64,000 bases of DNA, taken from the NCBI RefSeq assembly GCF_000003815.2, contig NC_049992.1:5953094-6017093 (forward strand), written 5' to 3'. Position numbers and translations under genes: made by a program. The stretch is from Branchiostoma floridae. Lineage: Eukaryota > Chordata > Leptocardii > Amphioxiformes > Branchiostomatidae. The number at the start of each line of letters is the position of its first letter. The first letter of the stretch is position 1. The notes under the pieces are model-generated. The model searched no databases and was not told where the DNA came from. It was given only the letters and a program-made list of their open reading frames with translations. Shown one piece after another: positions 1 to 64,000 of this stretch.

Positions 1-297
1 GAGACCACCGTTGCCAGGTGTTTTCAATACCGCACATGCGCAGTAGCGGAAATATTTCGGCTCCAAGAACTTCTCGTAGGACGATTTTTAGACTTTTCTT
101 TCAAGAAAAGCCTTACAAAATCACTGATATTGGTAAAACTCAGTAAAACTATAATTTAGCTAGTTTTCTTTCATCCGAACGTGTGAGAAGTGTTGTGTCA
201 GTAAGGATATTTGTTGTACCGGTGTTTTTAGACTCGCCCCCCTCCCCCCTGGGTGCCTAGGCGACGTTTACAGAAGTGGAGTTCCACAGTTGGGTCT
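1..297 (+). promoter_or_regulatory. Promoter and 5' leader of IFT46
   Basis: The first bases contain GTTGCCAGG at about 9-17, which resembles one half of an RFX X-box (GTTGCC...). At 32-42 there is GCACATGCGCA, a close match to the NRF1 palindrome. No TATA box is visible. RFX factors drive many intraflagellar transport genes, so an X-box half-site just upstream of IFT46 fits, but only a half-site is present and the window starts here, so more promoter may lie outside. The coding ATG follows at 298. Confidence 0.4.
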
Positions 298-3200
298 ATG
301 GCGGATGACTCGGACTCTGATCAGGGAACCAGGATTCACGTCAACCAACATTACGACGAGTCGCTAGAAGTAGCCAACGCAGAGGAGGTATTGTTGTTGT
401 TTGGGTGCTGTTGTTGTTGTTGTCGTCACTGTTTATTTATTGTGTGTGTAATATATGAATTATTTACCTGAAATACATCTGGATTTCTGCACATTGTAAC
501 GTTACAATGCATCTAACGTTATGTTCTAAGCTTCACAAACGTTGCATGTTCTTGTTCGTTCAGGTGATGTGTAACGTTAATATAACGTCCCATGGACTAA
601 CAATTGCTGCAAAATTAATAACCATTTGAATGTTCTGAATATTGAAATAAGAAAGAAGCTGTTCTCTTGAATTTTGTAACATTTTTAAATGCTCTCACCA
701 ATGATGTTTCGCTCTAGGTTAATTTGTACATACATGTGTAGTATTACATACATACATCATCGACCAGCGGTTGGAACCAGGCAAGTACAGATTTCACCCC
801 AAAGGCCCCTATCTGACATAGCTTGCTCGAAATTATCAAAGTGTATACCAGAGTCTCTAGTCAAAGTGTCCGTAAAAGACAAACTTCTGCAATGTACCCG
901 GCCACTTGGTTTCCATAGAAGAACAGATGACACTAATTCCTGTTTTGCTCGGCAACAGTGTCCCGCAAACTTTACCCTTCGGTGTAGTACTAACGTTATA
1001 TGTTTGTGATTATATTTACTAATATGTATGTAACGTTATTGAGAATACTCATCTGAGTCATACAGTCATGTACATTGTATATTTTTCTATATAACATGAT
1101 TCGTCAGTTTAGAGATAGATTGAATTTTGATAATGAATTGTCTCCCAGTCCTAGTACGGTAGTATAAAAAAATTCCACCATTTGTCCAACATATCTTAGG
1201 GTCATGACATAAAAGTTTTAAAATGTATTTTTGTGAGCTAAAATGACAGATTTAACACTAAAATTCACAACATGGCAGTGGTGGACAGGTATTCTAAAAT
1301 TCACTTGTCTTATCGGGCAAGCACATAAAAATTTACTTGCCTGAACTAATTTTTCGACTTGACCAAATTTCAAATGTCACTTTTACATGCATTTTCACTT
1401 CCAGCAATGGAATCCTTATTATTACCTCTATTTCTCTATGTTAACCATTGCTTGATGTGATGACTGTAACTAAAAAGTAACAAATATATCAAATTCTCAC
1501 TCAATGGAAAAATCTTACTTTTAGACCTGGTCATGCGCTTGCCCAATCAGCACTTTCACTTGCCCTGGAGAATAGAGCTAGTGGACTTGTCCAACCCTGC
1601 ATGCGCTCTCAAACAATGAGTGAAACAGAAAAAGATCTCATTTCTCTGTTTGACTTCTGCCCTTCCTTCCAGGCTTTTAGCTAGGATAAGTGACTATTGT
1701 ACTTGTAGGGGGTCTGGGGGGCATCCACCTTCCATGGTGCAGAGTTTTTGATGATTTTAAGTTAAAACAGTGCATTCTAAGGTATCCAAAGAGGCAAAAA
1801 TACTGCTACAGATATCACAGTAGAAGACTGTGACCACAGATGACCTGGTAGCATCCCTGGTCAATCAGTATTTCATGCTTGTCAGGCGATTTTCTCCCCA
1901 GTATAGGACGTCCAGGGGCATAAAATTTCTTGTTGTTCTAAGAAAAGTGCGTCCAGATGACACGTTGACGCATGACTGGCTAAAAAGCCTGCTTCCTTCC
2001 CCATGTCCAGGTGGCGAGTCAGTACGGTGTGACGCCCAGTCCCCGCGTACCGCCGGGACCAGCAGGCCGACCGCACCGCCCCGGGCCAGGGGAGAGTGCC
2101 ACGCCCACACGCAGCTCCACAGGTGGGGAAAACTGGCGGCAAGGGTTTTGTTTGTGTGTCCCAAGCTACACTAGAGGGATATTGCCAGTGCAGTTACTAG
2201 TAAGCATAGGGCCCGGGTTTACTCTTTGATTTGTATCCTCTATGGTGGGATTTTAGCCCTTATGCTGCCTTTCAACCAGCACTTAGGTGGCTTTTGTATT
2301 GACATTTTGCTTTGTAACAAAGGTAAAAAGTTTTGCTTTCTTTCAAAAGCTTTGGCCCTTGAAATGTACGAAATAGTGTTTCTGAGGGATGAAAATGTAA
2401 GGATTTTCAGAGGGAGGATCCCCCAGGGTTCGAAATACTTTTCGTGGTGTAAAGATTTAACAAAAGGTAACAATTAATAATTCTTCATTTTTGTTCTTTC
2501 ACATCTACTTGGAAGACTTTGGAAAACTTTGACTTCAAAATACATTTTGTGCAAGTGGTAAGTTTGCAACAAAAATAATTTTGCTTTTTGATAGAAAAAG
2601 AGCCATTGTATGACTGTCACATTAGTATCCACTTTCCAATTTTTTTAATTAGTCGCATGTATGTATTGCTCTTTTTGCATGCTTGCAATTATGTTTATCA
2701 AGGAAACAGATGAAAAATAATGAATGACCAGAAGAAGAATATTCCAACAGACGACATTGTATCTTCAAGTCAGTTCGGCCTATTGGAAAAAATACAAAGT
2801 CAGGAAACACCATATGTGTGTAAAAGGATTGACATTTTTGTAATACAAAGATATCGATCCCCATTACCCCTACCACAGAAGGAGCCATGTCCGACAGCGA
2901 CGAGTTTGAGACTGGGGAAACCCCTCGGGACCCTCGAGACATGGGAGGCCAGGGGACAGCACAACAACAACAACAACAGCAACAACAACAACAACAGAGG
3001 ACTGACTCAGGTAGGTTATTCGTAATATGCTAGAATCTTTTCTTGAAACGGGAAAATGTGTATTATTCAGATGGTGGGAATTAATGAAAAATCTGTTCAA
3101 TTTTTTTGGGTACTAGCTATAACATCCATTGGCATAATACCGGTCGGTTTGCTGCAATTTCTCAAGCAATGCTAATTTGGCAAATGATCAACGCATCATT

Positions 3201-6200
3201 TTCTCCAGTTACATGTTGCTGTTACAGCTTACCTTTGCCACTTCTTCTGTGTAAATTATTTTGTCTCTCTGGTCCTGCTAAAAACATAATATCGTAATTG
3301 GAACACACCGCGGAATTGCACGGAGAACGGGCGCGTGGTTGGAAGGGGGTGCACTATACCGGCCGAACGAAACATGGCACAATTAACTGCCGCTATGTAC
3401 CTTTATACATCCTCTGTTGTTCCTTTCTTTCCTGTAAGTAGTTGCACAAAACAAAAATCTGCATGAGCATACAAAAAGTCATGAGAAAATGGGCGTATAC
3501 TGACAAGAATTTTCATTTAATTTTGGTCCGTCACAACCGCTATGACGTAAAACTTTACTGCTGGCCGTAGCATTAAAAATGGCGGGAAAATGGCGGCGTA
3601 CGTTCAATTTGACCCATTCAGCCGTAGATCCGGGCGATAATGCAACGGTTCCTCACACTTTTACTCGAGTTGTAGGTCACCAAAAGAAATTCAAGATTGC
3701 TGTTGAATCATGCTCGTCTTGTGCCGTGAGCACATGTGATTATTATCTACAAATCTGGCGATGAACGTGACAGTGTGTTTGTCCCACGACGAGCTCGCCT
3801 GCCCCGAAAATGACCTGAAAACTTTTGGCCTTGTTGTCTTCAAATGCATTGTTATCGATGCTTTGTAAATTATGTATTGGACACCTAGATGTCTGAAGTG
3901 TGCATACCTCAGAAATAACTATTGTTGCATGTGTAGATCTCTTTAAGTTCCACTATTTTTAATCGACCGGTATAAGGCTTATGACCGGTATTATGCCAAT
4001 GCATGTTAGATGTCACACATAAATGATGTTATTGTTAGGCCTAGGAAAAAAGTTCTACCTGAAAGCTATGTAACTCCACTGCCTACCCCCAAAAAAGTCT
4101 AGGGTTGGCAGGTTTTACTAGGGTAGGCCAGGAAACAGGAAACACAACATTTTCCTAGGCCTGACTGATAACAGCCATCTATAGCAATACAGATAAGTTT
4201 AAGATTGCATTTTCATGTGGAATAAGGTCACGATGTACAAATGGTGGTAACGATAATACAGCAGTAAGCCAGCTGCAGAAATTTTGCAATTGAACCCGAA
4301 ATCAAAACTATCAAGTAATCCAATTAAACAGAAATTTCCCCTATTTTGTTTTCATGGCTGCATTCTTGGGCCTTAAAGCTAAAGGTATGTGACACAAATT
4401 GGTCAATACTTTTCTTGTCTCTCAGTCTTTCCTAAATTCACTTCATCTACAACATGCATTTTGCCAGCTTGATATTGAAGCATCCTCGTGACATGTACAT
4501 TCAGTCACTGCACAGTCTGGGAGTGCCGGTACAGTCTGTTTCTTTTGTGTTGCCTTCTTTTTCACTGAATTTTGATCTCACAGCACGTTTGCAGTGGAGC
4601 CTGCTAACTTTGCTATCATTTGAGACCTCAGGGTCACATGACCCAAAGTAAGATGTGGGTTATTCTTCTTGAAGAAGCCTAGAGTATTATTCAGTACTAC
4701 TACTAGGATAAGTCATGGTTGGACAAGTTTTCTAAAATTCCTTTGTCCTATCCTTGCCAAAATCCAAGTGACTTTTTTCTATGCATTTTCACTTCCAGCA
4801 ATAGAATTATTTTATCATTGGCTCTATATATTGTTCTGTGTTGACTAATCTCCAAGTAGATCCTACGGTGCCATAAGATTCATTCATTTTATTTATTTGT
4901 CCATGGACAAATATGTCAACACTAGTTTTCTATGAGCCCTGTGTACATAAACATATAAGATAACAAATTAAGGTTCCAATCAACTTTAATAAAGAATGAC
5001 AAAAATATTATGAACAAACCAAAGAAATAAATACTAAGTAATACAAATAAAAAGGTAAATAAGATAGAAAAAGAATTTGCATATCAATGAGTTATAAACA
5101 AAACAAAATAAACCGTTTTATGAAAATACCCCTGTGTTGTTCCCAGATGATGATGATGATGATGACTCGGACACCTCTAACGGTGATGATGATGATGATG
5201 ATGATGAACACGCCCAGGTGGAGGGCGCGTACGATCCCGCTGACTACGATCATCTGGCCGTTACGCCAGAGATCAAGGATCTGTTCCAGTATATCACAAG
5301 GTCAGGGTTTGTTATTTCTTGTTTATTTGTTTCAATTTTCACCATAGAAACTAGTAATCATAAAGCACCATAGCTACAGACAGTTCTGGGCAATGACCAC
5401 ATATTCATGCAGCCGCAAAAGGCCCAGTTTGAGTCCAGTTGGAGCATTTAAGCCTATTAGTATTACAGACTTGTGTAAGCAGTCCTTTTCAAGGACAATG
5501 TAAAAGAAATTTCATATTGATGAGACAGCTGTGCAGGGGGCAGACTTTCAGATTTGGCAAGAAAAGGGTTTTGGTTAATTTGTTAGGCCTGTGCAGACCC
5601 CTAAGTTGAAGTGGTCGGTCCCTAAATTGATGTCAATGACTCATCAGAAACCAAGTATTGAGACCTGCAGTCTGGATTGTTTTTAACACTTGAGAAAGCG
5701 GGCTGTTGCGTGGGGTGAGTGAAATGTTCAATGATGAGATTATGACACCCTGAACTTGCAAAACGCATTGCTTTCTTTTCTGTACCCCCTAGATACACCC
5801 CGCAGTCTATCGAACTGGAGCACAAGCTCAAGCCGTTCATTCCTGACTTCATTCCCGCGGTGGGCGACATCGACGCCTTCGTGAAGGTTGGGAGGCCGGA
5901 CAGCAAGCCCAGTCCCCTGGGACTGACCGTTCTAGACGAGCCGTGCGCCAAACAGTCGGATCCCACCGTGTTGGACTTACAACTCAGGGCTATCTCTAAA
6001 CAGGTGTGAACAAGTTCTTCCCTAAAAAGCAGTTACTCAAGCAACTGGATATGATTTTGGAAATGGTCAGGCATTTCAGACAGCCATCCGGTGTCTTTCA
6101 TCACTGACAATAAAGACACCGGATGGTTGTCTGAAACGTCTGATCTTATTACCTTGATGTCTAACCTTTATCGACGTAACAAGTTCCTCATTTGTAAGTC

Positions 6201-7689
6201 TATTAGATAGGTTAGCTGTAGAAAATCTTTGTTAGTTTAGCATTGTTCTAAGCTATTGAAAACAGCTTGATTTGTTTATTCACTTGTTGATGGTAAGTAT
6301 CATATTATTAAATGTGGAAGAAGTCTTGAAAATCCACCCAGGAGTGACAAATATGAGCAGAAAATGTTGTCTTTTGGAAAATAAAAAGCCCAGCCACATT
6401 GACAGACAAAAATTTAACTTTTGATTTCAAGTTTAAAATGATACAATAATGTGGACCAGGTTAAAATCATAGTCATGTTGCTACCATCCCCAGTACTACA
6501 TGAAAACGTTAAGTCTTACAATTAGATACATATTAAATAGATAAAAAAAAAACTCCTGTGTATCCAATCTTTTGGCAAAGCTTAGCGTTTTTTTATGGTA
6601 TATTTTTTCATAATGAATTCTGTAACATTGTTGAAGAGGTTCATCAGTCACGTATGTTTACAGTTACTATCAATTTTTTTTCTAACAGTAACTGTTTATT
6701 AAAGGTAGAGACCGTACCTCCAAATTTTCGATGTCTACCAGTACATCTTGGACGTGGAGAATGGTCTAGTCTCGAATTCTGTAACAGTTTTATCCCATAT
6801 TTTTCTTTGTGTCCAGACCACAACCAAAGCTATGCAGGTGAGCAGTGTAGCGCAGGCAGACAAGAACCCCAAGGCCATTGAGAACTGGATCGACAGTATC
6901 AGCGAGCTACACCGCTCCAAACCTCCGCCCAACGTCCACTACACCAAGAACATGCCGGACATCGAACAGCTCATGCAGGAGTGGCCGCCAGAGTTCGAGG
7001 ACCTTCTGAACAGGGTGAGGACTGATGTCGTGGGTTCAGTTTGAGGAAACATTTCAGGATAAGTTTGTATTATAAGGCCTCCTAGTGGCTTTCTATGGTA
7101 CTGCAGCAGAACTTTTCTTCTTCTTCTTTTGTACTGCCAAGCCTCTAATTTTAGAGATTAACGGCAGATTTTGGTTTTAATATCTTTAGAGTTGGTCACT
7201 AAGTCACTCTATGATACTTCTGAAAAAATACACATTTTTTAACACATCAATCCTTGGTTGGTAACTGGACATTTTCCTTCTGTCTTCAAGTGACGTCCAC
7301 TGTTAATCTATTTACATAGGTCTGAGTCATTTTTTTTATTCATAGGAAGGTATTTCTGGTCCTATTATATTTTTTCTATGATTAAAAAAATGCTTATTTG
7401 AAGCCTAAATGGTAGCTTGACCTCTGGTTTTCCGTAGGTCGGGCTGCCGACAGCTGACCTTGACTGTGACCTTCCCACGTACATCGACCTGATCTGTTCC
7501 ATACTGGACATCCCGGTCTACAAGAACAGACTACAGTCTCTACACATCCTCTTCACTCTCTACTCAGAGTTCAAGAACTCCCAGCACTTCAAGGTGCTGG
7601 CTGAGCAGAACAACATGGAGAACCTACCCCCCCAGGCCCCCCCTGACGGGCAGGGGGGTGCGGATCGGTGGGCACCAGGGGGGGAGTAG
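298..7689 (+). CDS. IFT46: Intraflagellar transport protein 46 (IFT-B complex), seven exons
   Basis: IFT46 is a core IFT-B subunit that helps bring outer dynein arm cargo into cilia. Exons: 298-387, 2011-2122, 2879-3010, 5147-5300, 5793-6003, 6817-7014, 7438-7689. All joins are GT-AG and phases match (0,1,1,2,0,0), giving 382 residues, longer than the roughly 300 of vertebrate IFT46. Residues 1-30 carry the N-terminal NQHYDESLEV motif. The second exon is Pro/Gly-rich. The third has a run of 12 Gln, and the fourth has two runs of seven Asp. The conserved core starts at EGAYDPADYDHL and continues with LFQYITRYTPQSIELEHKLK, FIPDFIPAVGDIDAFVKV, KQSDPTVL, NPKAIENWIDSISELHRSKP, MPDIEQLMQEWPPEFE and DIPVYKNRLQSLHILFTLYS. 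These blocks are diagnostic of IFT46. The second exon was placed by phase and open frame, so it is slightly less certain. The low-complexity N-terminal half is the expected variable region. Confidence 0.95.
1265..1500. repeat. Intronic interspersed repeat, copy 1
   Basis: The stretch around TTACATGCATTTTCACTTCC and the following AGCAATGGAATC recurs in diverged form at about 4700-4860 in another intron of the same gene. Both copies also share the preceding 'ACAAG/ACAGG...TTCTAAAATTCACTTGTC' type text. No terminal repeats were found, so the class is unknown. The rest of 388-2010 shows nothing coding apart from the flanking exons. Confidence 0.5.
3119..4010. mobile_element. DNA transposon remnant with inverted ends, in an IFT46 intron
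   Basis: The left end reads AACATCCATTGGCATAATAC then CGGTC, and the right end at about 3983-4008 is the inverted counterpart (GACCGGTATTATGCCAATGC then ATGTT). The roughly 25-bp inverted ends are about 0.9 kb apart. No transposase frame is visible, so it would be a non-autonomous element. A related end motif (GGTATTATGGCACC) occurs in the 37164-37377 element. Confidence 0.55.
4700..4860. repeat. Intronic interspersed repeat, copy 2
   Basis: This is a diverged partner of the 1265-1500 sequence, sharing the block CATTTTCACTTCCAGCAAT and the text before it. It lies in the intron between the Gln-rich and Asp-rich exons of IFT46. The surrounding intron (4013-5146) holds no other recognisable feature. 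Confidence 0.45.
5150..5206 (+). repeat. (GAT)n microsatellite inside an IFT46 coding exon
   Basis: Two GAT runs, separated by a Ser/Asp/Thr/Asn spacer, encode the two seven-residue Asp tracts of IFT46. Both are in frame and sit in the acidic linker that is also Asp-rich in vertebrate IFT46. Confidence 0.8.
6065..6180. repeat. Foldback hairpin with LINE-tail-like 3' flank
   Basis: Two 34-base arms (6065-6098 and 6112-6145) are inverted copies with a 13-base loop; the inner block ending GCCATCCGGTGTCTTT pairs perfectly and mismatches are mostly near the outer end. The following text TCTTATTACC and GATGTCTAACC...ATCGACG recurs at 7904-7943, so both belong to one interspersed family. Confidence 0.65.
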
Positions 7690-7830
7690 TGACATAAGAG
7701 TAGCCATAGTATCTAGATTTTCGTGGAACAAAATGTCTCAATTTTCCGCATATGTCACCATGGTCACCATAAAGTTGAAAGATATTTAGAATTTGGGGCG
7801 ATTACTTATTTTTTCATGGCAATCATAGCT

Positions 7831-7956
7831 TATTTGATGAATACGCCAAAAATAGTTACTCAAGCAACTGGATATGGTTGCTTGAGTAACTATTTTTGGC
7901 GTATCTTATTACCTGCTGAGTGGATGTCTAACCTACATCGACGTATTTGATGAATA
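7831..7956 (+). mobile_element. Short retrotransposon-like insertion with 27-bp perfect palindrome and 13-bp target duplication
   Basis: A direct repeat TATTTGATGAATA at 7831-7843 and 7944-7956 flanks about 100 bases. Inside, 7842-7868 and 7877-7903 form a perfect 27-bp inverted repeat around the loop TGGATATG, followed by the shared tail ending GATGTCTAACC...ATCGACG. A 13-bp target duplication with an inverted 5' part fits a 5'-truncated LINE copy inverted by twin priming. It lies just downstream of the IFT46 stop, probably in the 3' UTR. Confidence 0.65.
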
Positions 7957-8601
7957 AATTTGAATTAAAAGATTCCACAAAATAAAAGAGAAAAAATGCT
8001 ATTCTAAATGACTAAGTAATGTGTTTGAATTAGCAATCTCACAATTTTGAGAGTCTTGATGCATTGCAACCACTATCCCATGTGTCACTGGAAATATTTT
8101 GGAGACACCTTTAGAAAAGGCTGCCAATGAAAGTTGGAAAGTGACCATCTTTGCAAATCTATGAAACATGACTGGTGTTGTATAGTACTCTAAGGAATGT
8201 CAATGCTGTATATATATATATATAGATACATACATAATGTAGAAGGCACAATATATGTCACATTTCCTGCTATACAGTAGTGTATTTTCCCCTATGAAGC
8301 TTTGAGTGGATATTTGAATAATTATATGATTGCTCCAAAAATGAAAGCTCACAGGAATGATTCTATTGCTTTCAAGTCGCCTTTCTCACATCTCCATCAG
8401 GTAGATCTTGCCTTTTTTTTTCACTTTAATCTTTCCCTTTTTTGGGCACTTTGAAGTCTCAATGTATCAAGTGGAGAAACTGAACATTCTTTAAGTTTGC
8501 TCTTTTCTTACATTAGACACAAATGTAAAGCATCATTGATAGCATGGCTTGCAATGTATGTTTGCGGGTATTAAGCCTTTTCTATGTTTTTTTTTTCTGT
8601 A

Positions 8602-8607
8602 AATAAA
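8602..8607 (+). terminator. Candidate polyadenylation signal for IFT46
   Basis: AATAAA follows the IFT46 stop codon by about 0.9 kb. A nearer AATAAA at 7953-7958 overlaps the repeat's target duplication, so either could be used. The region between is AT-rich without an open frame of note. Confidence 0.35.
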
Positions 8608-8743
8608 CGAAATGTCGACAATGATTTTGTTGCCTGACCAGTTCTTCGCACTATACCCAAGCTACATGTATGATCATACTGGATAGACTGGAATGGAGCA
8701 GACTAGGGGTGTGTACCAGTAACTGCAAAAATCATTTACTAAA

Positions 8744-8955
8744 TACTGTAAATGCATTTAAGTTTGCAGGGATTTAATTTCGCAGTAGGGAGAAAAAGTA
8801 CTTTTTGCGGTGGTTTTAATTTTGCGGTAACACCATAGGCTGCAGTCTAATACCATGATAGAAAAATGTTCGCGGTGGTTTTAAGTTCGCGGTGAAGTGG
8901 TCACCGCAAAAACCGCGAACATTAATCCACTGCAAATATTTCTGCATTTACAGTA
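8744..8955. mobile_element. MITE with TACTGTAAATGC inverted ends
   Basis: The left end is TACTGTAAATGCATTTAAG and the right end is its inverse, GCATTTACAGTA. The interior holds GCGGT/ACCGC motifs repeated in both orientations, so the whole 212 bp can fold back. Ends beginning at a TA are typical of Tc1/mariner-type MITEs. No coding capacity. Confidence 0.75.
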
Positions 8956-9689
8956 CAAAATGTACTAGGTACCTAACCTAGGTCAAACATACTGGAACAT
9001 TAATGAACTGGTACAGTACCTGAATACACTTACACTCAAAAGTGTATTACTAACTACTTGTTTTATTTTCATCACAAAGATGAAAAGTTAGTGCTGCAAT
9101 AAAGATTGCAGGCAACTTCGGTTCGAATGTGTAATCAGGCATGTGGAGGCTGTTGCTTTACTTCACAGCATCAAGTAAATGTTTTGTCAGTGTTAACGTT
9201 GGTTCAGAATCCTATGCGATATTTCTTTGGACGCCCTTATATGGTAACATATGGAAATATGACATTGTACATCTATCATGGGCAAAGTTGTATTATTTTC
9301 CATTTCTATATGTGAGCTGACAGAAATGATGAAAGAAATACAGTTGAACAATGCAGAACTAAAGTGCATTAGAACACTCGTATTTTCAACATCATGTTCA
9401 AATAAAAATATACAATGTACATGTACAATACACTTTTTAAATAAAACTTTATTTGTCCATTGCAACCGGAAATGAAGATAACATACATGTGAAATGATTC
9501 TACAACATTTTTAACGTTCAGAAGTCGATAGAAAATTCTATACCTCTTGCCAGCGTTCGACACACACCCTAAAGGCTGGGGTTGAAAATGTTTTGCTATT
9601 CTTTTTTTGTTGTTGTTGTTGTTGTCTATTAGTCTTTCGGGTAGACAAGGACAGTGTGGCACTGCACTCAAGTAACTTGAATTAACTAC

Positions 9690-9892
9690 ACAGCACTGAC
9701 AAAAGGTAAAGGTAGCCTTTTCTTTTACCTCCCCGACCGTAGTCAGTACCCATTTTTACACCTGGGTAAAGTAAGGAAGGTCGTGTTAAGCGCCTTTCCC
9801 AAGAGCACAACATCGGGGGCACGGCTTGTATCGCACTCGGATCCCCTAGTTTTCGAGCCGCACGCTCTACCAGTTACGGCACACACAGCACC
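9690..9892 (-). mobile_element. tRNA-derived SINE
   Basis: Read on the minus strand from about 9892, it starts with GTAACTGGTAGAGCG, a Pol III A-box in a tRNA-like head. The body follows with CTTGGGAAAGGCGCTTAACA, then CCCAGGTGTAAAAATGGGTA. Related bodies occur at about 17830-17945, 43265-43460 and 50985-51080, and fragments lie in the 163-bp satellite at 38.4-39.3 kb. Confidence 0.7.
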
Positions 9893-9999
9893 AACGTCTC
9901 GCTAGGTTAAGTCAGGTAACACGATATTTTCCCTAAGCCTAACGAAGGTACCGTATCGGTATGTTCCAGTGACTTGCTTAAGGGGTGGAGTAGTGCGTC

Positions 10000-10112
10000 A
10001 TTACTGTTGGCACATGCGCAGTAGTGGTTTACACACGGGTTAACGGGGTTAACTATAACAATACGTCACACCTAACCTGACCACACCTGCCGACAGTGTC
10101 AACTTTCTACAG
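10000..10112 (+). promoter_or_regulatory. Likely promoter and first non-coding exon of the sialyltransferase gene
   Basis: CACATGCGCAGTAG at about 10012 repeats the NRF1-like motif seen at the IFT46 promoter. The strong donor CAG|GTAAGT at 10112/10113 ends what looks like an untranslated first exon. A matching acceptor TTTCAG at 11441-11446 would start the exon that holds the ATG at 11920. There is no transcript evidence. The intron 10113-11446 shows no gene. Confidence 0.4.
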
Positions 10113-11919
10113 GTAAGTCACAAACTCCTAAGGAAACAACGTAGCTCTAAAATGTTCAATTGCATGGGCAACACATTTCTTCTTTTTTTATACTTGAACA
10201 ATATTATAATTCCACCTTGAGTATTTTAATAGGATTCTATGTAAATTTATATGTACAATGCTCTCTTCTTCGTTCTCCAGAGTGACCCTTTTGAACACGG
10301 TGAACTGACCCCATTCGCAACCACTGCCGTGCTGTTTGTATAGTGCAGTAAAGTAGGTGCCGAATTCACAACCTTTTTAAAGCAGTGTTACAAACCTTAA
10401 GAACAGCTTTGAATAAAAAAGATATGTGATTCTTATGATTATACACGACGCAGCATTTTCAAGTTTAAGTACCATGTATTGCCTTGTTAATATCGCGTGT
10501 GACGATGCCAGGCAGATATTGTTGGACTTTAGTGTACAGTTGTTGACATTTTTTTAAAGAAAAAGTGTTTTCAAAGGCTGTTTATTAAGCTCCCTTCCCA
10601 ATCTTAATATCACGTACACATGTGCTTGCCACACAGTCGATAGCATTATGTCAATATTTCAGTTGTCAGTGCTGTTGTCTAGCCAGACTTAAAAATGAAT
10701 AGCTTTAAAAGTATGGTAGATTATAGTTGCTTTCTAGACAGAGTACCACTAAAAACAACCAATTAACCGTCTTCAAGTTTCAGTAGTTTGAGAAGAAGGT
10801 GTGTGCTTCACCCCAAAACTTTCGGTGACACGCTTGAGTTGTAGCTACTCTCTGAAGGTTACTGACCGAGACTTGTAATGGTCCTCTGGACTAGAATTAC
10901 AGTCCTATGGATTAGAGATAAAGGCTGCATTTTCACTAGCTTTTTTGCTAGATTTACAAACAATTCGTAGATCGGTTCTTCAGGACACAATAGACTGATA
11001 CAATGTATTCCTGACGTTTGGTATTAAAAGTGTGGAAAACAACATAAAAACATGGAGGGGGTGATATGCTTGACAAGAGTACTGCCCGGTTACTCAATGC
11101 CATTGTAACTCTAGCCGAGGGGGCATTGAATAGAGCTCGGCGGTTGAATGCACCTGTTAAAATTTGTGTACACACCCAGATCGTAGAGGGTCAATAGAGT
11201 TAGGGCCAACGACGACAGGCTATGATGTCTAAAAGACAACCGGTACCCAAAACCAATGCTACTGGTGATCATTTCATAAACAGTCCTTTGACAGCAAATC
11301 AATTCTATGCACGTAGAATCTGTTTTATGGTGTCTTTAAGTTTTTTTTATGCATACATATATACAGTTATAACCGACAGCTAATCGCAATAGTAACGATA
11401 CCTGTTGTACCATAATGTGATTCTTTTTTCATGTTATAAATTTCAGCTCTCTGGACGTCGACGACCCTTGATGGTGCTTTTTCATATTTCATACAGAAAA
11501 TGAAAAAAAGACAACGGCCATGTGATAAACACAGTGTACTTCAGAAAAATACGGGAAGATACACAAGAGCACAGATTGATGCAGATGTAAGCCAAGAAGG
11601 AAAAGTCAGCAGTGACAGAACACATCACAAGAAACAACTGTGGGAACTGTAGCTGGAAGGGAGCTAATAAGGTGATAGACAAATACTAGTATCGGACAAC
11701 AGATGCACTCGTCCGATTAACTGGGCTGCATGCATCAGAAAATTTACTACAGTCGCGTTTGAGATCGCATTCCCCACAATGCAACAGCGCCCCCTTGCTG
11801 CATTGGGAAGTAGTACAACCAGTATTACCCCGAGGAAGGTGACAGACAGTCAACGAAACGTCGGCCAGGTAGAAACACTTGGTTCGTTCGAAGAACTTTG
11901 AAACCCAGCTAAATACATC

Positions 11920-14900
11920 ATGACAAGACGGAAACTGCTACTCATTGGTGCTGGGATGTGCGTTTGCATTGTGTTGTATGGGATACTGGGTAACACTCTG
12001 ACAACCATGCATATGCAATGTAAAATCATCAATGATGTACAACACCAACTCAAGTCATTATTCAACGATCAGCAGGGAGTCAACCAATCTCAACGTAGAG
12101 ATAATGCCATCTTGGAGGAGATATCAGAAAAAGCTCTGCCCAATTATACAGGGATTCGTCCAAGCGATGAAAACACAGTGTCTACGTCACCGGAAGAAAT
12201 GCCATGCGCTTCTGTTTTAAGAGAAGAACTGTTGTGTGACCTTAAGAAGAGCGTTCCGTTTTTCACCATCACAAGAAGACACGCGTATAAAGATGCCAGA
12301 AATGGTATATTCCCGGAGGAGAGTCTGGAGAAGTTGCTACATTTTAACTCGTGCGCTGTCGTCAGTAGCAGTCATGCGCTAATGCTTCACGAGTACGGAC
12401 AGGAAATAGGTACGTTATAACATCCTCCTCCGCAGAGACATCCAACGGCGAAACCCGTCTATGATGAACCTTGCTTTCTCAACCGTCACCCTTAGTTCCT
12501 GACCGCCCTGCTTATAAATATTAATGAGCTTACCTTTATATAGGCGAGACCCCTTCTTGAAAATTAAAAGGCCTATTCTGCGATTGGCTGACAGCTGGTT
12601 TGGGGAAGACAACCACAAGAACTCAGAGTGACGGTTGAGAAAGCAGGGTACATCCAGACAGGCGGTGTCGCTGTTGGATGTCACTGCGTAGGAGGATGCG
12701 TTATGATGGATGCTTGGTATAACTTAAGACTAACAGTTGCTGTTGTTCATGTTGTTTCTTTGTGGTTTATCTCAATATCTTCGTCGATGATAGATAGATG
12801 TTCTTACGTAATATTAGGTACTCACTACACACTTAAATGAGACCCTCGCTACAAAAATTACTCATTAGGCCACAGCAAGTAAATTTTATGGATGACATCC
12901 TCTGCAGACTGCAAAAATAGTGCGATAGGGCGAAAAAAAACAAGATGGGTTTAAAAAAACAAGATGGCTACATTTTCAAAATAGGCACCATAAAGTTGTG
13001 ATAAACGTTGTAACAAGAATTATAGGGACAAAACATGGTATCAGAGCCTACAAGGCATTCATTCCTGTATTCAAGACATGTACTGGTGTGGTAAAAGTGA
13101 CACTAGTGTGGTATCACATCACAAACAAAGTTGGTAATCACACTCATGGCTTCCAGTCACTTTGACAACTATTCAACAAGTTGTCTACAACTACAGTCAT
13201 GGGTACCTCGCAAGTGTTTTTTTTCTACAAGCACAATTATTAGGCTACAACACAACATATTTGCCTATTTTGGTACTTCTTTTGTTTATTTATTCACACA
13301 ACAAAATACATAAAACAATTCAGAAAAGAGTGCATAAAAAGCAGGAAAACCGTAAACAGCTGCTTATACCTTCATTCCTTGACAAAGACTGATGCTGTGC
13401 AGTCGATAATTTGGGTGAGTCCAATTTTTGTTTTGGAACAGGTCTACCATTTCAAGAAAGAGCTTAAACTATGCCCTCCTCCTCTATACTAAACAAATGT
13501 ATGGTAGCCGGTAAATAACAAAGAAGAGTAACTTACAATTTAGAAAAAATTCAAATACATCGGGGAGTTTGTTTGAGAATTTTACTAATTTGCAACTTAT
13601 TGATATCATGCATATTTGATATTTTTGATTTTAGAAATAGAGGGGCTGTATGTGAGAGAAAATCAGAGGCAGTGGCTATTCGCGTGAATTTCTTTTGTTG
13701 GGTTATGAGGGTGCAGGGTTGTACTTTATTTAATTTATCGTCAATTTGACCATCCCTGCAGAAGAAAAAATTCTTGGTTTTTTTTCTGAAATCAGGCGAA
13801 AATGAGTGCGCGCGCTGATGTCATCCATGAAATTTACTTGCTGTGGCCTTACAAGCAACTTGATATATATAGTTTGTAACTTTCACGAAACTTGCCTAGT
13901 TGCTTGAGTATCTTTTGTATTGCAATATTGACTGTGTCACTGTTTGCTGCACTGTCTCTGGCACTACTACGTTCTGATATTTTTAAGACATCACAGAAGC
14001 TCGCGGTCACGTCTGCGTTCTGAATATGTACATTGTACAGTAGAAGCCAGCCAATTGCACAACGGATTACCGCACATTTCTGTTAATTGCACGGAATCCC
14101 CAAATCCCAAACCGGTGCGGTCTAGCTCAGCTGAATAATTTCGCATTGCTGCACCATCCAGGTTATTAGAGGCTTTATTAGGCTTTGGTAATGGCACGGA
14201 ACATACTGGCAAATGGGGCGTGCAATTGAACGGCTTCTACTGTACAGTGTATCTTTAAAAATGAAGCGGAAATATCCAACAAATTTATTTTGCACTTCTT
14301 TCAGACAACCACGACATCGTGCTACGGTTCAACTGCGCCCCTACCGACAAGTTTGAGCATTACGTCGGCAGCCGGACGGATATCCGCATGATCAACACCC
14401 TCATCCCCCATCTGCACTGTCAGGACGAGTTCTGGAACGAAAACAGCACCATGTTCAAAGACGGAATTTTAGTCGTAGGAAACATGGACGGAATTAACTT
14501 TGGACCGCGAGGTTCTTTAGACATCAAGCAGCACATCCGCCCGTCATTTTCCAACTTGATCAAATACCGCAAGAAATTTCCCGAGAGGGTAAAGACTTTT
14601 ATACAGAGGCCACGATTCGGGCAGGCAATAATGGCGGAGTTGGCTCGGTTCTGTGAGACTACGGGGATGTGTAACAAGACGAGGCTGCGCCCAAGTTCGG
14701 GCATGCTTGGTGAGGATTCTATAAGCGGGCTAAATGTTTCAACTGCGCGTGCGCAAGGTCAAAGTTGAATGTCCTTTACTTGAAAACAGATCTTGTTCAG
14801 ACCATGCGCGATACCATGTCAAATGCAGTGTTTGGTTTATGTATCTGGGGCTTTCAACTTTGATACATTACCCACAATGCTTCACATTGCGCATACTCAG

Positions 14901-15527
14901 CTCAAACCATGAACCTGATTGTTTCCTAGGCCTTTACTTTATATAGTCCTTTCTCCTAACGTAGTACCGCTTTGCAGTGATAAAATTTTCGTCAATATTT
15001 GCACTCCAGGAAGCCCAGAAATTTTCAGAGAGAGACTTATTCTTTGTTGTTGTTTATGTAGTCTTTGTTTGCTGTTGTTTATGTAGTCTATGTAGAACAC
15101 ACTCCGTTGTCAGGGACTGTCTCCTTCCCACGGGTGGCCGGCCATACGTTGGACGGGCTGCTATAAGCGGAATGTAATCAGGCTATTGTTTCTAAAAGCA
15201 GCTTTTTACTCGATTATATAAACGATAGCCACGTGCACCAACATAGATGATAGTTTGTGTTACATTAACATGTGCTGTTTTGCAGGTATCGTGATGATGT
15301 TACACCTGTGTGATTGGGTACGTGTCTACGAGCTCGTTCCTTCCAACAAAGACGACACCGAACTCATGTATTACTTCGACGAAACCACGAAGTGGACCTC
15401 TCAACACGTACACTCGTACAACCAAGAAAGGGTTTACGTCAAAACTCTGTCACTGACTCCCGCTGAAGACATAAAAAATGCCGGCGTGGTGTTGTTGAAA
15501 GGATTTTCACAGACTCAGTGTGGCTGA
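11920..15527 (+). CDS. Beta-galactoside alpha-2,6-sialyltransferase-like (GT29, ST6Gal type)
   Basis: This is a type II Golgi enzyme of the family that transfers sialic acid from CMP-sialic acid to terminal galactose. Coding exons are 11920-12409, 14305-14709 and 15286-15527, all joined in phase 1, giving 378 residues (human ST6GAL1 has 406). A short cytoplasmic MTRRK precedes a membrane anchor at about residues 6-27. Sialylmotif L starts at Cys145 (CAVVSSSHALMLHEYGQEID, then DIVLRFN). Sialylmotif S starts at Pro293 (PSSGMLGIVMMLHLCDWVRV). The very-short motif is H341-x4-E346. PSSGMLG followed by a (V/I)MM block is typical of ST6Gal rather than ST8Sia or ST3Gal. Cys174 (LRFNCAPT) stands where ST6Gal enzymes usually have Gly. 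The stem is short. Acceptor specificity cannot be read from sequence. Confidence 0.9.
12419..12702. mobile_element. Foldback MITE just after a sialyltransferase splice donor
   Basis: The two ends (AACATCCTCCTCCGCAGAGA and its inverse near 12676-12702) are diverged inverted copies extending about 90 bp inward. TTAT flanks both sides (12415-12418 and 12701-12704). It starts nine bases after the GT donor at 12410, so the insertion spared the splice site. Confidence 0.7.
12868..13848. mobile_element. PIF/Harbinger-like MITE, 981 bp, copy A
   Basis: The ends are GGCCACAGCAAGTAAATTTT and its inverse AAATTTACTTGCTGTGGCC, continuing as GATGACATC/GATGTCATC. TTA directly repeats at both sides (12865-12867, 13849-13851), matching the 3-bp target duplication of PIF/Harbinger. 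Internal blocks such as ACTTTTAC and AATGAATGCC are shared with the copies at 28639-29099 and 31491-31992. No transposase frame. Confidence 0.75.
14036..14244. mobile_element. Tc1/mariner/pogo-like MITE
   Basis: The left end TACAGTAGAAGCCAGCCAAT, then TGCAC, is mirrored by GTGCAATTGAACGGCTTCTA, then CTGTA, at the right. Ends in TA and the CAGTAGAA start resemble pogo/Tigger-type termini. It sits 60 bp upstream of the second coding exon of the sialyltransferase. Confidence 0.75.
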
Positions 15528-16447
15528 TACCGTCACTAGTGTCAAGATCTCAGACACATTCATCTTGTCTGATGACCAGCCTCTCTGGCTTATTCTTATC
15601 TACCAGTTGCTACGATATGTAATCGAACACCACAGGGTGTCTGACACACCTTCAGTCACCATGGTGACAGTCGTCTGTTTTGTTTATTTCATAGTTTCTC
15701 CTATGTATGGAAATGTCTGTCACAGTTCATTGGTTGAAGAAGAAGTCGATGAGGAAGAAAAGGCAGAAAGGAAGCAAGAAAAAATTGTCCTTCTAAGGTA
15801 AACATAAAAAAACTGCAGAAAATCGATAATAATAATTATTTCATTGTAAATTCTTGCATGAGATATTCAAAGAGTGTAAAAACACAATACCACAAGTGTC
15901 TACTCTAGTCTAAAAGCCAACTCTAGATTATGAGGTATTGGGTTTGACATCAATGAAACGAAGGCGCTTAAATTGAGGCACGTGAGAAAATGTAGGAATA
16001 CATTCTATTATAAAAGAATCATTGTCCCTTCTCCTTTCTGTCTACAGCTAAGATGTGTCATGTTTTAACATCACACTAAAGTAAAAAAAAATATGATCGT
16101 GTATTACATTTAACCTGTATATCAACTACTAGAAAGCATGTTTTTGTACAAAGCAATGATGTGTATTGATTTATGTCATACCTTGGCCGCGAAAACGTGC
16201 GATACGGGTGTTCCAGACCGTGTGATAACTTTCTGTATCACACAGGTTCTATTTTACACGGGCTTCCTTTGAGTAAATCGAACTATTTCGAACGGGCCGA
16301 ATAAGGCATGGTTGAAAATTCGAATACCGGATTCGTACAGCAGAATTACTGTTGCTACAATCTTTTGTTCGAGGACATTTTCTCAACTTCTGGTGCATTT
16401 CGCATCGAAAAAAGTATTTTGTCAGGTGGGTATGACATAAATAAAAT
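15528..16447. other. 3' UTR and intergenic, no gene seen
   Basis: After the sialyltransferase stop there is a moderately AT-rich stretch. An open frame at 15520-15801 overlaps the stop and has an acidic tail, but it has no similarity I recognise and is probably 3' UTR. No clear AATAAA was found close to the stop. Confidence 0.5.
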
Positions 16448-16569
16448 ACAACACGTTGTATTCCGCATCACCCTTGGTCCCAGCCCTCCCGCGGGTCGGA
16501 TCACCCTCCGGCCTTTGGGCGATCCTTCCCGCGGCCGGGTTGGAACGATACGGAAGACACCGTGTTGTA
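16448..16569. mobile_element. Compact GC-rich palindromic MITE
   Basis: The end TACAACACGTTGTATTCCGC is mirrored by CGGAAGACACCGTGTTGTA. Inside, CCCGCGGG and CCCGCGGCCGGG lie symmetrically, so almost the whole 120 bp folds into one hairpin. TA at both termini suggests a TA target. Confidence 0.65.
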
Positions 16570-17384
16570 CTCTAGATCTATATTAACGTCTAACATGGGC
16601 TAAGTTTGCTGGGAGTTTTGTCACACTATAGCACAAGCAAGATAAGCAAAGATATCAAAAGCAAGATAAGCAAAGGCATCACACAATATGAACCATGATT
16701 AATTTACAGAGGCTTGTATTCTACGGACACTTGTATGGATTTGAATACCAGCGCACAGGAGTCCAAAAATAGCCCCACATCCCCTATTAGATACATGTGA
16801 AATTGTTGTATTGAGCAAACTATTTCAAAAAAGGGCAAAGCTCAATGACTGTCACACCTAATATATCGTCTGACATTCCTAAGCGACAAACCCTTAAAGC
16901 TATGGTTCCTTTGACGTCATTTTAACCATTCGAGACGCCCCAGCGGCTTCGCAAGACATGAGGCGAATAGAGTTAAAAATTAGCCATGAAACCTCCCATC
17001 TAAATCACTTTGAAGTTCTGACTGTTGTAGATGTTTACATGGCAGTGGTGTTAACCATGTTAAGTGGTGTATTCTTAAACAGTCATGTGAGTCTTAAGAA
17101 AATGTGCGTGTGGTTGTTGTAGCAACGGTAGTGCGAACATAAAAACCGGGATGATTCGATCGTGCCTGTACTCTGTTTCACCAGTTTAACCGACTTGTGG
17201 CACCAATACGGACACTTCGAAGATTCGTCTGACTAGGATTTTCGTTTTCTTATTCACCATAAAGTCTCTACAAGGAGAGGTTTGAGAGGTTTGGAGGAAT
17301 GTAGTGTTAGCTAGGACATGCGTGTTTTAGGTTCCATTCTCATCGACACTTTGAGGTAACGTATTGCGAGGTACACTTTGGACG

Positions 17385-20300
17385 ATGGCAGTGCTTCGAA
17401 AGATTGCGGCTGTCTTTTTCTTGCTCGTGCGTCTTAAAACGGAGGTTACTGCACAGACAGTGACAACGCAGGCTGCCGTGCAAGGTTAGTAAGAATCTCC
17501 TACAACTACAATATTAAACATATTAGAATGATTTTTTATATTAAAATATATTCTGATATTAAAAATGTTAGACTAATCTTGAAGTACGATTTTCAAGCAA
17601 GTTTTGACAGAACTAGAGTTAACCATCGAAAATGACCTGGGACAATATGTTTCGTAAAAGATAGATAGGCTTTATAACACATAAGCGCGACTATCGCAAT
17701 AAAGCCCCAAGTTTGCGATAGCACCATGATCGCACTGTGTTTTTTACGGAAATTTCATACCTCTTGGCTAAATTTCTTGTATGTAAAACATTAATCTTCA
17801 ATATCAGTTTCACACACAGAGCCACACAATCAAACCGCTAATGTGCCCCGATGTTGTGCCCTTGGAAAAGGCACTTTACACGATCTTCCTCACTAGCTTT
17901 ACTCAGGTGAAAATGAGTACCTAGCTTAAGTTAAGGCCATCTCACGGATAGCACCTTAAATAGAGGCCCTGTGTTTGCAGATAGCCACACTCCAAGCATG
18001 TTAAAGAACGCGCCACACTTATAGAAAAGAAAAGGAGACCTTCCCAGTGTAAGTGGATCAAATTTTACAGTCCGGTCTCCAGGTTGACATCTGTTATTTC
18101 AATCCTTCCACAATTGTTGCAAAACTAACTAAAAACAATGAAAAAGGCGATGTTGAAGTTGTTAGTGAGCTACGTTATGCATATTAAGAAATAAAAACAA
18201 AAAACGCCGAAAAATACTATGTACCGTTATACGCCTAAAACTCGTTTATAAAAACTTCAATTCTGAGCTGTAATACATGAACGATCATAAACTAACTTGG
18301 CCAGGATATAGACTGTGAATGTTACAAAAAAACAAGCGCAAAAATGTCAATAAAGCGGAACCGCGAACATATTTGAAACGCGAAAAGACCTGTTCGGTCG
18401 AATGACTGAAAAAAGACTACTGGTGTTTGTCGTTTGGTTGACAGAGCCTCAATGGTAAGTGTTTGCACAGCTTGAAGTGTATACACGTGGTGCCATGGCC
18501 GCGACCATACTCTAAGTTTGTTTAAAATGACAGCCTGACTTTATTTCGGCAACCTGACATACACACTGAAAAAAACACTTCAAACAAACAACGCCCCAGT
18601 TCTTTTCACACCTATAACCCCAATGTAAGAGAGATTGTTGAAGCGTTGACAGCATTGTCAGGCCAATGACGATTGTTGTTGTCACTCATCCCATGAATCT
18701 TAACCGTACCCAGGCGAGGTGGAAGGGGTGGTTGGGTGCCTGCGTCAACTTTAATCTTGACTTTGTATAGCCTTGCAGGTGAACCTTGTACGAAATTTCA
18801 CAGATTGCTCAACGAATTATATAGAAAAAGGAACAAATCTTTTTACACTTTGTGAGTTTCGTAGTATTTTCAGTCACACTTACGTTTTGTATGATATACC
18901 CAGTGTGAAATCAAAGGTTACACACATTCGCTTTAGGTCGCAGTGAGAGCGCAGTGCGATCGCCGTCTAGTGGAAAGGGGGCATAACATATCGTGGGTTA
19001 CCATTTTACGAAAATGTTTTCTCTTTTGTGTTGCCATGTCTACGGGTTTCCCCTGGCCCCAGGAATAAAAAAAAACGCTCTAGGTAGGGTTTACTTCCAA
19101 ACGTAGTCAATTGACTGTAGTATAGCAGCATTTGTCGCCATCACGTCGCAAGATTTCGCATGAGGATGTGGCAAAAAATGACAAGCGCACTGCTGTATCT
19201 TTAATGTTTCTCTTATTTGCAGCATTCAGAAGTTGTGTAAAGGTGAACATAAGTAGACATAATTCTTCAAATCAAGACGTCAGTTATATGATTAGTGAAC
19301 AAATGCTTTTTTTTGCTTACATAATGAACTTGATACTAGCTCTTGATATTAACTTCAATACTTTGAACAATCATTGTACATGTAATTTGTTTTGAAACGA
19401 TCTTAATATTTTGAACAATCTGTATATGGCTCGCAAATCGAGACCTTAGCTGCATTGACAATAAGAAACATCTATGATAGTAATTGATGATGTAAGTCTT
19501 AAAAGATAGCATCAAAGTAGGACATCTTTGAAATGTTGCTGGATACACACTCTTTTAAAACTGTGTATTACTATGTGTGTTACAGATTGTCCGAGGGGCC
19601 TTTATCAATGTGACAGTGGCCTGTGTATATCTACTAACTGGCGATGCAATGGACGTGATAACTGTGGTGATGGGAGTGACGAGAGAGATTGCAGTAAGAT
19701 ATGACCTATTTATTACACTTAAGTTAAAAAAGAAAAATTAACGAAAAAATTTATGAAACTCCTAATGAAACTAGACAAACCATCGAGCATGAAATGTATC
19801 TCCAACATAACTGAAATCGAGATGAAGTCAAATTTATCGAGGTAGTTTTATCTCGTATTTGTTAAATGTACCTTTTTAACATGCATTGTTGTGACCTAGC
19901 CCAAAAGTGGCAAAAGTGTGCATTAATACACCAATACTGTATGTTGATGAACGACAAAAACATAAACTTTTTTTCACAAACGTACTTGAACGATAAAACA
20001 ACACAGGAGACGCAGAAGAACAATATTCGTACAATATAAATGTGCTTTTCCAACTAAAACAATGTATTCCCTGCAGCGACTACAACAGCAGGAAGTCACA
20101 CCTTGTCTGTTACCACAACACTAGAGAACAACCCAACAACACAAGACACCAGCACCAGTGCTACATCATCCACACACCATCTCACAACGACAGACTCAAC
20201 AACTGTTCAACCTTTAGCCACTACAGCAGAAAGTCAGACCTCATCTGTTACTATAACATTGGCGAACAACCCAACTACACAAGCCACCAGCACCGATGCT

Positions 20301-20996
20301 ATTTCATCCACGCCCCATCTTACAACGATAGTACCAACAACTGTTCAACCTTTAGCTACAACAGCACAAGCAGGTATGGTAATCACAATTGCTCTTCATT
20401 ATTTTTTTCGGGTAAACTACGTTTACAAGGGGTCAACTGTAATGTAGATAATTGCTTGCTAGTTTGACTATTGTTGCCTTGGACGCGACAACTCCCGCAA
20501 CGTCATCTTCAACGCTTATGATACTTGAATGTCTACTACAATTCGTTATGACAACGCATTGAAACCAACTTTCATAATTCCACCGGGTGCAATTATACCA
20601 CAACATAAGAAAAACACATGAAATCAATGTTATTTAACCCTCCCGTTTTAACTACTGTAACTCTTAAACGACTTATCATGTGACCACCAAATTTCCCGTG
20701 AAAAGGGTATTCCCAGAAAGGTATGCTACAAAAATGTAATAGCAAGACAGTGCAGATGACAGAATGATATTATTTGTTACATCTTGTGTTGCCGATAGCA
20801 ACATCAATGACGTCAAACTGGTATCATAAAATGACGTAATGCATATCTAACATACGAGTTGGGCTCCATCAGCAGTTGTCTTTAGTTCGTTTCTTAGATA
20901 TAAGTTGTCAGTTGAACGCTCTACACTTTTATTTTACAGATACTACGGTTTCAAGTACTCCACATCCGGATGCAACTAGGACAACGTCACCAGGTG
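17385..20996 (+). CDS. Secreted or surface protein with LDL-receptor class A domain and Thr-rich stalk (3' end unresolved)
   Basis: Exons are 17385-17484, 19586-19693, 20077-20373 and 20940-20996, all phase 1 to phase 1, the usual pattern for shuffled extracellular modules. The first encodes a signal peptide ([20 protein letters not shown]...). The second is one complete LDLa domain: six cysteines and the calcium-site signature [11 protein letters not shown], which normally binds ligand in a Ca-dependent way. The third is rich in Thr/Ser and contains two copies of a 46-residue unit that ends [11 protein letters not shown] or [11 protein letters not shown], a likely O-glycosylated mucin-like stalk. 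The fourth continues this ([15 protein letters not shown]). Beyond 20996 the gene runs into a CA microsatellite, and the next exon is uncertain (21551, 24701 or 25041). I do not recognise an orthologue. A membrane anchor has not been located. Confidence 0.7.
17830..17945 (+). mobile_element. SINE body fragment
   Basis: TTGTGCCCTTGGAAAAGGCA followed by CTCACT...CTCAGGTGAAAATGAGTACC matches the body of the 9690-9892 SINE in the opposite orientation. It lies in the first intron of the LDLa gene. The rest of that intron (17485-19585) shows nothing else identifiable. Confidence 0.5.
20562..20880. repeat. Degraded DNA-transposon sequence in the LDLa gene
   Basis: The start CCAACTTTCATAATTCCACC matches the end of the 37164-37377 MITE. 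The following 20655-20880 (AGAAAGGTATGCTACAAAAA, then TGACGTC...GTTGGGCTCC) matches the interior of the TTAA element at 55.9-56.8 kb and, inverted, 35800-36010. At least two repeat families are abutted here. Confidence 0.55.
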
Positions 20997-21120
20997 GTAA
21001 AGCTGTGACGGATGGTGTTGGTTGTGTAGTTGGTGAATGTTTGTGGAATGAAAGTTGCTGTGAAAGAAGTGTGATATGAGACGCCTACGTTTCTTCTTGT
21101 TTCTTCTGCTCTTGAAGACA

Positions 21121-21260
21121 CACTCGATCGTATGTACGCACATACACACAAACATGCGCACACAGAAACACACAAACACATACACACACAGTAACACACA
21201 CACATACACAGTCAAACACAGTGACAAACGTCCACCAACCCACATATCACATACACACAT

Positions 21261-21342
<82 letters not shown>

Positions 21343-21536
21343 CCATACACACATACATACACACACAGACAGATACACACAAACACACAGACACAGACAA
21401 AGACACACAAACACACGCACACACACACAAACACACACACACAGACACACACGCACACACAGACATACATACATACATACATACATACAAATACACACAC
21501 AGACACACACACAGACAGACACAAACACACACAGTA
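21121..21536. repeat. (CA)n microsatellite, about 400 bp
   Basis: This is a long, partly interrupted CA/GT tract with ACATAC and CAGACA variants. Every frame on both strands stays open across it and gives spurious His-Thr or Cys-Val proteins. It probably lies in an intron of the LDLa gene. Confidence 0.95.
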
Positions 21537-21550
21537 AGTTGTAGTTGCAG

Positions 21551-21653
21551 GTACAGGGAGAAGATGGAGACGACAAAGAGCGGACACTTCATACCAGTCA
21601 AGACGGAAAGAACTGTACTGTGAGGTTCACTATTGACAACCATTGCGCTGCAG
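21551..21653 (+). CDS. Possible exon, frame uncertain
   Basis: An acceptor GTTGCAG precedes 21551 and a donor G|GTCAGT follows 21653. In one frame (phase 0 in, phase 1 out) it reads VQGEDGDDKERTLHTSQDGK then NCTVRFTIDNHCAA. It joins in phase to the exon-like copies starting at 21859 and 24424 (PRDAKLSVQLWPS). The phase-1 frame demanded by the LDLa exon at 20996 instead gives a short Arg-rich tail ending at a stop. The two readings conflict, so this may be the end of the LDLa gene or part of another gene. Confidence 0.3.
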
Positions 21654-21805
21654 GTCAGTTCTTTTGTGCCTTTTAAATGTCGCTGTAAAGAGGAGAGTAG
21701 TTAGCCGATGTGCCATGCGTATTTCATGTACTATGTGATTTACTGTCAGCAGTAGACATTTAAAATCAGCAGTCGAAGGATTCAGATTACTCTCTTTTCA
21801 TTGTG

Positions 21806-21898
21806 CTATTTGACCTGATCAGTGATTGGTCCCGAAAGTTTGACCCTTGACCCCACAGCACCAAGAGATGCCAAACTGTCAGTCCAACTGTGGCCCTC
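21806..21898 (+). repeat. 93-bp direct duplication, unit A (contains exon-like sequence)
   Basis: This stretch is identical, as far as I can read, to 24371-24463. It contains an acceptor CCCCACAG and the frame PRDAKLSVQLWPS. After the shared part the two copies diverge completely. Confidence 0.9.
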
Positions 21899-24308
21899 GT
21901 CTCCGACGGACCTTCCACTCTCCGCCTCCACCGCCAAAACAGAAATCTCGTCGCCGCAGAGGTCGGTCTGGGACGCCGAAGGGACCTCGAGGGTTTAGCG
22001 GTATCGCCGGGTCGGTGTACGGGGGACTGTGTTCTCTCGTGTTTCAATTACCGTGTGTGCTTTCAGGAGTGCAGAGCTACATGTACCGTCTTTGTTCTTG
22101 CTGTGCTGGATGCCTCGAATTCTGAGGACCGGCCGTATTGTTCTAACATTTGCATTTCTATCACGTATTCGTATGTATGAGCTCTTAGCGGCTCGTGGGA
22201 GGATGACCGCCTTACACCATTTTTCGTTTTACAGCTTTATCCTTTTCTCCTAGGCCGGGTCGAGTTTAGGACGTTTTTAATTCACGCTGGCGTTCTGTTC
22301 TGCGTGGAGCTGAGTGATTCTTGTGTGGTTTCGTGACTTTGTGTTTGTTTTTAGCAGCGTTCGACAGCCACTTCCAAGCAGATAGTTGGTGCCCACGTGG
22401 CAAGCCGGTGGTTCTCTGAAATTCCTTTGTTGCCATGTTTTTTGCATCCTCTTTTTCCTCTGCAAAGGAAACCTGTGGGTGTTGGCTTTTAATGCTGAGG
22501 TGTGGAGCAGAACGAGAGTTTCCAGATTTTATGTCATTTTCTGATTTTCGTGAATATTTTCAGGCAGGAACAGAGAAAGACGATGGCATGGTCCAGGAGG
22601 CTGTGTTGGGGTTTTCTGCTACCATTTGTTTTAGTTCGCTGTGTATGAGTGCGTACCTGTAAGGCGTGGTGATTGAGTTGTGGACACGCGTGGCCCAGTC
22701 CTAACCGCGTTCGCGGCACCCTAGACCGTTTGTGGGAGGGCTGGGCGGTGTGGAAGATGCGTATGTTTTAGATTTGTCTGTCTGGGACCGGACCTGTTGC
22801 CGGGCGCCCGTCCCTTCCCACTGTCTCATGGTTCACGTGTTGTTCATACAGGTCTGACGCTCTCCCCCCTCCAACAACAGGGATGCGCGGGACACACCAC
22901 CACCCAGAGCCGGCACAAGCCACCATCAACCTCGCCAGATGTGCGGCCCGATAGGACCCGTTGGTGGCCTGCACAAGCTTCAGCAGCAGAGAGGGCTCAA
23001 GACGCGCCAGGAAACCTGTTAGCCGAACAGTTAGGCTGTGATGTTTTATGTTGTGAACCATGTTCTTTGTGCCGAACATAGTGCTACAAGGGACAGCGGT
23101 CAGAGGATCAGGGTCGACTGGCGCTCCAGTCCCCGACACCGCCCAGCCCCTGCCGGTCAGTTCAGCTAACCCCGCCGACAACTCAAGGAACTGTAAGTCA
23201 TTTTCCCCCTACTTTTCGTGAATAGATTTTGACATGTCGTTCTCCAGTGCGATGGGGTGCCGCGGGATGCTGGAGGGTTAGGAACTAATCGAGCAACCCT
23301 GTTTTGAGATTGGTCTGACCAAGAACGTTCTTTGGTCTGACGCCTTTTTTGTTTTTTTAGCACGACAAGATATCATTCAGTGCGATGGGGTTCCGCGGTA
23401 AGCTGAATGACCCAAAAAGTGAGCAATCTTTCTTCAGCTTGGTGTGACGTTATCCAGTGCGAAGGGTTTCCGCGGAAGGCTGGACGATCCAAGAAATTTG
23501 TGTTCTTTTAATCCTTTTTTCGTGATTTGTGGTGATTTCATCCAGTGCGAAGGGGTTCCGCGGAAAGCTGGATTCCTGGAAAACCATAAAAGTTGTGTAC
23601 GCTCCTGTTTTAACATTTAGCGATTTTATCCAGCGCGACGGGGTTTCGCGGAAGGCTGGATAACATGCTATGCGGGAGTGTGCAAGGACTTGGTCCGGAC
23701 TGAGGCTTGGTTATAGTGTATGTGGGACACGGGCATTAGGAATGGAGTGAGCAATATGTTTTGCGTTTTTTTTTTTGAAATTGTGTGCTTAGGATTTTGT
23801 TGTCTTTCGGAACATTGCGGATTTCGCCAGTTGCACTAGAGAGCTCCCTTTATGGGACTTCAGAAGGGCGTGGTTCCCAAAGTCGCCGAGAAGATAGGGT
23901 AGCATTCGAAGATTGTTCTTTCCTTCCTGTTTTCGCTCTTTTTTATGTAACGTGGAGATTTTCAGATCGGTTTCTTGGCGTTGATTTTCTCTCACTTTTT
24001 CGAAGCGCGCTCTGCGGCCGATTAGAGTGGGTAAACGTTGTTTTGACGAAGTTCAGAGAAGAACATGATGAAGTGTGGGGGACAAGTCGAGAGAAATAAG
24101 AAAGGGATTAGATATGTAAGGGGAGAGGAAAGGTGAGAGAGTGTTGATAAGGACGGGAAGACGGGAAAGGGATGAAGATAGGGAGTGATTATAACAGTTT
24201 TCAGGAAGAGGAAAGGAGCGACTAGATACCTTTGGAAAGTATCATAGTAGGGAGGCACTAGGGGACAGGAAAGGAAAGGCTCAAGAAGCCAGAGAGAACA
24301 AAGGCGGA
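21899..24308. other. GC-rich non-coding insert between duplicated blocks
   Basis: About 2.4 kb lies between direct copies of the A block. It has no long convincing open frame; frames up to 137 codons exist but match nothing I know. It contains the five-hairpin array (23242-23663) and ends in a purine-rich tract (24085-24310). A donor-like ACT|GTAAGT occurs near 23190 just before the hairpins, so part of it could be a spliced non-coding transcript. It may be a mobile element of unrecognised type. Confidence 0.5.
23242..23663 (+). ncRNA. Array of five related hairpins with compensatory stem changes
   Basis: Five 34-base units start at 23242, 23375, 23452, 23540 and 23628. Each has a 22-base core of the form TGCGANGGGGTTYCGCGGNA, then NG, enclosed by a short stem. 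The stems are CTCCAG/CTGGAG, TCATTCAG/CTGAATGA, TCCAG/CTGGA, ATCCAG/CTGGAT and TTATCCAG/CTGGATAA. The outermost pair changes C-G to A-T and the third pair changes C-G to T-A with pairing kept, which points to selection on, or inheritance of, structure. Spacers of roughly 40-100 bases are largely unlike, with faint similarity between the last three. No known RNA family was recognised. The strand is a guess. Confidence 0.45.
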
Positions 24309-24310
24309 AG
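24085..24310 (+). repeat. Purine-rich tract
   Basis: About 225 bases are dominated by A and G on the + strand (GAGAGAAATAAGAAAGGGAT, GGGGAGAGGAAAGGTGAGAG and similar). Mirror-like purine tracts can form triplex DNA, and in retroelements short ones prime plus-strand synthesis, but this is far longer than such a primer site. Confidence 0.6.
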
Positions 24311-24372
24311 ACGATTTCCGCATCACTTCATAACGGAGGGGCCAAGGACTGATTCAGGACAAATAGGATACT
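24309..24372. repeat. 64-bp direct duplication, unit B
   Basis: The block starting AGACGATTTCCGCATCACTT and ending AATAGGATACT is repeated exactly at 24585-24648. It abuts the second A block. Confidence 0.9.
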
Positions 24373-24463
24373 ATTTGACCTGATCAGTGATTGGTCCCGA
24401 AAGTTTGACCCTTGACCCCACAGCACCAAGAGATGCCAAACTGTCAGTCCAACTGTGGCCCTC
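24371..24463 (+). repeat. 93-bp direct duplication, unit A'
   Basis: This is the second copy of 21806-21898, including the acceptor and the PRDAKLSVQLWPS frame. Here that frame continues GYVWSLKRPTRPALDKISVL before a stop. Which copy, if either, is a working exon is unclear. Confidence 0.9.
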
Positions 24464-24470
24464 CGGCTAC

Positions 24471-24588
24471 GTCTGGAGCCTGAAACGACCCACCCGCCCA
24501 GCCCTCGACAAGATTTCTGTTTTGCGCGGACGGTGACGCCCGCCTAAGGGCGGTCGTCTCAGCGCTTAGGTGACTTTAGGCTCCAGAC
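24471..24588. mobile_element. 118-bp element with inverted ends
   Basis: GTCTGGAGCCTGAA at 24471-24484 is mirrored by TTTAGGCTCCAGAC at 24575-24588 (13 of 14 pairs). A second small inverted pair, CCTAAG/CTTAGG, lies inside at 24543-24570. The segment AAGATTTCTGTTTTG is, inverted, shared with AAAACAGAAATCT near 21938 in the first unit. It sits between the A' and B' copies. Confidence 0.5.
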
Positions 24589-24648
24589 GATTTCCGCATC
24601 ACTTCATAACGGAGGGGCCAAGGACTGATTCAGGACAAATAGGATACT
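24585..24648. repeat. 64-bp direct duplication, unit B'
   Basis: This is the second exact copy of 24309-24372. The order A, insert, B, A', small element, B' implies one tandem duplication whose second unit lost the 2.4-kb insert or never had it. Confidence 0.9.
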
Positions 24649-24700
24649 TTTGTGTACGCTGTGCTGACTCAAAGACAGTTTGTATGTTTCGTTTTTGTAG

Positions 24701-24894
24701 ATAATGGGGAGCCACATTGGAATAGGTACGAATCAAGACGTCGTCCAGCACCAGAAGAACCAACAGACACCGCGGAACACGTTGCCATCTGGATAATCGT
24801 CTATCAACAAGCTATCATGCCATTCTATGTGTCTGATGTTTTACTTAGAGATTGGGCCTTTGCAATTGGTCATCTAAGTTTACTTTTCATCTAA
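24701..24894 (+). CDS. Possible 3' terminal exon (uncharacterised)
   Basis: A pyrimidine-rich acceptor GTTTTTGTAG precedes 24701. A phase-1 frame (DNGEPHWNRYESRRRPAPEE...) runs to a stop at 24892-24894. Its phase fits the LDLa/Thr-rich gene, so it could be that gene's tail. The last 40 residues are hydrophobic in part but do not make a clean membrane helix. No known domain. Confidence 0.3.
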
Positions 24895-25040
24895 GTTTAC
24901 TTTTCAACTCATCTTTTGTTTTTTGGTGATAGCCATTGAGATGTACTTTTATGCAATGTAATCATTTAGATATTTCAAATCCATTGAACACATACAATTT
25001 CTGCAATATTTGTGCTGTCTACCCCCCTCCCACCATGCAG

Positions 25041-25255
25041 GCCCATGTGTAGGTGTAACAAGAATAGTGAATACCATAAGTATGTGTTCCTATGGGATAG
25101 TTGCTGAAGGAGTAGGTCGATTTTTGGCTCGAGCAAGAAGAGAATTAAACATTGTTATCAAGATCAACCCCATATTTTCTAACATTGTCGGAGGATTCCT
25201 CAAGCATGAAACACATCTGTTCAATTTTGATATGCGATCGACTATGTTATATTGA
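25041..25255 (+). CDS. Possible 3' terminal exon (uncharacterised), alternative
   Basis: The acceptor CACCATGCAG follows a C-rich tract, and a phase-1 frame reads GPCVGVTRIVNTISMCSYGI and on to a stop at 25253-25255. It fits the same upstream phase as the 24701 candidate. It has moderately hydrophobic segments but no recognised domain. Confidence 0.3.
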
Positions 25256-25625
25256 CATTACATTTTATATTAAATGAAAACTTTGGCAGTCATATATTCA
25301 ACACAAAATATACAATGAATCCGCCATAAATGTATGGAAAACTCTTAGTTTAAGTCTTAAACGTGTCTTGATTTACAATATATATAATAGGGGTAACACA
25401 CTGGGATCGACTTCGCTCGTGACTTCAGTTACCACACCCAGAGTAATGCGTATATACATTATTTACAAAATAATTAGTGTGCACTTTTAAAAGCGTCACC
25501 TGGCGACAATTCTACAAAACGCCGTAATCGCGATACATACTTATACTTATCCTTGTTGCCAAACACTGTGTATATGAATAGACAAGACTATAGTTGCCAG
25601 AAAGGTACCTTATAAGTCAACAGAA

Positions 25626-25800
25626 AACGATAGATCCTAAGTATAGTATACGATAGATCCTAAGTATAGTAAACGATAGGTCCTAAGTATAGTAAACGAT
25701 AGGTCCTAAGTATAGTAAACGATAGATCCTAAGTATAGCATACGATAGGTCCTAAGTATAGTATACGATAGATCCTAAGTATAACGTTAGTATACAATCG
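25626..25800. repeat. 22-bp minisatellite
   Basis: About seven tandem copies of ACGATAGATCCTAAGTATAG plus TA are present, with GATC/GGTC alternation between copies and a decayed last unit. The AT-rich stretch on either side (25256-25625, 25801-26364) shows no gene. Confidence 0.95.
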
Positions 25801-26364
25801 ATCCTATCTTGAGATAATTTTAGTTTCATCTGCTGCATAAATACCTTCCTAGTCCTAATAGGATATACTCCACATTAGGAATTTAATTGAATCTAATTTA
25901 TGATCATTCTGCAACCGTGATGGGGAGAGATATGTACATGGTTTCTAAAAATAAATGCATTTATGTTTTCCCCTTCAAAGGAAAAGTGCAGGAATTGTTA
26001 TTACAGGAATATTGTTAAGATATTTAGAAAAATGTACGACCTTCAAGAAATATGTTTAAATTTCCTATACTGTACATGTTTTATGAAAACGAAATAAGGA
26101 ATAACTTATTACGTCTCGGAGGGGGGAAGTTAAAGAGGCATTGTGGTAAGCGCGGAACTTAATGTAAGCTACACTTTTGTTATCACCTTTCTTATGTATA
26201 TCATTATTATTATTCATCAACGCTTGAGTTACACGTTTTGATTACGACTTTTGTTGTGTATTGTTATCTATCATATCTATTATCTATTAAGGCTTACTTA
26301 CAATTTTTGTTACGACGTTAGTTATATATATCATTATTTATGAATTCGTGAGTTGCAACTTTTG

Positions 26365-27343
26365 TTAACCCTCAAACACCCGAATGGGGTCCATTTGGAC
26401 CCCAGGCGTACATTTTGAAGTGCCATTTGAATACTTTTGATCTGAAGAAAAAATCCTTCCGTGACTTTGTCAATCAATGTGTCTTATACCTTCTCCTAAG
26501 TTTTCGCAAAGATTGGTACAATAATGTGGAAATTATAAAGAAAGTTTGTGTTCAGTCCCTCTGGGGTCCAGACGGACCCCAGCAAAAATGTGCAGTTTTT
26601 AAAACAAACTTTGGAGGCTAACTCCTTAACCACTTATAGTTTGACTACCAAACTTTTAGACAATAATAAAAATTTAAACTTAAATCCTCACAAAAATTTC
26701 TGTGTCATCAACATGTAATGTGACGACATTATGACGTCATTTGCCTAATCAGGGCGGCCATCTTGGATTTTGACCAATGACGTCATGAAATTAGCATAAA
26801 TTATGCATTCTAAGGCATGAAAATTACATTGAATTTCATAGAATTTGATTGTTGTCAGAAAACAGGTGTAGTTTACCAAGAAAACCTTGTTTAAATTGAA
26901 ATTGTCAAATGTTGGCAAAATATGCCTGTTAGAATATGGTTGCCATGGCAACCGCCAAAAATGATAAACTTACTTTATTGACCAAAAACTTTTGCGGACA
27001 ATATTTTGTGATAAATTACCAAGTTTCGTAGCTTTAGCTCTGGCCGTTCATGATTTATGAGACATAAATGTTGCTGAGGGCCTCAAAATTCCCCTATCTG
27101 GTCGGAATAGGTTTAGTGCAAAACGTGGCCCTTCTGAACTTTTGCATAAATTATGATAATGAGCTGGAATTAGCAACACCTTAACATCTCAAAATCTTCC
27201 TCTTACATTGACAAAGCAATGTATATACAATGATTGCCGATAAGAAATGGTACTGGGATTTTATGAACAAAACATTTTGGGGTCCGTTTGGACCCCACTC
27301 GGTCATTTTAGTCGCAAAAAAAGGTCGGGTGCTTGAGGGTTAA
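26365..27343. mobile_element. piggyBac-type MITE with TTAA target duplication
   Basis: TTAA at 26365-26368 and 27340-27343 flanks ends CCCTCAAACACCCGA and TCGGGTGCTTGAGGG (14 of 15 pairs). The CCCT start and TTAA target are hallmarks of piggyBac. Just inside each end is an 18-bp palindrome, GGGGTCCATTTGGACCCC and GGGGTCCGTTTGGACCCC. A third related one (GGGGTCCAGACGGACCCC) is at about 26564. The 971-bp interior is AT-rich with no transposase frame. Confidence 0.9.
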
Positions 27344-27529
27344 GACCTTTGCTATGTATATTATTGTTTATCAATTTTCTGTGGCTAACGAGCAACATTC
27401 CAAATGGAGGGTTGATCTGTTTACTTAACAATGTCTGTGTATTATTAATGTTTATGTAAAATCAATAAAAACACTATAAAACCAAATCAATGTGCGTGAC
27501 CAGTTTGCCAAAAAATTCAAACTAAATCA

Positions 27530-28480
27530 ACATTCCTGTCCCTGGTGCTTAAATCCTTCACCCATAACATGAAGCCTGTTTATAGTTCTAAATATTATCT
27601 ACCATAATCAGCATGGTTTTCTCTGGTGCTTAACACTGTCAACCAGAATCAACATGCCTGTTCCTTGTGCTGAACACTATCGACCTAAATCCACATGCCT
27701 GTCCTTGGTGCTGAACGCTATCAACCTAAATCCAGGTGCCTGCCCCTTTTGCTGAACACACTATCAACCTGAACTAACATGACTGTCCTTGGTGCTGAAC
27801 ACTGTGAACCTAAATCAACATGCCTGTCCCTTGTACTGAACACTATCAACCTATATCAACATGCCTGTCCTTAGTGCTGAACGCTATCAACCTAAACCAA
27901 CAAGCCTGTCCCTTGTGCTGAACACTATCAACCTAAATCAACATGCCTGTCCTTGGTGCTGAACACTTTCAATAATATTAACATGACTGTCCCTAGTGCT
28001 GAACATTATCAACCTAAATCATCATGCCTGTCCTTGGGGCTAAATACATTCAACTGATACCAACATTTCCTGTCCTTGCTGCTGAACACTATCAACCTAA
28101 ATCACCATGTCTATCCTTGGTGCTAAACATTATCAACCTAAATCAACAAACCCGTCTTGTGTGATGAACACATTCCAACTAAATCAAAATGCCTGTCCTT
28201 GGTGCTGAACAGTTTCCTCACCAATCAACATGCCTGGCCTTGGTGCTGAACACTATCAACCTAAAGCAACATTACTGTCCCTGGTGCTGAACACTATCAA
28301 CCTAAATAACATGCCTGTCCCTGATGATGAACACTATCAACCTATAGCAACATGCCTGTCCTTGGGGCTGAACACTATCAACCTAAAGCAACATTACTCT
28401 CCCTGGTACTGAACACTATCAACCTAAATCAACATGCCAGCCCTTGGTGCTGAACACTACAAACTGATATTGATATGCCT
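27530..28480. repeat. 41-bp minisatellite, about 23 diverged copies
   Basis: The consensus runs CTGTCCTTGGTGCTGAACAC, then TATCAACCTAAATCAACATG, then C. Copies differ by substitutions and small indels, and units are most regular between 27650 and 28450. Open frames inside are repeat artefacts. Confidence 0.95.
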
Positions 28481-28638
28481 ATCGTTGGTACTGGGTACCC
28501 TCCATGTGGTATGTTATGGATATAAATGTAAAAATTGAATGTTGGAGAACCTTATCAGCCATAAACCTCCCGCGCCATTGTTTCTGAATACACAGGTACG
28601 TTTAAGCAGCCAATCAAAAGCGCGTTTTCCTTTTAGTT

Positions 28639-29099
28639 CGCAGCAAGTAAGTTTTATTGATAACATCAACGCGTTTCCTAATTTTCGCCTGATTTTAGAA
28701 AAAAAAACATTTTTCCTCTTTCGGGATGGTCAGATAGACCAAAATAGGCAAACATGTGTTGTAGTCTGATAATCAAATTTGTAAAAGTGACACTAGGCAG
28801 TTACCCATGACTATAGTTGCAGAGTTAAACTTGTTGGATAGTTGTCAAGTGCACCTATATGAAAGCTATGAATGTAGTTGCCAGCTCTGCAAGTGATACC
28901 AGTGTACGGCACTAGTATCACTTTTACTCCACTTCTTTGATACAGGAATGAATGCCTTGTTAGTTGTGATGCCACGTTTTGTCACTTCAAATCTTGCTAC
29001 GCCCTTTATGATGCCTATTTTGAAAATTTAGCCATTTTGTTTTTCTTACCCATCATTTTTTTGCACTCCGCATAGGATGTCATTCATAAAATTTATCTG
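28639..29099. mobile_element. PIF/Harbinger-like MITE, copy B (shortened)
   Basis: The ends CGCAGCAAGTAAGTTTTATT and GATGTCATTCATAAAATTTA match copy A. Shared interior blocks include TTTTCGCCTGATTTTAG, GGTCAGATAGACCAAA and AATGAATGCCTTGTT. About half the length of copy A. Confidence 0.7.
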
Positions 29100-31490
29100 T
29101 ATTTCAGGATAGATGTGTAGCTATAGGGAGATCTCACTTTGATGTTTACAAGATTGTCCAATGTGCATGTATGTCCTAAAGGTCGATGACCTAATTTTAT
29201 CGGATGTAAGAGACAGGAAGGGGGAAAAAGCCTCCGGAAATATTTTCTGCAGAATGTCGTGTAAATTCCCTTTTAATTTGAGACAGGATGAATCATTTAT
29301 TTGACATTTTATTCTACAACTAATGTTACGTGACGAGCATAATTTCTTTATACCAACCTCCTCGCAAAAATGTAAAATGAATTATGTGCACAGTCATTCT
29401 TTCAATGTGAGCATAACTGTGGGTAATTAGCATGGTAGCCAAGTGGGCAATAAGGTATTTCTTATGAAATTCGGTGTATGGTGGAGTCCATTCCAAGTCA
29501 CTGCGCACGCGAGGGTTGCCATTGTCATCATTAACAAATGCTTTCAGTTCTTTTCAATTATATGTCTAGGAGATTTGATATTTTGGAAATATTTTGAATG
29601 CTATTTCAACTTTCCAAATGTTCCAGTTGTGTAAAACCCTTTGTTTGTAAATAATGGTAAGAGTATGTCACCATTATTTACAATTTTCTACCATTTTTGT
29701 AACATTTTTTATGTGGGTCAGTAGGCTGGGAAGAAAGCAATTCACACATCCTTACAAAGATTGTTTAGGTGTCATGTATCTATGACCCACCACAATGGAC
29801 CCACCAGTGCCCCACAGTGAAATCTTAAAATTCACCGAAACCTTAACCTCTTTGCCGAGACGGACAAAAATGACTAAATTTTATTGGGCAATAAACTTAT
29901 TCTACCATTTGGCCAGGTTTACTATTATTTGTAAAAGGTTTACTATTATTTGTAAATATTTCAAAAAGTAAAATACTCGCGCAGATGTTTGTAAATTATG
30001 GTAAATAAAGAGATTTCCAATGTTTTTAAGTATTGGAAGGATATCAAGAATATTCAAATTTGCATATTCATTTTTGTTTAAATTGTAACTGTTGGGTCTT
30101 GGATATCTTTTAAATTTTAATATTTAGAATTCAATATCTATTTTGATATAATTGTTGGGGCTTATTCAAAATAATTAAAACAGTAATTGTTTATAAAACC
30201 CTCAGGGGGAATTGGAGTGGACTCTATTTCCTATGGTATTACAACAAAGAACCACTCCGGATGAGACAGTTACCTTCTTCCTTCCCGTTTTTGTCTTCTT
30301 ATTCTATTGACGCTTTTGATGGCACCGGATACCCATCGGCTTCTTGATACATCAAAGAAACAAATTTACCGAACTAATTCGCTCGAGGACAATCAATTAT
30401 CGCGTAATTGTTTTCTTTTCGCTTTACATCCTGAAACCTATCTAAGCATTGCCATAGGTCTATACGTGGTAATTTAATACGAATGTGTTGGGTTTAAAGA
30501 GCCATTTCATTATACATTTTATTGTCATATTTGAGTCCCTCTGGCGCAAGTGGTACTAAATGACTCAGCTTGACACATAGATTGAATTTTATAAATGCAG
30601 TATGTAGATTAGAACTTACTACATTTTACTTTATTTCGCTCGCTTGTAAACGCTTGTTTGGGCAAAATATTTGAAAACACTGCTATCATACTTCGATATC
30701 CATACATACCACTGAACATCTAAAACATTTGCACTAATCTTAACACTTTGCGCAGCTGCTAATAATCCGCTTTTCTGCGGGCTCAGCAGTACCAAAGATG
30801 ATGATGATGATGATATAGGATAAATACAACTATTGTTTTTAACATCAAACAGAAAAAGTTGAGAAATAGATATATATAAACTCTGTTTTTAACAAAATAA
30901 TGAATCTACTTCTGTTCCTTTTCCTTTAGAATTGAAACAAGGGAGAGATCAAATAAACTCCTGTTGGAGATTTTATATTTAGAAATAAATCCCTTTCGCT
31001 TTGTCACTATTAGCGGTCTACCAAAAAAGCAGGTGAACTGTTTAAATTACGCAAATTTTTAGGTTACCATAACAAGCCCGCCGTCTGTGCTCTATACGTA
31101 GATACCGTATTGAAGATGGAAAACATTTCTAAATGATATGTGCTACTTAGAAGGAAGAAATAATTGCATTATTGCAGATAATGAAGTATTTGTTTGTTTG
31201 TTTATTCATTTGCCCAATTAGAAATATATTGTCATAATGTAGCACTTTTCCGTGTTACCCTGTGGTTAGCCCCTAACAAAAGTCGAATACAATCGAATTA
31301 CAACTGTTACAAAAAAGGTAATACGTTAATCATCAACCGAACTAGTGTCACTTTTACAATATATTACAGCAAAACATGATACAACATAAGTGAAACAAAA
31401 TGGTGAAAACGTGACACAATGTAGCACAGAGTATTCTTTAGTGACTAGGGAAGTCCGAAGGAAACGTGAGATCTCTAACAATCTTTAATA
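29100..31490. other. AT-rich intergenic stretch, no gene seen
   Basis: This has high A+T with several near-duplicate phrases (for example TTTACTATTATTTGTAAA twice near 29927-29955) and a short (GAT)n at about 30798-30815. No frame above 63 codons looks protein-like, and no RNA gene was recognised. Confidence 0.6.
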
Positions 31491-31992
31491 AGGCCACAGC
31501 AGATACATTTTATGGTTGACATCAGCGAGCTCATTAATTTTCGCCTAAATTCAGTAAAAAAATTGTCCTTTTCGGGGATCGTCAGATAGACCAAAGAAGG
31601 CAAAATTTTGTGTTGTAGTTGAATAATTATACTTGTAGAAGTGACGCAATGGAGGTAGCATGAATGTAGTTGCAGAAGTGAAACTTTTTGGAAAGTTGTA
31701 ACTGTGCCATCAATATGGAAGCCATGAGTGTAGTTGCCAACTTGGCAAGTTGTACTAGTATACTACACCAGTTTCACTTTTATTACATCAGCTCACTTCT
31801 TTAATACAGAAATGAATGCCTTGTTGGTTGTGATGACATGTTTTGTCACTTCAAATCTTCGTTTATGGTGTCTATTTTGAAAATTTAGCCTTAATTTTTT
31901 TGCCCATCTTGTTTTATTTTCGCTTGTTTTATCATCTCATTATTTTATTATCATTCTGCATAGGATGTCATCCATAAAATTTACTTGCTTTA
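31491..31992. mobile_element. PIF/Harbinger-like MITE, copy C
   Basis: The left end AGGCCACAGCAGATACATTT and right end GATGTCATCCATAAAATTTA, then CTTGC, match copy A. The interior parallels copy B (TCGTCAGATAGACCAAAG, GAATGAATGCCTTGTTGG). Three copies in 19 kb show the family was active here. Confidence 0.75.
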
Positions 31993-32583
31993 GACTAAAC
32001 AACAAATCTCAATTCTATCTATTAGCTGTAATCATACCGATCCATACAACAAGTTGATTTATCTAGGAAAATACATCCCCATTTATATAATATTCCAAGG
32101 GCTACGATCTATGAATACAGTCAAATAATTTGCTAATTGAAACCCATCACACTATTCTTACAGATTAGATACCGTGTTGCATATGTATGCTACATATATA
32201 TCTCTGAATAAATAGGCTTTGAAAAGATGTTAAGAGATGAAGGTTAATACATATATTTGGGTTTCTCGGGAGTTTTTTTTTCTGTTTTTAATTCTTTTCT
32301 TTTTAATAGTTTTTATTCTACTTAACAAATCTGGTAATCTTGAGCCTTGGGTCCCATCCTTTTTCTGACAGACTCCTTCAAGCAGCTCAAAACGATGGTA
32401 AACAAGACTACATCCCATTCGAATCAGTACTCGGGTCATGCTTACATCCTCACGCGGGTCACCTGTTAGTAACAGTCAAACTCGGACTCAGAAACCACTC
32501 AAAGGACTGAAGAAAAATGGTTGCTAAAGCCCCCGTCACAAATCAAGAACTGAGCTCGGCCGACGTCAACGAGCTCTGAAGCC

Positions 32584-32871
32584 AAGGGCACAACCCGCTG
32601 TACGCGCAATTTGTCCGTACGTTTTTTTTAAAGAGGCCACGTCCGCCACGTATTTCTGAAAACGTACAAGCTGTAGGCGAATTCGCAGCCCGATGGCACA
32701 CAAAGTTTTGCTTACACGTAAAGTTCTACGGCATGACTGCATGCTCCAAAACCCGTCGGATTCCCTACGAGTCCGTACGAGGGCGGTACTTACCATTTAC
32801 AGATCAAAAAGATTACCCACGTTTTTGCACGTAAACTGCACGTATTTGCACATACAGCGGGTTGTGCCCTT
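32584..32871. mobile_element. TIR MITE family 'AAGGGCAC', copy 1
   Basis: The left end AAGGGCACAACCCGCTGTAC mirrors the right end TACAGCGGGTTGTGCCCTT. Within it, ACGT-rich phrases (CCGTACG, GCCACGTCCGCCACGTATTT, GATGGCACACAAAGTTTTGC) recur in copy 2 at 51937-52271. No coding. Confidence 0.8.
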
Positions 32872-33456
32872 ACCTTTAAATGGGCAGTTTCGGTCAAATT
32901 ACGGCCGGCGCCCTGGCGATTGCAAAAGTCCGTTGGGATTAAAACTTCTATGTGATTTCTGTTTTGCATCAAAAATGATGGAAATACCAAGCCCAGTCCA
33001 ATTTGTGACGCGGCAGTTTTTACAGCAAAATAACATGCTCGACGTTCGGGCGATTTTGAACTTCGGCGAGCTCCAGCTGACCTAAAAATTCGTCTGGCGT
33101 TTGCTTGAAATCGTGACCCCGGCGTAAGAATAAGTGGGTGCTCAGGACAGTGAGTAAAATGGACGAGAATATTTCAATGAGGCTTGTGACAGCAGCTGGC
33201 TTCATAATTCATGCCAACAGGTTTGGCTGAAGTCATAGTTTTCAATAAAGCACTGGGAATTTTTGAATTTGAGTGTGTTTGACTTCAAACAAAAAGATGA
33301 GCATATTAAACCTTTGTAGTCGTATGCGAGGATCTCTCACCATACTAGTAGTAAGACGCGTGAATATCATCTATAGGTAATATGAAACTTATCCTTGCCC
33401 TAATTCCCTATTAGTATAAACTCCATTCTACATGTTTTTGGGAAATTTTATACAGT

Positions 33457-35268
33457 TCTCATGCGCGGATTTAGGGGGGGGCGCACCCGGCGCGCGCCCC
33501 CCCTTTGGCTGGACCCAAAAAAAAAATTCGGCTGGACCACAAAAAAAAAAGGAATTCCACAAATAAATCCAGAAAATCAGCGAAAGTTTCAGCGAAGCGG
33601 CGACAATACAAAGCTGCTAACCAACAATACCAAGGCGCACTCCTCCCGCTTTTACTTCCTCATTGTGTCGGTCGTTGCGGGCATAGCCAGAATGTTTCGT
33701 AACCAGGACGTTGGCAATACTCCCGCCCTTCTTCGGAACTCGCTTATGTTCCATCTGACTCTAATATTGTTATTATATTTGCTATTTTGGTGCCCTATTA
33801 GCCCATGTGGACTGAGCGACGCAAGATACAATGTTAAACATTCATTCATTCATACTGTGACGGTAAATGTCAGGACTAAAAATGTATCAAACTTACGATA
33901 TGTCTCCGCTAAGGGACTTGACGATATTTACCGGGGGGGAGGGCTGATGCAAAATGGGTCAGGTAAAAAAAAAACGGCGATCTTTTCACTACACATGTAC
34001 GATATTTACACAAAAGAAACTAAATCAATGTTCTACTTGGTACATTTTAGTGATATCGTGACAAAAACCGCTTCAATACTGCTGTAATCATTCCAAAACG
34101 GGAGTTATTTCGGCCAACCAACAAACTTGCCGAAAACTTTTCGCGCCATCATATGCATGATTACGTCATATATGCACGCAGCAGAGAGCCCGCCGTCACG
34201 AAAGTAAACATCGTAAATAATGTTTCATCCCGTTGCCGTCCGTGAACTATTCCGTTTACAAAGAACCGATGCACACAGGATTGATATTGATACCAATTTT
34301 AGTCTTCGTAAACTTCGTGCGAACATGGAATTACACGACAGAGGCGGCTGCAGCAAATTTCTTATGGGGAGGGCGAACTATATTGACGTAATCCTAGGGG
34401 GTCCGGTGGCATGCTCTCCCGGAAAAATTTTGAAATCTTGACTATCTGAAACGATCTTTCCTAACTTTTGATGGACAAATTTGCTGGCAGACTAAGCTAA
34501 GTTTAATAGCCTTTCTAGTAGGGTTTTTAGCTTATATTATTGAGGGCGACGACGCCCCCAACGTATTTTCACAACTTTGAGCGCACGAGCCGTCGCAAGG
34601 TAGGTCTGGAGAAAAATGTTGAAATTTGAACCCTCTGAAACAGGATTTTCTGCACTTTGAGGGATAAACTTTGCTGGTAGACTATGCTAAATGTAATGAC
34701 ATTTCTGTCAGGGGAAAAGATTTTTGATGGCGACGAGCGCCAGAGCGTCGTGGGCGCCGGAGGTGCAAGCCGTCGCCAGGCACGTCCAGAGAAAAATTGA
34801 AATCTTGACCACCTGAAACTTCATTTCCTGCGTTTTAGGGGCACATTTTGCTTGTATTTTTAAGGCCCCGTTTTTAAAGGCATTTTTTTTTCAATGGCCC
34901 TCCCCCCGGCTCAAGACATGTTTCGATGGCCGTTCCCCCATGCCAAAAATATGATTGTTGAATGTGAGATTGCTAACTATAAAAATCAGTGTTCTTTCGT
35001 TTATTATATTTGTTCAGCCCTAAAAGTCAGTGTTGATTTGTTGGTTATTTTTGCACAGAAATGGCTCTAAAATGCACCAGAGAGCCTCTTTATTTTAAAA
35101 AGTTCTCGGGGGAGGCCCCCCAAACCCCCCCAACGAGAGGGGGGAAACCCCCCTCTCGTGCTCTCCCCCCCGCGCAGCTACGCTGCGCATTCGTGGCCTT
35201 CGGCCACGACCTGAGGTGCGACAGCATATGCGCCCCCCCTTTGCAAAATCCTGGATCCGCCCCTGGTT
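33457..35268. mobile_element. 1.8-kb non-autonomous DNA transposon
   Basis: The left end contains GCGCGGATTTAGGGGGGGGC then GCAC. The right end, inverted, reads CAGGGGCGGATCCAGGATTT followed by a G run and GCGCAT, a terminus type common to hAT-like elements of marine invertebrates. The interior at 34430-34870 has three diverged tandem units of about 170-190 bp (each starting GAAATCTTGA or GAAATTTGAA). Open frames inside (up to 208 codons at 33461-34087) look like chance. Superfamily is tentative. Confidence 0.55.
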
Positions 35269-35799
35269 CTTGCAGTTCATGAAAGGAAGTTTACACAATA
35301 TCTACTGTAATTTTGATGGCTTAAAACCATGTAGAATCCTTTGCTCTCCTACGTATATTGCCAACAGTTGATTGACGTATTATGCTATGGGCCATGAAGC
35401 TAGGCCTCTAAACCTGCGTCATTACAACAACGAGAAAGGTCAAGTTCATTCACAAGCAGTATGTCTTGGCAGGGATTCATGAGAGCAAAGTTTTCTTTCT
35501 AGTGCCTTTGTGCTAGCAGTCGTCAAATCTTTGATGGGGTATTTCGGCAGACTACGCTGAATTGTGCCAACTTTGTGTCACACATCGAATTTGCAACTCT
35601 TTTGCATATCAAGCTCAGGAAAAGAACATATGACCAGATCAAAACGAACTAGATTATTGTCCCTTAAAATATGTACCTACTTCGCATTTTTTTTGCATGA
35701 AGAAAAGTTTGAATGAACGTTTTTGGTCTATTTCCATTGTCTTTTTGTGATTATATGCTGAAAATATGTATTTTTGAAAATCGAAGGCGGTGGATATGA

Positions 35800-36040
35800 G
35801 ATGTAGGAGCCCAACTGGTATCTTAGATATGCGTTATTTTGACGTCATTAATGTTGTTATTGGCAACACAAGTCGTAACCAACATTATCACTCTGTTATC
35901 TGCACTTGCTGTTACATTATTGTAGCATAACTTCTGGGAACCCCTTTTTTCACGGTTCCAGCCAATATAGTCAAATTGATGACGTCACAATTACGTTATA
36001 TTACATCAAGAGTTATAAGAGTTAGAAGGGGCGGGCCTCA
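35800..36040 (-). repeat. Degraded copy of the TTAA-element interior
   Basis: GAGCCCAACTGGTATCTTAG, TGACGTCATTAATGTTGTTA, and further on the G-rich end GGGGCGGGCCTCAAAAGCAC match, in inverted order, sequence at 56090-56285 and 20655-20880. A short (CA)n follows at about 36056-36078. Confidence 0.55.
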
Positions 36041-36079
36041 AAAGCACCCCCCCCCGCACACACACACACAAACACACAC

Positions 36080-37163
36080 CACCCGGTCTTAACAGGTGGA
36101 GAAAATGCTTGCAGTGGTTTAAATTCTTGTCAGTCAGTCGGAAACCACACAGCCAGTCTGGTCCTACAGACGGACATAGCAGTCATTTTTGACGGTGCGG
36201 TGCTTTCGTAATCATCAACTATCATTGATCTAACTGTATCTAACGTTACCCTTTGGAAACGAAGTACAATACAGTGTACATTACCATAGTGTTTGGCAGT
36301 CAAACCTGTCCCATCATTAGACATGACACTACTCTGGGATGACCCGTAATCATTGACGTGTCACAATGCACAGTACGTTTTAACGTATACAATATACGGA
36401 CAAACCACTGACAAACTGGGTGACACATCATAAAGTATATGAATAGCTTTTTTTTTTTAAATATCTAACTTAGATTTCTAATTTCATGCGCCATATTGCG
36501 AATGATTGGTGATATTTGTCAGTTTGGTCAGCTACACGTGCTTCGCAACATGTACGGGGTACTTTCGGTAGTGTAATAACGCTACATACATGAACATGTA
36601 GCACTGGTCAAATTTGGCCCCAAAATTCTATCTGGGGTTTTAGAATCTAAACCGTGTTCGATCTGACATAATTAAACAGAACAGGCGTTCTATCAGGGTT
36701 CACCTGCGGTCATTCACAAGGTCACCTGCGGTCATCCGCAGGTTTCCAGTTTCCACTGTAAACACGTGGGAAACTCCAAGGTTATTTTCCCTGGTGACAT
36801 ACGTCAGAATCTAAACAAACATTTTCACAAATATGAACTATAATCTGTCCAGCATAGCTTTGCTTCCGTTTAGTTTGGAACATGTGTCGTGTAACGAAGC
36901 TACTGACGTCATTATTGGTGACCTTGTATGTTACAACACCTGTTCACGGCGGTATCAATAATCGGCATGACATACGGCCAAACATGGTATTCAAATAACT
37001 TGTAAAACACGTTTAAAGCAACTCTTTCAGGGCTTACATTATTTACAACAAAAATCCAGATTTGTGTTTTAGTGTTTCTTTTGATATAGAGCCAATTTTG
37101 AATTAAGGGTCTTTGTGGGTGAAAAAGAAAATATATTGTCTGTAAATCTAAAAAGCTTGAAAT
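36080..37163. other. Intergenic, no gene seen
   Basis: There are no convincing open frames. A short duplication GGTCACCTGCGGTCAT / GTTCACCTGCGGTCAT is found near 36700-36740. Nothing else stands out. Confidence 0.5.
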
Positions 37164-37377
37164 AACATCAACTTTCATAATTCCACCGGGTGCCATAATA
37201 CCAACGAATGAGAAAAATACATTAATTTACCGTTACCGTTGGGCCAATTCAACATTAGTAAATATGCGATTCAGATATCCAGGTAACGCTATTCGAGACA
37301 ATCTAGAGAAAGCCTCAATAGCAACGTATTTTGTGTGGCGGTATTATGGCACCAGATAGAATTATGAGAGTTGATGT
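37164..37377. mobile_element. TIR MITE
   Basis: The left end ACATCAACTTTCATAATTCC plus ACCGGGTGCCATAATACC is mirrored by GGTATTATGGCACCAGATAG plus AATTATGAGAGTTGATGT. The inverted ends are about 38 bp in a 214-bp element. A fragment of the left end is at 20562-20606. Confidence 0.75.
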
Positions 37378-38395
37378 GAGAAGTTTAAAGATCCCCAAGA
37401 TAGAGAGTCATTACAGTCATTACGTATGTAATATGAAATATGTGAATTTTCAGTCGAATTTAGGACCAGTTTGAATATGGAATGTGTTTTTTTTGCCACA
37501 GAACACTCTTTCTAAGCTAAACTTTCTAACTAAATCAACTAGGCATATTTTAGAAAACGGAAAACTGTGTAGCACACGTACACGGTAAGATTTGAGGCAT
37601 ACACACGGCGGATTTTTATCTAACTTGGGCGAGATATGAGCGAGAGGTTACTTTCCTAACTATCATGATCTTTTGGGAGATGTACCAGTTACCGTTAGTT
37701 TCCCTGGGGACCACGCGAGAGCTAGTTGCAGTAGAACGTTGCCCATAGCAACCGTCCACCATGTTTAGATTTTATGTTGCTATTAATCATCCCATACAAG
37801 ATATGTATAGAATCCTCTGAAAATCACTGATCACCAAAATGAATTGAAATGACCATTGCTAATTGCCGCCGTAATGATGAGATATTGTTTAAACGGTTTG
37901 TCGATTGTATTGATAGCATGCGCACAACTGAAGACGATTTAAGATCAAATATGATGATATTTGATTTTTGAGTAGGTCGACTTGGAAAGACAGAATTATG
38001 AAGCCAACCTCACTTTATTGTTTTCCGTGGCACTATATCAGGGCTCTTTCTCTTATATCTTCTGTAATGGACATGCTATGTTTGGTGTTTTTTTAGTGAC
38101 AATTTCAAGTTAGATTAAAAAAAACGGTGTTGATTTCGGACATCCAGTCAATGCTTTTTACATGTACAATATATGAAAAATAATGACAATATGACACCGA
38201 TAACTAGTTTTAACAGTTTCATACAAAGAATTGAATCGAAGAACAGACTTGAAATTCGGTAAAGGTAGCTCCATAGCCTTTTTTGAGGCCAGAAGGGCAG
38301 TAGGTTGTTAACTGTCGGCATTGGAAGGTGGAGCCCAACCCTTTCCATCCATTGCTTTTTAACAACCCTTACCGAAGTCATGTACCCGTTTGGCT

Positions 38396-39340
38396 AAGGG
38401 CACAATATCAGCAGCATGGCAGGATTCGAATTCAGGGCTTCTGGTTTGTGTGAAAGGTTACTTTCGATATTCAGCTAAATTTGATAAAAGACATCAAGAA
38501 AGTAGATCACTGTGATTAAATCTTTTACATCTGGGAGAAGTGTGGAAGGCCCTTTCCTAAGGGCACAAGATCAGTAGCATGGCAGGATTCGAGCTCAGGG
38601 CTTCTGGTTTGTTTAAAGAGTTACTTTCGATATTCAGCTAAATTTGATAAAAGACATCAAGAAAGTAGATCACTGTGATTAAATCTTTTACATCTGGGAG
38701 AAGTGTGGAAGGCCCTTTCCTAAGGGCACAAGATCAGTAGCATGGCAGGATTCGAGCTCAGGGCTTCTGGTTTGTTTAAAGAGTTACTTTCGATATTCAG
38801 CTAAATTTGATAAAAGACATCAAGAAAGTAGATCACTGTGATTAAATCTTTTACATCTGGGAGAAGTGTGGAAGGCCCTTTCCTAAGGGCACAAGATCAG
38901 TAGCATGGCAGGATTCGAACTCAGGGCTTCTGGTTTGTTTAAAGAGTTACTTTCGATATTCAGCTAAATTTGATAAAAGACATCAAGGAAGTAGATCACT
39001 GTGGTTAAATCTTTTACATCTGGGAGAAGTGAGGAAGGCCCTTTCCTAAGGGCACAAGATCAGTAGCATGGCAGGATTCGAACTCAGGGCTTCTGGTTTG
39101 TTTAAAGAGTTACTTTCGATATTCAGCTAAATTTGATAAAAGACATCAAGGAAGTAGATCACTGTGGTTAAATCTTTTACATCTGGGAGAAGTGAGGAAG
39201 GCCCTTTCCTAAGGGCACAAGATCAGTAGCATGGCAGGATTCGAACTCAGGGCTTCTGGTTTGTTTGAAGAGTTACTTTCGATATTCAGCTAAATTTGAT
39301 AAAAGACATCAAGGAAGTAGGTCATCACTGTTGTTAAAAG
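38396..39340. repeat. 163-bp satellite, six copies, containing SINE-like sequence
   Basis: AAGGGCACAAGATCAGTAGC begins each unit at 38559, 38722, 38885, 39048 and 39211, exactly 163 apart, with a more diverged first unit at 38396. Each unit includes GGCAGGATTCGAACTCAGGG, which on the minus strand resembles a Pol III B-box, and CCCTTTCCTAAGGGCACAA, similar to the local SINE body. Neighbouring copies differ at only a few bases. Confidence 0.95.
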
Positions 39341-40756
39341 CAAATTTAAACACGTATTTAGTGATGATTGGTCTTTAATGATACTACAGGGTGTTTTCCT
39401 ACAGCTTTGAGGATATAAGGAGGCACACAAGAAAGCTGATTGCCGACCACGCAATGACGTCTGCTGGAAAATGTCAAAGTCTTGATGTACGTCACCAGAC
39501 CAGACCGTAATGGCAGAACCAATCTTAGCTCACGTGTTTTCTGTTCTTTCAGTACGTTTGGAAAAAAAAAACACGTGAAAACGAGTGTTCATCCTTGCCC
39601 CTTGGATCCAAGGATTGTGTTTGTTCTAGTTCTTGCTTTCTATTTCCTTTTGATTTTGTATCAGGGGGGGGGGGGTATACGCCAGTCTTTTGTTTATACT
39701 GTACGTTATCATAAAGAGCAAGGGAGCCAAGCGTATGTCGTGGCACATGTGATGTCTCAATTCAGCCCTATTTTGTACGTCTACATTGAAAAGCAATAAA
39801 AAAAACACCAATGCGAGTTTTGGCACGACGCAGTTTTCAGCTTGGCATGACGCAATTTTTAGCTCTGGCACGATTTCAAGCATGCAAACAAACGCTTTTG
39901 TATCTTATCGTCTAGACTTGAGAATGTTCTCAAAGCATTTTGCTCACTGTAAATCAACCTGTGTTAGCTTCATAAGAAAACATTTAAGTCTGACAAGTCG
40001 AAAGACTTTTGATAAGTTTCGTTCATTAATTAATTACAAGAAAACCAAAAATATTGCAGTTGATGGTAAACAAAAGACATTGCAATGGCCGACTGTACAG
40101 CACACTCTGCTAAGCACTTAGCACAATAAAAATAATATCATATTTATTTCTTAAGAATATATCATATTTAGCTATATAGCTTATTTTATACCCTCCATTG
40201 TCATCGTATATGGAGAATCCTATTAAATAGATATCATATAGGTAGTTGAACACACACCACAACCAGTGGACTAGCTTCCTGCTGTAGTGCTTGCCCAAAT
40301 AAAAAGAAACGGAAATGGACACCATCATATACGCCGTAGGGTAGGGATGGGGGGCTAGATTTTTAACGCAGGAACTTCCTCCTTCATTTACCCCCGGATG
40401 AACGCCATTTCCTCCGGCCCATAAATGGCTTAACCCTAAGTAGTACGGCCTATATCACATCGCACATTTCCTGTGTATCATATGGACCAAAATCTCCAGG
40501 ATATAATTTTAAAGCTTTTAACCCAAGGCAGGGATTTGTACGCGTGATCCCAACGTTCGCTATTCATTGGAAACTCCTATGTTTAAGCTTTCGAGGATTT
40601 CAAGCCGGATTTCCAAGTCGCTGTGACCCTGTGTGTAATTCAATATAGGGAGATTATCTAGAATCGAGCAGATTAGAGGTCGTTGTCGGTTATACTGGCG
40701 TTCAAAGTGGTACTGGTAGCGGGGATGACTACCCTGCATAGTCTAATTTTCAAAAC
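39341..40756. other. Intergenic, no gene seen
   Basis: No convincing frame. A G run lies at about 39665-39674. A fragment at about 40245-40290 is the inverse of the SINE-linked sequence at 56895-56940 (shared AGCAGGAAGCTAGTCCACTG). Confidence 0.5.
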
Positions 40757-41100
40757 GTGACAAAAATATCTCATTATATATTAAAGTTATCGTCTTGTTT
40801 TGATGACGGCATAATAAAACGTCATTTCCTTAAAACGTAGGGGTAAATTTGATAAAAAAAGGTGAAACATTTATGTGAAAAATATTTCATCACAAAACTT
40901 ATTGTTTGGTGACGTTATCAAACGTCATTTCCTTAAAACATTAGAGAAAGAATTAGATTAGAAAGATGAAACATGTAAATGTGACAAAATATCTCATTAT
41001 GAAACTTATCGTCCTCCTGTCTTAATGACGTTATAATCAAACATCCTTTCCGTAAAACATTAGAGTAAATTAGAATAAAAAGATGAAACATTTTTGGTAT
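40757..41100. repeat. Three diverged tandem units of about 110-118 bp
   Basis: The phrase ATATCTCATTAT, then GTCATTTCCTTAAAAC, then GATGAAACAT recurs starting near 40758, 40876 and 40983. Units differ by many substitutions, so this is an old array. Confidence 0.75.
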
Positions 41101-41799
41101 TTCGAATGACGTCAGGACTAAATGTCTCTTTTACATGACGCGAGAGAAATCAAATTAGACTAATGTGAAACTTTAATTCAATTTCATGTTTTGTTCTCTT
41201 TTAACCCTCAAGATGTATACACGTCATACCTACGACGACGTCAAAAGAACTCGGGCTGGTTAAAGATTAAAAGCTCACTTCAAACTTGCAGGCGAATCCT
41301 TACATCACTAATGTTTGGGACAGTTTTCTCTTATCCTGATAAAATCTCAGCAGATGTATGGCAGTTACGTTTGATAGCATTTTTATTTCAGTGGGATGTC
41401 ATTTTAGTTTTAATTCAGTCGCAACACTGCGATATCTTATATCTTGTACTGTTCGTATCTAACAGATTTTGATTTTGAAATAAGAGAGTTGTTGTAGATA
41501 ACGTTACATTCTTTTACTCTAGATGGAAAATACAGTCGACGTTTATTCTATAACTTCCAATCCCAACCAAGACTAAGGCTCAGCTTTATCTACTACACAA
41601 ATCATTGCCGTTGATGCATAGAACCTTACTGGTTGGTTGCCAGCCCTTGTCAATGCACATTCTCTCACTTTTGTTTCACACCGCTCCATGGTTAAGCACT
41701 TCTACTTTGTATAGGAGACTTCGCCATAGGAATCTGTCTTGTTGGCATCTTTTGTGTGTGGGGGTGTTTTCTGGTTGTAACTGGGTTTTTGACTGTAAC

Positions 41800-41860
41800 G
41801 CTTTATAACGTCATTTAAAAGCTGGAAGGTAATTCCAGCTTTTAAATGACGTTATAAAGC
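41800..41860. repeat. Perfect 28-bp palindrome
   Basis: Arms at 41800-41827 and 41833-41860 are perfect reverse complements with a 5-base loop (GGTAA). The arm starts GCTTTATAACGTCATTTAAA. No target duplication is obvious. Confidence 0.95.
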
Positions 41861-41965
41861 ACTCAATATTCTTTTACTTTTAAGACGTCGAGTCGGTAGA
41901 ACTTTGGCTTGTTGATAATTGAAATACAACATGAGGAAACAGTCAAAGAACTTTAGGACTACATG

Positions 41966-42360
41966 TACCTACCCACTTTCTCCCCTTCACTACTAAGGGT
42001 GGGTAGCGTTGGTGCAGTGTACCGGTATAAAACTTTTTTCTTGCTGCACCGGTCCAGAGAACAGTTGACCGCATGTTGGACCGATTAAAAAACGAACAGA
42101 TGACAGATCCAAGAAAATAAGAAGAGTGAAGTAAAGGGGAGTTGATAGTCATTTTACCAGCTTCTACAGTTAAAACTGGTTCGAGTCGGTTTGTGTTGTT
42201 TACACGAAGATAGGATTTAAAAACGTCAATGGACGTCAGTTAGTTCACTTCACCAAACAGAATCCTTAAACGAAATGGACCATTGTTAAATGTATCGTGC
42301 ATTCACAAGTTTTCACAGATAATAAGGCCCACAATTAATAAGGTCCGGAACTGTACCTGA
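41966..42360 (-). mobile_element. GGTCC-type element, copy 1
   Basis: Reversed, this matches 43568-44048: shared blocks include GGTAAAATGACTATCAACTC, then the CCTCTACTT-like text and TTTTCTTGGA. AAGGGTGGGTAGCG near 41996 corresponds to the GGGTACCCACCC end of copy 2. Confidence 0.6.
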
Positions 42361-42881
42361 TCCTCTGATCCTCTAGTTCATCTTCCGTTAAACTCTTAAA
42401 CTGATGCGAGCGGACAAAGAAAAAAAAGTTGTTCAAAAATGTTGCCTTCAATCTGAAATCTTAGGAGTCAGGAAGGCACAACAAATTCCTAAACAAATTT
42501 GTGTTTTTTTTCTTCATTTGGCTATTTCTTTAGCCTAGGAATTGATGTTGGCATTCTGTAACATTAGTATCCGTTTTTCGATATGTTATTGTTTTCTTTT
42601 TATTGCAGAAAGTTCCTTTTTCATTTACCCCCATTTTCCGATATGGTATTGTTTTTTTTCTCCGGCATTCTCATTTTACAGCTGCTTTGTACGATTTAGA
42701 GGATATGGTTCATTGGTTTTTATTTGGAAACGGACGAAAATTTTGCCCACGTTTAAGTCATCCATATAATCAAATCAACGTGCACGTGACCTTACCACCT
42801 GTGGGCGCGCCATAATAACCAAATTAGGCCCCCTTGTTCTTGTTCGAACCGCCCCCTTCAGGAACCATTCTGTTAGCACGA

Positions 42882-42957
42882 TTACGTCATGGTTCCGATT
42901 TACGTAGGTCTGTCTCACATATAAAAGGACGACGTAAGCGTCGTACGGATTCAGACT
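42882..42957 (+). promoter_or_regulatory. Promoter of the neuropeptide gene: CRE, TATA box, initiator
   Basis: TTACGTCA (42882-42889) is a CREB/ATF-type site. TATAAAA (42920-42926) is followed by an initiator-like TCAGACTT at 42951, about 31 bases after the TATA start, which is the standard spacing. The coding ATG is about 50 bases further on. A CRE 5' of a TATA box is the arrangement known from somatostatin genes. Confidence 0.65.
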
Positions 42958-43003
42958 TCAGCGCAGCGCTACCGCCAGTAGAGAACCGACCTCCAGAAGA
43001 GAG

Positions 43004-45439
43004 ATGAAGAATCTACACGCCTTTTTGTTCCTCTCCGTCCTGACGTTGGTGGTGGTCTGGACGTCGGCTGAGATTCTACCCTACCAGCAGAGCGTAGACG
43101 ACATGGACAGAGCACAGGTAGGCCCACGTTTTACCCATGCGATATTTCAGTCGTCGAGAAGTTGTTTCTACGTTTGTTAACATTTACGAACAGTGGCTGA
43201 ATGTTATGTGGCGTCCAAGGACCGAAAACGATCACCGGAGCCACTTCTAGAGTTTCCTGCTCGATGTTATGACCTAGAATAAGGTGCTTACACGGCTTTC
43301 CTTGCTCACTCTATGGTGTAAACCTGACTTTGCTTGGGTAGGTAAAAGTAAAGGGTTGATCTGCGCCTGCCAATACCGTGCTCTAGACACAGTGTATTAC
43401 GTTCCACTGCCCCTGTTGCCTTGAAAAAAATGCTTTGGAACTGCATTATCTTTTACATCATTTAAGAACGACGCCTACTGACAGCACAAGTATTTTGTCC
43501 TTGGTAAGTTAAGAAAGATAAATTAAACGTTAAGATGTCCCTGTCGGGTACCCTGCCGAAACGTTGAAAGGTACGGGTGGGTACCTAAACAAAAAATTCA
43601 GGTACAGGTACGGTCCAGGTTTAAAGGACGAGGTTCAGGTCCGGACCTGAAGCTAGACCTAATTGTCTGTGAAAATTTGTAAATGGACAATATTTAAAAT
43701 TAGTCCATTTCGCTACAAAGGTGTCTGCTTGCTATAGTATCTGACTTCTTTTGGCGTTTTAAAATCACATGTTCATGTAAATACACCAAATGCCTCTGTT
43801 ACCTCAGACCAAATTTGACTGTTAAAACTTGGTAAAAATGACTATCTACTATCCTCTACTTTGCTCTTGCTATTTTCTTGGACCGGTAAGCCCCAAAACA
43901 CGTGAACGCCAGCCGGTATTATCTGTTCATTTTCAAATCGGTCCAAAATCCGGTGCACTGATTTTTTTTCAGGTCCGTTTTTTTTTCCAGACCCGTCCAA
44001 CAAGAAAAAAAGGTTATGGACCGGTAAAGCCTACGGGTACCCACCCCTATTTCCAGGTATTCGATACGTTCTTGGAAAATAACTTTACAACAACGATGTT
44101 TGATGTTATTGTCTTTCATATGGACGGAATTCTGAGAAAATTATGCTGGGGTTAGTGCAGTGAAGAGACAACTCAATGATACACGCTTGGCTTCCTCGCT
44201 CTCTATGATAACGTTCAGTTTTAACAAAAGACTGGCGGTCTTTGAAGTATTCAATATTCCTGACGATTTCAAAAGTTGACATCGGTGTGTCATCTCAGCC
44301 AACTCGCTTTAAATGTTTTGCGTCTGATAAAAGAGAAAATTGCTGCGTCTACCAATAACAAGCTGGTTGATCAGAGAGTCGAAAAGCTGGGAACCGTCTT
44401 TCGCTCAACAAGGGGTAAAAAGGATCACAAAAGAAATATGCAGTTTCTTACGTAGCATCCGTACCCCACGCTTTTTCCATTCGGTTAATTCGTCCAGTGA
44501 GCATTTGAGCTTATTTTAATCGTAATTTTTCTGACTTAGGGAAAAGAGATGTGTTTAGCTTTATTTAAGCAATCCAAAATTTTGAAGCGAACTTCGGGTC
44601 TTGTGACGTGGTCACTAATGATAAAAAGAAAAGAATTATAAAAAAAGAGACTGAAATGGCAAATCTGACGATGTCTGTTTGAGCATATGTCAATGGTACA
44701 TTAGGTGAATACCATTTAGTCACTGCATATTCCAAAACACCACAGGGCGCAAACGGCCAGAATCATAAGAAATATTCGTTGTTTGAAATCTATAATGGCG
44801 AATTCAGGCCTGAAGGACCCGACGACTTCAAAGACATAAAAAAATGAATTAATGTTTCCTTGCATTTTTGAATGTGATGAAACATTTTCTCCTCAGAATT
44901 TGAAATTTGCTTGATTTGCAGGAGTCATATACTACAAAACCCCTGACTCTGAGTGTCACAAAATGAGTGGAATTGCCTGCTTTCAAAACCATTTCAATTA
45001 TCAAGCACTTATTTACACGAGGGCAAACACAACGTAAAAATGCTACGGAGAGCTTGACAGCACTTCCGCCCTGTGTCAAGCCAAATTTCTGCCCCTGCTA
45101 AATATTTGCTCCGGCGCTGCTTGGAGGTTCCCATTATACCCCAAGGGGAGAGAAGTGCGTCCCTTTCGTTGGGAGTAGCAACTTTCAAGCAGAGGTCTGA
45201 GCCAATTTGGGGAGAATGGGTCACGAAACGGTGTCTTAGACCCTAACCCCAACCCCAATCCCAACCCCAACCCTAGCCCTTACCCTAACCTTATGTACAT
45301 TACTCTTACCCTAGCCCAACCCTATCAATGAATGAATGAATGAAAGACCTTTATTGTACATTCATGCCTCGACGGGCTAGGTACAGTAGCCCAATTACTA
45401 ACCCTAACTCCATGCACGCACACTAGCCAAGGTGTGTGT

Positions 45440-45470
<31 letters not shown>

Positions 45471-48400
45471 GGTAGTGTATGGCTGAGCAGAAATGTGGCT
45501 CCCCACAGTGTAGATTGACGTACGTAACAATGAAAGTTTGATGCCTACATCATACATTGCAAAATCACATTAAAATTCATATCACAGTCCTTAAGTATGA
45601 TTGTGCGTTCTGTTGCACGATGCCCCGTTCTCTTTATCATCCGAATTGTTTCTGATACACAGCCTTTTAAGTGAGGAGATTGCGGAGCGGTGTGATACCA
45701 GACAACAAACATAAATCTAAACAAAACACGTCACTGATATTACCAAACTGCATCTAAGGTTTTGAACAAATCAGATAGAATGTCGTAATTTTGCAGTGCT
45801 TTTCTAGTCCACTTAAAACAGTATTGTAAAGAATAATCGTTTATAGTTATTAATTACTGTATTGATATGTGATTATTTTGCATAACTCCACCGTAGACAG
45901 GTAAGTAATATATAATGGAAAAGAGAATCGTCAGAAGATTCTATTTGACACAATAAGCTCTCTCTCTCTCTCTCTCTCTGTCACTGTCTCTCTCTCTCTC
46001 TCTCCCATCACTCTGTCTCTGTTCCATCTCTCTATTTTACGAAAATAGAAAAATGTTATTTCAATCCCAGACGCACAATACGACTGTCGTATTTCTAACG
46101 ATATCACAGGCATAACCATGGAATATGCTTCGAATACATAATCATATTTGTCGGAGGATATTTCATAAGGGATCTTTACCACCCTCTGTTACTTGCCTGT
46201 AGCATATGGTATAGGTATACACCGTGTATCCGGTCTTGTCTACCATCCTGCCTACTGCAGCTGCATGTCTATATTTGCCTATGTACCACTGGTGTTATAC
46301 TTTTAGGGCCATACTGATGTGATTATGTGGTTTACATCCTATAATCAAAGCCTATGTATATGGCTTCTTCGCTACGTTGGGACGACTTAAGATACTGCAC
46401 CACATCGCCACATCTTAAGCTTCTTGGAGACACCAAATATCAAAAACATATTGTCGACGTATTGCTAAGTGATGCTTTGCATGGTGCTTTAATAGGACCT
46501 CCTTGGTTGTGCAACGAAACACATACTCCCCTTTCGTTCTTTGGGAAAATATCCAGGTGCTACACTTTCATCATTAATTGCCCATTTATTCCTTCAAATA
46601 CGCATTGTGATTGTGAGAAATAAGAGAAAAGCTAACTCTGTATGTAGTAATCATAAATACTGGGAATGTGCAAATATGCATAGTGCCCTATACAGTATGT
46701 TTACCGTGCAAACACTACAGGTTCCGCGAGTCGGTTAGGGTTGCGGAAATACAAATTTACGACCCAAATTGTTGGCTGACAGCTCGTGTCAAAACATTTG
46801 ATTTTGTCATTAGCTACTGGTAGCTTGCGTCACATCCCTCATTGGTAATGTGTTAACGATTAGTCTTCGATAATAATTGTGTACATTATCTTCGTTCAAA
46901 TCCGACCCACCATCTGTTTGCCCTGTCCTCATACTATCCAGCCACTACAGTGACAAGTTAGAGATAATATACCAATCCAATATATTTACATATGAAGACA
47001 TCACGGTACCCCAACATACAATTTCCGACCAAGAATATATATCTTTTTATTCATCTGTAAGATACTTTTTCTCCGAGTCCCGCAAAGCTCAGCTCAAAGG
47101 AGTGGCGTATTCGGTATGTATAGTGAATAGTGCCCAGTGGCGCATAGGGCGGCAAGCTTCTTTTTATTATAGCCAGCAAGCGGTTATTAAAGATAATAAC
47201 TAGAATTATTATATAATATTTCAAACGATCAGCTGAAAATTATCTTATAATTTTACAATTATCAAGTTTGATATTGATTGCTGTTGGTGCTGCCTCAGAG
47301 TCCCCTTGCCAATGTGCCGTTGATGTTTTTCGGATCCAATGTAGAACGGGGTGGTTAGCCGGCCGGTGTCACGTGCACACAAAGTAATTGATGCCTGCCA
47401 AATCATTGTCGGACACTGTTTATGGGTTTAAAGTATACCTGAAGAAAAAAGTACGTCACACCCGTGGGCTTGATAATTTATGAGTATGAGCGGTTTGGGA
47501 AAGTACTGAATAACACTTTATATAACCCAGCTCTAATCCTAACTCAATCCTAACCCCAACCCTAACATCACGAAGGCACAATGCCTCGTCTGGCATTATT
47601 TGACAAGGTATTTATTTTGCACGACACCGGACGAAAAACTGGATACCAATCTTAAGTGCCATGCTTATGGCAGACGGCATAGACGTCAATATTATATAAC
47701 ATTCCGGTCGCATTGTTACGTAAAACTGAGGTCCTTAGAAGGATCAAAATCTTAGCTGCCCAAATTCCAGTCATTTGCTTCTAACATAACGATACGAGTC
47801 TTGGGGATCTCTAATCCACAACAGTGACCCTTTTTAAGGTTAGCACGGCAACCTGATACATCCCGGTAAAACAAAGACGGAGAGCCTTTTTCTTAACCTC
47901 CTAGGTGAAAGTCGTCAGAACCTATAATTCGGGTTTATTGAAGCTTGCGTCAGTTCAGAATCGATATTCGTAAGCTAAAGAAGGTAACACGTCAGTACGT
48001 ACCTCAAGGACACAGGTGCGAGTGGCACTGACGTCATTCTCAAGCAAAGTTAAATTGTTATTTCAAACAGAAAATGATAAATTTCGTTTGTTCAACTCCA
48101 GTCTTAATCTTGGAATGGGAAATCCATCGCTTCTGTGAAGTCATGCAGATAGAACACGTGACTAGGAGTACAGAAAAAGTTCAGGTACAAGTACGGTTCA
48201 GGTCCAGAGAATCAGGTCCAGGTCCGGACCTGAAGCTGGACCTAATTATTTGCGAATACCTGATCTATGAATGGGCGATACTTAAAACAATGGTCCATTT
48301 CGCTACAAAGAATTCTGTTTGGTACATTTGCGTTCGAACGTTCTAAGGTTCTATCTTTATGTAAACAACACTCTGTTTTAAGTTTGGCCGTAGAAGCTCG

Positions 48401-51400
48401 GTAAAATGACTATCAACTCTCCTCTACTTCGCTCCTGTTCTTTTCTTTGAACAGTAAGCTCCCAACCATGTGAATGCCTGCCAGTATAATCTGTTTATTT
48501 TCGAATCGGTCCAAGATCCGGCCTGCTGATTTTTTTCTGGACCGGTCCAACAAGAAAAAAAAGGGGTGTTGTAGGGCCCTGATGCAAATAGCATCTTTTC
48601 CCCTCAAGTCAAGGATATGAGACCGTTGCAATACACTGTCAAAATGTGTTTCAAAATTAGAGCCTACGTGATGAAATATGTGTCTATTACTCCATGAATC
48701 TCCAGTATATAATATCATCAAATGTTTTCCTTGGAGATTCACGTTATGGTATCGACATAGCATTCTGCTTTCATCATCCAGTCTGGTCAGCTTGGTCGCG
48801 GTCTTGTAATAAGAATGCAAGTTTTAAAAACACCTTGCACAGAAATGATAAGATTCTTCTCAATCCTTTCCTATAGGAATTGCATGGGCATTACATGTAG
48901 TTGTAGACTTTGAAAGTGGGGTGCTGCCCTGCAAAAAGGTCGAACTGGGGTCTCCAAGTTACCGGTTAATTGGAACCAGTTGAGCTACAGGTACATCCAC
49001 TGATGAGTCAGAATTATTATACCGAAATGTTCTACAAAGATGTTTCTCAGAGAAACTGTAAGTTTTTACCCGCATGCAAAAAGCCTTTCAGACCCAACCT
49101 TCTGTAATAGTATATGATGAGGTCAACTTGAACATGACCCCGCCCTTCTGACACACATGTCTTAACGTAACGATATGAATTCCATCCCATCTGACCGAAA
49201 ACGTATCAGAAACATATCATTACCAAACGAATCGGTAGGAGGTTACTGATGCCACAGAGAGATCCCCGGAGAGATGACCCGGATGACTAAACTTTGACCT
49301 AAGTCTTTGTTACCTGCTCCGAGACAGAATGGCACGCCCCCAAGAATGAGAACCACGTTGTTACGTCATTTCATTCGCAAGACCCCGTTCAGTGATCCTT
49401 GTTTCTTGGTTGAAACCTGCAATATAACCATGAGATTAATTGTACCAGGTCAATTCCATACTGTAAAAAAAGGTCAAAAGATCAGATGCTCCAGCATTAG
49501 CCAGTAATCAAGGACGTGGGTTTGAATGAAATGTCAGAGTTGCTCAAACAATTTTCCGTATGACTAATCATGACATCCTGATGGTTATCGGGTATCAATC
49601 TTACATGTGGTTTCCAGACACCTGACTGGAGGTACTTTATACTGTTGGGCATAAAGCACGAAGGACGAGAAAGTCAGCCAACCACAGTTTTAAGAGGTTT
49701 TGCTGGACTAGGCCTAAGAAACTTATGTTACTTCTTGCCAATCATAAGAGCTTTATACCACCTAGAATCAGTGTCCATTACATGTCCAGAAGATAGAAGC
49801 TAGCTAGAAAAGGAATCAAGCGGCCAAAACCTAAGTATTTCTTTGATAGGACAAGACTTAACCACACGTCAAATTTGATTCAACACATCAAATATTTCTG
49901 ATTATTGATACAAACAAATGGCTTACCGGAAAACAACGTCCTTGACAAAGATGAAAATAACCAGAAGACACTTTTGTCTCAGGTGCGCTTTTTGAAAGTT
50001 CGAACGTGTTAATCTTACCAGCAAAGGTTAGAGCACCATTTTCAGAACCACTCGCCTACGGTTTAATCCTGTGAACGCCACCCACATTCAAAATGGCGCC
50101 CATAAGTAATCTTTTGATGATGCCTGGGTGATAAAAAGGTCATCAAAAAGGCTACAAGAGTCTATCACCAGGTTCATGATTCCATCGCATGCCATATGGC
50201 TCGGATTAAGAAACATAAAAGGTTAATCTTGTGGGATGAGGCTGCATTCTAGTTCCGGTCCAGAACATTCCAAATTTATATTGGTACTGAGAAGTAAGCA
50301 TACAACGTGTGCACTCCTGTACCCGGTGTCAAGCAAAAATTTTTCCCCAGCCAAATATTTGCCACGGTAATACTTGTAGGTTTCGAAATAACCTTGTGGG
50401 AAAAACGTGCGTCACACTCGTGATTCGTGCTTTCAAACAAACGTCTGAGTGGATGTTGAAAGGAGGGGTCACACTGTGGGAGCTACCTATTAAATCTAAA
50501 TTTATCCCTGAACTTAGTTTGAACTGGCCCAAACGTTAACCTCATCTTCACGCATGCGCACTTTCTCACGCAGCAAACGTTTAGCGGAGTAGAAACTTAG
50601 TACGACCTTAACGTATGCTTAAAAGTGTGCTTAAGTTAAACATTTGATTTCTTTCTATTTTCTCCCAGTCCGAATAGAGTTAGTGGTCCTTCTGATGTTT
50701 TGCATATTTATGTTAATGAACTGGAATTAACTAAACGTGTATAAATTAACATTCACGATTACATTTGCTTGTATCGCATACCCGGTAAACTGCCTTGAGG
50801 TTTAACACGCCAGGTCTGTATTGAAGAGTACAAGCTGTATATCCAGACAGATTTAATTGATCCCCTTACATCGGTAAGATTCACTACTAAATTTGGTAAA
50901 TGAAGTGGGATCATTTACGTGCTCGAGGTGTGACTCTTCTCAAATACAGGGCGTCAATTTAACGTCCTATGCGAGGGACGGTCCTTAACCGAAGCTAGGT
51001 AATCATTTACACCTGAGTAAAGCGAGGAAAGTCGTGTCAAGTGCCTTTCCCAAGGGCATAATAGTCCAGGAGATACCTGAAAAAAATGTCGTTTCGAAGC
51101 ACACCTAGTACATAATTAGTTCACTTTCACACAATAGCTTGATGTCTCCCCGTCATTTTCAAGTATGTTGTTCTGTGGTCCAAGTGGGACATCATGGTTC
51201 TAGGACTCTCTATGCAAATTTATGCAAATTAGCCGAATATACCAAAAATTAAAAATAAAGCAGCATAACTTGAATACTACTTGTGCAAATAACATCAAAC
51301 TTGTTGAAAGTAAGGTAGGTGATATATCAACGGATCGGAACCTCTGGGTTACGGACCAAACACCCTACCGTTGCGCCACATAGCACCACATTAAACAAAC

Positions 51401-53577
51401 AATGCACATACAATGATCACTAGAAAAGAAATTGAAAAAGACATTTTGCTGAACAAAACATTTCAAACATAGGTCATTTCAGCCATTCGGTTGTTGAAGG
51501 GTTATATCGGATTTGGTACTGTCAGGAATAGAAGGCGCAGAAGGAGATGAAATATTGACACTTCACATTGCTAGAGCTTGTCTGCACCTGCGTTGCCACG
51601 AGTTCCTAATGTGTCAAAAACAGTCTACAGCTGAAGGTGACATCGTCAACCCACGGATGACGTCAATGAGCTTAAGACACACTGGCTGTTTTGAACACGT
51701 TGTCTTGTAATAGAAACTAGCACGTAAACACGTCACTCATCTGTCTGGGGGTTCTTATTTTTAATACAAGATCTACCTGGACATACATTTGTTGATGCAC
51801 AGAACTTGTGAGGGTATCGCCATGTATGGTGAATATTACAACCAGCATGGGTGTTTATTGTGTCTTAAATTAGACTGTAGCAAAATGCGACGGAAGGCAC
51901 GTCAGTTACACCCCAGTGCAGGGAGTAGTCTAAGTTAAGGGCACAATCCGCCGTAGGTGTTTTTGTCGGTACGTTTTTTTCTTGGATGCCACGTCCGCCA
52001 CGTATTTCTGAAAGCGTTTAGGTTGTACAGGGTGGGCGCGTCGCCCGTACTGGCACCTACGAGGGGACGAATCCGCTGCCCGATGGCACACAAAGTTTTG
52101 CCTGCACGTAAAGTTCTACGGCGTGTCTGCGTGCTCCAAAATCCGTTCCCAGATTCTCTACGAGTTCGTACGGAGGCGGTACTTACCACTTACGGATCCC
52201 AAAAGATTGCCCACGTTTGGTCACGTACATGTAGACAGCACGTATTTGCAAGTACGGCTGGATGTGTCCTTAGCTTTAGTAGCTGGGTTATATCGAAGTT
52301 TGTCCTCGAGATACAGATCTAACGAATCCTCAACTAGCTTTGCAATTCAAATTTGAGTTGTTTCTTTAGAGGTAAGTCCATACTGGTTTGATTATATGGA
52401 TGGCATCCTTATGATATGATTCTAGCGCGCGAGCGTGTTCGAAGAAAATTTAGTAGTAGCATTGTTAAGAGTCTAAGACCTACTAAGAAAATGTGTTTCT
52501 TTTTTTCTTCCTTACCTAGTAAAACCTATTGACCCAATTAAAGCCTTTTTGAGGGTGGACAGTGGAGTGTCGTAGTGTCCAGTTAGGATTTTTATTAAAG
52601 TAAAAAAAAGCAAAGAATTATGAGTGCTCTCATGCATTTCAGTTTTCCTTTGTTAAATCAAGGATTAAACTGTGTTGTATCACTAAAGTTTTGGGCAAAG
52701 TAAAAAGAAAATCAGTTAAAAGAAGATAATTCTTACGTAATAACCCAGACTTTTCCAGGACTGAAACAGATTTTTTTCCTCCTAGGCCCAATCATAATAC
52801 AGGTTGAGAAGGACTATTATGCTAAATGTATTTTGACTTCTTGGTGTTTCCATGCAGCTAGACGATGAGATCTCCCCGCCGTACGAAGATCTCGCCGACG
52901 CGAAGGAGGCCGCCGCCTACTGGATCCTGCGCAAGGCCCTCCTGGAGAACCCTCCTGGAAAACCCGCGCATGCGCGGAACGTCATGGACACTGACGAGGA
53001 AAGTCGCGAGTCACTGAGGACGACCGTCGTGCAACGCCTGGCTAAAAGGTGGAAAGGTAGGGCTGCGTCATCGATATGTCCTGTTTAATCCTTTATGACG
53101 TCAGCGTACAGTTAGAGCGTCCGCATGGCATTCTGGGACAGTTTGAAGAAAGAAAAATGGCTGACCAAAGGGTAACAGCTGTGTTTTTTTCATGACCGTC
53201 TTAAGCCAAAACAGGGCATGGCAACGATCGAAACATTTTTCTCCAAAAGCATAAAAGTAGTGTGTTTTTAAGGCATAAACAGGGATCGAAAAATTTTTCT
53301 CCAAAAGCATAAAAGTAGTGTTTTCATAAGTCATAAAACGTATTGTCGTTCATGATAAGTCATGAAAAGAGAAGACGTTCATGGTTCATGGTCCATTCTG
53401 ATTCCAGCTATAGTATGGTAGCTATGGGGCCATGACCCTGTTAATAATAAGGAGAGGTTTATCAGTTAGTCAAAAATATACAGAACAGATACCCGTTTCA
53501 ACTAATGCTGAAATATTTGTTTACCTTTTTTTACAGTAAAATGTAATAACGCCTACTGGAAGTTCTGCAAGGGTTGA
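43004..53577 (+). CDS. Neuropeptide precursor, somatostatin/urotensin-II-like
   Basis: Exons are 43004-43117, 52858-53056 and 53537-53577; phases match (0 then 1), giving 117 residues, close to the 116 of human preprosomatostatin. Residues 1-22 are a clear signal peptide (MKNLHAFLFLSVLTLVVVWT, SA). The pro-region includes an amphipathic stretch (AAAYWILRKALLEN). LAKR provides a dibasic cleavage site, leaving the C-terminal peptide WKVKCNNAYWKFCKG. Two cysteines would close a nine-residue ring containing Tyr-Trp-Lys-Phe, comparable to Phe-Trp-Lys in somatostatin and urotensin II. The final Gly suggests C-terminal amidation. Position of the peptide at the very end matches both families. Assignment within the superfamily is inference, and the ring size differs from both classical hormones. 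Confidence 0.75.
43265..43460 (+). mobile_element. Diverged SINE body
   Basis: AAGGTGCTTACACGGCTTTC followed by CTTGCTCACTC parallels the SINE body at 17855-17910. It lies near the start of the large first intron of the neuropeptide gene. Confidence 0.4.
43568..44048 (+). mobile_element. GGTCC-type element, copy 2 (most complete)
   Basis: It begins ACGGGTGGGTACCT and ends ACGGGTACCCACCCC. Near the left end are short palindromes built on GGTCC (CAGGTCCGGACCTG), and near the right end GACCCGTCCAACAAGAAAAA. Diverged copies occur at 41966-42360, 48140-48560 and 63560-63975. Confidence 0.65.
44049..45239. other. Intron of the neuropeptide gene, little content
   Basis: No exon-like frame was found. 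About 45010-45215 shares phrases (GTGTCAAGC..AAATTT, CTAAATATTTGC / CCAAATATTTGC, AAGTGCGTC / ACGTGCGTC, CTTTCAA, GTCTGAG) with 50296-50480, so both are copies of an old repeat. Confidence 0.45.
45240..45330. repeat. Degenerate telomere-like CCCTAA/CCCCAA tract
   Basis: Mixed CCCTAACC, CCCCAACC and CCCAACCCT units run for about 90 bp. A shorter similar tract is at 47515-47570. The animal telomere repeat is TTAGGG, and this is too degenerate to be a functional end. Confidence 0.75.
45435..45473. repeat. (GT)n followed by G run
   Basis: This is a GT dinucleotide tract merging into about 18 consecutive G. A similar (GT)n-G run is at 55115-55138. Confidence 0.95.
45958..46004. repeat. (CT)n microsatellite
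   Basis: Two TCTC tracts are separated by GTCACTG. On the opposite strand they give a spurious Arg-Glu-rich frame. Confidence 0.95.
46200..48139. other. Intron of the neuropeptide gene, no feature seen
   Basis: Frames at 46354-46623 and 46877-47203 are open for about 90-108 codons but have no flanking splice sites in matching phase and resemble no family I know. The 47515-47570 telomere-like tract is the only repeat noticed. Confidence 0.45.
48140..48560 (+). mobile_element. GGTCC-type element, copy 3
   Basis: AGGTCCGGACCTGAAGCTGG, then ACCTAATT, and CCATTTCGCTACAAAG match copy 2, as does the right part (AATCGGTCCAAGATCCGG, GGTCCAACAAGAAAAAA). Confidence 0.7.
48937..48998 (-). mobile_element. 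tRNA-like SINE head or tRNA pseudogene
   Basis: On the minus strand it reads GTAGCTCAACTGGTTCCAAT, a Pol III A-box region, and 32 bases later CCCAGTTCGACC, a B-box. The acceptor stem cannot be closed convincingly, so it is not called as a functional tRNA. Confidence 0.45.
48999..50984. other. Intron of the neuropeptide gene, no gene seen
   Basis: Only one old repeat (50296-50480, related to 45010-45215) was recognised. CGCATGCGCA near 50553 is an NRF1-like string but has no gene start beside it. Confidence 0.45.
50985..51387 (-). mobile_element. SINE pieces: body and tRNA-like head
   Basis: The body (minus strand: CTTGGGAAAGGCACTTGACA, then ACTTTCCTCGCTTTACTCAG) lies at 50985-51065. At 51331-51387 the minus strand reads GTGGCGCAACGGTAGGGTGT and AGAGGTTCCGATCC, a good A-box and B-box. 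The two are about 270 bp apart with unrelated sequence between, so they may be two insertions or one interrupted copy. Confidence 0.55.
51937..52271. mobile_element. TIR MITE family 'AAGGGCAC', copy 2
   Basis: AAGGGCACAATCCGCCGTAG and TACGGCTGGATGTGTCCTT form the ends. Interior blocks match 32584-32871 with extra sequence near 52030-52075. Confidence 0.8.
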
Positions 53578-54060
53578 TTCGTTCCCGGCATCCTCTTTGT
53601 CGTCCCGGTGACGTCAGACAAGGAGCCAATAGCAGCACAGACCAGAGGGGCCATAGCAGCAACACGTGATCGTCACATGATCAGCGCGTGATCGCGGATA
53701 CATTTTGCATATTTTGAAGAAGAAAAAAATGAATAGAAATTCTTTCATTGAAATGACGGAGTGAATTTAAGTACAGCCTGTTCAAAGTACAACAATTAGC
53801 TCAACAAACAATCAACTGTATCATATTCTATCACGAGGGCGAAAGTAAAACACGCATTTCTTTTAGATACTTACGTGAAAAACATTATCTATCCACAGGG
53901 TATTACGGACCTATACATTATAGTATTATATATTAGACGAGAAGATGTGAAAATCTTCAACTTGTGCATATCTTTTAGGTTATTGGCCTTTGCTAAGCGG
54001 TTATTTTTGCACTGCATGCTTTAAGTAGAGGAAGTTTCATGTTACAAAATACGGAATAAA
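53578..54060 (+). terminator. 3' UTR of the neuropeptide gene with polyadenylation signal
   Basis: After the stop at 53575-53577 the sequence becomes AT-rich, and AATAAA is present at 54055-54060, giving a UTR of about 0.5 kb. Confidence 0.5.
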
Positions 54061-55877
54061 GAAGGCTACAGTGAGCACTGACCAAACGCTTGTGTATCTA
54101 GTCATTCTTACTTGTTAACGTCCACAATTAAAGCCACAAGCCACACCAAGAGACACACCGTCAATTTCAGCCTCGAACGCAACCCTTCTCAGAACTTCGC
54201 CTTTTATTACCTTCATGAAAAATGGAGGTTATGTTTTTGACGGAGGTTATGAGTTCGTGTTTGTGTCACTCCGTTTGACTCGGCTCAGAAGTACAATTTG
54301 GTAAGGTCCCGTACAACTTATTATTATCACAGAAAAGCAAAATATACATTATGTACAAATACAAACAAATCCTTTGCCATCTTTTCGTCAGAGTATGTTC
54401 TTGATATTCATAAATTGTTGCAGGAGTATGAAAAATCTAATGTTGTACATGTAAATGACCTGGGGGTTTCGTACATATCACACAGCGCCCCACAACGAGG
54501 GTTCACCGCATCTGCAATGTTTTACACAACGTTATGGGGCAATTGTTAGTTGTTGGCTAGCTCTTTGACAACATATTCCAATATGAGACATATAGGCTTG
54601 AATTATTCGAGGTTGTCGGTAGAGGGAGTTGTGGTACCGTTTTAATCTCACAGTGGTATGCTTGGGGTTTATGGACTGGGGATATTTGAGAGGCCACAAA
54701 ATCAACAAAATGACATTCCAGACAAAATGACAACCCGGAATGAAATTGAGTAAGTCACGAAAACGAACAGTCTTCTGACGTTTTTGGTTGGTTTGCAGCG
54801 GGTTCCTATCTGAGCCAGGTACATTGCTTTGTAGAGCATGATGGACATACAAAATGTCGTCCGTCTCCAAAAAGTACCTATTCAGCAACACAGCGCCACT
54901 TACCGATTAACCATGAAATTGCAGGTTTTTCATTTTCATCTACAGACCAAATGACGTGTGATTTAATCAGTCTAGCTCGTTAGCTTCCAGTAAGGCAAAA
55001 ATTTCAAATTAAATTAAACTGATACTTTGCAAGTTTTAGTGACTAGACTGATTTCATTGTTCTATCACGCTGATTCACACAGAACAGACCGGGCAACATC
55101 AAATGTTGGGTACTTTGTGTGTGTGTGGGGGGGGGGGGGTATAATCGCCAAAATATTGTGGTATGATAGCCAAAATATTCCAGACTGGCCTTGCGAACCA
55201 ATCCTCTTTGCAAATACACTCCTTTCGCGTGGTAAACATAACAGAATATCAATGAGGTTCTTAATAGTATCAGCTCCCATTCAGTTTTTCTCCCAATGTT
55301 TCTAAATGTAAAATCAATTATGTTAGTAGTGCTATGCGCAGAAAAGATGAAGCAATTTATAGTAGCGTACAGATGCGAAATAAAAACATAATAATGCAAA
55401 TATTATATCTGATTGGTCGATTTGCTAATTGCCATTGTATCGTTGGTTGAACATCTAATTATGATTGACAGTCTTTTGTTGGCCGCATTGGCCTCGTTTT
55501 TTATCTATCAAGTCTGCCTGGTGAAAAAGGTGTATTGATAGGAGCATCTAAACTTTACTCCGCCTACGCAGGATTCTTTACCTTGGCTCGAACACATTCA
55601 CATGCAGTGCCTGTGCTGCGGTCTTAGTTATAATGTTGTCACCTTATACGTGAAAGATGGTACTAAGCCTGTAATTTAAAGTCAGGGCCCGAATCGTTTA
55701 TAGCAGAGATCCTGACTTAATCCTATAGCACTGTGGCCGAATCACTTTAACATCACTGGACATTACTGGAGACCAAGTTGAGTGAGTCAAGTCACACGGC
55801 AGGCAGTTGAGACGTGATGGTGCCCACGCCTACAGATTTACTGACCTCCTCAAGATGCACGTTCGCCGCAACTTTCT
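54061..55877. other. Intergenic, no gene seen
   Basis: Open frames at 54298-54549 (+) and 54532-54891 (-) were considered; neither shows a domain or splice support. A tract GGAGGTTATGTTTTTGACGG, then AGGTTATGAG near 54225-54250 looks like an interspersed repeat. A (GT)n-G run is at 55115-55138. Confidence 0.5.
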
Positions 55878-56796
55878 TTAACCCTATTCAGACCGGGCTT
55901 TTTGGTCATTCCTGGAGCGGGGGGTGGTGGTTTGGTGCTTGAGGCCCGCCCCTTCTGACACCTGTAACTCTAAAACAAATTATCAAACGGCCACAAAATT
56001 TTCAGAAAAAAAATGTAGGCATAATATCTTATCATTAGAAGATGTTTGACGTAACGATGATGTTAATACAACGTAATTATGACGTCATCAATTTGACTTT
56101 ATTGGCTGTAACCGTGAAAAAGGGTTTTCTCAGAAAACTTCAAGGTATGCTACAAAGATGTAACAGCAAGTGCAGATAACAGAATAATCATGTTTATTAC
56201 GACTTATGTTGCCAATAACAACATCAATGGCGTCATGCTTATCTAAGATACAAGTTGGGCTCCGCCATCTTATGTCCTCCTCCTTGAATTTTCAAAAATG
56301 CATTTTTGGTGATAAAAGACAACGGAAATAGCTGAAAACGTTTATCTAAACGTTTCTCTTTTTATTAAAAAATACCAGGAAGTTACATCTTATTGGGGGT
56401 GATAAGCTTGACCTGGTCATACGGTCCGCCATCTGGGATTTTGGCCCGTGATGTCATCTAATTAGCATAAGCTATGCATAAGTCATTATGAAAGATATGA
56501 TTTTATGATTTTATGTATGTAAGCAAATAGCAGTAATATAGCAAATAAACGTGAAACATACATTGTTAGAACCGAAATTAGAGATTTTCGTCAAAAGTGC
56601 CTGTCAACAGACGGTTGCTATGGCATGAAGGAAAATTGAAAAAAATTTCAATCGTTCTGAAATTGTTCTCAACTAAATTTTAGGAAAACTCACCAAGTTT
56701 GGTGGCTCTAGCGTAAGCCGTTCTGGCGTTATGCGACATGAAAGTTGGCGCAAGCCTCAAAAGCCCCCCCCCCCCCCTGGTCTGAATAGAGTTTAA
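55878..56796. mobile_element. piggyBac-like TTAA element, diverged
   Basis: TTAA at 55878-55881 and 56793-56796 flanks ends CCCTATTCAGACCGGG and, inverted, CTCTATTCAGACCAGG. The interior shares phrases with 20655-20880 and 35800-36040, and GTGCTTGAGG and TTAGCATAAGCTATGCAT echo the 26.4-27.3 kb element. No transposase. Confidence 0.7.
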
Positions 56797-56894
56797 AGTA
56801 AAGAAAGAAGGAAACTTCCTTTCTGCACCAGATAGTAAATATGACTGCGCACATGTCCGTTTCAATAGTCCTTGGGCCACATGGCTTTATGTAA

Positions 56895-57250
56895 TCACTA
56901 CAGCAGGAAGCTAGTCCACTGGTAGTGGCATGTGTTCAACTACCATGCTCTTTCTCAAATGCTGACTGTAAGGCAGGAGAGTAGTATGTTACATTATAAA
57001 GGGGTGAGTCCACTGGTAGTGATCTGTGTTACCATACTCTTGTGCTACGTATACCATACTCTTTTTCAAATGATGAGTGCTAAGCAGAGAAATCAGTATG
57101 TAACATTATTGTCAGTTTTTGGTATGATTCGGCCGGGGATGGAACTCACGACCTACTGTAGGGTCTTTCAAATACCATGATTTCGATTGACGAAATTGCT
57201 CTTCTATAGCAGCCTCGTCACTGGTCAGGCCTCTAGACAAGTGCCATTTT
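56895..57250 (-). mobile_element. tRNA-derived SINE-like sequence
   Basis: On the minus strand it carries GTAGGTCGTGAGTTCCATCC then CCGGCC, a typical B-box context, within a stretch that also shows two related copies of a TTACATTATAAAGG / GTAACATTATTG block. The end CTAGTCCACTGGTAGTGG has an inverse copy at 40245-40290. Confidence 0.5.
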
Positions 57251-58191
57251 ATCAAAATCTTCCAAGGAGGATAACGGAACATAGGAACGATGGATTTCCA
57301 TGGTATTCTTATTTATGTATTATTTTACCCGGGTAAGCTTCCATTAGTGACTAGCACTGCTTTTTAGGAAGGTCCTGGGTGAAGATACAAATAACATTAT
57401 GATAGTACAATATTTATAAAGCACAACATATTGTCAAATACGTTTTAAAATTTTGCTTATGCAAAAAAATAAATATACAATTTAATTTGGCTACCTTGCA
57501 AGTAAGAGAGTAAGTACTTTTAAGACGACTTTCTACGGTTAGAATAAAGGTCTTCACAATGGTGACTGACTTAATGGATAATGTATTTTCCGAATTTGTT
57601 ATTTGCGATCATTCACTTGGTAATACCATAAACTACACCAATATTTACAATGATATCTCGACATATATGATATACTTAGTGGTTAGTATGTGCAAGAGTG
57701 ATTTTTTTAGGTTTATCTCGTGCAAATAATTTGCCACACTTATCCTTAAGAGTGTGTGCAGTTGTAAGACTCTTATAGCGATAGCTAAAGCCAATCTGAT
57801 ATGCAGCTTGCACTTACCGAATCACCAAAGCGGTGTACAAGTTATGAGATATGAAATCCCATAACTTTTGCTGACTTTCAAACCAACACATGACAAGGTA
57901 TGTATCTAAGAACCTATTCCTAGAATCATTAGCCTCGCTTTTTTTGTGAGAAGTAAAGTGGAATATTTTTAAACGTCAAAGAAGCACGTAGACCTCAGAT
58001 GCTGAAGTGACTTATATGTATAAGCCACGTATCTAAGACAAACAGGAAATACGGTGGCATTGTCTCTTTGTAAAAGTAGGAAGCCAACTTTAACCTATAA
58101 AACATTAATCATTCGTAGACACGCGTAGACGACATAAGAGCCATCCTCTCTTTGTAATGGTATTGAATATATATCTTACTTCCTTACACAG
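57251..58191. other. AT-rich intergenic, no gene seen
   Basis: Nothing coding or structured was recognised in this stretch. Confidence 0.5.
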
Positions 58192-58327
58192 GTGGGAGTA
58201 CGAAATCCATGGCATAAACACATCAGACGAATACATGTGTGATCCTCTAACATCACTACGGGAGGCTGTGATCTGTTTGGATCAACTCCAAGATGCGACA
58301 AGCTCTGTGACTCTCTTTAGAAAATGA
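58192..58327 (+). CDS. Possible terminal exon (uncharacterised)
   Basis: After a plausible acceptor (TCCTTACACAG) the frame WEYEIHGINTSDEYMCDPLT continues SLREAVICLDQLQDATSSVT, LFRK and stops at 58325-58327. The composition is protein-like, with two cysteines and an amphipathic tail. The C-x-P...LR...C spacing is faintly like the end of a leucine-rich-repeat cap, but this is weak. No partner exon was found upstream in phase. Confidence 0.3.
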
Positions 58328-59309
58328 CTTTCCAGCGTTCAAAACCATAGATGCTCTTTAAACGAAGTTATAAGTATACGTGTGTCGAGCTTTTCTCCAG
58401 CAAGGCCTTTTCTGAATGATTGATAAGAAACGCTGTGCCAGTCCCATTCATGTGGCCTGTAACCCTTCGTGGTGACGATTGAGTGGGAAGAAAAGGGGTT
58501 CTTGAACTTTCGGAAGGATATTTTGCTTCTTTTTGATGGGGTTTGCAGTTACATGATGTGGTATGTGTGTTGTTTTGACTCTGAGTAAAACTCTAGTTTG
58601 TGTGTATGATATAAATGAAGGGTATGCGAGAAAGGGTAAATCATTGACTGCGACAGCGGAAGATTTTGACAAAGAGTTAGTTCCAGAGCAATGCGCTAGG
58701 GTGCTCAAACATAGTCACATTCTTCCTTACATCACCAGCTATCTGCCACTAGTACAGCAAAGCCATAAGTCAAAAGATGCAAAAACGAAAGTTCCGCTGC
58801 AGTAGCAAGGTCACCTACCAGTGGAACCAAAATCGACCTTGACCTTTGTCTTTCCAACACCTACCAACATATAAAATATCATCGTAATCCATCCAGAGGT
58901 TCTTTAGTCATGCTGACTACAAAAATTCGGAAACACAAACAAACATACAGACAAACTGGCACACCCAAAGCAAGATCTCCATTTTCAGGAAGCAAGGGAG
59001 AAGCATCGCTTTTTACAAAAACACTCTATCATATATGTTTCCTGTGTTCGTTATTTGTATTTGTTTGTTTGTTTGTTTCCTTTTTTATTCTCATGTTAGG
59101 CTTTGGCCGGTGCAAGGGCAGATAAGAAGTGTTTCTATGAAATATAGAATAATAACCAACAAAATACAGGTATGGTAAGATGATAAAGTATATCATCAAA
59201 CTGTTTGAGATAACCTGTAATGAAATATTTATGCTGTCTAGAAACAATTAGAATGAAAATTTTCACGCTAACATGGACACAAACTCTGTGCATAAACTCT
59301 TTGAACACT

Positions 59310-59552
59310 AAAGGTGCCTTCTCACTGCACTTCCGTCAAGCTTGCGTCACTGCGTGGTTCGTTTACTGCGTCACTGTTATAATTTAGATATTGCGTAATA
59401 CGTACAAGTTTGACTTAAAAAATTAAGAATTATACAAAAGCAATCTGAATTGATTTCGTTGTTTATCTCGTTAATTCGTTTAAATCGTTAAGTATCTTTC
59501 GAACCCCGCAGTGACGCAAACTTGACAGAAGTGCAGTGAGAAGTGCACCTTT
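59310..59552. mobile_element. TIR MITE
   Basis: AAAGGTGCCTTCTCACTGCA is mirrored by TGCAGTGAGAAGTGCACCTTT, and the pairing continues inward (CTTGCGTCACTGCG / CGCAGTGACGCAAACTTG), about 45 bp of inverted ends in 243 bp. Confidence 0.85.
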
Positions 59553-62500
59553 GCAGACCGGCGGTCTAATGCTAGAGTTTGGCAAGTCCACACAAGACGC
59601 TTTGCCTACTTTTCTTTCAAATGAAAGAAGAGCTCCAGCCACATGTACTTTGCCACTAACTGGAGTTTTAGCGGAAGGGAGTGAGTCTGCCAGTACCGGA
59701 CGTTAAGTCTAATTTTGTGGCTGCGGCGAATGCATAGCTTCGTGTTACATTCATCAGCCTGAGTTACGCTAATGGGGCTCTTCCGTCGGCACCTGGTGCG
59801 CGTCGTTATGTCGAATTGCCGGCTCTTTGGGAAGATGGGCTTCAAATGTACCCCCTTCATTACATCATTAGCGTCTCATTAGTAGACGCGGATACGATGT
59901 CCACGCTATTTTTACTCACTGCGACAAGGATATATCAGACTCAAGGAGGGTGGAATGGTCTTCGGAAAAGTCCTTTATTTTTTAGTGGTTTAAAAAAAAG
60001 GAAAAATAGACTCCCTCTTGTTATTATTATTGAGTATGAATTGTGAAATATTCTTTTGAGTTTTCCTCATTTCCTGATTTCATTCATCCGGGATGGATGC
60101 TTAATAATTTATGATATGTTATTGCGAATTTCTCATCCATTCCATCCTATGTTAGTGATGATCTTTCTGTTTGATTTGTTATGATTTTGTAAGGGCTCCC
60201 TTGAAAGTAAGTTACAAAGTTAACAAAGATTCCAAAATAGATGAATAAAAATACGAAAACTTCGACGAAGGCTAGACATCTAGGTAATATAAAAAAATCT
60301 TTACACGAGCAACTGAGATCATAAATTTTTCAATAGCCACCAAGTTGCTTGAGAAACTTTTACCTCGTATTATCAGAGAAGTTATCGGTCACAGTTTGGT
60401 CTGCCTTCGCAGTTCAGAAAACTCTATTAAGTGGCAACTGATTGGCCAAGTTTTATAGATTTTACAACCACCACACCAGTAAAAAAATGGTTGATTGGTC
60501 ACAGATCGGTAAATGTGAATCGAAGATAAAGACATTTCACTCCCTTTCAGCATACTTGCAGTGCTAGTATACTCTACCTGCTTACAAGATGCAGTTGTTT
60601 ACATTCACATTGACCGGTAATTTGCGACACTCGGCACTGACCATTTTGCGACATTCGATCATCCGCCATTTTTAACCTAGAAGGGATACATTCAAATTTG
60701 CTGACCTGTGGCCAAGAAATTGTAGATGTCATACGGATATATCATGATAATATTAACAATCTTTTCTTACTTTTTTTACTTTTCATATTCCTCTGGAGAT
60801 ACTTTCTTCTTTCATAACCTCGACTTACGGCCTGGGTTCCTTTCAGTTTTATCATTTACGATAAAAATGAATATGTCAGATTTAACAAGGCAAAAACAGT
60901 AGAAAAGACTGAAAAGAAATACGTCCAGAAAACTAATGTAACCTTGGGAACCCATCCTTTGTCAATCCAACTTTATGTATTATTATTATCATTAATCAAA
61001 CTCGATATACATAAATGGGCTATCAAGGAGAATATTCAGAAGAGGGACAACTGCACAGAATGAAAGCATGTGGAGAAGTCGTCATTTTTTGGGTAACAAA
61101 GTCACGCAACTCCTTATCCTTCCACCTCGACAAACACTTCAAGTTCAAGGGGAATGTAGTTGCGGCCTATACGACCCTTCCTGCCCATCGTATGTCGTGT
61201 ACCTGTAGACCTGCTAGTTCAGAATTCAGTCTATGTCACACATTCAAGACCTATATATACCACGGTTGTGCACACGGCCACTCCTCAACCACTGTTTGTG
61301 ACGGGTTGGGAGTAGCCAAAGCTATAGTAAACAGGAGATAGAAAAGTAAGGCAAAGTAAGCTGGAGCTACAAATCCAACATATTCTAGCTAAGAGGAATA
61401 TATGGTATTGGCTTTTGCCTTAGGTACCAATAAGAAGGGGGGGGGCACTTTCGGGCGTGACCCCTACGTACGTGGCTATGTGGGACACCTTGCGTCTCCC
61501 GAGGTATTTTTCGGCCCGACCAGGCCCCGGGTTGAATTTAAGTCGGACTGAACACGGGCTCCGGTAACAAATAGACGCCGTGACCAACCCGTGAGGAACA
61601 CCGACGGGTGCGCCCCGGTCTCCGGCAGTTCATCGGGACAAAGTTGTAGTTTCGAAGCCCGGCCGGGCCTACATCCTTGACGTCGACGGGCACCGGTGCA
61701 ATTGAGACCTAAGCCTTTCCAAGTTTGATCTGTCAAAATGCACAGTCAGATGTTCTTTAAATACCATTATACATCCTCATCGACCAACTGCCAACCGCAG
61801 CTGACCTTGCTTGCACCTTGCTCCCAACCGTGGTCAGGAAGAGGTCGGATGAGCAGCGGTGTGTGACGGAGGCTTAGCCGGTCCTTGGCTTGCTAATTGG
61901 CTGTTGGAGTTGCTGGCTAACCTCCAGAAGCGAGCGTGCGGAGAATAAGTAATCCATTGTGTTCTGCACTGTACGTTTATCCGCCTATCACGTTCCTACT
62001 TACATTACCATATATCCCCATGCATAAACTCTTTCTTTCATTTAGGAAGAACTACATCACACCAAGCTTGAAAAGCTTTTCAATTCAAACTGTCTCAATC
62101 CCTACATGTAGTCTTTGGTAAGGATGGGGGAATTCGATAGAAAGTTGATCTTGAAAGAAGCAGAGGGGTATAGCAGGCGAAAGGCGATTAATTTTCTAGA
62201 GAGTAAGCCTTCTTGTGTACAGAACAAAGGGCCATGCATTTCCGTTCGGTGTTACGTGTTGGCTTGATGTAGATTCAATGACATTTTGCGAAGTTGCGTA
62301 TTCGGGCAACCCAGATTATAGTCTTAACTATCAAGGCCGCAACATGTAGATTAGGTTTAACTACATCCGGACATGGCATACTTTAACAAGGCCGTGAAAA
62401 CGTCTCTTTAACAGATCGTAAAGATTTTAACGGATAGTCTGTCATAGATATGCCATAATTTAAGAAACATATCAATTACGCAAGTGAACAGTTTTTTTAT

Positions 62501-63559
62501 CACATCATTTCGTCAATATTGACCATCTTAGAATCCTAATTCACATCAGCCATACAGTTTCGGCTGTGGCTAAACAGTACTAGGCGAGAATGGTAATCTC
62601 TACCACATAGGACACACATAGGCCTGTAAGGTCTGTTGCAAAGTTCTTCTTCGTGGGTCCGCTTTTCGTGCATCCTCAGCTAAGACAATCAATGGCAAAT
62701 TTCTCCCAGTGCTCTATGTCAATATGAATAAAATACAGGTACTGCTCGATCCTACTTAGTACCTACGCATTTTCCTATTTTTGCAACAATGCTTCTTTTT
62801 TTTATTCGCCAGTGACTTTTACTGAAAGGTAGAGAATTTGGAATATTTTTGTTAGATTTTCAGGTGACTTTCTATCTATTTCCCAGCTTCATCTGGTCAC
62901 TTTAAATATTTTAAAACGATACCAGCCATACGATTATTTTAACCGGCATACTATGATATGTTTGCTATGTTCTTTCAAAAGACTGTGCGTGTATAGTTAG
63001 ATATTAAAATGTCTGACTCCTATCTGAGTAATTCTCCAGTTATCTGTAAAAATAGATTACTAAATTAGATCAGGATCTCTTATTATGACCAAGGACATTA
63101 TATGGAACGCCCTGTTTATGACTTTTTATTGTTCTGTAGTTATATCTTTTTACTGGTATATTTGATACCAATTTGATACCAATGGGCAGTGACATAGGGA
63201 CAACATTTGTGCCGTATCCGGGCTACGTCCATTTGCAACAGAAATGTTCCCCACTGAGCCAATTTTTGCCGCGCCCTCAGACCTTTACTTCTACCTTCAG
63301 GGATAAACAGAAACATAACGAATCGCCCAGGGTGTCTCCTGTGTGAATCAAACCTTCAAATGGATCTTGTTATCTCATGATTAGCGTTGCGAAGGAAGGA
63401 AGTGTAGAGTTTAAGGACCCTTCTTTGGCTCTCTCGATTGGTGCGCAAGCTGGATATATTCTTCAAAAAGACTTTCACCAAATGCTTTCATCTATATCAA
63501 TCTGTAAAACCTGTTTTGTAGTTAAGTGAGGACACGCCTCTGAAAGAGCTTGTACAAGC
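59553..63559. other. Intergenic, no gene seen
   Basis: A GC-rich patch at about 61440-61690 interrupts otherwise AT-rich sequence; its minus-strand frame (61476-61736) is open but matches nothing I know. The frame at 61015-61341 is likewise unsupported. No RNA gene was recognised. Confidence 0.45.
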
Positions 63560-63975
63560 ATGCAAAATTGAAACAAGGGGTGAGTACAGGTACAAAACCG
63601 GTTTTTCCTATCGGTCCGGTCCGGAAAAAACGGACTTGAACAGATTGTATCAGACATTTACACGTTTGGGGGCTTACCGGTTGAGAAAAATAACAAAAGC
63701 GAAGTAGAGTGGAGTCTATGGTCATTTCTACCAAGTTTTACAGTCAATCGTACAGAGGCAGTTAGCCTTGTAGGATTTTAGAACGCCAGTGGGAGTCGAA
63801 TACTCAACAAAACAGATTTCTTTGCAGCAAAATAAATCGTTGATTTGAGTATAATCCATTCACGAGTTTTCACATATTGAATCAGGTCCAGGTTCAGGTC
63901 TGGACCTGGACCTGATCCTCTGGACCTGAACCGGACCTTGACCTGAATTGTCTGTACCTGTACCCAACCCTAATT
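63560..63975 (-). mobile_element. GGTCC-type element, copy 4
   Basis: Inverted match to copy 2: TTGGTAGAAATGACCATAGA on the minus strand parallels GGTAAAAATGACTATCTACT, and the right end has GGTCCAGGTTCAGGTCTGGA, then CCTGGACCTGATCC, closing with TGTACCCAACCCT. Confidence 0.7.
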
Positions 63976-64000
63976 GAAACCTGTCCAAAATTCGAACAAT

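Follow-up and report, generated by a model that had tools for sequence, protein, structure and literature searches.

Five short hairpins in a single orientation lie inside a mobile element of Branchiostoma floridae, spanning 23236-23667 of the window (the whole 64,000-nucleotide stretch that was analyzed), and the array that they form is probably a working signal of that element, not a host gene. Our leading reading, held tentatively, is that the array acts in cis for a non-autonomous element with split direct repeats, likeliest as a set of RNA hairpins that would be bound by the protein of a partner element for packaging or replication. As a motif, the array is new to the libraries searched; its carrier is a known kind of parasitic element. 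A hairpin array that looks gene-like can thus belong to the interior of a mobile element.

Each unit is a short stem with CAG...CTG innermost, enclosing the 22-nt core YGCGANGGGKTNYCGCGGNNNG; the five CAG...CTG intervals are 23245-23272, 23378-23405, 23455-23482, 23543-23570, and 23631-23658. When the window was scanned with the core pattern at up to three mismatches, six matches were obtained: the five units, all with zero mismatches, and a sixth, poor match. Shuffled sequences gave a mean of 0.63 matches and a maximum of 4. The initial annotation had described five units sharing one core. The array is confirmed, whereas the core letters are not identical across units: unit 3 reads GGGT instead of GGGG, and unit 5 starts with CGCGA and contains TCGCGG. 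Three details of the stems were read correctly, namely the change of the third pair from C-G to T-A (unit 2), the exchange of C-G and A-T at the outer pair (unit 1 versus units 4 and 5), and the single A-C mismatch (unit 3).

The supposition that no known family has this core agrees with Rfam, which gives no credible match in the window, the array, or the element. There were no matches for the whole window at the gathering score and none for the element at E 1, and the array at lax limits returned one chance-level match lying between units (E 3.2; 17.7 bits versus a cut-off of 37). Such a hairpin array is also unmentioned in the titles and abstract openings searched; the element may already be named in subscription papers or in Repbase. 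An iron-responsive element was rejected as a candidate: the letters CAGTGC, which we take to be the motif of that element, straddle a stem arm in this array, and CAGCGC stands in their place in some units. Dimerization via the CCGCGG palindrome is not favored, given CCGCAG in unit 2 of one copy group.

The carrier element and its copies

The array is carried by what is almost certainly a mobile element with split direct repeats (Table 1). The order A1...B1-A2...B2 was found in 18 of the 19 sequences checked (the window and 17 further copies; L045 failed). Two copies outside that check, L036 and L049, have no A or B pair within either. Alignments of copies with window-like ends begin at 21803-21808 and stop at 24647-24654, while those of other subfamilies cover the interior only, these subfamilies having their own A and B repeats. 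Even where the A sequence of a subfamily differs, A1 and A2 within one copy are 94-100% identical, an agreement such as copying through a circle would give. The B1/A2 junction of the other copies printed has AAATAGGATACTATTT or a near form of it, and the inverted repeat there would be of the kind expected of a tyrosine-recombinase crossover at a circle junction. Flanks differ among the 18 printed copies and, judged by eye, show no target duplication. The orientation of the array relative to the split repeats is constant in all 18 copies that have them.

Table 1. Positions of the element, its repeats, and its hairpin units in the window
Feature	Position	Strand	Evidence and remarks
Non-autonomous mobile element with split direct repeats, carrying the array	21806..24651	+	2846 bp; self-repeats, copy alignments
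A1 repeat, left end	21806..21898	+	begins CTATTT; 93/93 identical to A2
Second conserved non-coding stretch of the element	22800..22899	+	94-96% among L001, L026, and L050; 86-91% in pairs with L025
Hairpin unit 1	23236..23281	+	self-repeats and covariance model, 64.0 bits (model built including the window's own units)
Hairpin unit 2	23369..23414	+	T-A replaces C-G in stem; self-repeats and covariance model
Hairpin unit 3	23446..23491	+	A-C mismatch present; self-repeats and covariance model
Hairpin unit 4	23534..23579	+	self-repeats and covariance model
Hairpin unit 5	23622..23667	+	most stable (z -4.0 on +, -4.5 on -); self-repeats and covariance model
B1 repeat, runs into A2	24309..24375	+	98.5% identical to B2 over 67 nt
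B1/A2 junction, CAAATAG-GATA-CTATTTG	24360..24377	+	read from sequence; 7-bp inverted repeat flanking 4 bp
A2 repeat	24371..24463	+	self-repeats, copy check
B2 repeat, right end	24585..24651	+	ends ...AAATAGGATACT; self-repeats, copy check

The element's 10 longest frames (86-146 aa) gave no Pfam match better than E 0.13, and among them none to reverse transcriptase, RNase H, or recombinase. Because no reverse transcriptase, RNase H, or tyrosine recombinase was matched in the frames tested, the element is classed as non-autonomous with a split-direct-repeat architecture and is not assigned to Ngaro, PAT, or VIPER. Differences between subfamilies over 22880-23190 lack codon-phase bias; together with the absence of a credible Pfam match in the frames tested, this led us to reject a coding remnant. 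Phage_integrase was matched at 97 genome places among the 100 candidates scored, and the right-end probe at 43. No autonomous partner was found, the nearest of the 97 lying 23.7 kb from any of the 43 right-end places; around the divergent array L051, the wider flanks read N.

The closest relatives in architecture are the PAT-, Ngaro-, and VIPER-like retrotransposons, for which passages of PMC6681497 and PMC9210276 give the order A1 / B1-A2-B2; we take the + strand as sense from this order. Like them, the amphioxus element opens with A1 at its 5' end and closes with B1-A2-B2 at its 3' end, with near-identical A and B copies within a copy and a junction with a short inverted repeat. Unlike them, it carries five conserved hairpins, and its tested frames match neither reverse transcriptase nor RNase H nor a recombinase; the words "hairpin" and "stem-loop" are absent from the main text of both PMC3783388 and PMC9210276. 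DIRS1-like elements are described in part of PMC3266345 as integrating without target duplication. SIRE of Trypanosoma cruzi is a non-autonomous short form of VIPER, according to a section of PMC6681497, and resembles the amphioxus element as a non-autonomous derivative of a split-direct-repeat element. It differs in being the A2-B2 end region, whereas the amphioxus element retains A1, a 2.4-kb interior, and the array. TRIM and LARD elements likewise have a non-coding interior but are LTR elements with target duplications. A portion of PMC4558846, in which "hairpin" occurs zero times, states that these non-autonomous LTR elements are thought to be mobilized in trans and that their packaging signal is said to be conserved as a secondary structure; it adds that few non-autonomous/autonomous pairs have been proposed for LTR elements and that identifying the packaging signal is difficult. 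The repeated amphioxus hairpin, its core nearly invariant, offers a concrete, mutable candidate for such a signal in another class of retroelement.

The 446-bp array has at least 44 matches in the genome at 72-100% identity (a lower bound, 40 of 62 candidates having been scored), which include four pairs of side-by-side pieces and hence represent about 40 loci, the window's own among them. Searched genome-wide, the unit's core pattern is matched exactly 241 times, and a reversed control never. Of the first 100 of these, 98 lie in clusters of 2-5 and two are single, one of the two belonging to a five-unit array whose other units are less exact (L051); no lone host-gene site for the core was found among them. 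The stem version with T-A at the C-G/T-A pair occurs at 63 places genome-wide (control, 0). The exact core pattern is absent from viral_contigs and genome_contigs, neither of which includes animal genomes, so that little is said by this result.

The array behaves as a module, being present where the usual element sequence is missing upstream (L049) and where the match to the window ends about 120 bp past the array with readable sequence continuing (L051). The array had been likened to repeated RNA-protein sites or a structured non-coding RNA. That comparison holds for the conserved core and the kept stem, and the array may be a set of RNA-protein sites; it does not extend to a free-standing non-coding RNA gene, which is ruled out because the array is internal to a mobile element and repeats together with it.

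Conservation and pairing of the units

An alignment of 38 copies, running from 22599 rightward, has pairwise identities over all columns of 94% in the units, 88% in the array spacers, 90% upstream of the array, and 80% downstream. The contrast between units and spacers is modest here because many copies are close kin. It is sharper in divergent pairs. Between the window copy (L001) and L050, which has diverged most among the copies read with full split repeats, units are identical at 169 of 188 positions (90%) and spacers at 132 of 218 (61%; P = 7e-12), with the core alone conserved about equally to the whole unit (0.90 versus 0.61 for spacers). Other comparisons give 173/188 in units versus 141/210 in spacers (L026 and L050, P 6e-10), 183/188 versus 155/216 (L049 and L050, P 1.5e-13), and 172/188 versus 182/225 (L001 and L026, P 0.003). 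The five units also keep their order in divergent copies. The initial annotation was therefore right that a conserved core sits among mostly unlike spacers, and the option that it named against itself, a DNA-level satellite, is rejected as the main account since spacers diverge with the units retained.

RNAalifold was run on an alignment of 69 of the 74 distinct units, which through an oversight lacks unit 4 of L017 and unit 5 of L004, L005, L006, and L010. It predicts a 6-bp stem (columns 8-13 with 34-39) followed by a GCG/CGC helix that has a loop of 9 nt and, on its 3' side, a 5-nt bulge; covariation contributes little to the energy (-0.56 of -8.74 kcal/mol). Over the 69 units and 12 pairs, 92.3% of the 828 cells hold a standard pair, a value reached by 0 of 500 shuffles, and the same is true of the number of cells changed on both sides (24) and of the covariation score. 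The number of pairs with both sides changed (3) and the number of further pair types (15) do not beat the shuffles, 432 and 285 of 500 reaching them, respectively. A filter for indels and N drops unit 2 of L049, unit 3 of L006, and unit 5 of L014 and L024; it also removed unit 1 of L008/L009, one of the two double events discussed below, which was restored by hand.

Because the copies are related, stem changes were mapped on a tree built from the non-unit columns of the 38 copies, and the test used this alignment, not that of 69 units. L031-L042 are wider versions of copies within L007-L030 and were not counted twice. The tree includes L049, whose sequence is unrelated upstream of the array; this lengthened its branch and affects the midpoint rooting. 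The inner six pairs show 13 changes in 11 events. A standard + strand pair is kept in 10 of the 11 (null mean 0.50, P = 0.00035, 20,000 permutations), the split into inner and outer pairs having been chosen after the units were seen, which makes the small P values somewhat flattering. Two events in the inner six pairs are double and compensatory (P = 0.0034): C-G to A-T in unit 1 of L008/L009 and C-G to T-A in unit 4 of the eleven copies of the L026 clade. With the innermost wobble pair excluded, a standard pair is kept in 5 of 6 events (P 0.001), and over all nine pairs in 19 of 37 (P 0.0036). Pairing is unconstrained in the outer pairs p6-p8, where 9 of 26 events are standard, against an expected 0.34.

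L051 lies outside the tree test. In this copy the inner six pairs are all intact in units 2, 4, and 5, whereas the p5 pair is broken in unit 1 (T-T) and unit 3 (C-A). Unit 1 of this copy also has T-A for C-G at the middle pair of the inner helix, a double change, though at two CpG sites and in a unit of decayed appearance. As judged from these sequence comparisons, a pairing constraint very probably acts on the inner 5-6 bp of the stems; our confidence was lowered slightly owing to the broken p5 pairs of L051. The covariation in the inner six pairs is of moderate strength, the events being few, and it does not tell RNA from DNA. Of the covarying stems originally described, the inner 5-6 bp are kept by compensatory change beyond chance in the larger alignment of 38 copies, and the sixth to eighth pairs are unconstrained. 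Stem lengths of 5-8 bp are as reported, but only 5-6 bp matter, the outermost pairs giving no evidence of pairing.

Folding, strand, and competing explanations

Folded singly as RNA, units 1-5 of the + strand have z = -0.65, -1.92, 0.41, -0.49, and -4.04 relative to shuffles; in units 3 and 4 the stem is missing from the minimum-energy fold. The corresponding values for the - strand are -1.38, -1.28, -0.22, -0.58, and -4.51, with the stem in 5 of 5 minimum-energy folds. The whole array gives z = -0.13 on + and -2.41 on -; that is, the sense array is no more stable than shuffles, whereas the antisense array is. Mean pairing probability of the inner GCG/CGC helix is 0.13 on + and 0.66 on -, and that of the outer stem is 0.86 on both strands. 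When the pairing test is read for the - strand, 7 of 11 events are standard (P 0.0028), as compared to 10 of 11 on +. As single-stranded DNA, the + strand units adopt the consensus stem and inner helix in 4 of 5 cases, unit 3 being the variant (z = -1.25, -2.28, 0.02, -0.32, and -3.33; clearly beyond shuffles only in units 2 and 5). The case for structure is comparative, not thermodynamic. The strand evidence conflicts, and we favor, with moderate confidence, RNA of the sense strand as most likely.

In the mechanism that we tentatively favor, five ancestral tandem copies would be kept as hairpins in the transcript of the element, each presenting its conserved 22-nt core on a 5-6 bp stem. An autonomous partner might provide, in trans, a Gag-like protein or a reverse transcriptase that binds the array several times over, and this multiple binding would cause the non-coding RNA to be chosen for packaging or reverse transcription. 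A tyrosine recombinase could then insert a circular copy through a junction of the B1/A2 type. Packaging signals are often near the ends of an element, and the position of the array, mid-element and not near an end, is evidence against the packaging reading. Other parts of the element are conserved too, including the sequence upstream of the array (90%) and the second stretch listed in Table 1, and the comparative case rests on 13 stem changes. Retroviral packaging and dimerization hairpins and export elements are small, have conserved loops, and act in cis on genomic RNA; the amphioxus array differs from them in having no credible Rfam similarity and an unrelated position and host. A broader proposal is that tyrosine-recombinase retrotransposons possess a dedicated recognition module in this five-hairpin array: with its fixed 22-nt core, it would be a multivalent RNA tag, marking non-autonomous and autonomous transcripts alike for the element machinery and carried between elements with otherwise unrelated interiors; we consider this possible but doubtful. 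The repeated hairpin is a tag to look for in the partner element.

It is unlikely, in our estimation, that RNA is irrelevant and that the units are instead bound by a recombinase, transcription factor, or replication protein as double-stranded, cruciform, or single-stranded DNA. Such sites would be consistent with an inverted repeat that covaries equally on both strands, with the single-stranded DNA folds of the + strand units, and with the mixed strand evidence, in which the inner helix is better on - and either strand gives a significant pairing test. A sequence-specific duplex binder, however, is not expected to tolerate changed arms provided that they pair; the stem wobble changes suit + strand RNA better than the - strand, and the array is far from the ends, where recombination occurs.

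An array without function is still less probable. Here the units would be a decayed tandem array in which mutation, not selection, maintains the pairing: as the element is replicated or reverse transcribed, hairpins might template a switch or units might undergo gene conversion with one another. A stem can reportedly arise and become fixed in a single step by template switching, and hairpin-templated mutation could yield double changes without selection, as set out in part of PMC8794818. The branch bearing the L008/L009 double change is very short (0.0014), in keeping with a single event, and unit 4 of the L026 clade carries the stem letters of unit 2. Conversion of both arms around an unlike core would, however, need two tracts, and this explanation accounts neither for the conservation of the core, equal to that of the whole unit between L001 and L050, nor for the persistence of the five-unit order in divergent copies.

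It would be comparably surprising if the hairpins recruited a host RNA-binding protein, for example for nuclear export or protection from decay, in place of a partner-element protein: simple retroviruses are known to use repeated RNA loops as binding sites for a host export factor, and the module is found in elements whose ends and flanks differ, but the Rfam searches of the window and, at lax limits, of the array and element point to no such signal, and the first 100 of the 241 core matches include no lone host-gene site.

Further features of the element and the window

Several other features were observed. The conserved stretch at 22800-22899 has a splice-acceptor-like sequence near its end. 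GTAAGT at 23193-23198 (9 of 12 aligned copies) and a T-rich run ending in AG at 23345-23360 flank unit 1; the pair resembles a small intron holding this unit, which could be chance. Just after unit 2, at 23411-23418, C runs, mostly followed by A runs, vary in length, as they do in L015, L016, L018, L021, and L023, and this site is a mutable spot within the conserved array. Elsewhere in the window, a + strand frame at 14265-14765 matches Pfam Glyco_transf_29 (sialyltransferase; E 1.2e-9). Tandem arrays are located at 25625-25783 (23 bp x 6.9), 27624-28459 (41 bp x 20), and 38394-39324 (163 bp x 5.7, 98% matches).
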